A DNA stretch of 50,975 nt from an uncultured Lachnospiraceae bacterium (lineage in GTDB: Bacteria; Bacillota; Clostridia; Lachnospirales; Lachnospiraceae). The notes under the pieces were generated by a model, which saw only the letters and a list, made by a program, of their open reading frames with translations, did no database searches and had not been told where the DNA came from. A program made the position numbers and the translations under genes. The stretch spans positions 1-50,975 of the forward strand of contig CADANF010000023.1 in NCBI GenBank assembly GCA_902789175.1, given 5' to 3'. Position 1 is the first letter of the stretch. Each line of letters begins with the position of its first letter. Shown here piece by piece: positions 1-50,975 of the stretch.

Positions 1-201
1 CAGCCTTGAATTTATATAAAAAGAACCATTTTCCTTTCCACCATTGGAATATAGATAATCCGCAGATTTTTCTATAATATCTGCTTTTCTTTTACTTAGT
101 GCTTCGGATGCCCTTACCTCCCTGGGAGTTATCCAAACATTAAAACACGTCAAAAATAATGCCACTACTAAAGTGACTGCAACCAACCTACATTTTTTCA
201 T
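1..201 (-). CDS. Secreted protein, N-terminal part only (cut by window start)
   Basis: An open frame of 67 codons runs from an ATG at 201 to the window edge without a stop. It begins MKKCRLVAVTLVVALFLTC, a basic start followed by a hydrophobic stretch, and then a plausible signal peptidase site after VRA (about residue 30). The mature start reads SEALSKRKADIIEKSADYLY and continues with SNGGKENGSFYINSRL. A GGGG-rich ribosome site lies about 9 bases upstream. A promoter (282-310) and a CcpA-like site (251-264) lie upstream on the same strand, so this is the first gene of its transcript. The helix followed by NGSF resembles the opening of alpha/alpha-toroid repeat proteins, but too little is present to name a function. 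I am fairly sure it is a real exported protein and do not recognise the family. Confidence 0.7.
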   Translation of the reverse strand, partial: MKKCRLVAVTLVVALFLTCFNVWITPREVRASEALSKRKADIIEKSADYLYSNGGKENGSFYINSRL

Positions 202-250
202 TTTATTTTCCCCATAAATAATTAAATATTTGCATATATGGAAAATTTTC

Positions 251-264
251 CGAAAACGTTTCCA
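251..264 (-). promoter_or_regulatory. Candidate cre (CcpA) operator
   Basis: On the minus strand this reads TGGAAACGTTTTCG, which fits the cre pattern TGnAAnCGnTTnCA except for the last base. It lies roughly 10-25 bases downstream of the predicted start point of the promoter at 282-310, a position where CcpA binding would block transcription of the exported protein at 1-201. A perfect palindrome of the form GGAAAATTTTCC sits directly beside it (240-251). The CcpA role is inferred from the motif alone. Confidence 0.5.
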
Positions 265-281
265 ATCATATATACATACGA

Positions 282-310
282 ATAGTATCACACCTATATT
301 CTCTAAACAA
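282..310 (-). promoter_or_regulatory. Sigma-A-type promoter for the exported protein at 1-201
   Basis: Minus strand: -35 TTGTTT (305-310), 17-base spacer, -10 TACTAT (282-287). The predicted start point is near 275, leaving a leader of about 75 bases that carries the cre-like site. Confidence 0.55.
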
Positions 311-315
311 GTATT

Positions 316-360
316 ATTTTGCTATTTCACATGCTTTTATTTTGCTATTTCACATGCTTT
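316..360. repeat. Tandem duplication of a 23-base unit
   Basis: Two copies of a 22-base sequence beginning ATTTTGCTATTTCACATGC are present at 316-337 and 339-360, identical over 22 bases, with a period of 23. The pair lies between the fba terminator and the promoter of the exported protein at 1-201, just upstream of its -35 box. It may be a recent slippage duplication or a paired binding site for a regulator. Confidence 0.85.
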
Positions 361-373
361 ACAGTAAATTCAC

Positions 374-405
374 CTAAAAAAGAAGGCGTGTCATACACGC
401 CTTCC
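374..405 (-). terminator. Rho-independent terminator of fba
   Basis: Minus strand: GAAGGCGTG (382-390) pairs with CACGCCTTC (396-404) around a short loop, followed by a T run (375-381). It lies about 30 bases beyond the fba stop codon. Confidence 0.9.
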
Positions 406-432
406 AATAAATACATATTCAAAAAATTAAAA

Positions 433-1299
433 CTAGTTAGCTTTTCCGATTGAACCGAAAACTTCAAGTCTGTTCTTAACTTCATCTCTGATAGCCTGAG
501 CACCAGGTGCAAGAAGCTTACGAGGATCATAACCCTTACCCTGCTGATCTTTGCCTTCTTCGATATACTTTCTTGTAGCTGCTGCGAATACGAGCTGGCA
601 CTCTGTATTAACGTTAACCTTAGCTACACCCATATCGATAGCTTTCTTGATCTGCTCATCAGGGATTCCTGAACCACCGTGAAGTACAAGTGGAGTATCA
701 CCTGTAACAGCCTTGATGTTTGAAAGAACGTCGAACTGAAGACCAGCCCAGTTCTCTGGATACTTACCGTGGATGTTACCAATACCACAAGCAAGCATTG
801 TAGGTCCAAGGTCGTTAACTTCCTTACACTCCTGAGGATCAGCGCATTCACCTGTTGAAACTACGCCGTCTTCTTCTCCGCCGATACCACCAACTTCTGC
901 TTCAAGAGAGATTCCCTTTTCCTTGCAGATAGCGATAAGTTCTTTAGTCTTTTCGATGTTCTCTTCGATTGGAAGTGATGAACCATCGAACATGATTGAT
1001 GAGAAGCCAGCTTCGATACAAGCCTTAGCTCCTTCGTATGAACCGTGATCAAGGTGAAGAGCAACTGGAACTGTTATTCCAAGAGACTCAACCATAGCCT
1101 TAACCATAGCTGCAACTGTCTTATAACCTGTCATGTACTTTCCAGCACCTTCTGAAACACCAAGGATAACTGGTGCCTGAAGCTCCTGGCACTCAAGTAA
1201 GATTGACTTTGTCCACTCAAGGTTGTTGATGTTGAACTGAGCTACTGCATAATGTCCTGCAACGGCATCCTTAAGCATCTTCTCTGCTGATACTAACAT
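433..1299 (-). CDS. fba: Class II fructose-bisphosphate aldolase
   Basis: 288 residues, usual length for the zinc-dependent class II enzyme that splits fructose 1,6-bisphosphate into DHAP and glyceraldehyde 3-phosphate in glycolysis. The expected metal and substrate motifs are present: LHLDHG with zinc ligand His85, EAEVGGIGG with Glu133, GNIHG with His177, and LHGGSG with His207, followed by KVNVNTE, which binds the ketose phosphate. The start is supported by GGAGG eight bases upstream. It has its own strong promoter (1383-1411) overlapping the end of the upstream deoR gene and its own terminator, so it can be expressed apart from the fructose operon, although readthrough from that operon is possible. 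The placement couples fructose uptake to lower glycolysis. Confidence 0.96.
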   Translation of the reverse strand: MLVSAEKMLKDAVAGHYAVAQFNINNLEWTKSILLECQELQAPVILGVSEGAGKYMTGYKTVAAMVKAMVESLGITVPVALHLDHGSYEGAKACIEAGFSSIMFDGSSLPIEENIEKTKELIAICKEKGISLEAEVGGIGGEEDGVVSTGECADPQECKEVNDLGPTMLACGIGNIHGKYPENWAGLQFDVLSNIKAVTGDTPLVLHGGSGIPDEQIKKAIDMGVAKVNVNTECQLVFAAATRKYIEEGKDQQGKGYDPRKLLAPGAQAIRDEVKNRLEVFGSIGKAN

Positions 1300-1382
1300 T
1301 AATTTTACCTCCGTAAATATATATATGTATTATTTATTAACTATAAATGAAATACCATCTAAAGTCGTATTACACCATAGCC

Positions 1383-1411
1383 ATTATATTACAAGGCTTA
1401 TGATTAAACAA
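1383..1411 (-). promoter_or_regulatory. Promoter of fba
   Basis: Minus strand: -35 TTGTTT (1406-1411), 17-base spacer, -10 TATAAT (1383-1388, perfect consensus). The -35 box overlaps the last codons and stop of deoR. The leader is about 75 bases and very AT-rich. Confidence 0.7.
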
Positions 1412-2153
1412 CACGTATTTCCATTTTTTTAAGAAATACATCATCAGGCTGTCTATCGGTAAGTGTAACTGTTCCGTCAAGATCTGCAAATGTAACAGAA
1501 CTCACCTGCCCAAACTTTTCAGCATCTGCCATGATATATCTCTGGCCAAGCTGTGTATTCTGAATGGCAACCCTCTTAATAAGAGCCTCTCTTACATCAG
1601 GTGTTGTAAATCCCAACTTGATACTTATTCCATTTGTTCCAAAAAATCCTTTTGAAAAATGGTATTTTTGAATATGAAGTATTGCATCTGCGCCAACAAT
1701 AGCTTCTGTAGTTTCTTTTAATTCTCCGCCAATCAAAAGGACCTTAAGTCCCTTTAATGCAAGAGTCTTGGCATGTGATACTGCATTTGTGACATATGTC
1801 GCATCCTTTTCTTTAATGAATTCCAACATATATCCTGTTGTTGTTCCCGAATCAATATATACATAATCTCCAGGTCTGATGAGTGAAGCGGCATATCTTG
1901 CTATTCTAAGCTTTTCCTCTTTATTGATAGCTTCCTTCTGACCTACAGTTAGTTCTTTTGAAGACGGTGCACCTTCAACAGCTATAGCTCCGCCAAATAC
2001 CTTAATAAGTTTTCCTTCTTTGCTGAGGGACGTAATATCTCTTCTAATTGTCGATTCAGAAGCATCAAGAGCATTCTTTAACTCCTGTACTGTAACGCTT
2101 TTCTTTTGTCCTACTAATTTAAGTATATCTCCTCTGCGTTTTTCAGATAGCAT
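1404..2153 (-). CDS. DeoR-family transcriptional regulator, probable fructose operon repressor
   Basis: 249 residues with the standard DeoR layout: an N-terminal winged helix (about residues 6-57, with the recognition stretch SESTIRRDITSL and the trailing KVFGGA) and a C-terminal sugar-phosphate-sensing domain (about 75-235) containing YIDSGTTTGYM and GADAILHIQKYHFSKGFFG. It is the last gene of the fruK-fruA-ptsH-ptsI run and starts two bases after the ptsI stop, so it is co-transcribed and probably translationally coupled. DeoR regulators next to fruK and fruA (FruR type) respond to fructose 1-phosphate; by that analogy it should repress this operon. It sits at the distal end, whereas such regulators often lead the operon. 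Confidence 0.88.
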   Translation of the reverse strand: MLSEKRRGDILKLVGQKKSVTVQELKNALDASESTIRRDITSLSKEGKLIKVFGGAIAVEGAPSSKELTVGQKEAINKEEKLRIARYAASLIRPGDYVYIDSGTTTGYMLEFIKEKDATYVTNAVSHAKTLALKGLKVLLIGGELKETTEAIVGADAILHIQKYHFSKGFFGTNGISIKLGFTTPDVREALIKRVAIQNTQLGQRYIMADAEKFGQVSSVTFADLDGTVTLTDRQPDDVFLKKMEIRVV

Positions 2154-2155
2154 AT

Positions 2156-3811
2156 TTACTGCAACCCTTTCTCCTTTTTATATTCAGCTACATTTGTTTC
2201 AAGAACAATCTTTCTGATAGGAAGGATCCTGCCTGGGGATACTGAAAGTTCATCAAATCCCATAGCAAGAAAATCTTTTGTGAGTTCTGTATCTGCTCCA
2301 AGTTCTCCACAGATACCTGCCCATTTTCCATATTTATGAGCACTATCCACTACCATCTTAAGCATCTTAAGTATTGCAGGATGATGAGGATCATAGAATT
2401 TCTCAAGGCTCTGGTTCTGACGGTCTATTGCAAGTGTATACTGGGTCAGGTCGTTTGTGCCGATACTGAAAAAATCAACTTCCTTAGCCAGTTCATCTGC
2501 CATCATTACTGCCGCCGGTGTCTCTATCATTATACCTTCTTCTATATTCTTATCATATGCAACACCCTCTGCTTCAAGTTCTTCCTTAACCTCAGCCATT
2601 ATCGCCTTTATCTCTCTTACTTCATCCACAGAAATGATCATTGGATACATAATAGAAATTTTACCAAAGGCACTGGCACGAAGGATTGATCTAAGCTGTG
2701 TCTTAAATATCTCCGGTCTTGTGAGACAGATTCTTATAGCTCTAAGTCCTAAAGCCGGATTTTCTTCATGAGGTAATTCAAAATAATCCGCCTGTTTATC
2801 TGCACCAATATCAAGGGTTCTGATTATAACTTTCTTGCCTGCCATAGTCTCTGCAACATGCTTATAAATAGCAAACTGCTCAGATTCTGTTGGATAGTGG
2901 TCCGAACCAAGATAGATAAACTCTGATCTGAAAAGTCCGATACCATTAGCATCATTTTTTAAAACAAGTGCTAAATCTTTTGAATTTCCAATGTTAGCAT
3001 AAAGGTTTATTCGCTGACCATCAAGAGTAATATTTTCTTTTCCTCTGAGCTGTTCTAATAACTGTTTTTTATCCTGCTCTTCAGCAAAGAGTTTCTTCTT
3101 CGCAGCTAATACTTCTTCTGATGGATCAACATATATCTTTCCTTCAAAACCGTCAACTATAGCCATTCTTCCATCCATAGAAGGGTCCAGTGGTATATTT
3201 ACACCAATGATAGCAGGAATACTCATGGTCTTTGCGAGTATTGCTGTATGAGAATTCGCTGATCCATGAACTGTTACGAAAGATAAGATAAGGTCTTTAT
3301 CCAGCTGAACTGTTTCCGATGGAGCAAGATCATCTGCAACAATGATGACTGGCTCATCAGATTCTATCTTTCCACTTTCAGTTCCCATAAGGATCTTAAC
3401 AACTCTTTCAGAGATATCTTTAACATCAGCTGCTCTTCCACGGAAATATTCATCATCCATATTTGCAAACATTTCCGAGAAATTATCTCCAGTCATTGCA
3501 ACTGCATATTCCGCATTAACTTCCTGAGTGCGGATTATATTCTCTACTGAATCTATATAGTCACCATCTTCAAGCATCATCTGGTGCGCTTCAAATATTT
3601 CAGCGCTGGCTTCTCCTACTTCCTTAACAGCCTTATCATAAAGTTTCGAAAGCTGTTCAATAGCCATGTCCTTCGCCTTATGGTATCTGCTTATCTCTCC
3701 TTCAACATCAGTAACCTTTATACGTTTTACCTGTTGTTCATTTTTAGAATATATCGAAATCCTGCCTATGGCAATTCCTCCAAAGACAGACTTTCCTGCA
3801 AAAATTTCCAT
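2156..3811 (-). CDS. ptsI: Phosphoenolpyruvate-protein phosphotransferase (PTS enzyme I)
   Basis: 551 residues from the ATG at 3811; a longer frame opens at 3847, but only the 3811 start has a good ribosome site (GGAAGGAG) and begins with the usual MEIFAGKSVFGGIAIG. Cytosolic first enzyme of the PTS: it takes phosphate from PEP onto His188 (GSANSHTAILAK) and passes it to HPr. Order: HPr-binding helical domain (about 30-140), phosphohistidine domain (about 145-230) and PEP-binding barrel (about 250-530), with RSEFIY, the catalytic Cys501 in GICGELGAD, and FSIGTNDLTQY. It follows ptsH in the fructose operon after a hairpin (3876-3912). EI and HPr are usually encoded as their own ptsHI pair; here the pair is embedded between fruA and a deoR regulator. 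Confidence 0.97.
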   Translation of the reverse strand: MEIFAGKSVFGGIAIGRISIYSKNEQQVKRIKVTDVEGEISRYHKAKDMAIEQLSKLYDKAVKEVGEASAEIFEAHQMMLEDGDYIDSVENIIRTQEVNAEYAVAMTGDNFSEMFANMDDEYFRGRAADVKDISERVVKILMGTESGKIESDEPVIIVADDLAPSETVQLDKDLILSFVTVHGSANSHTAILAKTMSIPAIIGVNIPLDPSMDGRMAIVDGFEGKIYVDPSEEVLAAKKKLFAEEQDKKQLLEQLRGKENITLDGQRINLYANIGNSKDLALVLKNDANGIGLFRSEFIYLGSDHYPTESEQFAIYKHVAETMAGKKVIIRTLDIGADKQADYFELPHEENPALGLRAIRICLTRPEIFKTQLRSILRASAFGKISIMYPMIISVDEVREIKAIMAEVKEELEAEGVAYDKNIEEGIMIETPAAVMMADELAKEVDFFSIGTNDLTQYTLAIDRQNQSLEKFYDPHHPAILKMLKMVVDSAHKYGKWAGICGELGADTELTKDFLAMGFDELSVSPGRILPIRKIVLETNVAEYKKEKGLQ

Positions 3812-3861
3812 GTCATTCTCCTTCCCTTTACAATGAAAGCCGGACAAAATCTTGCCTTTTC

Positions 3862-3912
3862 ATTATAAAACAAACAGGGCTGAAGGTACATATGATATAT
3901 GTACCCAGCCCT
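3862..3912 (-). terminator. Intercistronic hairpin between ptsH and ptsI (attenuator or processing site)
   Basis: Minus strand: outer stem AGGGCTG (3906-3912) with CAGCCCT (3876-3882), a near-continuous inner stem GGTACATA (3898-3905) with TATGTACC (3885-3892), followed by a T-rich but interrupted stretch, GTTTGTTTTAT. It is long and stable, yet lies between two co-oriented genes 10 bases after the ptsH stop. Partial termination or mRNA stabilisation would make HPr more abundant than EI, as is usual for PTS proteins. Confidence 0.6.
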
Positions 3913-3922
3913 AAAATAAAAT

Positions 3923-4180
3923 TTATAAATTTTCTGAAACGAACTTTTCAAAGGCTTCCTTAGCGGCAGCCTCATCAGGACCGTCAAAAGAGAATGTCAC
4001 AGCATCGCCCTGCTTTGCTCCAAGAGACATAACTCCCATTACCCCCTTAAAAGGCACCGTCTTATCGCCTTTTGTAACAGTAAATGTACAGTCATAATTC
4101 TTTGTCATCTTAAAAAGATCTGTAGCTGGTCTGGCATGAATCCCATGCTCATCCTTAATAATATATTCAAAACTAATCAT
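3923..4180 (-). CDS. ptsH: HPr family phosphocarrier protein lacking Ser46
   Basis: 85 residues, the normal size for HPr, the small cytosolic carrier that moves phosphate from enzyme I to sugar-specific IIA domains. The catalytic His15 lies in the classic GIHARPA motif, and the domain ends with the expected MGVMSLGAKQGD strand-turn. In Gram-positive HPr the segment before this is usually K-S-I-M-G, with Ser46 the target of HPr kinase and the handle for CcpA. Here residues 45-49 are K-G-V-M-G, with codon GGG at position 46, so this carrier can do sugar transport but cannot be serine-phosphorylated at the usual site. It lies between fruA and ptsI, with AAAGGAA as ribosome site. It is either the cell's only HPr with altered regulation or a fructose-dedicated paralogue. 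Confidence 0.94.
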   Translation of the reverse strand: MISFEYIIKDEHGIHARPATDLFKMTKNYDCTFTVTKGDKTVPFKGVMGVMSLGAKQGDAVTFSFDGPDEAAAKEAFEKFVSENL

Positions 4181-4226
4181 ATTATAAGTTCCTTTCTTTA
4201 TTAAATTTGTTTAAAGAGAATCCGTT

Positions 4227-6281
4227 TTATTCTTCAACATTCTTCTTTAAAATTCCAAGCATGATAGCTGTAATTACTGATCCTACAGCCCAGGCTACAA
4301 GATAAAGAAGCGGATTTCCGATTGTAGCAACTACAAAGAGTCCTCCGTGAGGTGCCATAAGAGTACACTCAAATACAGCAACTAGTAATCCGGCTACACC
4401 TGAACCAACAAGTGTACATGGAATAACACGTCCTGGATCTGCAGCTGCAAATGGGATAGCACCTTCTGTAATAAATGATGCACCCATGATAAAGTTAGTA
4501 ATTGTAGTTCCTCTTTCAGCCTTTGTAAACTTCTTAGGGAAGATAAGGTTTGCAAGAGCAATACCAACCGGAGGACACATACCACCTACCATAACTGCTG
4601 CCATAGAGATATATGCGATCTTCTGGAAGTTTGGATCTGAAGATCCGGCAGCCTGTGTCAGCATACCTGTACCAAATACATAAGCCGCTTTATTGATAGG
4701 ACCACCCATATCTATAGCCATCATAGCTCCAAGCACAAGACCTAAAGCCCAAAGTGCATTTGACTTTCCAAGCTGTGTAAGCATTTCTGAAAGTTCTGTA
4801 TTTACCCATCCGATAAGTGGGTTAAATATAAAGATCATAAGTACTGCAATGCAGAACATACCAACAAGTGGATAGATAAGCATTGGCTTGATACCATCAA
4901 GTGCTGCAGGCAACTTTGAACAAAGCTTCTGTAATCCAAGAACGATAAATCCAGCAAGGAAACCTGCTACGATACCTCCAAGGAATCCTGAAACTGTTGC
5001 ACCGCCTCCTTCATGCTGGAAACCAAGATCAGCAAGGAACTTGCTGAAACCTCCAAGTGCTTTTCCATCAAGTGAAATAGTTGCTCCATCACTGAATACA
5101 AAACCTGACAGAGCTGCATTTCCATTAGCAGCAAGGAGTCCACCTACAAAACCAACTGCAAGGCCCGGTCTGTCTGCTATTGCATAAGCAATATATCCTG
5201 CAAGTACCGGAACCATGAGTCCCATAGCAAGTCCGCCTACATATTTAAGTAAGGCAGCAAGTGGTGTTATAGATCCGAAATTACCGCTTCCTGATGCACC
5301 ATAGCCTGCAATAGTATCTACCAGGAATGCAAGAGCAACAAGGATACCACCACCAACTACAAGTGGAAGCATGTGTGATACACCAGCCATAAGCCATGTA
5401 TAGATTGAATGTGCTCCGCCCTTTGACTCTTTGATATCATTTTCTTTTTCAGCACCACCTTCATATACCGGTGCTTTTCCTGAAACTGCGATTTCTATAA
5501 GTTCATCAGCCTTATTGATTCCATCCGCAACTTTTCTCTGTATAAGTTTCTTTCCCTTAAATCTTCCCATAGGAACTTTTGCATCTGCAGCAACGATTAC
5601 GCAGTCTGCAGCTTCTATATCTGCATCACTGAGTACATTTTTAGCTCCTGATGAACCTCTTGTCTCAATCTTTATTGCAACTCCTGCTTTCTTCGCAGCC
5701 TTTTCAAGCCCTTCAGCCGCCATATATGTGTGTGCGATTCCCGTTGGACAAGATGTTACAGCAACAACCTTTACTCCTGCCTCTGATAAGCCTGTAGATG
5801 CAAGTTTTTCATCAACATCTTTTCTTTCTTCATCAGCTTCATCGATTATCTTTAAAAATTCATCAACTGTTGATGCATTCTTAAGATTATTTCTGAAATC
5901 CTCATCCATAAGCATCATTGAAAGCTTTGAAAGAACATCAAGATGAACATTATCTTTAGTATCAGGTGCAGCAATAAGGAAGAGAAGATCAACCGGCTCG
6001 TCATCTAACGCCTCGAAATCAACTCCATTTTTGATCACCATTGCAGCAAGTCCTGGTTCTTTAACCGAACTGCCTTTACCATGCGGAATTGCAATTCCTT
6101 CACCAACACCTGTTGTACTTTCTTCTTCTCTTGCATATACAAGTTTTCTATATGCTTCCTTATCTTTTAACTTACCGCTTTTTCCCATAAGCTCAACAGC
6201 CATATCAAGGGCTTCCTGCTTTGAATCAGGAAAAGCGTTAAGCTCAATACTTCTCTTATCGAGAAGATCCGTTATCCTCAT
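4227..6281 (-). CDS. fruA: PTS fructose transporter subunit IIABC
   Basis: 684 residues containing all three fructose-specific PTS parts. IIA (about 1-150) has the phosphorylated His67 in GIAIPHGKG. IIB (about 170-270) has the phosphocysteine Cys178 in VTSCPTGIAHTYMA. IIC (about 290-680) is the multi-spanning membrane domain, starting near YTWLMAGVSHMLPLVVGGG and containing the glycine-rich GPINKAAYVFG and ITEGAIPFAAADP motifs of the fructose family. It imports fructose as fructose 1-phosphate, the substrate of the neighbouring FruK. An AAGGAGG ribosome site precedes the start and the gene lies 25 bases after fruK. Domain order and length match FruA of Firmicutes. Confidence 0.96.
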   Translation of the reverse strand: MRITDLLDKRSIELNAFPDSKQEALDMAVELMGKSGKLKDKEAYRKLVYAREEESTTGVGEGIAIPHGKGSSVKEPGLAAMVIKNGVDFEALDDEPVDLLFLIAAPDTKDNVHLDVLSKLSMMLMDEDFRNNLKNASTVDEFLKIIDEADEERKDVDEKLASTGLSEAGVKVVAVTSCPTGIAHTYMAAEGLEKAAKKAGVAIKIETRGSSGAKNVLSDADIEAADCVIVAADAKVPMGRFKGKKLIQRKVADGINKADELIEIAVSGKAPVYEGGAEKENDIKESKGGAHSIYTWLMAGVSHMLPLVVGGGILVALAFLVDTIAGYGASGSGNFGSITPLAALLKYVGGLAMGLMVPVLAGYIAYAIADRPGLAVGFVGGLLAANGNAALSGFVFSDGATISLDGKALGGFSKFLADLGFQHEGGGATVSGFLGGIVAGFLAGFIVLGLQKLCSKLPAALDGIKPMLIYPLVGMFCIAVLMIFIFNPLIGWVNTELSEMLTQLGKSNALWALGLVLGAMMAIDMGGPINKAAYVFGTGMLTQAAGSSDPNFQKIAYISMAAVMVGGMCPPVGIALANLIFPKKFTKAERGTTITNFIMGASFITEGAIPFAAADPGRVIPCTLVGSGVAGLLVAVFECTLMAPHGGLFVVATIGNPLLYLVAWAVGSVITAIMLGILKKNVEE

Positions 6282-6306
6282 ATTTCTTCCTCCTTATTTT
6301 TTTCGC

Positions 6307-7212
6307 CTAAGCTATCGAATTATATATCTCCATAACTTCTTCTTTTGTAGCCAGATATTCTGAGAATGCACTGGCTGATCCAGCTGCAAGTCCCATCTTA
6401 AATGCTCTCTCAAGTTTTCCGTCCTGAAGCCATCCTGCGATAAACCCGGCCACCATAGAGTCACCTGCACCAACGCCATTTACCAGCGTGCCCTTAGGTG
6501 CCTCTGACATAACTACTGAACCATCTGAACCGATGAGAACAGCGCCTTCGCCTGCCATTGAAACCACCACGTTCTTTGCCCCCATTTCCTGAAGCTTCTT
6601 TGCATATGGGATAACACTTTCTCTGGTTTTTAATTCCACCCCGAAAATGTCTCCCAACTCATGATTATTCGGCTTGATAAGAAATGGCTTGAACTTCAGT
6701 ACATTAAGCAGTAGATCTTTTGTCGCATCAACCACTATCTTTACTCCGCGGTTTTCAAGTCTTTCCATGATGTCGCTATAGATTGAATCAGGCATTGTTG
6801 ATGGAATACTTCCTGCAAGGACTAAGATATCTCCTCTTGTTACCTGATCAAGTTTTTTCATCAATTCTTCAACATTATCTTCTGTGATATCTGGCCCCAT
6901 ACCATTTATCTCAGTACCATCAATTGACTTTAATTTGAGATTAATGCGTGAATTTCCCTTCTCTACCTGGATGTAATCAGCATTGATTCCGCTTTTCTTA
7001 ATTCTTCTTGTGATTTCCTCTCCTATAAAACCAGCTGAAAAATAAAAAGCAGTATTTTTCACCCCAAGATTTGATAATACTATTGAAACATTGATGCCTT
7101 TCCCCCCCGGCAGCATAAGCTCAGTTGTTGTACGATTAGTAAGCCCTAGCTTAAAGTCATCTACAGTAACTATGTAATCCAGTGAAGGATTAAAAGTAAC
7201 CGTATAAATCAT
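6307..7212 (-). CDS. fruK: 1-phosphofructokinase
   Basis: 301 residues, PfkB/ribokinase family. It phosphorylates the fructose 1-phosphate made by FruA to fructose 1,6-bisphosphate, which feeds the aldolase encoded downstream. Visible signatures: MLPGGKGINVS near residue 34-44 for substrate binding, and NGVGAGDSMVAGF around residue 245-257 with catalytic Asp251. First gene of the fructose operon, with an AAGGAGG ribosome site and a promoter at 7247-7275. Gene neighbourhood supports 1-phosphofructokinase over tagatose-6-phosphate kinase, which shares the fold. Confidence 0.95.
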   Translation of the reverse strand: MIYTVTFNPSLDYIVTVDDFKLGLTNRTTTELMLPGGKGINVSIVLSNLGVKNTAFYFSAGFIGEEITRRIKKSGINADYIQVEKGNSRINLKLKSIDGTEINGMGPDITEDNVEELMKKLDQVTRGDILVLAGSIPSTMPDSIYSDIMERLENRGVKIVVDATKDLLLNVLKFKPFLIKPNNHELGDIFGVELKTRESVIPYAKKLQEMGAKNVVVSMAGEGAVLIGSDGSVVMSEAPKGTLVNGVGAGDSMVAGFIAGWLQDGKLERAFKMGLAAGSASAFSEYLATKEEVMEIYNSIA

Positions 7213-7231
7213 TCCCTAGTACCTCCTTATA

Positions 7232-7260
7232 TTTGATCATACTGAAAGTATACGCTCAAA
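7232..7260 (-). promoter_or_regulatory. Imperfect inverted repeat at the fru promoter, possible regulator binding site
   Basis: TTTGA (7232-7236) and TCAAA (7256-7260) flank inner half-sites CATAC and GTATAC around TGAAA. The repeat covers the -10 box and the predicted start point of fruK, where a repressor such as the DeoR protein encoded at the end of the operon could act. The arms are imperfect, so this is tentative. Confidence 0.3.
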
Positions 7261-7275
7261 CCCGGTCACATTCAA
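7247..7275 (-). promoter_or_regulatory. Promoter of the fruK-fruA-ptsH-ptsI-deoR operon
   Basis: Minus strand: -35 TTGAAT (7270-7275), 17-base spacer, -10 TATACT (7247-7252), about 35 bases upstream of the fruK start. The rest of the 310-base gap to uvrA (7276-7475) is AT-rich and shows no gene or clear site. Confidence 0.6.
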
Positions 7276-7475
7276 TCAACCATCTATCCAAATTTTTTCA
7301 TTTTTCTTTGTGCATCATGTATATATTCGTTATTTTTATAATCCCCGAAATATACTACTTGCATAGTGAATATGAAAATACTATGTGTTTTTTGAATTTT
7401 TCAGTCACACTTTAATCACACAATCTCCATATTTTTGATACAAAGCCCCTCACATAAAACATCAGTAAATATCAA

Positions 7476-7513
7476 AAAATCCTTTCCCGGGTCTTACCCC
7501 CGAAAAAGGATTT
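7476..7513 (-). terminator. Rho-independent terminator of uvrBA
   Basis: Minus strand: AAATCCTTT pairs with AAAGGATTT, with an inner CGGG/CCCG stem, followed by a T run. It begins 10 bases after the uvrA stop. Confidence 0.9.
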
Positions 7514-7522
7514 AACTGTCTT

Positions 7523-10357
7523 TTATTTTTTCAGATATTTTTTTAGATACTGACCGGTATAAGACTTCTTTACTTTAGCCACCTCTTCCGGAGTTCCCGT
7601 AGCAACTACAGTTCCTCCTCCAATGCCGCCTTCCGGTCCCATATCGATTATATAGTCAGATTGTTTTATCACATCCAGATTATGTTCAATAACTACCACT
7701 GTATTTCCTGCTTCAGTAAGTTTCTGTAATATATCCAGCAGCTTTTGAACGTCTGCAAAATGAAGTCCTGTTGTAGGCTCATCCAAGATATAGATAGTCC
7801 TTCCAGTACTTCTTCTTGAAAGCTCAGTCGCCAGTTTTATACGCTGAGCTTCTCCCCCTGAAAGTGTAGTAGATGGCTGTCCTAATTTGATATATCCAAG
7901 GCCTACATCCTGTAAAGTCTTAACCTTTTTATAAACACTTGGTACGCTGGCAAAAAAATTCACTGCCTCATCCACAGTCATATCAAGGACTTCATAGATA
8001 TTCTTTCCCTTATACTTTACTTCAAGCGTCTCCCTGTTATACCTCTTTCCATGACAGACTTCACAAGGAACATAGATATCCGGCAGGAAATGCATCTCAA
8101 TCTTTATGATTCCATCACCTTTACAGGCTTCACATCTTCCTCCAGAAACATTAAAGGAAAATCTGCCTTTTGAATATCCAAGAGTCTTTGCATCTCTTGA
8201 CGAGGCAAACAGTTCTCTGATAGGATCAAAAACGCCTGTATAGGTAGCCGGATTGGATCTTGGTGTACGTCCAATAGGAGACTGATCAATGTCGATTATC
8301 TTATCAAGGTCGTCATAACCCACTATATCATCACACTTACCTGGTTTGATACGGGCTCTGTTAAGATCTCTTAAAAGTCTCTTCTTTAAAATCTCATTTA
8401 TAAGAGAACTCTTTCCTGATCCTGACACGCCAGTTATACAGGTAAATATTCCAACAGGTATATCCACATCGATATTTTTAAGATTATTCTCTCTTGCGCC
8501 TTTTATAGTAAGAAATCCTTTCGGCGTTCTTCTTTTCTTTGGAACTTCAATATAGAGTTCACGAGAAAGGTACTTACCTGTAATGGAATTCGGACATTTC
8601 GTAATATCATCCACTTTACCCGCAGCAACAACTTCTCCGCCATTCACCCCGGCGCCAGGACCTATATCTACAATATAGTCCGCCTCTCTCATGGTATCTT
8701 CATCATGTTCTACCACAATAAGAGTATTTCCCTGATCACGAAGTTTTTTAAGAGAACCTATAAGCTTATCATTATCTCTTTGATGCAGCCCAATAGATGG
8801 TTCATCAAGAATATAGGTAACACCCACAAGACCTGAACCGATCTGAGTAGCCAGCCTTATACGCTGAGCCTCACCTCCGGAAAGTGTCGATGTAGCACGA
8901 CTTAAAGTAAGATAATTAAGCCCTACATCCACCATAAATTTAAGTCTTGCATGAATTTCATTTACAATCTGTCCGCCGATCATCTTCTGTCTTTCGTCAA
9001 GATCAAGACCCTTGATAAATCCTTCTAATTCACCAACAGGCAGTTCTGTTACATCATAAATATTTTTCCCAGCAACTGTCACTGCCAGAGATTCCGGTTT
9101 AAGTCTCATACCATGACAGGCTTCGCAAGGAGTGAATGTCATATAAGATTCATATTCAGCCTTCATATTTTCCGAATTCGTCATACTATATCTATCATGG
9201 ACATTCTTTATAAGACCTTCAAATGGATGTACGAAGGTGCTTCTCTTTACTCTGTCAGAATTATAATGGATCTTTATATTTTTTCCATGAGTACCATTTA
9301 TTATCACATCTTTTGCTTCATCAGAAAGGTCTTTAAACGGGGTATCAAGCGAGAAATTATAAGCTTCTGCCAGAGCTTCAAATACTGCATGCCCAAAACT
9401 TTTCTTATCATTACTCGAAGCCCATCCCATAACAGCTATGGCGCCTTCATTAATCGAAAGACTTTTATCCGGTATCATAAGATCCGCATCAAATTCTCTC
9501 TTAAACCCAAGACCCGTACATACAGGACATGCGCCAAAAGGATTATTAAACGAAAAACTTCTTGGTTCTATCTCGTCAATAGAAATGCCACAGTCAGGAC
9601 AGGAAAAGCTATCTGAGAAAAGCATATCCTCTCCATCGATCACATTGATCTTTACAAGGCCATCAGATAATTTTAGTGCAGTCTCTATAGAACCAGCGAG
9701 TCTTATATCGATATCATCTTTCATCTGAAGTCTGTCTATTACGATATCGATATTATGTTTTTTATTCTTATCAAGCTTTATCTCTTCATCGAAGGTGTAC
9801 ATGACTCCATCGATCACAGCTCTTACAAAACCATTCTTTTTAGCAAGGCTGATCACCTTTTCATGCTCGCCTTTTCTTCCTCTTACAACTGGCGCAAGAA
9901 CCTGAAACTTCGTTCTCTCTGTAAGCTCTTTAATCTTATCCACCATCTGATCTACAGTCTGTCTCTCAATAACCTTGCCACATTTTGGACAATGAGGGAT
10001 ACCAACTCTGGCGTAGAGAAGTCTTAAGTAATCATAAATCTCTGTTACAGTTCCTACTGTAGAACGAGGATTTCTATTGGTAGATTTCTGATCAATGGAT
10101 ATGGCCGGAGAAAGTCCATCTATCTTTTCCACATCCGGCTTATCAGACTGTCCTAAAAACATTCTTGCATATGAAGAAAGAGATTCTACATATCTTCTCT
10201 GTCCTTCAGCATAAATAGTATCAAAAGCAAGAGAAGATTTACCTGAACCTGAAAGGCCGGTAAAAACTATAAATTTATTACGTGGAATAGTAAGATCCAC
10301 ATTTTTAAGATTATGCTCTTTTGCTCCTTTAATAGTTATATATTTCACATCACTCAT
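7523..10357 (-). CDS. uvrA: Excinuclease ABC subunit A
   Basis: 944 residues from the ATG at 10357. A GTG in the same frame at 10366 would overlap the uvrB stop by eight bases, but the ATG, one base after that stop, is preceded by GGTGAT, a good anti-16S match. UvrA is the damage-recognition ATPase of nucleotide excision repair and loads UvrB. Both ABC modules are visible: Walker [10 protein letters not shown] near the N-terminus and GVSGSGKSS in the second half, each with an LSGGEAQRI signature. Zinc-binding cysteine pairs CPKC, CPDC/CPVC and CEAC/CEVC are intact. Length is normal. Translation is almost certainly coupled to uvrB. Confidence 0.97.
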
Positions 10358-10358
10358 A

Positions 10359-12350
10359 TCAATCACCCAAATCTCTAAGTGTTTCTTTAAGTTCTTTTAT
10401 CTCATCCCTTAATTTTGCCGCAAATTCGAAATTAAGTTCTACCGCTGCCTGGTTCATCTTCTTGGAAAGTCTTTCTATCTCTTTCTTTAGATCCTTCTTA
10501 CTCATTGTATCCGGATCCTTTGAATATCTTTCTCTTCCCTTGATATTTTCGGATGCAACGCTTGTGGAGATAAGTTCTCTTACAGCCTTCTTTATAGTCT
10601 GCGGAGTTATGCCATGTTCTTCATTATACTTCTGCTGCACAGCTCTTCTTCTTTCAGTCTCAGTTATAGCCGCTTTCATGGAATCCGTCATGGTATCTGC
10701 ATACATGATAACATGACCTCCCACGTTTCTTGCCGCTCTTCCTATAGTCTGCACAAGAGACGTTTCATTACGAAGGAATCCTTCTTTATCTGCATCAAGT
10801 ATAGCCACAAGAGTGATCTCCGGAATATCCATACCTTCACGAAGAAGATTGATACCCACCAGTACATCAAATACCCCCATACGAAGGTCTCTTACGATTT
10901 CAATTCTCTCTAAAGTATCAATATCGGAGTGGAGATATTTAACCTTTATGTCCAGACCTCTTAAGTAATCCGTAAGTTCTTCCGCCATCCTCTTGGTAAG
11001 AGTAGTAACAAGAACCTTATTCCCTTTCTCAGTCTCTTTCTTTATCTCTGAATAAAGATCATCTATCTGTCCTTCCACAGGACGAACTTCTATCTCAGGA
11101 TCCAGAAGTCCCGTAGGTCTTATGATCTGTTCTGCCCTATTTTCTTCTGTGTCCTTTTCATATTGAGCCGGAGTTGCTGATACATAAAGGATCTTATCAA
11201 CCCTTTCTTCAAATTCTTCAAAATTAAGAGGTCTGTTATCCATTGCAGAAGGAAGTCTGAATCCATAATCTATAAGGGTCTGTTTTCTTGCCTTATTGCC
11301 CCCAAACATACCTCTCACCTGAGGAAGAGTGATATGGGATTCGTCTACTATTATCAGATAATCATCCCCAAAGAAATCCATAAGCGTTGCCGGTGCTTCT
11401 CCCGGTTTTCCACCAGCCAGGATCCTTGTATAGTTCTCTATGCCTGAACAAAAGCCTGTCTCTCTTAACATTTCAATATCAAACTCTGTTCTCTCCTTTA
11501 TCCTTTGAGCCTCCAGAAGTTTGTCATGTGCTTTAAAATAAGCAATCCGCTCCTCTAATTCCTCTTCTATCTCCGTAATAGCTTTTCCCATCTTATCCTG
11601 AGGAATAACATAAAATGATGCCGGGAATATACATGAGAAATTAACATCTCTCTTTAGTTCCCCTGTGAGAGGATCAAATTCTGAAATACGATCGATCTCA
11701 TCACCAAAGAACTCAATCCTTATAGCATCCTCATTGGTGTTAGCCGGAATGATATCTAAAACATCCCCTTTAACCCTGAAAGTACTTCTCTTAAAGTCCA
11801 TCTCATTTCTTGAATACTGCATATCCACGAGACGCCCAATAAGCTCATCTCTATCCATCTCAATTCCAGGTCTTAAAGAGAGCATCATCTGTTTATAATC
11901 CTCGGGATTTCCTATTCCATAAATACAAGAAACGGAAGCCACCACGATAACATCTTTTCTATCTATCAGAGCTGCAGTAGCCGAATGCCGCAATTTATCA
12001 ATCTCATCATTTACAGCTGAATCCTTTGCTATATAAGTATCTGTAGATGGAACATACGCTTCCGGCTGATAATAATCATAGTAAGAAACAAAATACTCAA
12101 CAGCGTTTTCGGGAAAGAATTCTTTCATCTCGCCATATAACTGTGCCGCCAGAGTCTTATTATGCGAAATGATAAGAGTCGGCTTATTGATCTCTTTTAT
12201 TACATTAGCCATGGTAAAAGTCTTACCAGAACCGGTAACTCCAAGCAAAGTCTGTTTCTTAAGCCCTGACTTAAATCCCTGTACTATTTCTTTAATAGCC
12301 TCCGGCTGATCTCCCGTAGGCTGAAATTCTGAATGAAGCTCAAAATCCAT
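10359..12350 (-). CDS. uvrB: Excinuclease ABC subunit B
   Basis: 663 residues, the full length of UvrB, the helicase-like component that verifies damage and recruits UvrC. Walker A GVTGSGKT lies near residue 40; the DNA-inserting beta-hairpin [13 protein letters not shown] follows at about residue 90; helicase motifs DESH and GRAARN are intact; and the C-terminal UVR domain that contacts UvrC (about 625-660) is present. GAGGATGA precedes the ATG. The uvrA start follows one base after its stop. A LexA-like box lies about 95 bases upstream (12445-12458). Confidence 0.97.
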
Positions 12351-12384
12351 ATAATCATCCTCAAATAAACTGATCGTCTTTCAC

Positions 12385-12417
12385 CAAAAAAATGGTATAC
12401 CTTTAAAGTATACCATT
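12385..12417 (-). terminator. Terminator hairpin between trkA and uvrB
   Basis: Stem AATGGTATAC (12391-12400) with GTATACCATT (12408-12417), seven-base loop, followed on the minus strand by six T (12385-12390). It ends the trkHA transcript. It also lies between the LexA-like box and uvrB, so any transcript beginning at that box would have to read through it. Confidence 0.85.
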
Positions 12418-12444
12418 TCTCATTTCTTTAGTCTATATATTCTT

Positions 12445-12458
12445 AGAACATTTGTTCG
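12445..12458 (-). promoter_or_regulatory. LexA (SOS) box upstream of uvrBA
   Basis: Minus strand reads CGAACAAATGTTCT, matching the Gram-positive LexA/DinR consensus CGAACATATGTTCG at 12 of 14 positions, with intact GAAC and GTTC half-sites four bases apart. It lies just after the trkA stop and 95-108 bases upstream of uvrB, a classical SOS-induced target. The promoter it would control is not clear: TTAAGA and TAAGAA flank the box at a 17-base spacing but are weak. Confidence 0.65.
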
Positions 12459-12472
12459 TTTCTCTTAAATTT

Positions 12473-13117
12473 TTAGTTAAGCTTCTTAACATCCTTCTTT
12501 TCCATAACTACAAGAAGCGAATATTCTTCCTCAAACTTTGTCTTCGAATCAACGAACTGCCATAATCCGCCTTTTTTCTTTATAGCGATAACGTTGATAT
12601 TCAATGTTTTGCGAAGGCCTAATTCAAGAAGGCTTTTTCCTACCCAGTCCTTCTTTGGTGCCATTTCAACTACGTACATGTTATCATCCAATTCAAAAAA
12701 ATCTTTAAATGAAGAAGACATTAAGATCCTTGCTGAACGAACTCCACCCTCTTCTTCAGGATCGATAACCTTATTGGCGCCAACCCTGAGAAGTATTGAA
12801 GACATACGATCTGATGAAGACTTAGCTATGATAAGAGGAACTCCCTGTTCCTTTGCCACAGCTACTGCAATGATACTGGCTGTAAGATTCTTAGCCACAG
12901 ATGTGATCACCACATCCATATTCTTTAAACCAAGAGCAGCAACTGCCTCTTCGTTACAAAGATCAGCGCATATAGCCGCTGAACATTTTGACGAAAACTC
13001 TTTAATAAGATTCTCATTCTTATCTACAACAAGGACATCAGCTCCCATGTCATAAAGTTTTTCTGCAAGACTTTTTCCATAATTACCAAGTCCCAGAACT
13101 GCTACAGATTTTTTCAT
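12473..13117 (-). CDS. trkA: Trk/Ktr potassium uptake regulatory subunit (RCK domains)
   Basis: 214 residues: an N-terminal NAD-binding RCK fold (GLGNYGKSLA near residue 9-18, acidic VVDKN at the end of the second strand) and a C-terminal RCK-C domain (about 140-205). This is the size of KtrA, the cytosolic gating ring of a TrkH/KtrB potassium channel-transporter. It lies 30 bases downstream of its membrane partner with an AGGAGAA ribosome site, so the two form one transcription unit. It is closer to single-unit KtrA than to the duplicated E. coli TrkA. Confidence 0.93.
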   Translation of the reverse strand: MKKSVAVLGLGNYGKSLAEKLYDMGADVLVVDKNENLIKEFSSKCSAAICADLCNEEAVAALGLKNMDVVITSVAKNLTASIIAVAVAKEQGVPLIIAKSSSDRMSSILLRVGANKVIDPEEEGGVRSARILMSSSFKDFFELDDNMYVVEMAPKKDWVGKSLLELGLRKTLNINVIAIKKKGGLWQFVDSKTKFEEEYSLLVVMEKKDVKKLN

Positions 13118-13147
13118 AGTTTTTATTCTCCTTTAAATCGGCACTAC

Positions 13148-14506
13148 TTATCCAACGTAAAATGTACCTTCTGCGTGTTTTATCTTATTTTCAGAATCAC
13201 TTCCCTTTGAGAAGAAGATGGCCATGGATATAGGTCCTATTCTTCCAAGGAACATGGAAACAATTACAATAAGCCTGCCTATCGTATCCAGATTTGGAGT
13301 GACTCCTCTTGAGAGACCCACAGTTCCAAGAGCACTGACTATTTCATACAGAGCATCTGTAAGCCCAATATGTTCTGCAAATATAAGAGCAGATGTCATT
13401 ATCACAACTCCAAAAAAGCTTACAAATATAATTGCTGCAGCTTTTCTCATAAGAGTTTCCGGAATTCTTCTACGAAATACTACATTTTCATTTCTATTAC
13501 GTATAAATGAGCTTGTATTCATTAAAATAAGGAACATTGTAACAGTCTTTACACCACCTGCAGTACCTATAGGGGATCCACCTATAAACATAAGTATATA
13601 TCCCGTAAGGCATGTGCACTCTGTAAGTTTATCCTGCGCCACTGATGCAAATCCTGCAGTTCTAAATGTTACTGACTGAAAAAGACTGTTTCTAAGTTTT
13701 CCCCCCAGTCCCATATTTCCAATGGTATAAGGATTATCATATTCAGCAGCAAAGACTATAATTGTTCCGATCAACAGAAGTGATACCGTCAGAACAAAAA
13801 CCAGTTTTGTATGTTCCGAAAAATTTCTTAGGATCCTTCTTAAAGAAAATCTATTTCTGATCCCCTTTAATACTCCGTCTATAACATCAAACCAGACTAC
13901 AAATCCCAGACCTCCAAGTACTATAAGTGTCATAGTTATAAACATCATATAATTAGAATCCCTGAAATCTATCATACTGTTAGGTCCTATAACATCCATG
14001 CCGGCATTGCAGAACGCCGAAACAGACTGGAATATTGATTCCCAGATTCCCTTTACGCCATGCATCGGAACCAGCTTTATCGCATATAGTACCGCTCCTA
14101 TTGCTTCAACTATCAAAGTGCCTTTAAATATCCTGATCAAAAAAGAAAGCAGTCCCTTTCTTCTTTCCACATTAAGAGAAGCTTCAAGGATCATTCTATC
14201 TTCAAGAGAGAATTTTCTCTTACCGATAAGCATGATAAAAGCCCCAAGTGTCACCACTCCGAGGCCTCCTATCTGCACCAGCACAAGGATAATCCCCTGT
14301 CCTACTGCGCTCCAATGTGAAAATGTATCTACCACAACAAGACCTGTTACACAAACTGAAGTAGTTGATGTGAACAGAGCTGTTGTTAAGTTTGTATATT
14401 CTCCAGTTGCACTTGAGAATGGAAGCATAAGAAGGATTGTTCCAATGATGATTATCATTAAAAAGCTCACTGGTATCAGCCTTTCTGATGATATTCTGAT
14501 ATGCAT
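13148..14506 (-). CDS. trkH: Potassium uptake membrane subunit, TrkH/KtrB family
   Basis: 452 residues, strongly hydrophobic throughout, as expected for a protein built of four repeated helix-pore-helix units. The first selectivity-filter region is visible as TSTTSVCVTGLVVVD near residue 50, followed by QIGGLGVVTLG; later pore regions include SAFCNAGMD, SVTFRTAGFA and SALGTVGLSRG. It carries out sodium- or proton-coupled potassium uptake with the RCK protein encoded next. AGGAGAA lies upstream of the ATG. It follows the GH13 gene by 75 bases, with an extended -10 promoter element in between. Confidence 0.95.
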   Translation of the reverse strand: MHIRISSERLIPVSFLMIIIIGTILLMLPFSSATGEYTNLTTALFTSTTSVCVTGLVVVDTFSHWSAVGQGIILVLVQIGGLGVVTLGAFIMLIGKRKFSLEDRMILEASLNVERRKGLLSFLIRIFKGTLIVEAIGAVLYAIKLVPMHGVKGIWESIFQSVSAFCNAGMDVIGPNSMIDFRDSNYMMFITMTLIVLGGLGFVVWFDVIDGVLKGIRNRFSLRRILRNFSEHTKLVFVLTVSLLLIGTIIVFAAEYDNPYTIGNMGLGGKLRNSLFQSVTFRTAGFASVAQDKLTECTCLTGYILMFIGGSPIGTAGGVKTVTMFLILMNTSSFIRNRNENVVFRRRIPETLMRKAAAIIFVSFFGVVIMTSALIFAEHIGLTDALYEIVSALGTVGLSRGVTPNLDTIGRLIVIVSMFLGRIGPISMAIFFSKGSDSENKIKHAEGTFYVG

Positions 14507-14580
14507 GTAACATTTCTCCTCTCGTCTCTTCCTGATAATCGAGCCTTTATCATCTTATAATAAAGACTGCTCATCTCACT

Positions 14581-14589
14581 ATTATACCA
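14581..14589 (-). promoter_or_regulatory. Extended -10 promoter element for trkH-trkA
   Basis: Minus strand TGGTATAAT, a perfect TGnTATAAT extended -10, overlapping the stop codon of the GH13 gene. There is no convincing -35, which extended -10 promoters can do without. It would let potassium uptake be expressed independently of the amylase gene upstream. Confidence 0.4.
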
Positions 14590-16675
14590 GGTCTGTGACA
14601 AAAAGCACTGATGACATTTTAGGAACAACAACTGTAAGTACATTGTTCTGTACCATGTATGGTACTTCTGTAATATCATATCCTTCTTCGCTTGTTATCA
14701 TGACTCTCTTCATAGTGTGATTATTCTTAACTCCAAGTCTTCTTACATGGAGTTTTAATTCTTTATCAGTATAATCCACATTCATGATTCCGACAACTGC
14801 TTGTTTTCTTGTAAAGCGGGCGTAGGCCACACACTTGTTTTCACCATGCAGGAAGGTAACAGAGCCATGCATTATAGCATCATATTTCTTATGTATCTTT
14901 ATCATATCCTTATGGAACTGAATCATTTCCATATCTTCATGTCCCCAAGGATAAGTACGTCTTGAATCCGGGTCAGTCCATCCGCACACACCAGCCTCGT
15001 CTCCATAATAAATTGTTGGAGCTCCTGGCCATGTCATCTGGAAAAGGACAGCTTCTCTCATAATAGCTTTGCTTACATTTTCATTTGCAGCCTGCGGTCC
15101 GAGAGTATTAGTTCTTCCAACACGTCTATTGGTTCTTGTAAGGAATCTTGAATGGTCATGATTAGAAAGCTCATTCATTGCCACATTAAGAGACCCATAC
15201 ATAAAGAATGACATGTAATGTCTTAAAGTTCCAATAAACATATCCGGATTTCCAAGGCAGTCTCCACGGAATTCATCACTATGTTTCTCAAGTCCTGTGA
15301 GGAACCAGGTAATAGGTTCCATAAAAGCACCATAATTCATGATAGTATCCCACTGATCACCCTTAAGCCATGACTTTGGATCTCCATAATGCTCAGCTAA
15401 AATGATAGCATTAGGATTTGCTTCCTTAACTGCCTGTCTGAACTCTCTCCAGAATCTATGATTATATTCTTCTGAATGTCCAAGATCTGCTGCCACATCA
15501 AGTCTCCATCCATCAACATTATAGGGAGCAGAAACCCATTTTCTAGCAATATTTAAAATGTAATCATGAAGCTTTTCTGATTCTTCATAATTAAGCTTAG
15601 GAAGGGTATCGTGTCCCCACCATCCATCATATGTATTATTATCCGGCCACTTATTCTCATCATGGAATTTAAAGAATGAATTATAAGGAGAATCCTTTGA
15701 TACATAGGCCCCCTTCTCATATTCATCACTCATATCGTAAATTTTTTCTCTATCAAGCCACTTATTAAATGAACCACAATGATTAAATACACCATCAAGG
15801 ATTACTTTCATACCTCTCTTATGAACTTCTTCAACAAAATGGATAAAGAATTCATTAGAAGCTTCAAGATTTGCCTTATCTGTTACACGGGTCACATATC
15901 TTGTAGCTTTTCTATTATCATATGTGCCTTCTGGTAATAATTCACCTTCATCTTTTACTATCTTTCCATAATGAGGATCAATATAATCAAAGTCCTGAGC
16001 ATCATACTTATGATTTGAAGGCGAAACAAATATCGGATTAAGATAGAGCACATCCACCCCTAAATCCTTAAGATAATCAAGTTTATCTATAACACCCTGA
16101 AGGTCACCGCCATAATGATTTCCTACATCCATATTTTCAGGATACTGATCCCAGTTCTCTACATGTTTTGTCGGTCTATCAATGTAGAAATATTCATTAG
16201 TAAGAACATCATTTGTCTTATCACCGTTACAGAATCTGTCTACATAGATCTGATACATAACTGCGCCCTTAGCCCAGTCAGGTGTCTTAAATCCCGGAAG
16301 CACTTCAAAGTCATAATCACGATTAACATTTTTCTGAAGTGCGATACGATTATAGAAAATTGTTACTTTTCCGGCTTTGATCTCAAAGAAATAACGAAGC
16401 CTTTCTGTAACATTTGAAAGCTTTACAGCATAGTAATCAAAAAGATCATCTGTATCTTCCACCTTCATTTCTAATCTATCATCATTTACAGTTACAAAAA
16501 CTGAATCTACATTTCCTTTTGCGGTTCTGAACCTTATAGTAAGATCATCTCCTACTGCCGGCTCGCATGGAGAACAATATTCTTCTGATCCATCTGAAAA
16601 CAGAGCACCAAAGTCTATTATCTTTACTGAATTACAAAAATACTCTATAGCATGTAAGACTTTTTCTTCTTGCAT
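14582..16675 (-). CDS. Cytosolic GH13 alpha-glucosidase/amylase, neopullulanase-cyclomaltodextrinase type
   Basis: 697 residues, no signal peptide. N-terminal beta-rich domain of the CBM34 type (about 1-125), then a GH13 barrel starting WAKGAVMYQIYVDRF. Catalytic residues are intact: nucleophile Asp393 in GWRLDVAADL, acid/base Glu428 in ILAEHYGD, and the third aspartate Asp507 in LSNHDHSRF; DGVFNHCG marks the first conserved region. This set and order is typical of GH13_20 enzymes, which hydrolyse maltodextrins, cyclodextrins or pullulan inside the cell. GGAGG precedes the ATG. The promoter (16752-16781) carries a LacI-type palindrome, which suggests sugar control. Substrate preference cannot be read from sequence alone. 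Confidence 0.9.
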   Translation of the reverse strand: MQEEKVLHAIEYFCNSVKIIDFGALFSDGSEEYCSPCEPAVGDDLTIRFRTAKGNVDSVFVTVNDDRLEMKVEDTDDLFDYYAVKLSNVTERLRYFFEIKAGKVTIFYNRIALQKNVNRDYDFEVLPGFKTPDWAKGAVMYQIYVDRFCNGDKTNDVLTNEYFYIDRPTKHVENWDQYPENMDVGNHYGGDLQGVIDKLDYLKDLGVDVLYLNPIFVSPSNHKYDAQDFDYIDPHYGKIVKDEGELLPEGTYDNRKATRYVTRVTDKANLEASNEFFIHFVEEVHKRGMKVILDGVFNHCGSFNKWLDREKIYDMSDEYEKGAYVSKDSPYNSFFKFHDENKWPDNNTYDGWWGHDTLPKLNYEESEKLHDYILNIARKWVSAPYNVDGWRLDVAADLGHSEEYNHRFWREFRQAVKEANPNAIILAEHYGDPKSWLKGDQWDTIMNYGAFMEPITWFLTGLEKHSDEFRGDCLGNPDMFIGTLRHYMSFFMYGSLNVAMNELSNHDHSRFLTRTNRRVGRTNTLGPQAANENVSKAIMREAVLFQMTWPGAPTIYYGDEAGVCGWTDPDSRRTYPWGHEDMEMIQFHKDMIKIHKKYDAIMHGSVTFLHGENKCVAYARFTRKQAVVGIMNVDYTDKELKLHVRRLGVKNNHTMKRVMITSEEGYDITEVPYMVQNNVLTVVVPKMSSVLFVTDLV

Positions 16676-16751
16676 TGTTATTTTCCTCCAAATCTAAAAT
16701 GCACACTTGAGGCTATTTTAATACAAAGGAAACTAATTAACAAGCTGTTTA

Positions 16752-16781
16752 TATAAACGTTTAACTATGCAATTCTCACAA
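16752..16781 (-). promoter_or_regulatory. Promoter and LacI/CcpA-type operator of the GH13 gene
   Basis: Minus strand: -35 TTGTGA (16776-16781), 18-base spacer, -10 TTTATA (16752-16757). The perfect palindrome TAAACGTTTA (16754-16763) overlaps the -10; its central CG with flanking A and T runs is the hallmark of LacI-family operators, such as maltose regulators or CcpA. TTGTGA occurs a second time 21 bases further upstream. Confidence 0.5.
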
Positions 16782-16820
16782 TATAATGGATTTTCACAAT
16801 CGAATGGATTTTTAGATAGA

Positions 16821-16849
16821 AAAAGACCAGGCAACGAACGCCTGGCCTT
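16821..16849 (-). terminator. Strong terminator hairpin between ftsH and the GH13 gene
   Basis: GACCAGGC (16825-16832) pairs with GCCTGGCC (16840-16847) across the loop AACGAAC; T runs on both sides make it workable in both directions, with the better one on the minus strand. It lies about 250 bases beyond the ftsH stop, unusually far for an ftsH terminator. Confidence 0.85.
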
Positions 16850-17097
16850 TTGGAGAAGGTATTTTGTTACTTATGGGGTGAATGTATTGGGGGGTTACAA
16901 GTATTATTATATACATATACGTTTTTAAGTGTTGCTAAAAAACACTTTTTTTTGTGAGTTTTTTTATACATTTTTACCACTCGCAATTTTAGAGCAACCG
17001 GTTTTTGTGTACTTCGCACAACAGACTTAAGCGTTTATATACACTTTGAACAATGAATTAGTTTCCTCGCGTTCACTTACTTGTAACAGCCCTGTTA
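16850..17097. other. Unassigned 250-base stretch after ftsH, with hairpins but no gene
   Basis: No open frame of useful length on either strand. It contains a plus-strand terminator-like hairpin, AAGTGTT (16927-16933) with AACACTT (16941-16947) followed by eight T, although no plus-strand gene lies upstream, and a palindrome GTAACAG/CTGTTAC (17082-17097) directly after the ftsH stop. The left part has an unusual G run (GGGGTGAATG and TTGGGGGGTTAC) in an otherwise AT-rich setting. It could be a long ftsH 3' UTR or hold a small RNA; nothing here matches a family I recognise. Confidence 0.35.
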
Positions 17098-18915
17098 CTA
17101 CGTAAAAAGAGCATCAAATTCTGCCCCTGTTATCTTTTCCTTCTCAAGCAGAAGAGCTGCACTCTTATCAAGGATATCTCTCTTTGATACTATGATCTCT
17201 TTTGCCTTTTCATAACATTCATCAATAATACGCTTTACTTCAGAATCAATATCTGCCGCAACTTTCTCGCCGTAAAATCTCTCATGGCCAAGTTCCTTAC
17301 CAAGGAATACCTGCTCATCATCATTTGCCTCATAATTGATAAGGCCAAGTTTTGGAGAGAAGCCGTATTTTACAACCATATCTCTGGCTGTCTTAGAAGC
17401 CATCTTGATATCCTGAGACGCACCGGTGGTAATATCATCAAATACCAGTTCTTCCGCTATTCTTCCACCCAGATCTACCATTATATGCTGCAGCATCTTT
17501 GTCTTTGTCACATGACGGTTATCATTCCCCGGAAGAGGCATAGTATAACCGGCAGCACTGTCACCTGTTGGGACTATTGAAACAGTAAAGACCGGATCCA
17601 TCTCAGAAAGCTCATGGAAAAGGATAGCGTGTCCTGCTTCATGATAAGCAGTTATCCTCTTTTCACTATCTGGAACAAGCCTTGATCTCTTTTCTGTTCC
17701 AATGCCAACTTTGATGAAAGATTTATCCACGTCAGCTTTTGTAATAAACTGTCTGTTTTCAATAACTGCATTGATAGCAGCTTCATTTAAGAGGTTTTCA
17801 AGATCGGCTCCCGCAAATCCGGCAGTGGTTCTTGCAATCTCCTTCATATCAACATCGTCGCCTATATGTTTATTGGCTGCATGTACTCTTAAGATTTCTT
17901 CTCTTCCTTTAACGTCCGGACGTCCTACGCTGACCTTTCTATCAAATCTTCCTGGACGAAGAATGGCAGGATCCAGGATATCCACACGGTTTGTAGCAGC
18001 CATTACGATAATCCCGGAATTATTTCCGAATCCATCCATTTCAACAAGAAGCTGATTTAATGTCTGCTCTTTTTCATCATGTCCGCCTCCAAGACCCGTA
18101 CCACGACGTCTTGCAACAGCATCAATTTCATCTATAAATACGATACAAGGCGCATTTCTCTTTGCATCAGCAAAAAGGTCTCTGACTCTGGCTGCACCAA
18201 CACCTACAAACATCTCAACGAAATCTGAACCTGAAATAGAAAAGAATGGAACTCCCGCTTCTCCTGAAACCGCCTTGGCAAGAAGTGTCTTACCTGTTCC
18301 CGGAGGTCCCACAAGTATAAGTCCTTTAGGGATTCTTGCTCCCATAGCCGAAAATCTCTTTGGATTCTTAAGAAATTCAACGATTTCTTTAAGCTCCTGT
18401 TTTTCTTCATCAAGACCTGCCACATCTTTAAATGAAACATTAGTTACTTCATCCTTCTTGGCACGACTCTTACCAAATGTAAGGATTCCACCCTGTCCTC
18501 CAGACTTTGCCGCCTGTCCTCCAAGGATAGACAGAGCAAACATTACCATTATCAAAGCAAAGATATAAGGAAGAGCTTTTTCAAGCCACGAAGGTCTCTC
18601 GACATCACTTATGTTAAGAGCTACCTTCTTATCCGCAGTATCCTTTACCATTTTTATGGTCTCATTAACATCAGTAGAATAATATGCAACTTCCGAACCA
18701 TCAGTAAAGTAAATCTTTATCTTACCTGTTGGAACCTCATAATTCTGCTGAACATTTACTTCAAATACTCTCGACTCTTTAAGCGCTTTTTTAAGCGTAT
18801 CATCTGTGTAAGTTGTATCTACATTCGCGTCCATATTAGAAATTATTATGTATAAAATGACTCCTACAGCCAACAGCAGAAAATAGATACCCGCCAAATT
18901 CTTTTGTTTTTTCAT
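17098..18915 (-). CDS. ftsH: ATP-dependent zinc metalloprotease FtsH
   Basis: 605 residues, membrane-bound AAA+ protease that degrades short-lived and misassembled membrane proteins. Two membrane helices (about 8-26 and 114-132) flank an external domain. Walker A GPPGTGKT is at 203-210, Walker [10 protein letters not shown] near 258-266, the second region of homology [18 protein letters not shown] near 309-326, and the zinc site HEAGH at 425-429. It is last in the conserved tilS-hpt-ftsH order. AAAGGAG precedes the ATG, and 56 bases separate it from hpt. Confidence 0.97.
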
Positions 18916-18971
18916 TTAGTCTCCTTTAAACGTAGCTAAAAACCCCTGTTTTAAACCTATAATACTCCTTA

Positions 18972-19499
18972 TCAATCTACATTAGAAATTACGCCGATAT
19001 ATGGAAGATTACGATACTTCTGGGCATAATCAAGTCCATAACCTACGATAAACTCATCAGGAATAACAAATCCTGTCATAGAAAGCTCTACAGGGATAAC
19101 TCTTCTGTCTGGCTTATCAAGAAGTGTGATAACTTCAAATGAAGCCGGTTTTCTATCCTGCATGATCTTACATACATAGCTGAGTGTACGACCTGAATCA
19201 AGGATATCCTCAACAATGATAACATTCTTTCCTTCAATAGATTCATCTAAGTCCTTGTTAAACTTAACGATACCTGATGACTTTGTTCCATCTCCATAGC
19301 TTGATACAGATATAAAATCCATAGTTACAGGAACTGTGATATGTTTTGCAAGTTCGCATAAGAAAAATACACTACCCTTAAGAATACCAATAAGGTGAAC
19401 CTGCCTGCCTGTATATTTTCTTGAGATTTCTTCTGCCATCTCTTTTATTCTGGCATTTAACTTCTCCTCACTAATGAGTACTTCGATTTCTTCTTGCAT
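18972..19499 (-). CDS. hpt: Hypoxanthine phosphoribosyltransferase
   Basis: 175 residues, normal length. Purine salvage enzyme converting hypoxanthine or guanine plus PRPP to IMP or GMP. The PRPP-binding motif VIIVEDILDSGRTL lies near residue 95-108, LIGILKGSVFFLCELA supplies the first loop, and the C-terminal hood has DEFIVGYGLDY. It starts three bases after the tilS stop and precedes ftsH, the arrangement of many Firmicutes, where TilS and HprT also interact to control ftsH in Bacillus subtilis. Confidence 0.96.
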   Translation of the reverse strand: MQEEIEVLISEEKLNARIKEMAEEISRKYTGRQVHLIGILKGSVFFLCELAKHITVPVTMDFISVSSYGDGTKSSGIVKFNKDLDESIEGKNVIIVEDILDSGRTLSYVCKIMQDRKPASFEVITLLDKPDRRVIPVELSMTGFVIPDEFIVGYGLDYAQKYRNLPYIGVISNVD

Positions 19500-19502
19500 A
19501 TA

Positions 19503-20906
19503 TTATTCCTTTCTGTCCGGGATTACCGGATAATATGTAATCTTACATATTTTTTTTGTATCTTTATCTATATGAAATGCCGGACTTAACCTAAGCCCTG
19601 ACACCCAGATAACATTTTTTGAATCTACCACAAGAGGCCATACTTTTCTTTCCTCTCTGTCGATCTTTCCATCAATAAAGATCCTGCTGATCTTTTTAGT
19701 GCTGCCCCTGGAGTCGATAACCATTGTATCACCCTCCTTTGGATATCTAAAACCAATACCCCCTTTGATTTTATCAAAATCAATCATTTTAACTGATCTT
19801 TCTTCAGGGATTTTTTTAGTGATAATGGAATCTATAAGTTCTTTGTCAGCATCTATTATCTCTACTTTAAAATGAGATGAAATATCTGTCGAGTGTATTT
19901 TATTCCTATCCTTATCTTCATCCGCATATTTTTCTTTATCCACAGACATTATAAGTTTTCCGTAGGAATTTCTAACAAGGATATTATATGGGATATCAAT
20001 GCATTTACCCGTTTCTTCTTTTAAAACAAGCCTGTCAACACCATCAAGATGACTTGACGTAATGTCCTTTCTCTTATGAACTAATGATTCTATCATCCTA
20101 AGATAGATCTCATATCTAACATTCTTATCCAGCTTCTTTATATCAGAACTTTTTATAGATCTTTTACCCTCTTCAGATAAGAATTCATATTTATCAGCTT
20201 CTTTTTCAAAGCTTTCATTTATCTCTCTTAAAGAATTACCAATCCGCCCTATATGAAGCACCGCCTTCGGATTGATCTTAAGTAATTCCGGAATAATCAC
20301 ATTCCTTATCCTGTTTCTGGAATAATCAGTATCAAAATTAGTCTTATCTATACAATAATTTACCTTTTCTTTATCTAAGAATTCTTTTATCTCTTCTTTA
20401 TCAACACAAAGTAAAGGTCTTATCACATCATCTCTTACCGGAAGGATTCCCACAAGGCCTTTGATTCCAGATCCTCTTACCATATTGAATATTACCGTCT
20501 CTGCCAGATCATCCATATGATGGGCAACTGCAATCTTATCATAACCATATCTTTTCTTTATCTCTCTAAAGAATTCGTATCTTATATATCTTCCGGCCTC
20601 TTCTTCAGTCATGGACTTTTCCATAGCAAATGCCGGAACATCTTTCTTTAAAACTTCTACCGGGATACCGTATATTTTTCCAAGATTTATTACATAGGCT
20701 TCATCCCTATCGGCTTCATCTCCCCTTATCATGTGATTCACATGGGCCGCCACAAGTTTTAATCCATGTTTTTCTTTTAATTCATTTAAACAGAGAAAAA
20801 GAGCGACAGAATCTGCTCCACCTGATAATGCTATAACAATTCCGTCACCTTGGTCTATCATATTCTCTTTTTTTATATATCCTTCAATTTTATCAAGAAT
20901 ATTCAT
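19503..20906 (-). CDS. tilS: tRNA(Ile)-lysidine synthetase
   Basis: 467 residues. Converts the wobble cytidine of tRNA-Ile(CAU) to lysidine so that AUA is read as isoleucine, an essential step. The ATP PP-loop SGGADS is at 28-33, HHMDDLAETVIFN marks the catalytic core, and the C-terminal substrate-binding domain (about 380-460) is present. The ATG at 20906 has no recognisable ribosome site and lies just 10 bases beyond a terminator hairpin; an internal ATG at 20861 with AAAGAGAA upstream is an alternative but would trim residues usually present before the PP-loop. The start is therefore uncertain. Confidence 0.92.
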   Translation of the reverse strand: MNILDKIEGYIKKENMIDQGDGIVIALSGGADSVALFLCLNELKEKHGLKLVAAHVNHMIRGDEADRDEAYVINLGKIYGIPVEVLKKDVPAFAMEKSMTEEEAGRYIRYEFFREIKKRYGYDKIAVAHHMDDLAETVIFNMVRGSGIKGLVGILPVRDDVIRPLLCVDKEEIKEFLDKEKVNYCIDKTNFDTDYSRNRIRNVIIPELLKINPKAVLHIGRIGNSLREINESFEKEADKYEFLSEEGKRSIKSSDIKKLDKNVRYEIYLRMIESLVHKRKDITSSHLDGVDRLVLKEETGKCIDIPYNILVRNSYGKLIMSVDKEKYADEDKDRNKIHSTDISSHFKVEIIDADKELIDSIITKKIPEERSVKMIDFDKIKGGIGFRYPKEGDTMVIDSRGSTKKISRIFIDGKIDREERKVWPLVVDSKNVIWVSGLRLSPAFHIDKDTKKICKITYYPVIPDRKE

Positions 20907-20916
20907 ATTAAAACTT

Positions 20917-20948
20917 AAAAAAGGTGCTACAAAAATAGCACCTTTTTA
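20917..20948 (-). terminator. Terminator-like hairpin between divIC and tilS
   Basis: AAAAGGTGCTA pairs with TAGCACCTTTT around a six-base loop, with T runs on the minus-strand side. It overlaps the divIC stop codon and ends about 10 bases before the tilS ATG, so tilS must depend on readthrough or on a promoter inside divIC. Confidence 0.85.
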
Positions 20949-21242
20949 TTTATCCTTTGGTTTAATTACTATTTCATACGGATATACGAGGTGCAGTTTA
21001 TCCCTCGCAACCTCTTCAACATACTGTTTCGTCTTCATATAATCTTGTTTTTCCTTTAACTGAGCTGTTGTCTCATTCTGCATTTCAAGTTCAGCTACAA
21101 GTGACTGCTCTGTAACAGCAAGCATATTACTTTCATTCTTAAGTGTATTCATGCGCACAGATGTAATAATGATCGTACATATAAATAAAGCAATCATCAT
21201 GGCATAAACCGACTTTGAAATTTTCCTCCTTACTGTTCTCAT
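20946..21242 (-). CDS. divIC: Septum formation initiator, DivIC/FtsB family
   Basis: 98 residues: a short basic cytosolic tail, one membrane helix (about 14-31), a coiled coil (about 32-70) and the characteristic ending YVEEVARDKLHLVYPYEIV. It is a bitopic divisome protein that works with FtsL and DivIB in septal wall synthesis. Position between rqcP and tilS matches Firmicutes synteny. The sporulation genes that often lie here in spore formers (yabP, yabQ, spoIIE) are absent. Confidence 0.88.
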   Translation of the reverse strand: MRTVRRKISKSVYAMMIALFICTIIITSVRMNTLKNESNMLAVTEQSLVAELEMQNETTAQLKEKQDYMKTKQYVEEVARDKLHLVYPYEIVIKPKDK

Positions 21243-21316
21243 AACTGTTCACCCACCAAATTAATATATGAAGATAGACTCTATTTTATACTTTTATCCG
21301 CCTAATTTCAACCAGT

Positions 21317-21559
21317 TTATGCTATTATTTTAAACATCTCCTGAGTTTCTTCTTTTTTCACAGTTTCAGCCACTTTTAAAACTTCTGCCTTAACAGTTTT
21401 GTTTCCGAAGCCGATTTCTATCTCGTCCCCCACCTTTATCTCTAAGGAAGCTCTGGCAACTTTGCCATTCACAGTAATACGTCCTGCATCACAGGCATCT
21501 TTAGCAACCGTCCTTCTCTTGATAAGTCTGGACACTTTCAGATATTTATCTAATCTCAT
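21317..21559 (-). CDS. rqcP: S4-domain RNA-binding protein, RqcP/YabO type
   Basis: 80 residues from the ATG at 21559, which has GGAGGG upstream; the frame opens earlier (21592), but that start would run into the HU terminator. The sequence is an S4 domain: MRLDKYLKVSRLIKRRTVA, then AGRITVNGKVARAS. In Firmicutes this HU-adjacent gene encodes RqcP, which acts with RqcH on stalled 50S subunits to add alanine tails to trapped peptides. The family call rests on size, S4 domain and location next to hup and divIC. Confidence 0.9.
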   Translation of the reverse strand: MRLDKYLKVSRLIKRRTVAKDACDAGRITVNGKVARASLEIKVGDEIEIGFGNKTVKAEVLKVAETVKKEETQEMFKIIA

Positions 21560-21580
21560 CTTTAACCCTCCATAAAACAT

Positions 21581-21605
21581 AAAAAGCCGCACCTATCGGT
21601 ACGGC
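21581..21605 (-). terminator. Rho-independent terminator of hup
   Basis: Minus strand GCCGTAC/GTGCGGC stem followed by TTTTT, 22 bases after the HU stop. It overlaps the extended rqcP open frame, supporting the shorter rqcP start. Confidence 0.88.
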
Positions 21606-21625
21606 AAGTTTTCATTTTCTATATA

Positions 21626-21898
21626 TTAGTTTATAGAATCCTTTAAAGCCTTACCAGCCTTGAACTTAGGAGCCTTTGAAGCAGCAATCTTCATTGTCTC
21701 GCCTGTTCTTGGGTTACGGCCTTCTCTAGCTGGTCTCTCAAGTACTTCAAATGTACCAAATCCAACTAACTGAACCTTGTCGCCCTTCTTTAATTCTTCT
21801 GCAACAACTTCTGTAAATGCCTTAACAGCCTTTTCAGCGTCGCTCTTCTTAAGTGATGTCTTTTCAGCAATAGCTGATACAAGTTCGCTCTTGTTCAT
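21626..21898 (-). CDS. hup: DNA-binding protein HU
   Basis: 90 residues, exact HU length. It bends and compacts DNA as a dimer. All features are present: MNKSELVSAIAEKT start, helical dimerisation body, GFGTFEVLERPAREGRNPRTG with the DNA-intercalating proline in the beta arm (RNPRTG), and the KFKAGKALKD end. Strong promoter and own terminator indicate high monocistronic expression; GGAGG precedes the ATG. Confidence 0.98.
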   Translation of the reverse strand: MNKSELVSAIAEKTSLKKSDAEKAVKAFTEVVAEELKKGDKVQLVGFGTFEVLERPAREGRNPRTGETMKIAASKAPKFKAGKALKDSIN

Positions 21899-21969
21899 TA
21901 CTGTCTATCCTCCATAGATAATTTATATCCCCTCCAAGCCACCTTCTGTAGCTCAAAAGGCACTCTATT

Positions 21970-21998
21970 GTTATATCGATAACTGCACGCTTTGTCAA
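21970..21998 (-). promoter_or_regulatory. Promoter of hup
   Basis: Minus strand: -35 TTGACA (21993-21998, perfect), 17-base spacer, -10 TATAAC (21970-21975). The best consensus promoter in the window, about 70 bases upstream of HU and only 10 bases after the stop of the histidine kinase gene. Confidence 0.88.
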
Positions 21999-22007
21999 GC
22001 TTTTATG

Positions 22008-23549
22008 CTATTTTTCCGTGTTTTTATGAGGTTTTTTCTCCTCTTCCATACTTCTTAGATTGTCTGTATGGATATCCTCAGTCTTTTTTGTAAGTGTAAA
22101 ATAGAATTCAGATCCTTCTCCTTCAGTACTCTTTACCTCTATCATCTCATTGTGAGCTTTGATAACTTCTTTAGCTATAGCAAGGCCAAGGCCGGTTCCA
22201 GTCTTATCTTTTCCTCTTGACTGATCCCCTTTGTAGAATCTTACAAAGACCTTCTTTCTTGTCTCCTCATCCATTCCAATACCCTGATCTTTAACAGATA
22301 CCATAAGTTTCTTGTCCTTATCCACCACAGAAACATCTATCTGTTTTCCTGCAGGTGTAAATTTAAGGGCATTATCAATGAGATTATAGAATACCTGCTG
22401 GATCTTGGTCTTATCTGCAGTAACCACTGTATCTTCTGAATGATTATGAAGATAGATTGAAACCTTCTTCTTCTCAGCTTTCATTTCAAAAGTATTTAAA
22501 GTATTCTGTATCACATCGATCATATCAAAGTTCTCAAGTTTAAGATATGGTCCGTAGTTATCAAAATTCTCAAGTTCAAGAAGACCCTGAGTAAGTTTCG
22601 TAAGTCTGTTGGTCTCATTTAATACTATATCAAGATACTTATCCTGTTTTTCCGCAGGAATAACACCATCCTTAATCGCCTGAATATATCCTTTGATAGA
22701 TGTAAGAGGAGACCTGAAATCATGAGAAATATTTGATACAAAATTTCTTCTGTAATCCTCTAATTTAGAAAGCTCTCCAGCCATATATTCCATGGAATCC
22801 GCCAGCTGACCAATCTCATCATTTGTATCAATCCCTGTTTCAACTTCAAAGTTACCCTTTGAATATTCATCCGCAATATCTGAAAGCCTTCTTACAGGCC
22901 TGATGATCTTATGGGAAATTATTCCCAGGAATATAAATGCAATAGCAATGATAACAAGACATGGTAAAACGCTGATGGAATAAATATTTCTAAGAAGATT
23001 ATTTATCTGAAGCGTTGATTCATGAATTATTATAGCGCCGGCATTTCTAACATCCTCCTTATCAGGAGTTGCCACAAGGCTTATATTTACCGGTACATTA
23101 ACCGAAAGCATTGAATCGGAAAATGTTCCATTGAAATTTCCCGTCTTATAAGAAATCTTTCTTATATTGTAGTCCGGAAAAATATCATATATGGAGCCTC
23201 TTACTTCTCCTCTGTGGACTGCATCACTACTACTGTTTTTCTCAAGTTTCTTCGCAGAAGAAGTAGCAACTATCATGCCCTCTTTATCCACAAACCACAC
23301 ATCTGCATTAAGCGTTGCAGAGTAATAATCAAACAGCTGCTCAAGGTCCTCAGGAGAGATATTTCCTTCAATGTAAGCTTCTACGGTCTGAGACGCTATA
23401 AGGCTTGCCTCATTGTATAGAGTGCTCTTTCTCTCATTTATCATAAATCTTCTTGTATAGAATGATAAAAATACAAGGAGAATACCAAATGAAGCAAGAA
23501 GAATGATCAGAAAAGCTATATAAATCCTATCAAGAATGGAATGCTGCAT
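22008..23549 (-). CDS. Membrane sensor histidine kinase
   Basis: 513 residues: membrane helix (about 9-31), an extracytoplasmic sensor region of about 160 residues that looks like a PAS-type (dCache/sCache) fold, second helix (about 190-212), HAMP domain (about 213-265), HisKA with phosphorylated His276 in SNISHDFRSPL, and an HATPase domain with NLIDNALKF, DQGIGM and GTGLGLAIAKEV. It starts one base after the stop of the response regulator gene, so the pair is one unit. The charged tail KKPHKNTEK has no known role. The layout resembles WalK/PhoR-like envelope sensors, but the signal is unknown. Confidence 0.93.
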   Translation of the reverse strand: MQHSILDRIYIAFLIILLASFGILLVFLSFYTRRFMINERKSTLYNEASLIASQTVEAYIEGNISPEDLEQLFDYYSATLNADVWFVDKEGMIVATSSAKKLEKNSSSDAVHRGEVRGSIYDIFPDYNIRKISYKTGNFNGTFSDSMLSVNVPVNISLVATPDKEDVRNAGAIIIHESTLQINNLLRNIYSISVLPCLVIIAIAFIFLGIISHKIIRPVRRLSDIADEYSKGNFEVETGIDTNDEIGQLADSMEYMAGELSKLEDYRRNFVSNISHDFRSPLTSIKGYIQAIKDGVIPAEKQDKYLDIVLNETNRLTKLTQGLLELENFDNYGPYLKLENFDMIDVIQNTLNTFEMKAEKKKVSIYLHNHSEDTVVTADKTKIQQVFYNLIDNALKFTPAGKQIDVSVVDKDKKLMVSVKDQGIGMDEETRKKVFVRFYKGDQSRGKDKTGTGLGLAIAKEVIKAHNEMIEVKSTEGEGSEFYFTLTKKTEDIHTDNLRSMEEEKKPHKNTEK

Positions 23550-23550
23550 C

Positions 23551-24294
23551 TTACCTTACCTCAAATTTATAACCTACACGCCAAACAGTAGCAATGGCCC
23601 AGTTATATTTCTGTCCAAGTTTTTCACGAAGGCGCTTTACATGTACATCAACAGTTCTTGTATCACCAATGAAATCATATCCCCAGAGCTGATTTAAAAG
23701 TTGTTCTCTGGTAAACACCTGATTTGGTCTGCTTGCCATAAAATAAAGCAGTTCTAATTCCTTTGGCGGCATATCCAGATTCTTTCCCTCAAACTGAACT
23801 GTATAATTGCTTATATTTACAATAAGGTTATCATATTCTACAAAGTCTCCCTGTCTTGCAGGATCAAGATTCTTTGTACTTGTTGTATTCTGAGAATCTT
23901 CCTTCTTTTCCGCTTCCTCACCGTTCTTTTTTGCACGCCTTAAGATTGTTCTAACACGAGCCACAAGTTCATTGGTATCAAAAGGCTTGACCATATAGTC
24001 ATCAGCACCTATCTTAAGTCCAAGCACCTTATCGAACACTTCACCCTTTGCAGAAAGCATGATCACCGGGACCTCACTCATCTGTCTGACTTCCTTTAAA
24101 ACTTCATATCCATCAATTCCAGGAAGCATAATATCAAGGATTATAAGATCCGGTTCATACTGCTTAAAGATCTCTAATCCCGCCTCTCCGTCTGATGCTG
24201 TTCTGGTGTCAAAACATTCTTTTTCAAGATATAGTGAGATCAGATCTGAGATATTCTCATCATCATCCACTATAAGTATTTTCTGTTTTTCCAT
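23551..24294 (-). CDS. Response regulator, OmpR/PhoB family
   Basis: 247 residues: receiver domain (about 4-118) with acidic pocket DDD at 10-12, phospho-acceptor Asp54 in LIILDIMLPG and the switch lysine in MVKPFD, then a winged-helix DNA-binding domain (about 150-245) ending with TVDVHVKRLREKLG and WRVGYKFEV. The two are joined by an unusually long polar linker (about 120-148, rich in Glu, Lys, Ser and Thr). Partner of the adjacent kinase; the targets are not evident. Confidence 0.94.
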   Translation of the reverse strand: MEKQKILIVDDDENISDLISLYLEKECFDTRTASDGEAGLEIFKQYEPDLIILDIMLPGIDGYEVLKEVRQMSEVPVIMLSAKGEVFDKVLGLKIGADDYMVKPFDTNELVARVRTILRRAKKNGEEAEKKEDSQNTTSTKNLDPARQGDFVEYDNLIVNISNYTVQFEGKNLDMPPKELELLYFMASRPNQVFTREQLLNQLWGYDFIGDTRTVDVHVKRLREKLGQKYNWAIATVWRVGYKFEVR

Positions 24295-24325
24295 GGTACC
24301 TCCATTTTTCTAACATCTACCCACT

Positions 24326-26698
24326 TTAAAAAGTAACAATGGTAACTCCGGCGTCTCCTTCTCCGAACTCACCTGCTCTAAAACTCTTTACATATCTCTG
24401 TCTTCTTAAATAATCATGAATTCCCTTACGAAGTGCTCCTGTTCCCTTACCATGAACTATGGTCACCTGAGATGCATGAGAAAGCATGGCATCGTCAAGG
24501 AATTTTTCAAGTTCCGAAACAGCTTCATCCACTGTCTTACCCAGCAGATTTATCTCCGGTTTAAATGTATATCCTTTATTAATATTTCCTCCAGACATAG
24601 CCTTTACAGTCTTTACTGATGGTTTTTCATCAGGAAGTATCAAAAGATCACTGGCTAAAAATCTTGAATTAAGAATTCCCATTTCAACTGTAATAAATCC
24701 CTTTGCATCGGCAGTCTTTATAACATGGCCTTCAACATTAAGGCTGATCACCATTACTCTGTCTCCGATATGGAAATCCGCTGCCTTAAAGCCCGACTTC
24801 TTAACTTCCTTCTTTGCTCTATCTCCCAGCTTACTGCCTTTTTCTCTTAAGTTGCTGCGGACTTTTTCCATTTTTGAAGCATCTGCTGACTTTGGATTCT
24901 TCAACCATCGGTTATAATCCTTTATGGCCTTGTCCGCAGTCTCTTTCGCATCCTCAAGGATAGCTTTTGCTTCCTCACGGGCCTTACTTATTATCTCTTT
25001 TTTCTTCTCTTCGATATTTTCATTTCTTTCAGCAAGAGACTTCTTAAGATCTTCTATCTCTTTCTTATAGCTTTCAATATCTGCCTTATCCTTTTCTAAT
25101 TCTCTCTTATCCTGCTCTAATATCGAGATAACTTTCTCAAGTTCTACAGAATCTTCATCAATATTTGCCTTAGCCCTCTCAATGATCTCTTCCGGCAGTC
25201 CCAGTCTCTTGGTAATAGCAAATGCATTAGAACTTCCCGGGATTCCTATCATAAGCTTATAAGTAGGCCTTAAAGTCTTAACATCAAATTCACAGGATGC
25301 ATTTTCAACCCCATCACATGAAATAGCAAAAGTCTTAAGCTCTGTATAATGAGTTGTAGCCATAACCTTAGCTCCCTTATCCTTAAGATAGGTAAGGATT
25401 GAAATAGCAAGGGCTGCGCCTTCCTGAGGATCTGTTCCTCCTCCCGGCTCATCAAAGAGACAAAGGCTCTTATCTGTAACATGCTTAACAATATATATTG
25501 TATTGCTCATATGTGATGAGAATGTGGAAAGGTTCTGCTCAATAGACTGCTCATCTCCAATATCTGCAAATACATCCTCAAAAATACTGAGTCTTGATCC
25601 ATACATAGCCGGTATATGAAGTCCCGACTGTCCCATAAGTGTAAGGAGCCCCAGAGTTTTAAGCGAAACTGTCTTACCACCTGTATTAGGACCGGTAATT
25701 ATAAGAAGGGAATAATCCTCTCCAAGACGTATATCTACCGGCACAGCTGTATGCTTCTCAAGAAGCGGATGCACCGCCCTCTTAAGATCCACTATACCCT
25801 CTTCATTAAAGATTGGCTCAGACGCATTTATATCCTTTGCATATTTAGCTTTTGCGAAAATGAAATCAAGTGTGATAAGAAGCTTTAAGTCCTCTGTTAT
25901 CTCCTCAACAACCGTTGCGGTTCTCTGACTCAACTCCTCTAATATCCTCTCTATCTCAACATGCTCTTCATTCTCTAATTCCTTAATCTTGTTATTAAGA
26001 TTAACCACCTGCAGAGGCTCAATAAATACAGTACTTCCTGTAGAGGACTGATCATGGATCATTCCCTGGAAGCTGTTCTTATATTCTGCCTTAACCGGGA
26101 TACAATAACGTCCATTACGCATTGTAACTAAAGATTCCATAAGATAAAGACGAGTTCCCTCATCCTTTATTATCTTATCCAAAGCCTGATGAAGAGCCAG
26201 ATTTGTCTCATCCATTCTCCTTCTTATAGAACGAAGATTAGATGAAGCATCACTTGCCATTTCATCATCAGAAATGATACATCTTCTTATTTCGCTTGAA
26301 ATATCCCTGAGGGGTGAAAGCATACTGAAATATTCCGTAAGAGAATCGCTGGATCTCTCCTCAGAATCTTTGATCTTATCTCCATAAAGCTGTGCCGTAT
26401 CAGCATTTTCCAGAAGAGCTGCAATATCCAGTAACTCTTTCATGGAAAGGGGTGAACCGATAGAAAGCATCTTAAGACTCTCGCCGATATCTCTTACCCC
26501 GCCAAAGGAAAGATTTCCGTATTTACTGATACGGAGCATTGCATCTCTTGTTTCACTCTGGAGTTTTTCAATTTCAACAATATCCTTATATGGCTTTAAC
26601 CTAAGACATCTTCTTTTTGCGCCCTGAGAAGCCGCAAAACCTGAAAGTGTCTCTAATATCTTTTCATATTCAAGTACTTTTAAAGTACGCTTATTCAT
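24326..26698 (-). CDS. mutS2: Endonuclease MutS2
   Basis: 790 residues from the ATG at 26698, which is preceded by AGAGGAT; an upstream in-frame extension to 26770 has no such site and would run through the neighbouring terminator. Layout: MutS-like core and clamp (about 1-310), ATPase with Walker A GPNTGGKT at 336-343 and CLFDEPGGGTDPQEGAA, a long charged coiled coil (about 515-640) and a C-terminal Smr nuclease domain (about 710-790) with the LDLHG-like NLLGKT and the HGKGTGALR motif. MutS2 suppresses recombination and, in Bacillus subtilis, splits collided ribosomes. It is followed by the two-component genes 31 bases on. Confidence 0.95.
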   Translation of the reverse strand: MNKRTLKVLEYEKILETLSGFAASQGAKRRCLRLKPYKDIVEIEKLQSETRDAMLRISKYGNLSFGGVRDIGESLKMLSIGSPLSMKELLDIAALLENADTAQLYGDKIKDSEERSSDSLTEYFSMLSPLRDISSEIRRCIISDDEMASDASSNLRSIRRRMDETNLALHQALDKIIKDEGTRLYLMESLVTMRNGRYCIPVKAEYKNSFQGMIHDQSSTGSTVFIEPLQVVNLNNKIKELENEEHVEIERILEELSQRTATVVEEITEDLKLLITLDFIFAKAKYAKDINASEPIFNEEGIVDLKRAVHPLLEKHTAVPVDIRLGEDYSLLIITGPNTGGKTVSLKTLGLLTLMGQSGLHIPAMYGSRLSIFEDVFADIGDEQSIEQNLSTFSSHMSNTIYIVKHVTDKSLCLFDEPGGGTDPQEGAALAISILTYLKDKGAKVMATTHYTELKTFAISCDGVENASCEFDVKTLRPTYKLMIGIPGSSNAFAITKRLGLPEEIIERAKANIDEDSVELEKVISILEQDKRELEKDKADIESYKKEIEDLKKSLAERNENIEEKKKEIISKAREEAKAILEDAKETADKAIKDYNRWLKNPKSADASKMEKVRSNLREKGSKLGDRAKKEVKKSGFKAADFHIGDRVMVISLNVEGHVIKTADAKGFITVEMGILNSRFLASDLLILPDEKPSVKTVKAMSGGNINKGYTFKPEINLLGKTVDEAVSELEKFLDDAMLSHASQVTIVHGKGTGALRKGIHDYLRRQRYVKSFRAGEFGEGDAGVTIVTF

Positions 26699-26773
26699 TA
26701 CTCTATCCTCTTTAAAACATAATAATCCATATATAATTGTAAGACATTTTATTGCAAAATAAAAGAACAACTT

Positions 26774-26809
26774 AAAAATAGCCAGAGCTAAAAAGCTCTG
26801 GCTATTAAA
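26774..26809 (-). terminator. Terminator of the surface-protein gene
   Basis: A 13-base near-perfect stem AATAGCCAGAGCT/AGCTCTGGCTATT around AAAA, with T runs on both sides, so it can act in either direction. It lies 35 bases after the surface-protein stop and upstream of mutS2. Confidence 0.9.
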
Positions 26810-26843
26810 ATCCCTATATTGGGATAGAACACATCCTTATTTT

Positions 26844-29801
26844 TTATTCGTTTCTTTCTTTTTCAACCACCACAATTCCCATTCCAAGGAGGGCAATGAT
26901 CATAATGGCAATGACTGCCTTAACAGGAGTTGAATCCCCCGTCTGAATTGCCACTGGTTCTGGTTCTGCTTTTGCCACTGTAGCTTCCTTAATCTTCGTG
27001 TCCTTATATGCTACAACAAAGCTTGAAAATCTGTCAGACTCCAGTTCCAATTCTTCCATTGAAACATTTCCGCTGATCTCTTCAACCTCACCATTATGGA
27101 TCCTGAATACCTTATATTCTCTGTTATAACCCTGAGGTATTTCTGTGTTCTTTGCATCAAGACCTATCTTAAATCTGACAGGAGAATCGATCTCATGGAT
27201 CTGTTCTATTTCCAGATGATTAAACTTTTTATATAAAGAAATGTCAAAGGCACAAGAAAAATTAAATCCCTCTCCGGCATTTTTAAGAATGACTTCCTTA
27301 TCAGCACCTGAAAGATCATCTATCTTACTTATCTCAAAATAAACTTCTACACCGGCTCCATCTTTAACCAATTCCTTATCTTCATCAGAAAGAACCATAT
27401 CTAACATTTCATCTGCACTCTTATCAATTTCTGCTTTTGAAACCCCTTCTGACTTCTTAATATTAAATACAGCACCGCTTTCTTCTTTCAATATATGATA
27501 TGTGCCGTTTACAAATGTTACTTCATAATTATCACTTGAAATATCTTCAGCACTGATGATATAGTCTCCAGCCTTTTCGCCTTCTTCTCTTAACAACTTT
27601 AAACTTATAACATCATCTATCTCTTCACCCTCTGCAAGTGGAGTTTCTCCTGAGATCTTAAATGTAAGTTCTTCATCCTCAGCACCAAATATTTTCTCTT
27701 TATCATCAGCAATAAGAGTTACATTTCTCTTTGTTATTTCAAATTCTGCCTCTTCGAAGGTAATCTCATAATTAGGATTATCCTCATTTGTAAGACTACC
27801 CTGGCTAATGATATATTCACCTAATTCTTCTCCCGGCTCTCTTACTAACTCGCCTTTTAATGTTTCATTTTCCGGGATTTCTGAATCGTCAGCAAGTGAA
27901 TAACTTAATGCACAATCTTTTTTCTTATACTCTTTGGTCTTATGATCTGCCTTTATTGATATAGGTCTCTTCTCTATATTGATCTCAAAACTTCCATATG
28001 TAGGATAAAATCCTTCCTTTTGTGCTTTAAAATAAACTATATGCTTTCCTACATTTTTATACTTTATTGGTTCAGGCTTATATAACCCATTCTCATTATC
28101 TGCCCAGGTGACTTTTAATCCCTCAACTTCTGAAACAACTTTTGGGCAGTGATATTTTCCATCATATTTATCGCTGTATCCTTCAACTTCAACATTGCAG
28201 TATCCAAGCATTTTGTATGTTTTTACCTTAACGCCTTCTGAAGATACACTGGCAGGAGCTTCATCTGTCGCTGCCACCCTTGTATATACTGTATATTCCT
28301 TATCTGGATCCAGATTTTCAAATAATACCTTTCCTTCAACCGGACTTATCCAGTTTTTTCCATCAATACTATACTGATTTTCATCCTTGGCATTATTTAT
28401 CTCGATTTTATCTTCACCAGTCTTTATATCTGCCTCTTTTATATTTACAGGTCTCTCAACACCTTTTTCTGTAGGAACGCTCGGATCCTTTGGTGCATCA
28501 GGACGAGCTGCTATAGTTATATCCTGTTTATCTGATACTTCTTTTCTATTCTTATCAACCTGAATGATGCTGATATCTTTACCAATAAAATCATATTCCT
28601 GATCATCCTGGTCCTTACCAATCAAAGGAATACATCCATCCTCATCAGCTGTAATGTAATAATCTGTATCCTTACTACTTATCTTATAGGTGACACCTTC
28701 CTTTAATTCTCTTAAATTTTCATCTCCATACTTAGGCTTTGCTCCCGGAGCATCAAATCTAAGAGACTCTGTCTGAATAAATACTGAAGAATTGACACTT
28801 GTATCGCCTACATCACAGATAGCAAATTTTACCTTTACGGTATCTCCAACGTTAACCTTTTTTTTTGCATTAAACACAAGAGATACACCATTCGTTGCTG
28901 AATTATTAACAGTTACTTTCTTATGATTAAATAAGGAATGCTCTGCACCCGTCACAAGTTTAGTACTACTTCCATTGCTCATTTCAGTACCACTGATACC
29001 TGCCCTTAAATTTGTGATATTCACAGGTACTGTAGTTCCATCTGATCTTGTAATAAGAGCGATATTTTCATAATTCCCACCATTTACACTTACAAAAAGA
29101 CCAAATACATCATTAAAACTCGCAGACTGATTAAATTCTGCCGATGCAAATGCATAATTAAAATTAAGAAGGCTTCCACTAGCTGTCATAGTAAATTCAA
29201 GACTGGAAGTATGTCCCCCATACTTATTAGTAAGTATCTTTGCAAGGTCAGGATCATTTGCTCCGGCAACCTTTCCTGAATTATCAAGAACTATACCACT
29301 TTCAATTCCAATGGCATCCGTTCCACCTGAAAATGTATATACTGTACCTTTTTTCTTACAATCAACAGCTTCTATTCCTTCACCAAGAATAGTATTTACA
29401 AGACTATCCGCAGTCTTAGTATAATCATAATCAGAAGTAATGGAATAACTATCAGAATCCCCTGCATACATAGCCTCCATCCTTACATTAAAAATTTCAG
29501 CCGGGGCCTCTACTATTGCCTCTATTTCATTTATATCCTGCTTTATATCCTCTTCTTTGGAAAAATCTCCTTCTGAAAATACTCCTTTGGAAATATTTTC
29601 TGGAGAATCTTTTTCAGAAAAATAATCCCCATCAAGAGGAGTGTTAACTGTACTGTCAACACACGTAGCTATCTCTTGTCCTCCCTTATCTTCTGCCCCT
29701 TTATCCTCTGCTCTCACATTGAGAGTTCCCGGATAAAGACCTAAAACAAGTGCTGTTACCAATACCTTTGATGTAAGTCCATAAAGACCTTTCCTCATCA
29801 T
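26844..29801 (-). CDS. Large cell-surface protein with choice-of-anchor-L and MBG-like repeats
   Basis: 985 residues from the ATG at 29801 (GGGAGG upstream); the frame is open to 29930 but the upstream part is not signal-like. A signal peptide of about 31 residues ends NVRA before EDKG. Then come a low-complexity acidic region (about 32-95), a domain like choice-of-anchor L (about 105-350: TKTADSLVNTILGEG, FNYAFASAEFN, NDVFGLFVSVNG), a fibronectin-like segment with NQYSIDGKNW and DKEYTVYTRVA (about 450-535), three MBG-type beta repeats (about 540-775, recurring YEITFEEAEFEITKRNV-like ends), and an acidic C-terminal domain. It ends AIQTGD, a hydrophobic helix and KERNE, a sortase-type signal although without the usual LPxTG proline. 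It is monocistronic. Adhesion or matrix binding is likely, but no substrate can be named. Confidence 0.82.
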   Translation of the reverse strand: MMRKGLYGLTSKVLVTALVLGLYPGTLNVRAEDKGAEDKGGQEIATCVDSTVNTPLDGDYFSEKDSPENISKGVFSEGDFSKEEDIKQDINEIEAIVEAPAEIFNVRMEAMYAGDSDSYSITSDYDYTKTADSLVNTILGEGIEAVDCKKKGTVYTFSGGTDAIGIESGIVLDNSGKVAGANDPDLAKILTNKYGGHTSSLEFTMTASGSLLNFNYAFASAEFNQSASFNDVFGLFVSVNGGNYENIALITRSDGTTVPVNITNLRAGISGTEMSNGSSTKLVTGAEHSLFNHKKVTVNNSATNGVSLVFNAKKKVNVGDTVKVKFAICDVGDTSVNSSVFIQTESLRFDAPGAKPKYGDENLRELKEGVTYKISSKDTDYYITADEDGCIPLIGKDQDDQEYDFIGKDISIIQVDKNRKEVSDKQDITIAARPDAPKDPSVPTEKGVERPVNIKEADIKTGEDKIEINNAKDENQYSIDGKNWISPVEGKVLFENLDPDKEYTVYTRVAATDEAPASVSSEGVKVKTYKMLGYCNVEVEGYSDKYDGKYHCPKVVSEVEGLKVTWADNENGLYKPEPIKYKNVGKHIVYFKAQKEGFYPTYGSFEINIEKRPISIKADHKTKEYKKKDCALSYSLADDSEIPENETLKGELVREPGEELGEYIISQGSLTNEDNPNYEITFEEAEFEITKRNVTLIADDKEKIFGAEDEELTFKISGETPLAEGEEIDDVISLKLLREEGEKAGDYIISAEDISSDNYEVTFVNGTYHILKEESGAVFNIKKSEGVSKAEIDKSADEMLDMVLSDEDKELVKDGAGVEVYFEISKIDDLSGADKEVILKNAGEGFNFSCAFDISLYKKFNHLEIEQIHEIDSPVRFKIGLDAKNTEIPQGYNREYKVFRIHNGEVEEISGNVSMEELELESDRFSSFVVAYKDTKIKEATVAKAEPEPVAIQTGDSTPVKAVIAIMIIALLGMGIVVVEKERNE

Positions 29802-30024
29802 TTTATCCTCCCCAGTATTTTTAGGGTGTCGGCTATACTTATTTTTGCCAAAATGTGATCCAGCAAGTATGAATTTAATTGTAACACATGAAAAAATACA
29901 GAATGAACCCCCTGTAATTCCCAAGAACACATATTTTTACCCTTGTTCAGTTTACAACTTAAACAAAATATAATCAATATTTTTTCACATTTTCATCACA
30001 CTTTTCAGCTATCTCTCCTTAAGC

Positions 30025-30053
30025 TTGCCGATAACTTTGTAAAGTGTTAATCT
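30025..30053 (+). promoter_or_regulatory. Promoter of the yhaM-glmM region
   Basis: -35 TTGCCG (30025-30030), 17-base spacer, -10 TAATCT (30048-30053), about 40 bases before the exonuclease start. The divergent gap 29802-30092 holds little else: it is AT-rich, and I see no clear promoter for the surface protein. Confidence 0.5.
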
Positions 30054-30092
30054 ATTAGAGCATGAATAAAAATAATTAAGGACAGGGTGGCA

Positions 30093-31034
30093 ATGAATTA
30101 TATCAATACGCTCCATGAGGGAGAAAACATTTCTGAAATTTATTTCTGTAAGAATAAAACTGTTGCTAAAACAAAAGCAGGAAAAACCTATTACAGTCTT
30201 ATTCTTCAAGATAAAACAGGCACACTGGATGCAAAAATCTGGGACCTTCAAAGTGGAATCGACCACTTTGAATCTAAAGAATATATCTATGTAGATGGTC
30301 AGATCACCATATTTAACGATGCAAAACAACTTAATATAAGAAGAGTCCGCCGTGCCATGGATGGTGAATACGACGAAGCTGATTACATGCCATGTTCTCC
30401 AAAGAACAATAACGATATGTATAATGAGCTTCTGAGACTTATCGATCTTGTTAAAGAGGAACATTTAAATGCTCTCCTTAAGGACTTTTTTGTAAATGAC
30501 AAAGCCTTTGTAGAAGTATTCAGAAGACAGAGCGCAGCAAAGTCAATCCATCACGGTTTTATCGGAGGATTAATGCATCACTCTATTTCAGTTGCAAAGC
30601 TTTGCAGTTTCTACTCTGATAATTATCCAATCATCAATAGGGATCTTTTGATCACTGCCGCTCTCTTACATGATATCGGTAAAACAAAGGAACTTTCACC
30701 ATTCCCTGAAAATGATTATACTGATGAAGGCCAGTTAGTCGGCCACATCGTTATCGGCGCTATGATGGTACGAGATAAGGCTGATAACATCGAAGGTTTC
30801 CCAACCAAGATAAAGGATGAATTGATCCATTGTATCTTAAGTCATCACGGCAAGATGGAATACGGCTCACCTAAGACCCCTGCTCTTATTGAAGCTCAGG
30901 CACTTGCCTATGCTGACGATACTGACGCAAAATTAGAAACATTTTCAGAACTTCTTGAAGAAAACAGTGACAAGACAGGCTGGCTTGGCTATAACAGACT
31001 GCTTGAATCAAATATAAAGCATACTGAGTTCTAG
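30093..31034 (+). CDS. yhaM: 3'-5' exoribonuclease YhaM family protein (OB fold plus HD domain)
   Basis: 313 residues from the ATG at 30093 (an in-frame GTG lies six bases earlier; AAGGACAGGG serves either). N-terminal OB fold (about 10-90), GKTYYSLILQDKTGTLDAKIWD, followed by an HD phosphohydrolase domain with paired histidines at 153-154, His162 in LMHHS, His193-Asp194 in LLHDIGK, and SHHGKMEYGSPKTP near 250. This OB-HD layout and length match YhaM of Bacillus and its relatives, a metal-dependent exonuclease in RNA turnover and repair. It lies upstream of glmM with a 97-base gap. Confidence 0.9.
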   Translation: MNYINTLHEGENISEIYFCKNKTVAKTKAGKTYYSLILQDKTGTLDAKIWDLQSGIDHFESKEYIYVDGQITIFNDAKQLNIRRVRRAMDGEYDEADYMPCSPKNNNDMYNELLRLIDLVKEEHLNALLKDFFVNDKAFVEVFRRQSAAKSIHHGFIGGLMHHSISVAKLCSFYSDNYPIINRDLLITAALLHDIGKTKELSPFPENDYTDEGQLVGHIVIGAMMVRDKADNIEGFPTKIKDELIHCILSHHGKMEYGSPKTPALIEAQALAYADDTDAKLETFSELLEENSDKTGWLGYNRLLESNIKHTEF

Positions 31035-31131
31035 CAAAATAACTCTGGATCAATTGGATCCATCAATAGATTACTGAATCAAAAATCTAACATATAAATT
31101 AAAATGAAGGAAAGTATAAGGAGAAGAAAAA

Positions 31132-32520
31132 ATGGGTAGATATTTCGGTACAGACGGTTTCCGTGGTGAAGCAAATGTAACACTTACAGCAGATCATGCG
31201 TATAAGGTAGGCCGTTTCCTCGGCTGGTACTACGGCGAGTTAAAGAGACGTAACGGTCTTACAGAAGCTCCAAAGGTTGTTATCGGTAAAGACACAAGAC
31301 GTTCAAGCTATATGTTTGAATATGCACTTGTTGGAGGTCTTGTTGCATCCGGTGCCAACGCTTATATGCTTCATGTTACAACAACTCCATCTGTCGCTTA
31401 TGTTACAAGAATAGACGGATTTGACTGCGGTATCATGATCTCAGCCAGCCACAACCCATATTATGATAATGGAATCAAGCTTATCAATGGTCAGGGCGAA
31501 AAGATGGATGAGGACACCATCGCTCTTATCGAAGACTTCCTTGATGGAAAGCTTCACATCTTTGACGAAGATATAACAACTCTTCCATACGCAACACGCG
31601 ATAAGATCGGTTATACAGTAGACTATGTTTCAGGTCGTAACCGCTATATCGGTTACCTTATCTCACTTGGCCTTTATTCATTTAAAGGTCTTAAGGTTGC
31701 TCTCGACTGTGCAAATGGTTCTTCATGGAACATTGCAAAATCGGTTTTTGATGCACTTGGAGCTACAACTAAGGTTATCAATGCTAATCCAAATGGAACC
31801 AATATCAATAAGGATGCCGGTTCAACTCATATAGAAAACCTCCAGAAATACGTTCTTGAAAATCATATGGATGTAGGTTTTGCTTATGACGGTGACGCTG
31901 ACCGCTGCCTTGCTGTTGATGATAAGGGAAATGTTATAACCGGTGACCATATCCTCTATGTATGTGGCAAGCACTTAAAGGAACAGGGCGAATTAGTAGG
32001 TAACACTGTTGTTACTACAGTAATGTCTAACTTCGGTCTTTATAAAGCATTTGACGCCTATGGTATCGACTATGCAAAGACTGCTGTTGGAGATAAATAT
32101 GTATATGAATATATGTCACAGAATGGCTGCCGTATAGGTGGCGAACAGTCTGGACATATCATTTTCTCAAAATATGCCACAACTGGTGACGGAATCCTTA
32201 CTTCTCTTAAGGTTATGGAAGTAATGCTTGCTACAAAGAAGAAGCTTTCAGAACTTACAGAAGGCTTTACAGTATATCCTCAGGTACTTCAGAACGTAAG
32301 AGTTACTGATAAAAAGGCAGCTCAGGATGATCCTGCAGTACAGGAAATTGTTAAAGCTGTTACCGAAGAACTTGGTGATACAGGCCGTATCCTTGTAAGA
32401 GAATCAGGAACAGAACCTGTTGTCCGCGTAATGGTGGAAGCTTCATCAGAAGAGATCTGCCAGAAGCATGTAGACAGCGTGGTAAATGTGATCAAAGAAA
32501 AAGGTTACACGGTTGAGTAA
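31132..32520 (+). CDS. glmM: Phosphoglucosamine mutase
   Basis: 462 residues of the alpha-D-phosphohexomutase superfamily. The start MGRYFGTDGFRGEAN is diagnostic of GlmM, which converts glucosamine 6-phosphate to glucosamine 1-phosphate for UDP-GlcNAc and so for peptidoglycan. Catalytic Ser106 lies in ISASHNPYYDNGIK, the metal loop is YDGDADRC, the sugar-specificity loop is GGEQSGH, and the phosphate loop is RESGTEPVVRV. AAGGAG lies upstream of the ATG. A large hairpin element begins five bases after its stop. Confidence 0.96.
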   Translation: MGRYFGTDGFRGEANVTLTADHAYKVGRFLGWYYGELKRRNGLTEAPKVVIGKDTRRSSYMFEYALVGGLVASGANAYMLHVTTTPSVAYVTRIDGFDCGIMISASHNPYYDNGIKLINGQGEKMDEDTIALIEDFLDGKLHIFDEDITTLPYATRDKIGYTVDYVSGRNRYIGYLISLGLYSFKGLKVALDCANGSSWNIAKSVFDALGATTKVINANPNGTNINKDAGSTHIENLQKYVLENHMDVGFAYDGDADRCLAVDDKGNVITGDHILYVCGKHLKEQGELVGNTVVTTVMSNFGLYKAFDAYGIDYAKTAVGDKYVYEYMSQNGCRIGGEQSGHIIFSKYATTGDGILTSLKVMEVMLATKKKLSELTEGFTVYPQVLQNVRVTDKKAAQDDPAVQEIVKAVTEELGDTGRILVRESGTEPVVRVMVEASSEEICQKHVDSVVNVIKEKGYTVE

Positions 32521-32524
32521 CCAG

Positions 32525-32612
32525 CCAAAATATAATAAAGGACGAAAAAAATCCCACCAAAGGGCATATTTAGCCCGCTGGTGGGATTGATTTTTTGTCC
32601 ATTATATTTTGG
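32525..32612 (+). repeat. Long hairpin element, copy 1 (candidate structured RNA or dispersed element)
   Basis: An 88-base hairpin fills the gap between the convergent glmM and trmL genes, 5 and 8 bases from their stops. Stem CCAAAATATAAT (32525-32536) with its exact complement (32601-32612); GGAC/GTCC; AATCCCACC/GGTGGGATT; then a conserved tip at 32557-32581: CC, AAA, GGGC, loop ATATTTA, GCCC, GCT, GG. The tip recurs at 48890-48914 in reverse orientation with one mismatch in 25, while the outer stems differ. It may end both transcripts, but it lacks a flush T tract on either side and the conserved tip is not needed for termination. Confidence 0.75.
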
Positions 32613-32620
32613 CGTCCGTT

Positions 32621-33112
32621 CTACCAATGAAGGTGATGCAGCTCCCCCTCATCCTCCATTCCTTTAAAATCCAGCTGTCTTAATGCTTCATAAAGAATTA
32701 TCGAAACCGAATTAGAAAGATTAAGTGATCTTTCTTCAGGAAGCATTGGAATTCTGATACACTGATCCGGATGCTTTATAAGGATTTCTTCCGGAATTCC
32801 TGCGCTTTCTTTTCCGAACATGATGTAGTCTCCATCATGAAATTCCACATCTGTATATCTATGCTTTGCTTTTGTAGTTGCATAAAAAATTCTCGCATCA
32901 GGATTCTTTGTAAGGAAATCATCATAATCTGTATAAGTAGTTACATCGAGTCTTGGCCAGTAATCAAGGCCAGCTCTCTTTAACATTTTCTCTGAAAGAT
33001 TAAATCCCATGGGCTCTATAAGATGAAGTCTTGCGCCGGTTATCACACAGCTTCTTCCTATATTTCCTGTATTTGCCGGCATCTCCGGCTCATGAAGTAC
33101 TATATTTAACAT
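32621..33112 (-). CDS. trmL: tRNA (cytidine(34)-2'-O)-methyltransferase TrmL
   Basis: 163 residues, a minimal SPOUT methyltransferase. The three trefoil-knot motifs are visible: LHEPEMPANTGNIGR near the start, MFGKESAGIPEEI near residue 100, and LNLSNSVSIILYEALRQL near 130-147. It methylates the wobble base of tRNA-Leu isoacceptors. It ends the minus-strand run that begins at murJ, 18 bases after the preceding gene; the hairpin element 32525-32612 lies directly after its stop and may end transcription. Confidence 0.94.
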   Translation of the reverse strand: MLNIVLHEPEMPANTGNIGRSCVITGARLHLIEPMGFNLSEKMLKRAGLDYWPRLDVTTYTDYDDFLTKNPDARIFYATTKAKHRYTDVEFHDGDYIMFGKESAGIPEEILIKHPDQCIRIPMLPEERSLNLSNSVSIILYEALRQLDFKGMEDEGELHHLHW

Positions 33113-33130
33113 TTTGTCCCTCTTTATTTT

Positions 33131-34165
33131 TTATATGGCTGCCAACTCATCCCTATCATAAGGTGTTATGACACGTCTCATCTTATATTTTAAAGATCCT
33201 ATTATCCTGTCTTTTCCTTTTGTAAATTCACCTATAATAGAAGCCATATAACCTGACTCATGAAGTTTTTCTAAGAGTATCTCTGCCTCTTCATCTCTTA
33301 CAGCTACAAGAAGTGCACCTGTTCCGAGTAATTTATAAGGATTAATTCCAAAGAACTCTGATATTTCTACTACAGGCTGTTCTATAGGTATATTTTCATG
33401 GATGATGTTTATGCCCAGATCTGCTGCATCAGTCATCTGATAGATAGCAGCATAAACCCCCCCATTACTTATATCATGCATCCTTATTGCATTATCTAAC
33501 ACGATCTCTGACATAGGACTGATATCATTTGTATCAAAACTATAACCCATGGTATCTATATAAGACTTTGAAAACCTCTTTTCTAATTCCTCTTTATAAT
33601 TCATTTTAAGGAGTGTAGAACCCAACATTCCTGTAGTCCCTGCCATTATAAGCTTATCCCCGGGCTGTATCTTCATATTCCATGTGGCATTCTTACAGAC
33701 ATCATCTTCTTTAAGGATCCTGTTTAAAATGATACTAACACTATAATCATCGCCGTCTCCAAGATATCTTGTATTTCCACCAATTATGGTATAACCATTC
33801 TTTGCCGCAAGGTTTGTAAGGAGATTCATCTCTTTTCTTATCACTTCTTCTTTGCATTCCCCACCAAGGATCATATCTATCATCATGGTGCAGCTATCTT
33901 CTTTTTCATTATTGATCATAGGAAATGCAAGAGAAAGATGATTCCTGGCTCTGATAAAGGCAAGACTTGCAGCTGAAATTCCTTCTATATCCTTAAGCAG
34001 GATAGAATCAGCAGCTCCATTTACCGTGATCATATTTTTGTAGACAGTAAAATCACTGCCGGACTGAGGTCCGGCAGGCATAAGTTTTGTTCTTTTTTTC
34101 AAATGTTTTAAGACACTTCTCTTCATTATAAGATCCGAAAGTGTCCCAATGTTTTTATTATTCAT
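33131..34165 (-). CDS. AIR synthase-related protein (HypE/ThiL/PurM superfamily)
   Basis: 344 residues. The two-domain layout of the superfamily is visible: an N-terminal ATP-binding half (about 40-150, with DMILGG and GGNTRYLGDGDDYSV) and a C-terminal half starting PGDKLIMAGTTGMLGSTLL, with MHDISNGGVYAAIYQM and PYKLLGTGALLVAV. These are closest to HypE and SelD-like AIR synthases, but no hydrogenase maturation genes are nearby. Known family members dehydrate or phosphorylate small substrates using ATP; the substrate here is unknown. It follows the VanW lipoprotein by 17 bases and precedes trmL by 18, so it is mid-operon. The start is uncertain because the ribosome site is weak. Confidence 0.75.
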   Translation of the reverse strand: MNNKNIGTLSDLIMKRSVLKHLKKRTKLMPAGPQSGSDFTVYKNMITVNGAADSILLKDIEGISAASLAFIRARNHLSLAFPMINNEKEDSCTMMIDMILGGECKEEVIRKEMNLLTNLAAKNGYTIIGGNTRYLGDGDDYSVSIILNRILKEDDVCKNATWNMKIQPGDKLIMAGTTGMLGSTLLKMNYKEELEKRFSKSYIDTMGYSFDTNDISPMSEIVLDNAIRMHDISNGGVYAAIYQMTDAADLGINIIHENIPIEQPVVEISEFFGINPYKLLGTGALLVAVRDEEAEILLEKLHESGYMASIIGEFTKGKDRIIGSLKYKMRRVITPYDRDELAAI

Positions 34166-34182
34166 CTGATTGATCTTTTTAT

Positions 34183-35787
34183 TTATTCTCCATCAACTGG
34201 ATCAGTTTCTGGTTCTGTTTTGGTTTCTGTTTCTGGTTCTGTTGGCGCCTCTGTTTCCTTCTGGGTTGGTTTCTCTGTTGTAGCCTGAGTTGTCGCCTGG
34301 GTTGTCGCCTGGGTTGTTGCCTGAGTCGTTGCCTCAGTCTTTCCACCATTCTTTTCTCTTTCAATATCCTTAGGATTCTTAAGGATAACTCTAGGTTCAG
34401 AATCATACAAACTGTAATTTACTTTTGTTGATTCTACTAATTCTCCGTCAACATAAACATATTTCCAGAGTTCACATTCATAACCTGATGCGCCGTCTGA
34501 ATCAATTACTTCTTTTCCTTCCGGCACTGAACTGTCAGGCTTTATCTTATCCTTACCGGGAGCTATTGTTCTAAGTACTGTTGGCTCATATTCGATAGTT
34601 CTGTTGGAAGGTCTTGTCTCTTTACCATAAATTGTAAATGTACAATATTCACCATCAGCAGTAGCTTCAATATAAATCGGACTGTCTAAATTATTTCTAA
34701 ATATAAGATCAAGATAACCGCCTGCAATTGTTGCATCCTGTGAAAGTGGAACATAACTTACAGGAAGACCATGATATTCTCTCTGGATTACTTCAAGTTC
34801 TGCAAGAAGGATAGCATTATATAACGTACTTGAAGGCTGACATATACCACCACCTACGCCATCAACATGCTCTCCATCGAGAATAACAGGTGCCATTGAA
34901 TAACCATTATATAATTCAACTGGACCAATGGTATCATAATACGACATCTTATCCCCAGGGAAAAGCACTGTACCATCAATAAATTCACAGGCATGTGCTA
35001 TATTTGCTTTTCTTCCTTCAGCAGAAAATCCATAATAAGTCTGATATGTACCAAGAACATCTTTTATATCAGCAAGTTTTTTATTCTCTTCTGAAAGATT
35101 TCCCTCATTGATCACTATATTTACTTTAATATCAGCAGCTGCATTAGAAAGGTTTATAGCATTTACGATATTTTCCTTTGTCTTATCAACATCCACTACA
35201 ATGCCGGCTGAATCTGCTAAAACCTTAACAGTTCCATCTGAATTCTTGATAAGATTGGCTTTCTTCCCAGATGAGATCTTTGAATTCACCTGATCTTTAA
35301 TAATCTTTTCAAGATTTGCTTTTACAATAGCTTTGCCTGTAACAATCTCTGCTGGCTTATCTTTAAGGTTCTTTTCCTCAAAATATCTATCAAGAACACT
35401 TCCTGAATGTCCAATTCCAAAAGCTTCCTTTACCGACTTTTCTGTATTAAATGTAAGTCCCATATCTTTGGTTGTTGACTCAGCATCTCCATAGCTGCTG
35501 GTAAGTATTATCTTAACCGCATCATATGAAGCCACTTTTTCACCAAGGCTCTTCTTTGCCTCTTCTTTAGTCTTTCCACCTACATTTATGCCATCAATGG
35601 AAATATTATCGTAGATCAATTCATCACTCGGTGTTGAAGAATAATAAAGAGCTGCCGCCTCAATCTCTTTACTTGTCTCTTCTGATATCTGATCTACTTT
35701 CTGTTTTTTTGTGCATCCGCTTACCATGCAAAGAACCATGGCACTAACTAAAACTGATGCAAATCTTTTAAATGATCTCTTTTTCAC
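34183..35787 (-). CDS. VanW family lipoprotein with peptidoglycan-binding repeats
   Basis: 534 residues from a GTG at 35787, chosen because AGGTG lies six bases upstream; a TTG start at 35817 would add ten residues. Lipoprotein signal with lipobox VSGC, Cys25 becoming the lipidated N-terminus. Two repeats of the YkuD-associated peptidoglycan-binding type follow (about 60-230, around IDGINVGGKTKEEAKK), then a VanW domain (about 255-385) with GFSAEGRKANIAHACE and the signature GVGGGICQPSSTLYNAIL, then a G5-like segment (about 385-470). It ends in a Thr/Glu-rich tail with ATTQ repeats. VanW proteins occur widely at the cell surface of clostridia; the exact role is unknown. Confidence 0.88.
   Translation of the reverse strand: MKKRSFKRFASVLVSAMVLCMVSGCTKKQKVDQISEETSKEIEAAALYYSSTPSDELIYDNISIDGINVGGKTKEEAKKSLGEKVASYDAVKIILTSSYGDAESTTKDMGLTFNTEKSVKEAFGIGHSGSVLDRYFEEKNLKDKPAEIVTGKAIVKANLEKIIKDQVNSKISSGKKANLIKNSDGTVKVLADSAGIVVDVDKTKENIVNAINLSNAAADIKVNIVINEGNLSEENKKLADIKDVLGTYQTYYGFSAEGRKANIAHACEFIDGTVLFPGDKMSYYDTIGPVELYNGYSMAPVILDGEHVDGVGGGICQPSSTLYNAILLAELEVIQREYHGLPVSYVPLSQDATIAGGYLDLIFRNNLDSPIYIEATADGEYCTFTIYGKETRPSNRTIEYEPTVLRTIAPGKDKIKPDSSVPEGKEVIDSDGASGYECELWKYVYVDGELVESTKVNYSLYDSEPRVILKNPKDIEREKNGGKTEATTQATTQATTQATTQATTEKPTQKETEAPTEPETETKTEPETDPVDGE
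34278..34334 (-). repeat. 12-base coding repeats, ATTQ units
   Basis: About four to five near-identical 12-base units (ttgtcgcctggg on the plus strand, with third-position changes) encode ATTQ repeated in the tail of the VanW lipoprotein. The number of copies is likely to vary by slippage. The encoded Thr-rich stalk resembles O-glycosylated or wall-spanning linkers. Confidence 0.85.
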
Positions 35788-35834
35788 TTTTTTCACCTTC
35801 CAACAAAAGCGCCGCAAAAACGCAAATAAAAATA

Positions 35835-35945
35835 TTATAAAACACTAACAAGAAGACCAATGATCATTCCTGCTGCAAGAAGTATACATATAGCTCCTGC
35901 TACAATTCTTGTACCTTTGCCGCGTTTCTTGCTAAAATCTACCAT
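35835..35945 (-). CDS. 36-residue single-span membrane protein
   Basis: ATG at 35945, GGAGG eight bases upstream, stop at 35835. The product begins MVDFSKKRGKGTRIV, a basic cytosolic tail, and continues as a single membrane helix of about 20 residues (AGAICILLAAGMIIGLL) to the end, VSVL. An alternative ATG at 35951 is too close to the ribosome site. It sits between nth (20 bases before) and the VanW lipoprotein (47 bases after) in the same direction, so it is co-transcribed. The good ribosome site, positive-inside layout and operon position support a real gene; I do not recognise its family. Confidence 0.7.
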   Translation of the reverse strand: MVDFSKKRGKGTRIVAGAICILLAAGMIIGLLVSVL

Positions 35946-35965
35946 TTGCATATCCTCCAAATTAA

Positions 35966-36601
35966 TTATTTTTTCCCTCTACATATATCATTCATGGGAC
36001 ATATGTCGCACTTAGGTCTACCTGAGATACAGACATTCCTTCCCAATAATATCACTTGCATATTATAGATTATCCAATTCTCTTTTGGAATACATTTCAT
36101 CAAATCTACTTCAATTTTTTCAGGATCCTCTTCTTTGGTAAGTCCCAGAAGTCTTGAAACCCTTTTAACATGAGTATCCACCACTATACTGTCAATACTA
36201 TAAATATTACCCCTTATAACATTTGCGGTTTTTCTTCCTACTCCAGGAAGTTTTACCAGAAGATTTATGTCTGATGGAACAGCCCCATTATACTCTTCTA
36301 AAAGCTTAATGGAACAGGCCTTTATATTCTTGGCTTTATTTTTATAAAATCCAGTAGAATATATATCTTTCTCCAGCTCTGATACATCTGCCATAGCAAA
36401 ATCCCCAAGAGTCTTATATTTTTTAAACAAAGCTTTTGTTACTTCATTTACCCTTGCATCTGTACACTGCGCCGATAAAATTGTAGCTATAAGAAGCTGC
36501 CATGGTTTATCCGGAGCATAATGAAGAAAACACTCTATATCTCTTCCATATTCTTCGTCCAGTCTTTTACATACTTCTATTGCAAGTTCTTTCTTCGTCA
36601 A
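35966..36601 (-). CDS. nth: Endonuclease III (DNA glycosylase/AP lyase)
   Basis: 211 residues. Base-excision repair enzyme removing oxidised pyrimidines. The helix-hairpin-helix LPGVGRKTANVI with its catalytic lysine, the catalytic aspartate in VVDTHVKRVSRL and the [4Fe-4S] ligands C-x6-C-x2-C-x5-C near the C-terminus are all present. Mid-operon between the DUF815 ATPase and the 36-residue membrane protein. Confidence 0.96.
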   Translation of the reverse strand: MTKKELAIEVCKRLDEEYGRDIECFLHYAPDKPWQLLIATILSAQCTDARVNEVTKALFKKYKTLGDFAMADVSELEKDIYSTGFYKNKAKNIKACSIKLLEEYNGAVPSDINLLVKLPGVGRKTANVIRGNIYSIDSIVVDTHVKRVSRLLGLTKEEDPEKIEVDLMKCIPKENWIIYNMQVILLGRNVCISGRPKCDICPMNDICRGKK

Positions 36602-36632
36602 CGGTCTCTCCTATACTCTACTTTTTAGATCA

Positions 36633-37973
36633 TTACTCTTTATATTCTTCAAGATTACCTAAGACGTAATCAATAAACTGCTGAGCTGTACGTCCAGAAA
36701 AACCACCGTGGCTTATTTCCCACTTATTTGCTTCCTGTTTAAGCTTTTCTTCATCCATTTTGATCTCAGGATGTCTTGATGCAAGCTCTGTTACAATATT
36801 AAAAAAGTCCTTCTGATTTGGCTTGATATATCCTATAGTGATACCAAATCTGTTTACTAATGAAAGTTTCTCCTGCATCGTATCTGAATGATGCTTATCT
36901 AATTCCATATCGTTATTATCTTTCCAGGTTTCCTGAATAAGATGACGACGATTTGATGTAGCATAAATAAGTACATTGTCAGGTCTTGATTCAAGACCTC
37001 CTTCTATTACTGCCTTAAGATATTTATATTCTATCTCACTGTCTTCAAATGAAAGATCATCCATATAAATGATAAACTTATAATTTCTATTCTTTATATG
37101 AGCAATGACAGAATTAAGGTCTCTCATCTGATGCTTATAGATCTCTATCATTCTAAGACCGGCATCATAATATTCATTTATTATAGCTTTGATGCTAGTA
37201 GACTTACCTGTACCGCTATCTCCAAATAACAGACAGTTATTAGCTCTCTTTCCTTTTACAAATGCTTCAGTATTATCTCTTAATTTCTTCTTCTGGATCT
37301 CATAACCCACAAGGTCGTCAAGCATTACTGAATCAGTGTTATTGATAGGAAGATACTCTATCTCCTTACCCTCATCATGTCTGATACGGAATGCTCTGTT
37401 AAGCCCAAACATTCCAACACCATATTTTTTATAAAAAAGCGTTACGATATCAAATATCTTTTTTGCTTTTTCATCTAATGAATCTTCACTTATAACAACT
37501 TGATTTATACTATCACTAAGGCCTCTGACCTTTAAAGATACATTTCTGTTATACATCTGTTCTTTCTTATCAATAGACTGATAAGCTGTGATAGTAGAAA
37601 AACAATCGATGGATAGCTCTTTCTCCAATGTAGAAAAATCGTATTTAAACAGCTTAGCGAAGATCTTAAAATCATTTAATGCAAAATTCACAACGCTTCC
37701 ACCGTTAGATCCAACCTTTTCACAGGTGAGTGAAAATGGATTTTCATTTGTAATAAGGAGGAATGAAAGATAATCCTGCCACAGATTTCTGTTAAAACCA
37801 AAATCTGTACTTATCTCTAAGAGCTTTCTTATCTCAACATAAATCCTTGTTACAAGGTTTTCCTTTTCATCAGCCTTAAGATCAAAATCATGAATGATCT
37901 CACTAAGTCTGTTGATCACTGAATCCGTGTTAAAATTACGATACATTACGAGTTTAGCTATCTCATTATACAT
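36633..37973 (-). CDS. DUF815 family AAA-type ATPase
   Basis: 446 residues. N-terminal helical region of about 200 residues without recognised motifs, then a P-loop ATPase domain: Walker A CLLFGDSGTGKST near 250, Walker B FIIYMDDLSFE near 305, and a sensor-like YATSNRRHLI near 340. The ending ISHGGFSGRTAQQFIDYVL is typical of DUF815 proteins, uncharacterised ATPases related to DnaA/DnaC-type AAA enzymes. It starts one base after the murJ stop, a very tight coupling to the lipid II flippase, which hints at a cell-envelope or division link but proves nothing. Confidence 0.85.
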   Translation of the reverse strand: MYNEIAKLVMYRNFNTDSVINRLSEIIHDFDLKADEKENLVTRIYVEIRKLLEISTDFGFNRNLWQDYLSFLLITNENPFSLTCEKVGSNGGSVVNFALNDFKIFAKLFKYDFSTLEKELSIDCFSTITAYQSIDKKEQMYNRNVSLKVRGLSDSINQVVISEDSLDEKAKKIFDIVTLFYKKYGVGMFGLNRAFRIRHDEGKEIEYLPINNTDSVMLDDLVGYEIQKKKLRDNTEAFVKGKRANNCLLFGDSGTGKSTSIKAIINEYYDAGLRMIEIYKHQMRDLNSVIAHIKNRNYKFIIYMDDLSFEDSEIEYKYLKAVIEGGLESRPDNVLIYATSNRRHLIQETWKDNNDMELDKHHSDTMQEKLSLVNRFGITIGYIKPNQKDFFNIVTELASRHPEIKMDEEKLKQEANKWEISHGGFSGRTAQQFIDYVLGNLEEYKE

Positions 37974-37974
37974 A

Positions 37975-39552
37975 TTAGTGCCTCTTTATCTTTCTCTTTA
38001 TAATATCGATCACTGTTGTCATTTCTTCCGCCTTTATAAGATAAGCAGTAACAAAATATACTATTATTCCAACAATAGTAAGTCCTAAAGTTTCAATAAG
38101 CTGCATCAGTTTTCCTGAAAGGTTCATGTTAGTTTCACAGATCCTGGTAAGAATTATAAGTACTATAGACATAACCGCTGTACTTATCACTGTCTTTATC
38201 AAAGATCTTACCATCTGGGTAATTCCCATTCTTCCGATCTTTCTTCTAAGGAGAACGAAATTAAGTATCATACTTACAAATCCTGCAACAACATAAGCTG
38301 CTGCAAGTCCACCGCCCTGCCAGTATTTTACAAATATAAAGCTAAGAACGATATTAATCGTAAGAACTATTATATTTACCGTAACCGGAGTCTTTGTATC
38401 CTGTGCCGCATAGAAACATCTGTTAAGATGAACCCTTAAACTGTATGCAACAATTCCTATTGAATAAATGATAAGATAAAACGCTATATTATCAACATCC
38501 TTTGAAGTTGTCTTTCCCTGAAGAAACATCATTCTTATTACAGGCTTACTAAGGAATATAAGTCCTGCCATAGATGGAAATGCTACAAAGTTCGTTGTAT
38601 TAAAACCTATTCTTAAGTTTTCCTTATAATCATCAACTTTTCCTATGGAATAGCTTTGTGACATAGCAGGAAAAATTGCAAGCGAAATAGCCGCAAACAT
38701 ATTTACAGGAAGATTCATTATCTGAAGCGCATTTCCCATAACAGTTATAGTGCTGTCTCCGAGTCCTGATGCAAATTTCTGGTTGACCATGATATTGATC
38801 TGATTAACTGACATACCTAAAAGCGATGGCCAGAGAAGTCTGAAGAACTGTTTTACCCCTTCTTCCTTAAAATCTATTATTGGCATATATTCAAATTTAG
38901 CTCTCTTAAGAGGTCTTATATGGCATAAGAGATCCACAAAAGCACCAATAACAACACTTATTGAAAAACCTGCAATTCCAAGTCCAAAGGTCTGAGAAAG
39001 CACAACGCCGAATACAACTATGCAAAGATTATAGAACACGGCACCTATGGAAGATGGAGCAAAATCCTGATAAGTCTGCAGGATTCCCATAAATACTCCC
39101 ACCAGACACATAAAGAAACTCTGAAGGAACATGATCCTTGTAAGTCTTACAGTAAGATCAAATCCTTCTCCTGTATAATCTACTAAAAGTCTTGTTAACT
39201 GTGGTGTAAATATAAGTCCTAATATACTAAGTCCAACAGCAAATACAACTACAAGATTAAGAACTGTATTTGCCATTCTATATCCCCTCTTTTTTTCATT
39301 TCTTGCCAGATACTGACTGAATATAGGGATAAATGCAGAGGAAAGTCCCCCGCCTACAAGTATTGTATATATAAAATCCGGAATTTTAAATGCTGCATTA
39401 TAAGCATCTGTTTCCATTCCAGGTCCAAATATCGAATTAATAAGAATGCTTTTACCAAATCCCAGCACGCTGCCTACAAGGTTTGCTATTACCATTATGG
39501 ATGTGGCTTTAAGCATTCCCTGTATACCATTTTTCTTCTTATCTTCTGTCAT
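37975..39552 (-). CDS. murJ: Lipid II flippase MurJ (MviN family)
   Basis: 525 residues with about 14 hydrophobic segments, MOP-superfamily pattern. The start ATSIMVIANLVGSVLGFGKSILINSIFG and the motif FGPGMETDAYNAAFKIPDF match the MviN/MurJ signature. It flips lipid II across the membrane for wall synthesis. First gene of the run ending in trmL; GGAAAG precedes the ATG. It lies downstream of nfnB beyond a terminator, so a promoter should be in 39553-39590, but none is obvious. Confidence 0.93.
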   Translation of the reverse strand: MTEDKKKNGIQGMLKATSIMVIANLVGSVLGFGKSILINSIFGPGMETDAYNAAFKIPDFIYTILVGGGLSSAFIPIFSQYLARNEKKRGYRMANTVLNLVVVFAVGLSILGLIFTPQLTRLLVDYTGEGFDLTVRLTRIMFLQSFFMCLVGVFMGILQTYQDFAPSSIGAVFYNLCIVVFGVVLSQTFGLGIAGFSISVVIGAFVDLLCHIRPLKRAKFEYMPIIDFKEEGVKQFFRLLWPSLLGMSVNQINIMVNQKFASGLGDSTITVMGNALQIMNLPVNMFAAISLAIFPAMSQSYSIGKVDDYKENLRIGFNTTNFVAFPSMAGLIFLSKPVIRMMFLQGKTTSKDVDNIAFYLIIYSIGIVAYSLRVHLNRCFYAAQDTKTPVTVNIIVLTINIVLSFIFVKYWQGGGLAAAYVVAGFVSMILNFVLLRRKIGRMGITQMVRSLIKTVISTAVMSIVLIILTRICETNMNLSGKLMQLIETLGLTIVGIIVYFVTAYLIKAEEMTTVIDIIKRKIKRH

Positions 39553-39587
39553 TTAACTTTCCATTCCCAATTTTTATTTTATTTAAA

Positions 39588-39616
39588 CAAGAAGAGGGCT
39601 TAAAATATAAGCCCCC
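39588..39616 (-). terminator. Terminator of nfnAB
   Basis: Minus strand GGGCTTA (39608-39614) with TAAGCCC (39596-39602), six-base loop, then the T-rich TCTTCTTGTTT. It begins 25 bases after the nfnB stop. Confidence 0.75.
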
Positions 39617-39638
39617 GTCCCGTAATATAGATCGTCTA

Positions 39639-41021
39639 TTATAATGTCTGCATATATGCATCCATAGCAGCTGCTGCTTTCTTACCAGCACCCATTGCAA
39701 GAATAACTGTTGCAGCACCTGTAACTGCGTCACCGCCGGCATAAACACCCTTACGTGATGTAAGACCTGTCTCATCAGCAATGATTCCGCCCCATTTCTC
39801 TGTATCAAGACCTTCTGTTGTTGACTTGATAAGTGGGTTTGGAGATGTACCGATTGACATGATCATGCAGTCGCATTCAATGTCATTATATTTTCCTTCA
39901 ACTGCTACAGGCTTTCTTCTTCCTGACTCATCCGGATCAGAAAGTTCCATAACCTGGCATTTAACTGACTTAACCCAGCCGTTGTCTCCTTCAACTTCAA
40001 CTGGATTGTTAAGGAATGCAAACTTGATTCCCTCTTCCATTGCATGCTCAACTTCTTCTGCTCTTGCAGGAAGCTCAGCCTGAGTTCTTCTATATACGAT
40101 AGTAACATCTGAGCCAAGACGCTTAGCACATCTTGCAGCGTCCATAGCAACATTTCCGCCGCCGACAACTACTGTCTTTTCCGGATGCTTGATAGGTGTC
40201 TTTGAGTCTTCCTTGTAAGCCTTCATAAGGTTGATACGTGTAAGGAATTCATTTGCTGAATATACACCATTAAGGTTTTCACCCGGGATATTCATAAATC
40301 TTGGAAGACCTGCACCTGAACCAATGAATACGCTTTCGAATCCAAACTCATCCATAAGTTCATCTATTGAAATTGTCTTACCGATAACTACGTTTGTATC
40401 GATCTTAACACCTAAATCCTTAAGTCCATCAATTTCCTTTTGAACGATTGACTTAGGAAGTCTGAATTCCGGAATACCATAAGCAAGTACACCGCCTGCA
40501 AGGTGAAGTGCTTCGAAGATTGTTACTTCATAACCCTTCTTTGCAAGGTCACCGGCACAAGCAAGTCCTGAAGGACCTGAACCAATAACTGCTGCCTTAT
40601 GTCCGTTTAAAGCTGGCTTTTCAGCCTTCTCTTTTGCATTTGCCATATGATAGTCTGCTACGAATCTTTCAAGACGTCCGATGGCAACAGGCTCACCCTT
40701 GATACCACGAACACAGTTCTTCTCACACTGTGATTCCTGAGGACATACACGTCCGCATACTGCTGGAAGTGAACTTGAAAGTGAGATTATCTGATACGCT
40801 TCTTCAAAATTTCCTGCTGCAACTTCAGCTATAAATGCAGGAATATTTACTTCTACAGGACAACCTGATACGCAAGGCTTGTTCTTACAGTTAAGACATC
40901 TTGCAGCTTCGTCCTTTGCCTGTTCCTCTGTGTAACCAAGAGCAACTTCTTTAAAATTCTTATTTCTAACATCTGGATCCTGTGATGGCATAGGATTCTT
41001 TGTCATTGACATATTTGGCAT
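39639..41021 (-). CDS. nfnB: NADP-linked ferredoxin oxidoreductase large subunit, NfnB/GltD-like
   Basis: 460 residues. N-terminal ferredoxin-like part with two [4Fe-4S] cysteine sets (CLNCKNKPCVSGCP and CGRVCPQESQCEKNCVRG), then FAD- and NADPH-binding folds (VIGSGPSGLACAGDLAKKG near residue 148, VVGGGNVAMDAARCAKRLG near 288), ending GGDAVTGAATVILAMGAGKKAA. Alone this could be annotated as a glutamate synthase small chain, but the gene overlaps the control region of its partner (2 bases apart), which is an NfnA-like protein, and no glutamate synthase large chain is present. The pair most likely carries out electron bifurcation between NADH, ferredoxin and NADP. Confidence 0.88.
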   Translation of the reverse strand: MPNMSMTKNPMPSQDPDVRNKNFKEVALGYTEEQAKDEAARCLNCKNKPCVSGCPVEVNIPAFIAEVAAGNFEEAYQIISLSSSLPAVCGRVCPQESQCEKNCVRGIKGEPVAIGRLERFVADYHMANAKEKAEKPALNGHKAAVIGSGPSGLACAGDLAKKGYEVTIFEALHLAGGVLAYGIPEFRLPKSIVQKEIDGLKDLGVKIDTNVVIGKTISIDELMDEFGFESVFIGSGAGLPRFMNIPGENLNGVYSANEFLTRINLMKAYKEDSKTPIKHPEKTVVVGGGNVAMDAARCAKRLGSDVTIVYRRTQAELPARAEEVEHAMEEGIKFAFLNNPVEVEGDNGWVKSVKCQVMELSDPDESGRRKPVAVEGKYNDIECDCMIMSIGTSPNPLIKSTTEGLDTEKWGGIIADETGLTSRKGVYAGGDAVTGAATVILAMGAGKKAAAAMDAYMQTL

Positions 41022-41022
41022 C

Positions 41023-41865
41023 TTACTTTACCTCCATCTTAAGAAGATTACATGCTTCCTCTCTTGCTTTCTGTTCGAAAGGCTTGTATGTTGCACCTCT
41101 TGACATTGCTTCATCAAAGTCTACTTCAAATCCATCAAAATCAGGACCATCTACACAGGCAAACTTTGTCTTTCCACCAACAGTAAGTCTGCAACCACCG
41201 CACATTCCTGTGCCGTCAACCATGATAGGGTTCATGCTTACAACTGTCTTAACGTTATATTTTTTTGTAGTAGCAACTACAAACTTCATCATGATAAGTG
41301 GTCCGATAGCGATAACTTCATCGAACTGCTCTCCGTCAGCAATAAGCTTCTCAAGTGGAGCTGTAACAACTCCCTTTTCACCTGCTGATCCATCATCTGT
41401 CATAAGTATATAATTGTCACTTGCTGCCTTGAATTCATCCTCAAGGATAACAAGATCTTTATTTCTAAATCCAACGATTGATGTTACTTCGCATCCTTCG
41501 TCATGAAGCTTCTTTGCAACAGGATATGCAATAGCGCAACCTACACCACCGCCTACTACGGCAACCTTCTTTAATCCTTCAGTCTCTGTCTTGTTTCCAA
41601 GAGGACCTACGAAATCAGGGATTGAGTCACCCTCATTTAAAGAATTAAGAATTTCTGTAGAACCACCAACTATCTGGAAGATAATTGTTACAGTTCCCTT
41701 TTCTCTGTCATAGCCGGCAATAGTAAGAGGAATTCTCTCACCATCCTCTGATGCTCTTAAGATAATGAACTGTCCTGGTTCAGCTTTACGAGCTACAAGT
41801 GGTGCCTCAATTTCCATCAGTGTTACTGTTGGATTGAGTGCTTTCTTTGTTATGATCTTAAACAT
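41023..41865 (-). CDS. nfnA: NAD-binding FAD/[2Fe-2S] subunit, NfnA/DHOD-electron-transfer-like
   Basis: 280 residues, ferredoxin-NADP reductase fold: FAD-binding beta-barrel (about 1-95, with RIPLTIAGYD), NAD-binding fold (about 100-220, with VAVVGGGVGCAIAYP) and a C-terminal [2Fe-2S] loop with cysteines in GTGMCGGCRLTVGG and FACVDGPDFDG. Such proteins act in dihydroorotate dehydrogenase complexes or, when paired with a GltD-like protein as here, as the small subunit of NfnAB. GGGAG precedes the ATG. A tRNA gene lies 42 bases upstream on the same strand. Confidence 0.88.
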   Translation of the reverse strand: MFKIITKKALNPTVTLMEIEAPLVARKAEPGQFIILRASEDGERIPLTIAGYDREKGTVTIIFQIVGGSTEILNSLNEGDSIPDFVGPLGNKTETEGLKKVAVVGGGVGCAIAYPVAKKLHDEGCEVTSIVGFRNKDLVILEDEFKAASDNYILMTDDGSAGEKGVVTAPLEKLIADGEQFDEVIAIGPLIMMKFVVATTKKYNVKTVVSMNPIMVDGTGMCGGCRLTVGGKTKFACVDGPDFDGFEVDFDEAMSRGATYKPFEQKAREEACNLLKMEVK

Positions 41866-41907
41866 AATAAAAGCTCTCCCTTAAAAAATATATTGATTAA
41901 TAGAAAA

Positions 41908-41995
41908 CGGAGACGGAGGGATTCGAACCCTCGTGCCGGCAAGCCGGCAAACTGATTTCGAGTCAGCCCCGTTATGACCGCTTCGATACGTCTCC
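41908..41995 (-). tRNA. tRNA-Ser(CGA)
   Basis: 88-base gene. Acceptor stem GGAGACG/CGTCTCC, discriminator G, anticodon loop CTCGAAA giving anticodon CGA (reads UCG), long variable arm with a GCCGGC hairpin typical of class II serine tRNAs, and the T loop GGTTCGAATCC. The 3' CCA is not encoded (TTTTC follows), so it must be added by the cell. Confidence 0.96.
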
Positions 41996-42324
41996 ATAAA
42001 CCTTGTATGAATATAAGCCCGAAACAAACAATTTCTATTACTTTTTATTCTATTTCCCAAAAAAGGTTATACGCATACAGTTAAGAATTATACATTAAAG
42101 TAATATTGGCATCAATACCCCATTTTGACTATTTTTTCTTATATTCAGTCTAAATTTAAGTTAAATTTTCTCTAATACGTGAATTCTTTTTAATATTTTT
42201 TGTTTTCATGTTCCATAAGACAAAAAAAAGATTCACAATTCTTATTTTGACTTTTTTAATAGGATAGAATAAGATATGCCTCGGATATATTAACTATCTT
42301 ATTTCTTATTTTTTGGAGTTTATC
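41996..42324. other. AT-rich gap of about 330 bases between the tRNA and the CmpB-like gene
   Basis: No open frame worth calling on either strand. It holds the promoter of the plus-strand gene near its right end (42247-42275) and presumably the tRNA promoter near its left end, where TATATT on the minus strand could be a -10 box. I see no riboswitch or repeat in it. Confidence 0.6.
42247..42275 (+). promoter_or_regulatory. Promoter of the CmpB-like and ABC-F genes
   Basis: -35 TTGACT (42247-42252), 17-base spacer, -10 TAAGAT (42270-42275), about 50 bases upstream of the ATG. Confidence 0.55.
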
Positions 42325-43095
42325 ATGAATCGTGCATTGATCTTACTGTTTTTGTTTTCAACCGGCAGTTTGCTTGGCTGGTGCATTGAACTTTTTTACA
42401 GGAGATTCGGTTCTCCCTACGGCAGAAAGAATAAAAAATGGGTAAATCCCGGCTTCCTTGTAGGTCCCTGCCTTCCTTTATATGGAAGCGGCCTCGTAGT
42501 CCTCTATCTTATGGCCAGGATCCCAATTCTTGTTTTTAAAGGAAATGAATTTTTAAATCAACTCTCAACTGTGGTCCTTATGGGAATTGCCATGACCGTG
42601 ATTGAATATATCACAGGTCTCATTTTCATAGTACATATGCATGTTAAACTTTGGGATTATACAGATAACTGGGGAAATATACAGGGAATCATCTGCCCAC
42701 TGTTTTCTTTATTTTGGACAGCCCTTGGTGCTTTCTACTATCTGGTGATCGATCCGGAAGTTTTAGAAGCTCTCGACTGGCTTTCCCGCAACTTAGCTTT
42801 TTCATTCTTCATAGGACTTTTCTATGGAATATTTATCATCGATATTTCTTACTCATTTAAGTTAGTAGTTAAGTTAAAGACTGTTGCAGAAGAATATAAC
42901 GTTGTTGTAAAGATAAATGATTTCCGTGGCAAGATCATAGATCGTGAGCAGCAAGCCCACGAAAAGGCCCGCTTCCTCTTATCCATACCATCAAATCTTA
43001 CTTCTATAAGGGATGTATTTGAAACCTATAAGGATAACTTAGATGACTTCTCCATCAAAAAATGGATGAAAGAAAAGATCAAAAATATCAAATAA
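42325..43095 (+). CDS. Putative ABC transporter permease, CmpB/DUF1113 family membrane protein
   Basis: 256 residues from the ATG at 42325, with TTGGAG upstream; a TTG at 42313 overlaps that ribosome site and is unlikely. Five or six hydrophobic segments. Family signatures: GWCIELFYRRFGSP, VNPGFLVGPCLPLYGSG, EYITG, and HMHVKLWDYTDNWGNIQGIICP. Pfam lists this family as putative ABC-type permease, but evidence for transport is thin and no periplasmic protein is nearby. The C-terminal 70 residues are charged and cytosolic. It is followed after 17 bases by an ABC-F ATPase, which is not a transporter ATPase, so the two do not make up a transporter. Confidence 0.82.
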   Translation: MNRALILLFLFSTGSLLGWCIELFYRRFGSPYGRKNKKWVNPGFLVGPCLPLYGSGLVVLYLMARIPILVFKGNEFLNQLSTVVLMGIAMTVIEYITGLIFIVHMHVKLWDYTDNWGNIQGIICPLFSLFWTALGAFYYLVIDPEVLEALDWLSRNLAFSFFIGLFYGIFIIDISYSFKLVVKLKTVAEEYNVVVKINDFRGKIIDREQQAHEKARFLLSIPSNLTSIRDVFETYKDNLDDFSIKKWMKEKIKNIK

Positions 43096-43112
43096 ATTAA
43101 AGGAATATAATT

Positions 43113-44672
43113 ATGAGTATTTTAAATGTAGAACACCTTTCCCACGGATTCGGCGACAGAGAGATTTTTCGCGATGTATCCTTCCGTCTTCTTAAGGGCG
43201 AACATATCGGCCTTGTAGGTGCAAATGGTGAAGGAAAATCAACCTTCATGAGCGTAGTCACAGGAAAAATGCAACCTGATGCAGGTAAAGTCGAATGGGC
43301 AAAAAATGTTAAAGTCGGCTATTTAGACCAGCATGCTGTCTTGGAAAAAGGAATGACAATAAGATCAACTCTTCAGTCTGCCTATGCCTCTCTTTTTGAA
43401 TTAGAGCAGCGTATGAATGAACTTTATATGGAAATGGGGGATCCTGATAAGGCTGATAAAATGGATGAGATCATGGAAGAAACCGGCACCATCCAGGATT
43501 ATCTTACAATGCACGATTTTTATCTTATCGACTCAAAAGTAGATGAAGTGGCCCGCGCATTTGGTCTTAATGACTTAGGACTTGATAAGGATGTTACTGA
43601 ATTATCCGGAGGACAGAGAACTAAGATCCTTCTAGCCAAGCTTCTTTTAGAAAAGCCTGACATTCTGCTTCTTGACGAGCCTACCAACTATCTGGATGCT
43701 GAACACATCGAATGGCTTAAGCGTTATCTTCAAAACTATGAAAACGCATTTATTTTAATATCTCATGATATTCCATTTTTAAATAGCGTTATCAATATCA
43801 TTTATCATGTTGAAGACTGTACTCTTAACAGATATGTAGGTGATTATGACAAATTCATGGAAGTTCACGCTATCCACGAAGCTCAAAAGAAGGCAGCTTA
43901 CGAGAGACAGCAGAAGGAAATTGCGGAATTAAAGGACTTCGTTGCAAGAAATAAGGCCAGGGTTGCTACAAGAAATATGGCCATGTCACGTCAGAAAAAA
44001 CTGGACAATATGGAACTGGTTGAATTATCAAGAGCGAAGGCAAAGCCGGAATTTAATTTCCAGGTTGCCCGTACTCCAAGCCGTGTACTCTTTGAAACAA
44101 AAGATCTTGTTATCGGTTATGATGAACCGCTTTCAAAACCACTTGATTTCATGATGGAAAGAGGCACAAAAATTGTTCTAACAGGTTCCAACGGAATTGG
44201 TAAATCTACTCTTTTAAAGAGTCTACTCGGCATCATCAAACCTATAAGCGGTGATGTTTCAAGAGGCGACTTCCTTGAGATCGGATATTTTGAGCAGGAA
44301 ACCCCTGCAGATATTGAAACCACCTGCCTTGAAGAATTATGGAAAGAATTCCCTTCATGGAATCAGTACGAAGTAAGAAGTGCTCTGGCAAAATGCGGTC
44401 TTACATCTGACCATATTGAAAGCAAGGTAAAGGTTCTTTCCGGTGGTGAACAGGCTAAGGTAAGACTTGCAAAACTTATCGGCCGCCCTTCTAATCTTCT
44501 TGTATTAGACGAGCCGACAAACCACCTGGATCCAGACGCAAAAGAAGTATTAAAACAGGCTCTTATCGATTACAAAGGAAGCATCCTTATGGTATGTCAT
44601 GAGCCAGAATTCTATCAAGACCTTGCAACAGAAGTAAAATCCTGCAAGGAATGGGCTCTTCGCGAGATGTAG
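43113..44672 (+). CDS. ABC-F family ATPase (ribosome-associated)
   Basis: 519 residues with two ABC domains and no membrane segments: Walker A GANGEGKST and GSNGIGKST; signatures LSGGQRTKILLAKLLL and LSGGEQAKVRLAKLI; Walker B LLLDEPTNYLD and LVLDEPTNHLD. The linker (about 240-310) is charged and helical, as in ABC-F proteins that insert into the ribosomal E site. Layout is close to YkpA/YbiT-type housekeeping factors, not clearly to an antibiotic-protection type; resistance cannot be claimed. Co-transcribed with the upstream membrane protein gene. Confidence 0.92.
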   Translation: MSILNVEHLSHGFGDREIFRDVSFRLLKGEHIGLVGANGEGKSTFMSVVTGKMQPDAGKVEWAKNVKVGYLDQHAVLEKGMTIRSTLQSAYASLFELEQRMNELYMEMGDPDKADKMDEIMEETGTIQDYLTMHDFYLIDSKVDEVARAFGLNDLGLDKDVTELSGGQRTKILLAKLLLEKPDILLLDEPTNYLDAEHIEWLKRYLQNYENAFILISHDIPFLNSVINIIYHVEDCTLNRYVGDYDKFMEVHAIHEAQKKAAYERQQKEIAELKDFVARNKARVATRNMAMSRQKKLDNMELVELSRAKAKPEFNFQVARTPSRVLFETKDLVIGYDEPLSKPLDFMMERGTKIVLTGSNGIGKSTLLKSLLGIIKPISGDVSRGDFLEIGYFEQETPADIETTCLEELWKEFPSWNQYEVRSALAKCGLTSDHIESKVKVLSGGEQAKVRLAKLIGRPSNLLVLDEPTNHLDPDAKEVLKQALIDYKGSILMVCHEPEFYQDLATEVKSCKEWALREM

Positions 44673-44828
44673 CAGACTGTAAGAACCATCTTCTTATATA
44701 GATACAAGAATTATTTAGTCATTAATTCAACATTTAGTAAACCATTATGATATAAATTTACTCCTCCATCTGAAAAAATAGGGTTTGACACACCACACAA
44801 AAGTTTATAACGGAGGAAAAGTTTAATA

Positions 44829-45851
44829 ATGGAATTAAAACACGGTATCAATCTTGGCGGATTTTTATCCCAGTGCGACCATACAGACGAACACCATAGA
44901 ACCTTTATCACAAAGGAAGATATAAGATGGATTTCTCTTCAAGGTTTTGATCATGTAAGACTTCCTATAGATTACGAAGTTCTTGAAGATTCCTGTGGTA
45001 TCGAAAAGGGTCTTGGATATGAAATAGTTGAAGATATCATAAATGCAGCAGCAGAAAATAACCTTAATATCATCCTGGATCTCCATAAAGCTCCAGGGTA
45101 CGATTTTAACGATGCCGGGGATGCAGAAAAGAATAACCTCTTTAAGGATCCTGCTTTACAGAACCGCTTTTTAAATCTCTGGACCAACATAGTTAAGCAT
45201 TTCTGTCATCACAAAAATGTGGCCTTTGAATTACTTAATGAAGTTGTTGAAACAGAAAATACTGCTGCCTGGAACGACCTTATCGCCCGTTCCGTTGCAA
45301 CAATAAGAGAATATACCAAAGAATCTCCTATAATATATGGTGGAATCCTCTGGAATTCAGCATCAACTCTTAAATATTTAGAAAAGCCAATGGATGAAAA
45401 TATCTACTTTACATTTCATTTTTATGAGCCTCTTATCTTCACCCACCAGAAAGCTTATTGGGTAAAGAATATGGACATGGAAACAGATGTAAGTTATCCT
45501 GCTTCAAAAGCTGATTACATGGTTCAGTGTAAGAAGATCGGCGACCAGGCCGGTTCTATCCTTGAAACAGATTTTGAATATATCGATAAGGAATTCATGA
45601 GAAGTCTTATGCAGGAAGCCATTAATTCTGCAAAAAACGCCGGCGCCCGTCTTTACTGCGGTGAATATGGTGTTATAGACCAGGCTCCACTTCCTGATAC
45701 TGTAAGATGGTTTAAGGATTGCTGCTCACTCTTTAATGAATATAATATAGGATCTGCCCTTTGGAATTATAAGGAAAAGGATTTCGGACTTATCGATGAT
45801 CATTATTCACCAATAAAAGAAGAACTTCTTAAGATCCTTACAGAAAGATAG
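44829..45851 (+). CDS. Cytosolic GH5 endoglucanase, CelC-like
   Basis: 340 residues, no signal peptide. The whole sequence follows the pattern of Clostridium thermocellum CelC as I know it: MELKHGINLGGFLSQ, GFDHVRLPIDY, LDLHKAPGYDF, FTFHFYEPLIFTHQKAYW. Catalytic acid/base Glu138 in FELLNEVVE and nucleophile Glu279 in LYCGEYGVI are intact. It would cut beta-glucan oligomers taken up by the cell. GGAGG lies upstream of the ATG; a TTGACA hexamer 55 bases upstream has only a poorly spaced TATAAC partner. The 156-base gap before it carries no other feature. It stands alone between ABC-F and a bidirectional terminator. Confidence 0.92.
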   Translation: MELKHGINLGGFLSQCDHTDEHHRTFITKEDIRWISLQGFDHVRLPIDYEVLEDSCGIEKGLGYEIVEDIINAAAENNLNIILDLHKAPGYDFNDAGDAEKNNLFKDPALQNRFLNLWTNIVKHFCHHKNVAFELLNEVVETENTAAWNDLIARSVATIREYTKESPIIYGGILWNSASTLKYLEKPMDENIYFTFHFYEPLIFTHQKAYWVKNMDMETDVSYPASKADYMVQCKKIGDQAGSILETDFEYIDKEFMRSLMQEAINSAKNAGARLYCGEYGVIDQAPLPDTVRWFKDCCSLFNEYNIGSALWNYKEKDFGLIDDHYSPIKEELLKILTER

Positions 45852-45871
45852 ATCAATCTTTAGAACAGATT

Positions 45872-45918
45872 AAAAAAGAAAGACCTTAACTTAAAATCAG
45901 TCAATGGTCTTTCTTTTT
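45872..45918. terminator. Bidirectional terminator after the GH5 gene
   Basis: AAAAAGAAAGACC pairs with GGTCTTTCTTTTT around a 20-base loop; A and T tracts on both sides let it act for the GH5 gene (plus) and the papain-like gene (minus). Confidence 0.85.
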
Positions 45919-45946
45919 ATATATATATAATCATATATGAAATATT

Positions 45947-46618
45947 TTATTTTTTTCTTATATTTAAGATTGATGAAAAATAGAAATTATCTGATTTCTT
46001 TACATACTCCTCATACTCAGAATAATCCATATAATACATTTTTCCCCAGGAAGAAAGTCTAAGCATCAACTTCTCTGTTCCTGGCTCTTCTATATATCCT
46101 GTGACCATCATATAATGCCCCTTAGCACTATTAACTTCCTGAAATTCTTTTTTTGAAACTCTTTCATATAAGGTTACTCTATTTTTATTCAGGTATCCCG
46201 GTCCAACCGAAATAATAACAGGAACATCCATATGATTTATCATTTCCTTGATTCGTCTCTTTAAATTACAAGGAAGCACGCCCCATTTTGCTTTATATGG
46301 CATATTATTTCCTTTGAAAAATCTGTTCATAGCAAGCGAAAGAAAAATTCCCGGTATTCCATGCCAGAACCAGAATTTAAAATAATCTTTCTTTATCATA
46401 TAAAGTCGGTTTAAATAATTTTCCTTACTATTAAACTTCCTGCGAAGCCCTGTCTTCATATAAAGAATGGCGTCATTAAAAGCTATAAGGCCGCATCCAT
46501 AATCAGCCACCAGCTTTTTATTGCTCCACCCCTGATTACCTCCGAATGAGCTCTCAACTACTATGTAGCTTTTTGATAAATTAACTTCCTCAATCTCATT
46601 TAAAACTATCTTTTTCAT
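45947..46618 (-). CDS. Papain-like (C39-type) cysteine peptidase-like protein
   Basis: 223 residues, no signal peptide. The pattern of papain/C39 folds can be followed: Gln29 in GGNQGW as a possible oxyanion residue, Cys42 in ADYGCGLIAFNDA, His168 in KGHYMMVTGY, and SSWG at 189-192, which corresponds to the NSWG of papain with Ser in place of the Asn. A hydrophobic stretch FWFWHGIPGIFLSLAM (82-97) separates the halves. I infer a cysteine peptidase fold, possibly acting on peptides inside the cell, but activity is uncertain given the substitution. It is a lone minus-strand gene between GH5 and DAHP synthase genes. Confidence 0.55.
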   Translation of the reverse strand: MKKIVLNEIEEVNLSKSYIVVESSFGGNQGWSNKKLVADYGCGLIAFNDAILYMKTGLRRKFNSKENYLNRLYMIKKDYFKFWFWHGIPGIFLSLAMNRFFKGNNMPYKAKWGVLPCNLKRRIKEMINHMDVPVIISVGPGYLNKNRVTLYERVSKKEFQEVNSAKGHYMMVTGYIEEPGTEKLMLRLSSWGKMYYMDYSEYEEYVKKSDNFYFSSILNIRKK

Positions 46619-46657
46619 TTTATTTTCATATTTATTTATAAATTTTTAAAATTACTC

Positions 46658-46687
46658 TTGCATTTTGTCGCTTTAAAGTGGTAAAGT
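46658..46687 (+). promoter_or_regulatory. Candidate promoter of the DAHP synthase gene
   Basis: -35 TTGCAT (46658-46663), 18-base spacer, -10 TAAAGT (46682-46687), leaving a leader of about 120 bases. The leader has only weak hairpins (46697-46711, 46776-46790) and none of the hallmarks of a T-box. Confidence 0.35.
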
Positions 46688-46816
46688 ATTAAAGTATTCT
46701 AAAAAAGAATTTTACTACATTATTAAGTTATCACAATTGTGGATTAAAAAAAAGAAGGAAAGCTTATTCATTTTATGATAAACTTTTATCACCACATATA
46801 AGGAGGAACACACATC

Positions 46817-47851
46817 ATGGAAATGCCAATGGAATTTTTAAGAAAACTTCCTACTCCAAAGGAATTAAAGGAAGAATTTCCATTACCTGAAAATGTTAAA
46901 GAAATCAAAGAAACTCGTGACGCAGAGATTGCTAAAATCTTTAAAGGCGAAGATGATCGATTTTTACTTATCATCGGACCTTGCTCTGCAGATAACGAAG
47001 ACGCTGTCCTCGATTATATGACTCGCCTTGCAAAGGTTTCAGATAAAGTAAAAGATAAGATTTTTATAATTCCTCGTGTATATACAAATAAGCCAAGAAC
47101 TCTCGGCCTCGGATATAAGGGAATGCTTCATCAGCCAGATCCTGAAGGAAAAGAGGATATGTTAGCAGGAATCATTGCTATCCGTGAAATGCATGCCAGA
47201 GTTGTAAAGGAAACAGGTTTTACTTGTGCTGAGGAAATGCTCTACCCTGAAAACCATCGTTACTTATCAGATCTTCTCAGCTATGTTGCTATAGGAGCCA
47301 GATCTGTTGAAGATCAGGAACATAGACTTGTTGCCAGCGGAATCGGTATCCCAGCAGGTATGAAGAATCCAACCAGCGGCGACCTTACTGTTATGATGAA
47401 CTCTATCACAGCTGCTCAGAATCCACAGCGTTTCTTATACAGAGGCTGGGAAGTTCAGACAAATGGTAATCCACTGACTCATGCTATTATGAGAGGTTAT
47501 GTAGATCAGTTCGGAAGAAGCATGCCAAATTACCATTACGAAGATCTTATCAGGGTAAATGAAGAATATCAGGCAAAGCATTACGATAATCCTGCAGTAA
47601 TAGTCGATACAAACCACTCTAATTCAAATAAGAAATACTTCGAGCAGATCCGTATCGCTAAAGACGTACTTCATTCAATGCGTCATTCAGACGATATAAG
47701 GAAGCTTGTTAAAGGTCTTATGATTGAAAGCTATATTGAAGACGGCGCTCAAAAGATTGGTGAAGGTGTTTATGGAAAATCCATCACTGATCCATGTCTT
47801 GGATGGGATAAGACTGAAAAGTTAATTTATGACTTAGCAGATCTTCTCTAA
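46817..47851 (+). CDS. aroF: 3-deoxy-7-phosphoheptulonate (DAHP) synthase, class I
   Basis: 344 residues, the AroFGH-type length. First step of aromatic amino-acid synthesis from PEP and erythrose 4-phosphate. Signature stretches: LLIIGPCSADNEDA near residue 50, IPRVYTNKPRT with the PEP-binding Arg/Lys, GARSVEDQEHR, GMKNPTSGD, and the metal-binding VDTNHSNSNK. The N-terminal 40 residues match the regulatory extension of feedback-sensitive E. coli-type enzymes. AAGGAGG lies upstream. The symbol is by family only; which amino acid inhibits it cannot be read. Confidence 0.95.
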   Translation: MEMPMEFLRKLPTPKELKEEFPLPENVKEIKETRDAEIAKIFKGEDDRFLLIIGPCSADNEDAVLDYMTRLAKVSDKVKDKIFIIPRVYTNKPRTLGLGYKGMLHQPDPEGKEDMLAGIIAIREMHARVVKETGFTCAEEMLYPENHRYLSDLLSYVAIGARSVEDQEHRLVASGIGIPAGMKNPTSGDLTVMMNSITAAQNPQRFLYRGWEVQTNGNPLTHAIMRGYVDQFGRSMPNYHYEDLIRVNEEYQAKHYDNPAVIVDTNHSNSNKKYFEQIRIAKDVLHSMRHSDDIRKLVKGLMIESYIEDGAQKIGEGVYGKSITDPCLGWDKTEKLIYDLADLL

Positions 47852-47867
47852 AATCTGAAATTTGATC

Positions 47868-47917
47868 AAAGAGTCACAGATTGTATTTATTTAGTACAAT
47901 TTGTGGCTCTTTTTTTC
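47868..47917 (+). terminator. Terminator of the DAHP synthase gene
   Basis: AAGAGTCACAGATTGTA pairs with TACAATTTGTGGCTCTT, one mismatch, followed by seven T. It lies about 16 bases after the stop. Confidence 0.93.
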
Positions 47918-47987
47918 TTGAATTACCGAAACCATTGTATTATTCTAGTAAAGCACTACTATAAAGGGAAGGAAGACGGAAAAAACT

Positions 47988-48827
47988 ATGAATAATCCAG
48001 CCACTATACTGGAAGCTAGTATTAACGGATCCGTAAGAAAGACCAATCTCACATTCTTTAAAGCTGTTATACTAAGCTTTATGTCAGGCACATTTATTGC
48101 CTTCGGCGCTGCTGCCGCCAATTATGCAGCTCACGATATCTCTAATGCAGGAGTAGCAAAGCTTGTTACAGGTTTTGTATTTCCAGTAGGTCTAATGCTC
48201 GTTATCGTTATGGGAGCAGAGCTCTTCACAGGTAACTGTCTGATTCTGATGGCAGTTCTCGATAAAAAGGTCAGCGTATTAAAATTATTAAAAAACCTTT
48301 TAATTGTTTATTTCGGTAACTTTTTCGGTTGCATTTTAATTGCTCATCTTACTGATATTGCTGGTCAGTGGAACCAGAACAGAGATTTAATTGGTGCTTA
48401 TACTATTAAAGTTGCCTACGGTAAAGTAAGCATGACATTTGGACAGGCTTTTGCATCAGGTATCCTTTGTAATATGTTGGTATGCCTTGCTGTTCTCTGT
48501 GCCACATCCTCAAAAGATGTTGCCGGTAAAGCAACCATGATCTTCTTTATCATCATGGCCTTTGTTCTTTCAGGATATGAGCATTCAGTCGCTAACATGT
48601 ATTATCTTTTTGCAGGAAGAATCGCTTCAAGAGATAACACATTCATGTCTGTTGCCGCAGATACCTACGGTCTTGTATCAGATAAAGTTATCGAGGCTTT
48701 AAGGCTTAAGAATCTTATCGTTAAGAATCTTATTCCGGTTACTCTTGGAAACCTCGTAGGCGGTATGTTATTAACATCACTGCCATTCTGGTTCGTATAT
48801 AGAAAAAAAGAGCAGAGTGAGAAATAG
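47988..48827 (+). CDS. focA: Formate/nitrite transporter (FNT) family channel
   Basis: 279 residues, six membrane helices. FNT motifs: GFVFPVGLMLVIVMGAELFTGN (helix 2 and loop), SGILCNMLVCLAVLCA, and GYEHSVANMYYL with the central pore histidine. In a fermenting anaerobe the likely cargo is formate, although nitrite or hydrosulfide variants share the fold. Monocistronic, followed by a long hairpin element with a plus-strand T tract. Confidence 0.9.
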   Translation: MNNPATILEASINGSVRKTNLTFFKAVILSFMSGTFIAFGAAAANYAAHDISNAGVAKLVTGFVFPVGLMLVIVMGAELFTGNCLILMAVLDKKVSVLKLLKNLLIVYFGNFFGCILIAHLTDIAGQWNQNRDLIGAYTIKVAYGKVSMTFGQAFASGILCNMLVCLAVLCATSSKDVAGKATMIFFIIMAFVLSGYEHSVANMYYLFAGRIASRDNTFMSVAADTYGLVSDKVIEALRLKNLIVKNLIPVTLGNLVGGMLLTSLPFWFVYRKKEQSEK

Positions 48828-48857
48828 ACTGGCGAACGAATAAACTAATAAACGAAC

Positions 48858-48948
48858 GCCCCGATAGTATTGATGCTCAAGTAATCGCGCCAGCGGGCCA
48901 AATATGCCCTTTGGCACGATTCTTTCGCATCTTTTATACTATCGGGGC
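48858..48948 (-). repeat. Long hairpin element, copy 2 (candidate structured RNA or dispersed element)
   Basis: A 91-base hairpin between the convergent focA and the small membrane protein gene at 49003. Outer stem GCCCCGATAGTAT (48858-48870) with its exact complement (48936-48948), then GATGC/GCATC, AATCG/CGATT, and the conserved tip at 48890-48914. Read on the minus strand, the tip is GCC, AAA, GGGC, loop ATATTTG, GCCC, GCT, GGC, the same as copy 1 on the plus strand except for one base. The closing pairs next to the AAA/GCT internal loop differ from copy 1 but remain paired. On the plus strand a T tract follows, so it can also terminate focA. Confidence 0.75.
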
Positions 48949-49002
48949 TGTTTGTTTTTTCTTTACAGCACTTGAATAATGTTTTTCATTGGATTTAAAT
49001 AA

Positions 49003-49395
49003 TTACTTTTTTTCTAAATCCGCAAAATATATTCGATAAACTGTATCAATACCTTTAGGATTACTTTTAAATATTACTTTTATATAATCTTTTTCTTCAA
49101 TTAATTCATAATAGTCATCTGTCATTCTAACATTGTAATCTAAATTCTGTTCAAATTCATATTTGATATCGCCTTGTTTATCCTTAATCGTTATACTTAC
49201 ACTTTTATGTACATTATTTTTGGGAAAAGTAGCCTCTATCTTATATTTTCCATCATCAATTTCCTTCTCAAACCATATAGTTCTTGAGCTATATTCTTTT
49301 ATAGCCGATGCAATAAATACTATTAATATCAAAACAATAATCGTAAAAAAACTCCAAAGATTCACTAAAAGATTATACTTTTTTTCTTCCTTCAT
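49003..49395 (-). CDS. Small membrane-anchored protein, paralogue of the gene before it
   Basis: 130 residues: short cytosolic tail, one membrane helix (about 13-32, LWSFFTIIVLILIVFIASA), then about 95 residues outside, probably beta-rich. It shares its plan and several positions with the 126-residue product encoded at 49402: F-x-E-x2-I-x-DGK, a V-x-I-x-I strand, an L/M-T-x2-x-Y pattern, and an EK-x-YIKV-like strand followed by Y-x-F/Y near the end. It starts six bases after the stop of that gene and ends the three-gene unit. Function unknown. Confidence 0.75.
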   Translation of the reverse strand: MKEEKKYNLLVNLWSFFTIIVLILIVFIASAIKEYSSRTIWFEKEIDDGKYKIEATFPKNNVHKSVSITIKDKQGDIKYEFEQNLDYNVRMTDDYYELIEEKDYIKVIFKSNPKGIDTVYRIYFADLEKK

Positions 49396-49401
49396 TTTAT
49401 C

Positions 49402-49782
49402 TCACCTACTCATATCTTCATAATAAAAGTAATATACATTACTGCCATCATCGCCAATCAACTCTACTTTTATATATTCTTTATCAAACTCCACTTTATA
49501 ATTTTCTTCTGTTAGATTAAGATTATGTGTTTTTATACTTGTATTAAATTCAGAATATATGCCATTATTTCCTCTTATTTTTACATTCACATGAGTTTTA
49601 CCCCAAAATAAGAATCTCTGGTTTTGTATTGCATATACATAACTTTTTCCATCAATTGAGCTCTCATTAAACCAATATCTGTAATTTGAATTTGCCATAG
49701 CAAATAAACATAACAAACCAACAAAAAGCAGACTCCATATTGCTGATAATATCATAATTCTTTTTTTTAATTTATTATTCAT
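49402..49782 (-). CDS. Small membrane-anchored protein, first of two paralogues
   Basis: 126 residues: one membrane helix (about 9-29, IMILSAIWSLLFVGLLCLFAM) and an external domain of about 95 residues with NESSIDGKSYVYAI and KEYIKVEL. The ATG overlaps the stop of the TSP3-repeat gene by eight bases (ATGAATAA), with AAAGGA inside that gene as ribosome site, so translation is coupled. The similarity to the next gene points to a tandem duplication. Immunity or chaperone roles for the upstream secreted protein are possible, but nothing in the sequence proves them. Confidence 0.75.
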   Translation of the reverse strand: MNNKLKKRIMILSAIWSLLFVGLLCLFAMANSNYRYWFNESSIDGKSYVYAIQNQRFLFWGKTHVNVKIRGNNGIYSEFNTSIKTHNLNLTEENYKVEFDKEYIKVELIGDDGSNVYYFYYEDMSR

Positions 49783-50975
49783 CTTCCATCCTTTCGAATA
49801 TATAATCTGTAAACGCTATACTTGCTGCCATTGACCATTCTTTATTAAAATATTGTATTTCAAACAATGGCCAGCGTGCACTAAATTCAAATATCTTACC
49901 ATTCATACGGGTACATAAAAAATATTCCGTAGTATACACATATATTTCCTGAATAAATTTATCCCTCGGCTTATAATCAACATATGTTGTAAACCTCTTC
50001 TTATAATCTTTATTAAAGTATTCGATTATGGCTCCACTTACCCCCTCCCCCTTACTAATCATATTTTGAATATTCACTGCATCAATATCTGCATACAAAT
50101 CATTTAATTTAAAATGAATATCTGTATTTTTTTTTCTTAACATTTCTAATCGAGGATATTTTTTATATACTTCCTCAACTGAATCACAAGCTATCAATTC
50201 ACTCATTGCATCTTTATAAACATCATAATCTGCCCAATCTCCAACTGCAATAGCCGCATCATTCATAGCCGTCTGAAGATCTCCCGCCCAGCCAGCCAAT
50301 GAATCTATTTTTTCCTCTGGCATTAATCCAAAAAAAACTCCATCATCATAAGTTGATTCATATCTAAGCGCTGACATAGTTGCTGCAAGATGATATAAAT
50401 CCCCCTTATCCCCATTTATATCTGCAATATAATCTGAATGGTTTTCAAAATATGAATATAAATCCGGATCATAATTCTTTACATATTCCACAAACTGATA
50501 ATCAATTGCTCCAGCTGTTCCATCCCAGTTTCCGCCAACATAATTACCGTTAAACTGTCTTATAAACATAAATACAAACCAGTCAGAATTTATATATATA
50601 CCATCAGAATAGTATTCTATATATTTTTTATAGATATCAGGTATATCATCACAGTTCTTCAAATAATCATTAGCTATAATTTCTAATTTGCAAATTTGCT
50701 TACATAATTCCTCATTAAGTTGATGCCTTAAAGGTGTAGGATCTGTGGCGTCACCTTCTCCATCTCCGTCAGAATCTGGATTAAGTGGATTGGAATTAAA
50801 GCCTCCCATAACCATTACTTTAGTAGAATCTTCATTATATCTATATTCAAGTTCTACTTCCTCTCCATCCAAAAGACCATCTCCGTCAGTATCAGGATTG
50901 TTTTTATCTAACTTGATACTCTTTCCGTTAAACATTAGAAGCCCTTCTTCATAAGCATCGGGGATTCCATCCGAG
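49775..50975 (-). CDS. Exported protein with TSP3-type calcium-binding repeats, C-terminal part (cut by window end)
   Basis: The frame is open through the window edge (residues SDGIPDAYEEGLL precede the first internal ATG at 50935), so at least 400 residues are present and the N-terminus is missing. The first part has thrombospondin type 3 calcium-binding units: DGIPDAYE, NPDTDGDGLLDGEE, and NPLNPDSDGDGEGDATDPTP. Then comes a domain of about 300 residues without a family I recognise, with conserved-looking DLYHLAATMSALRYES, LAGWAGDLQTAMNDA, and DLYADIDAVN. TSP3 stalks usually carry secreted or surface domains. It is translationally coupled to two small membrane proteins downstream. The region is visibly more AT-rich than its surroundings. 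Confidence 0.8.
   Translation of the reverse strand, partial: SDGIPDAYEEGLLMFNGKSIKLDKNNPDTDGDGLLDGEEVELEYRYNEDSTKVMVMGGFNSNPLNPDSDGDGEGDATDPTPLRHQLNEELCKQICKLEIIANDYLKNCDDIPDIYKKYIEYYSDGIYINSDWFVFMFIRQFNGNYVGGNWDGTAGAIDYQFVEYVKNYDPDLYSYFENHSDYIADINGDKGDLYHLAATMSALRYESTYDDGVFFGLMPEEKIDSLAGWAGDLQTAMNDAAIAVGDWADYDVYKDAMSELIACDSVEEVYKKYPRLEMLRKKNTDIHFKLNDLYADIDAVNIQNMISKGEGVSGAIIEYFNKDYKKRFTTYVDYKPRDKFIQEIYVYTTEYFLCTRMNGKIFEFSARWPLFEIQYFNKEWSMAASIAFTDYIFERMEDE

Follow-up and report, generated by a model that had tools for sequence, protein, structure and literature searches.

A palindromic repeat family resembling the REPs of E. coli in a few related Lachnospiraceae

Introduction

Repetitive extragenic palindromes (REPs) are hairpins best known from Proteobacteria, and the features by which REP enzymes recognise them are still under study. 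They are reported to lie between convergent or co-directional genes and rarely between divergent ones, and CGTC-tagged REPs are described as palindromic without a dedicated adjacent transposase (PMC3733652). The REPs of E. coli carry conserved AA-GC mismatches that, as reported for TnpA-REP, must remain unpaired; the unpaired state counts rather than the mismatch letters, and other unpaired letters work as well (PMC8266576). The same report assigns the loop a merely non-specific role for the E. coli enzyme and mentions a TTTA loop that is read in other REPs (PMC8266576).

A sequence-only reading of a 50,975-nucleotide stretch of DNA from an uncultured Lachnospiraceae bacterium (contig CADANF010000023.1; the whole stretch is referred to as the window) had pointed out two long hairpins with a common tip and proposed them as a new structured RNA or hairpin element. 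We found that both are members of a palindromic repeat family, here named family 1, with dozens of copies in a few related Lachnospiraceae. Searches of the literature on REPs, RAYT, terminator loops, Firmicutes/Clostridia/Lachnospiraceae and UBA3772 gave no description of this family among the matches listed, as far as titles and the starts of abstracts go. The main text of PMC3733652 contains neither Firmicutes nor Clostridi, and that of PMC12306157 contains Firmicutes, Clostridi and Lachnospir zero times and Bacillota once, in a table heading over three species.

Results

Both hairpins (positions 32525-32612 and 48858-48948) were confirmed on the sequence, and the family of which they are members turned out to be much larger. 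They share a 25-mer, CCAAAGGGCATATTT[A/G]GCCCGCTGG, which runs from 32557 to 32581 on the plus strand and from 48890 to 48914 on the minus strand and was correctly described as having one mismatch and opposite orientation. The stems beside it differ and are still paired, with CCACC/GGTGG in copy 1 and GTGCC/GGCGC, including one G·T wobble, in copy 2. The adjoining 3 × 3 loop (AAA/GCT) had been drawn too large: since the initial A of AAA and the final T of GCT form a pair, it consists of a closing A-T pair and an unpaired 2 × 2 AA/GC mismatch, and this mismatch is indeed kept. The hairpins do lie at the positions above, but the whole units are larger, comprising 32521-32620 for copy 1 and about 133 bp near 48843-48975 for copy 2.

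Copy 1 forms one long plus-strand hairpin from CCAGCC to GGCGTCC (32521..32620) and occupies all the sequence between the stop codon of glmM (31132..32520, plus strand; TIGR01455, 534.1 bits, above the cut-off) and that of a convergent gene for a TrmL-like tRNA methyltransferase (32621..33112, minus strand; TIGR00185, 188.9 bits, just under the cut-off of 190.6). Its tip (32559..32579, plus strand) comprises the A-T pair, the AA/GC mismatch, a GGGC/GCCC upper stem and the loop ATATTTA. Orthologues of copy 1 were found at the same place in loci L018 and L041 and, inverted, in L094. The repeat unit of copy 2, of a CGTGCC subtype, was delimited on the minus strand by repeat matches (48843..48975, ends approximate), the best of which, in genomes G065 and G082, span 48842-48975 at 90-96% identity; its tip, with the loop ATATTTG, occupies 48892..48912 (minus strand). 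Upstream lies a gene for a formate/nitrite transporter (47988..48827, plus strand; TIGR00790, 226.7 bits, just under the cut-off of 232.3) and on the other side a convergent ORF without family match (49003..49395, minus strand), so that both copies occupy convergent gaps, as had been stated. The window also contains an ORF of 1028 aa with a choice-of-anchor L domain (26844-29930; NF038133). At the gathering score, the only Rfam match in the window was a tRNA, namely tRNA-Ser (CGA) at 41907-41996. Five loci searched against Rfam at E ≤ 1 gave nothing beyond microRNA and CsrB scores that are implausible and do not reach gathering.

The tip, AAAGGRCATNNTTRGYCCGCT, marks family 1, which has about 45 places in the genome of the window (2.75 Mb in 78 contigs). 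With up to 3 mismatches allowed, the 21-base tip was located 12 times in this genome, compared with none for the pattern read backwards. When one genome per species was scanned for the exact tip, three Lachnospiraceae MAGs (UBA3772, Eubacterium sp. RGIG507 from dairy-cattle duodenum, and SRR12081298_bin.41) accounted for 39 of the 43 stretches returned. Viral contigs gave no exact match. The four lone matches (L067, L068, L071 and L073, from Accumulibacter, Tepidanaerobacter, Intestinimonas and a Bacteroidetes MAG) lack flanks that pair continuously and were dismissed as chance.

A covariance model built from tip-selected copies identified four carriers among the 61 genomes of the genus. At E ≤ 0.1 it gave 46 matches in G000, 50 in G018, 51 in G065 and 14 in G082, which are not copy numbers because some hairpins match on both strands. 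None of the remaining 57 genomes had a match below E 0.01 under stricter filters, which lose weak matches; 53 of them had none at E ≤ 0.1 and four had one or two marginal ones. Among these marginal matches (G023, G067, G073 and G084; E 0.01-0.09), those that were aligned, i.e. those of G073 and G084 and one of the two in G023, proved to be plain hairpins with the exception of L088. The latter (L088:1501-1555, from the non-carrier G084) shows a look-alike tip, AAAGGACATAATTATCCTCT, at 22.9 bits and is a possible remote relative. Plain hairpins from G002 stretches and from E. coli are also matched by the model, at 16-22 bits. A closer model search of the genome of the window yielded 57 rows at E ≤ 1 and 45 distinct places at E ≤ 2.8e-5, two of which, at the ends of contigs C5 and C44, have the same outer flank. 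The recurrence of the tip is thus not a matter of chance, given the 12 places against none for the backwards pattern and the lack of model matches (E < 0.01) in the 57 non-carriers. The sequence-only reading had asked for a covariance search and a comparison with Rfam and had been prepared to give up its proposal if no further copies appeared; with 45 distinct places in the same genome and three further carrier genomes, that case clearly does not arise, and Rfam contributed nothing credible.

With regard to glmM, G018 and G082 are 98-99% and G065 is 90% identical to G000, the next genome following at 77%, and the carriers are mutual nearest relatives among the 58 of 61 genomes with a glmM match. 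Since the carriers cluster in this way and the non-carriers are without match, family 1 probably arose or expanded in one clade. Several contigs (L114, L125, L126 and G018:C67) stop at a copy or close to one. Assemblies may therefore break at family-1 repeats and the counts of copies may be too low.

The copies were sorted by eye into sub-families. The short type, with stems like ACACCTCC/GGAGGTGT and A- and T-runs to either side, is terminator-like. The long type reads CCAGCC-AAAATATAATA-GACGC-GA-AAG-AATCCCTCC-tip-GGAGGGATT-G-CTT-GA-GCGTC-TATTATATTTT-GGCGTCCGTTCG and also occurs as a CCCGATAG variant. Six copies form a C type, CAAAAAAGGAAAGGCACG-AAAGCAC..., and a further variant carries the tip AAAGGGCTTATTTTACCGCT. 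Judged by eye, such runs are missing from most long copies, and short and C-type copies have the tip in common but not the unit ends. GA/GA mismatches separate the helices in many long copies. Their outer helices covary, 23 of 31 predicted pairs showing a double change in 49 of the 54 listed long copies (L128, L129, L170, L176 and L051 were dropped as odd). Shared outer stems had been named in advance as a sign of plain duplication of a terminator. Within sub-families they are indeed shared, so that copies resemble one another partly in the way any dispersed repeats do; to that extent the objection applies. Other structured insertions resembling another repeat family were noticed at about L022:915-1250, L094:1000-1300 and L051:6800-7200, the one in L022 apparently within the tip of a long hairpin.

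Pairing was analyzed in an alignment of 53 copies and 57 columns, from which L033 (broken outer stem) and the four lone matches were left out. The copies had been chosen by the tip pattern with a few changes allowed, so that the tip is constant here partly by construction, whereas the stems played no part in selection. Of the 742 cells, 98.2% were paired. Double-change cells numbered 134, compared with 35.8 in shuffles and 3-32 when the alignment was slid; kinship of the copies alone can beat shuffles without any structure, and the slid controls protect against that. Further pair types (25 vs. 20.0 in shuffles) and the covariation score (0.557 vs. 0.186) were raised as well, while the number of pairs with a double change was unremarkable (10 vs. 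8.7, with 77 of 500 shuffles reaching 10). Tip pair 24-34 alternates between G-C and A-U, and the upper stem varies too, as a subtype found by the model carries GCAC/GTGC. The kept tip and the compensating stems that had been claimed from two copies thus hold for a true hairpin family, as judged by the covariance model and the stem covariation. On the tip strand, G·T wobbles outnumber A·C (22 vs. 6 of 742 cells), which suggests that the tip strand is the likely folding strand; 13 of the 22 stand at one position, and 9 of those 13 come from one subtype. The excess fits RNA as well as single-stranded DNA and does not separate them. Minimum-energy folds of the 45 copies in the genome of the window placed exactly AA/GC under the upper stem in 31 cases. 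Nine of the other 14 show a similar unpaired step (three AA/GA, two AAG/GC, and one each of AAA/GC, TA/GC, TAA/CGC and AA/AA), three fold otherwise, and two, L174 and L176, have lost the mismatch and are now near-perfect palindromes.

Genomic context was evaluated with a crude ORF caller for 44 of these 45 copies (L033 left out). Both neighbours were called for 38 copies: 21 lie between convergent ORFs, nine between ORFs that are both on the tip strand, eight between ORFs that are both on the other strand and none between divergent ones, indicating that the copies mark gene 3' ends and prefer no strand. In six of the 44 one neighbour was uncalled, and four of the 44 were flagged within called ORFs that are probably spurious. 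At the orthologous glmM site the element has one orientation in three species and is inverted as a whole in G082. For 16 orthologous site pairs, which are not independent and were picked because a copy is present on both sides, lower-stem bases agree in 227 of 288 cases and tip ends in 273 of 288, with 23 double compensating changes against 15 single ones. Contrary to simple tip conservation, two orthologous pairs have identical stems and different tips. At L085/L020 the stems differ strongly though the flanks are 95-98% similar.

Some sites appear composite. In L054 (G065), a new unit begins right after the AAAGG of an older one, which is complete in G000 (L171); in L082, a long unit adjoins half of a short-type hairpin; and at several sites 5' and 3' half-units are repeated around one full copy. 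The transporter site of copy 2 lacks the element in G065 and holds a different hairpin and the remnant GAACGGACGCC instead. No clean empty site with a target duplication was found among the orthologous loci. Recent movement gets no support, because many copies occupy the same places in several species; site conservation is at the same time over-estimated, most loci having been selected for a copy.

Matches to PF01797 occur in 36 of the 61 genus genomes. The carriers have one RAYT-type protein in common, which measures 261 aa in three of them; in G082 it is a fragment of 132 aa located at the end of a contig. The protein of G000 is 97% identical to that of G065, 89% to that of G018 and 32-38% to those of relatives, and its HVH and YIHNNP motifs are intact. 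Its C-terminal stretch looks HTH-like by eye, while Pfam gives Y1_Tnp only. Four of the five nearest non-carriers by glmM (G068, G016, G080 and G004) are without PF01797; the fifth, G064, has five matches. E. coli RayT gave no match in the four carrier genomes, an empty result obtained without a control; compared directly with the Lachnospiraceae RAYT it is 22% identical over 116 aa. A PDB sequence search with the RAYT gave no match.

The RAYT gene lies at one conserved place. It was rejected as a direct neighbour of family 1: none of the four RAYT loci (L149-L152, of which L152 ends with the contig) contains a credible copy, the best model match having E 0.52 and no tip being present at up to 4 substitutions. 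A hairpin of a second family is located about 50-90 bp downstream of the gene. The RAYT-type protein is a candidate only for the enzyme that moved family 1, and its co-occurrence with the family amounts to one phylogenetic event and by itself proves nothing. The second family (GTTAACATAAAAATGGACC-ACTGCCCCCGGGACTAT-GGTCCATTTTTATGTTAAC, loop GCCCCCGGGAC; e.g., L224:18383-18439 on G000:C38, L223, L225 and L233) was searched in eight genomes by its tip at up to 3 mismatches, with 64, 63, 57 and 20 matches in the four carriers and none in the four others. It is dense on some contigs, with a hairpin about every 2 kb. G002 has palindromes of its own, GGGACGGTTCTGG...ATCAGAACCGTCCC (L240, L245-L247 and L252), a 9-mer being common to 8 of 35 hairpins in 300 kb; they are reminiscent of the inverted repeats, GGGGWSAS, that belong to TIRYT genes.

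Discussion

The location at gene 3' ends, the occurrence in both orientations and the inversion of one whole element are more in keeping with a REP-like extragenic palindrome than with a strand-specific RNA. We read the two hairpins as copies of a lineage-specific repetitive extragenic palindrome of REP-like kind, with a probability of about 0.63. The structured RNA originally proposed, taken here as a 3'-UTR hairpin with a kept tip that binds an RNA-binding protein and sets the fate of the mRNA 3' end, is possible but less likely, and on its own merits doubtful. Two features on which the proposal was built, the kept tip with its unpaired bases and the covarying stems, have stood, and the position at gene 3' ends, the GA/GA mismatches between helices of many long copies and the G·T excess on the tip strand would suit it as well; but most of that excess sits at a single position and largely in one subtype, 8 of the 17 co-directional copies would be transcribed as the opposite strand, an orthologous copy is inverted, no credible Rfam match exists, and the anatomy matches that of E. 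coli REP DNA.

Two further readings were weighed. The nested and iterated sites would be expected of a MITE of some other (non-HUH) transposon, or of a site-specific recombination site, that targets existing hairpins: long units measure about 130 bp at up to 95-96% identity, new units begin just within older tips (L054 vs. L171), L082 joins half a short-type hairpin to a long unit, and half-units recur around full copies. We consider this improbable, as neither a target-site duplication nor a clean empty site was found and the unit ends, unlike the tip, appear not to be shared by short and C-type copies. Lower still we rank ordinary bidirectional terminators with arms kept complementary by template-switch correction and tips spread by gene conversion. 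Such a process could have turned L174 and L176 into near-perfect palindromes and produced both the divergent stems between similar flanks at L085/L020 and the two site pairs with the same stems and different tips, and short-type copies do have A- and T-runs; correction would, however, erase the AA/GC step that 31 of 45 folds retain exactly, most long copies appear to lack a T-run, and none of the 57 relatives has a match below E 0.01.

The REP-like reading supposes a TnpA-REP-like HUH/Y1 endonuclease that recognises, or once recognised, the tip as a folded single strand and that made the copies. The marks for recognition would be the unpaired AA/GC step and perhaps the loop, the stem sequence being free provided that pairing holds. 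Resident copies, above all those of the short type, may now serve secondarily as two-way transcription terminators or 3'-end stabilisers, a role that would explain their retention at gene ends. We also offer a more specific scenario, as a conjecture with the odds against it: a REP system of E. coli layout may have arisen or been acquired in this Lachnospiraceae clade, with a mismatched tip fixed in sequence, new copies landing on resident tips, units nesting and stems turning over within species divergence, all driven by the single RAYT-type HUH protein of the clade despite the flanking of its gene by the second family. If a distant lineage keeps AA/GC, varies the stem and does without GTAG, this would help to tell the required marks of a REP from accidental ones. 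Moreover, strong covariation beside genes need not imply a regulatory RNA.

Among described systems, TIRYT/TIRtron elements combine a Y1 transposase bearing an HTH with flanking inverted repeats. The four carriers also encode a Y1 protein, but the hairpin beside its gene belongs to the second family with its GCCCCCGGGAC loop and not to family 1. CGTC-tagged REPs are, like family 1, palindromic and have no dedicated transposase alongside; the stems and loops differ, and the CGTC of long family-1 copies stands at the outer 3' end rather than at the foot of the core hairpin.

The layout was compared directly by a scan for a lower stem of at least 6 bp, AA, a 4-bp G+C-rich upper stem, a loop of 3-12 nt, GC and the returning stem, with the letters AA/GC fixed. 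In 49 kb of E. coli K-12 it found eight places, of which six carry GTAG in the foot; a further one lies beside rayT. At the eight places, upper stems were GGCG, GACG or GCCG, and loops were TTTA (2/8), TTCA (1/8), TTTT (1/8) or other (4/8). In 368 kb of G000, from stretches chosen mostly for the second family, it found four places, all family 1 (the model finds eight strong copies there), and 400 kb of G002 and G005, relatives without family 1, gave one.

Judged broadly, family 1 looks like a REP, being a short palindrome with tens of intergenic copies, none of which, among the 38 with both neighbours called, lies between divergent genes. Of the features of the E. coli type, the AA-GC mismatch under a short upper stem is present and the unpaired GTAG foot is absent: in the alignments, family 1 has no GTAG at the 5' foot, which reads (G)AAAG...CTTGA. 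Nor is the RAYT gene flanked by family 1 in the four loci read, as it would be in a REPtron. We have thus not filed family 1 as a GTAG REP or a REPtron, because the tag and the flanking transposase are both absent. It further departs from E. coli REPs in its usually 7-nt loop, a lower-stem sequence that is not kept, long outer helices in many copies, and its occurrence in a different phylum. Shared mismatch letters need not mean shared recognition, since the E. coli enzyme needs the unpaired state and not the letters, and the likeness may be convergence. The likeness to the E. coli REP (GTAG-3 family of Di Nocera et al.; group 2 REPtron) nevertheless comprises a lower stem of at least 7 bp, an unpaired 2 × 2 step with AA on the 5' side and GC on the 3' side, a 4-bp upper stem beginning with G, and many intergenic copies at gene 3' ends; some TTTA loops also equal the loop end of family 1, while half of the E. 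coli loops are unlike it. Because the two agree in the mismatch and its side, in the length of the upper stem and in some of the loops, while the GTAG and the lower-stem sequence are not shared, family 1 is best described as REP-like.
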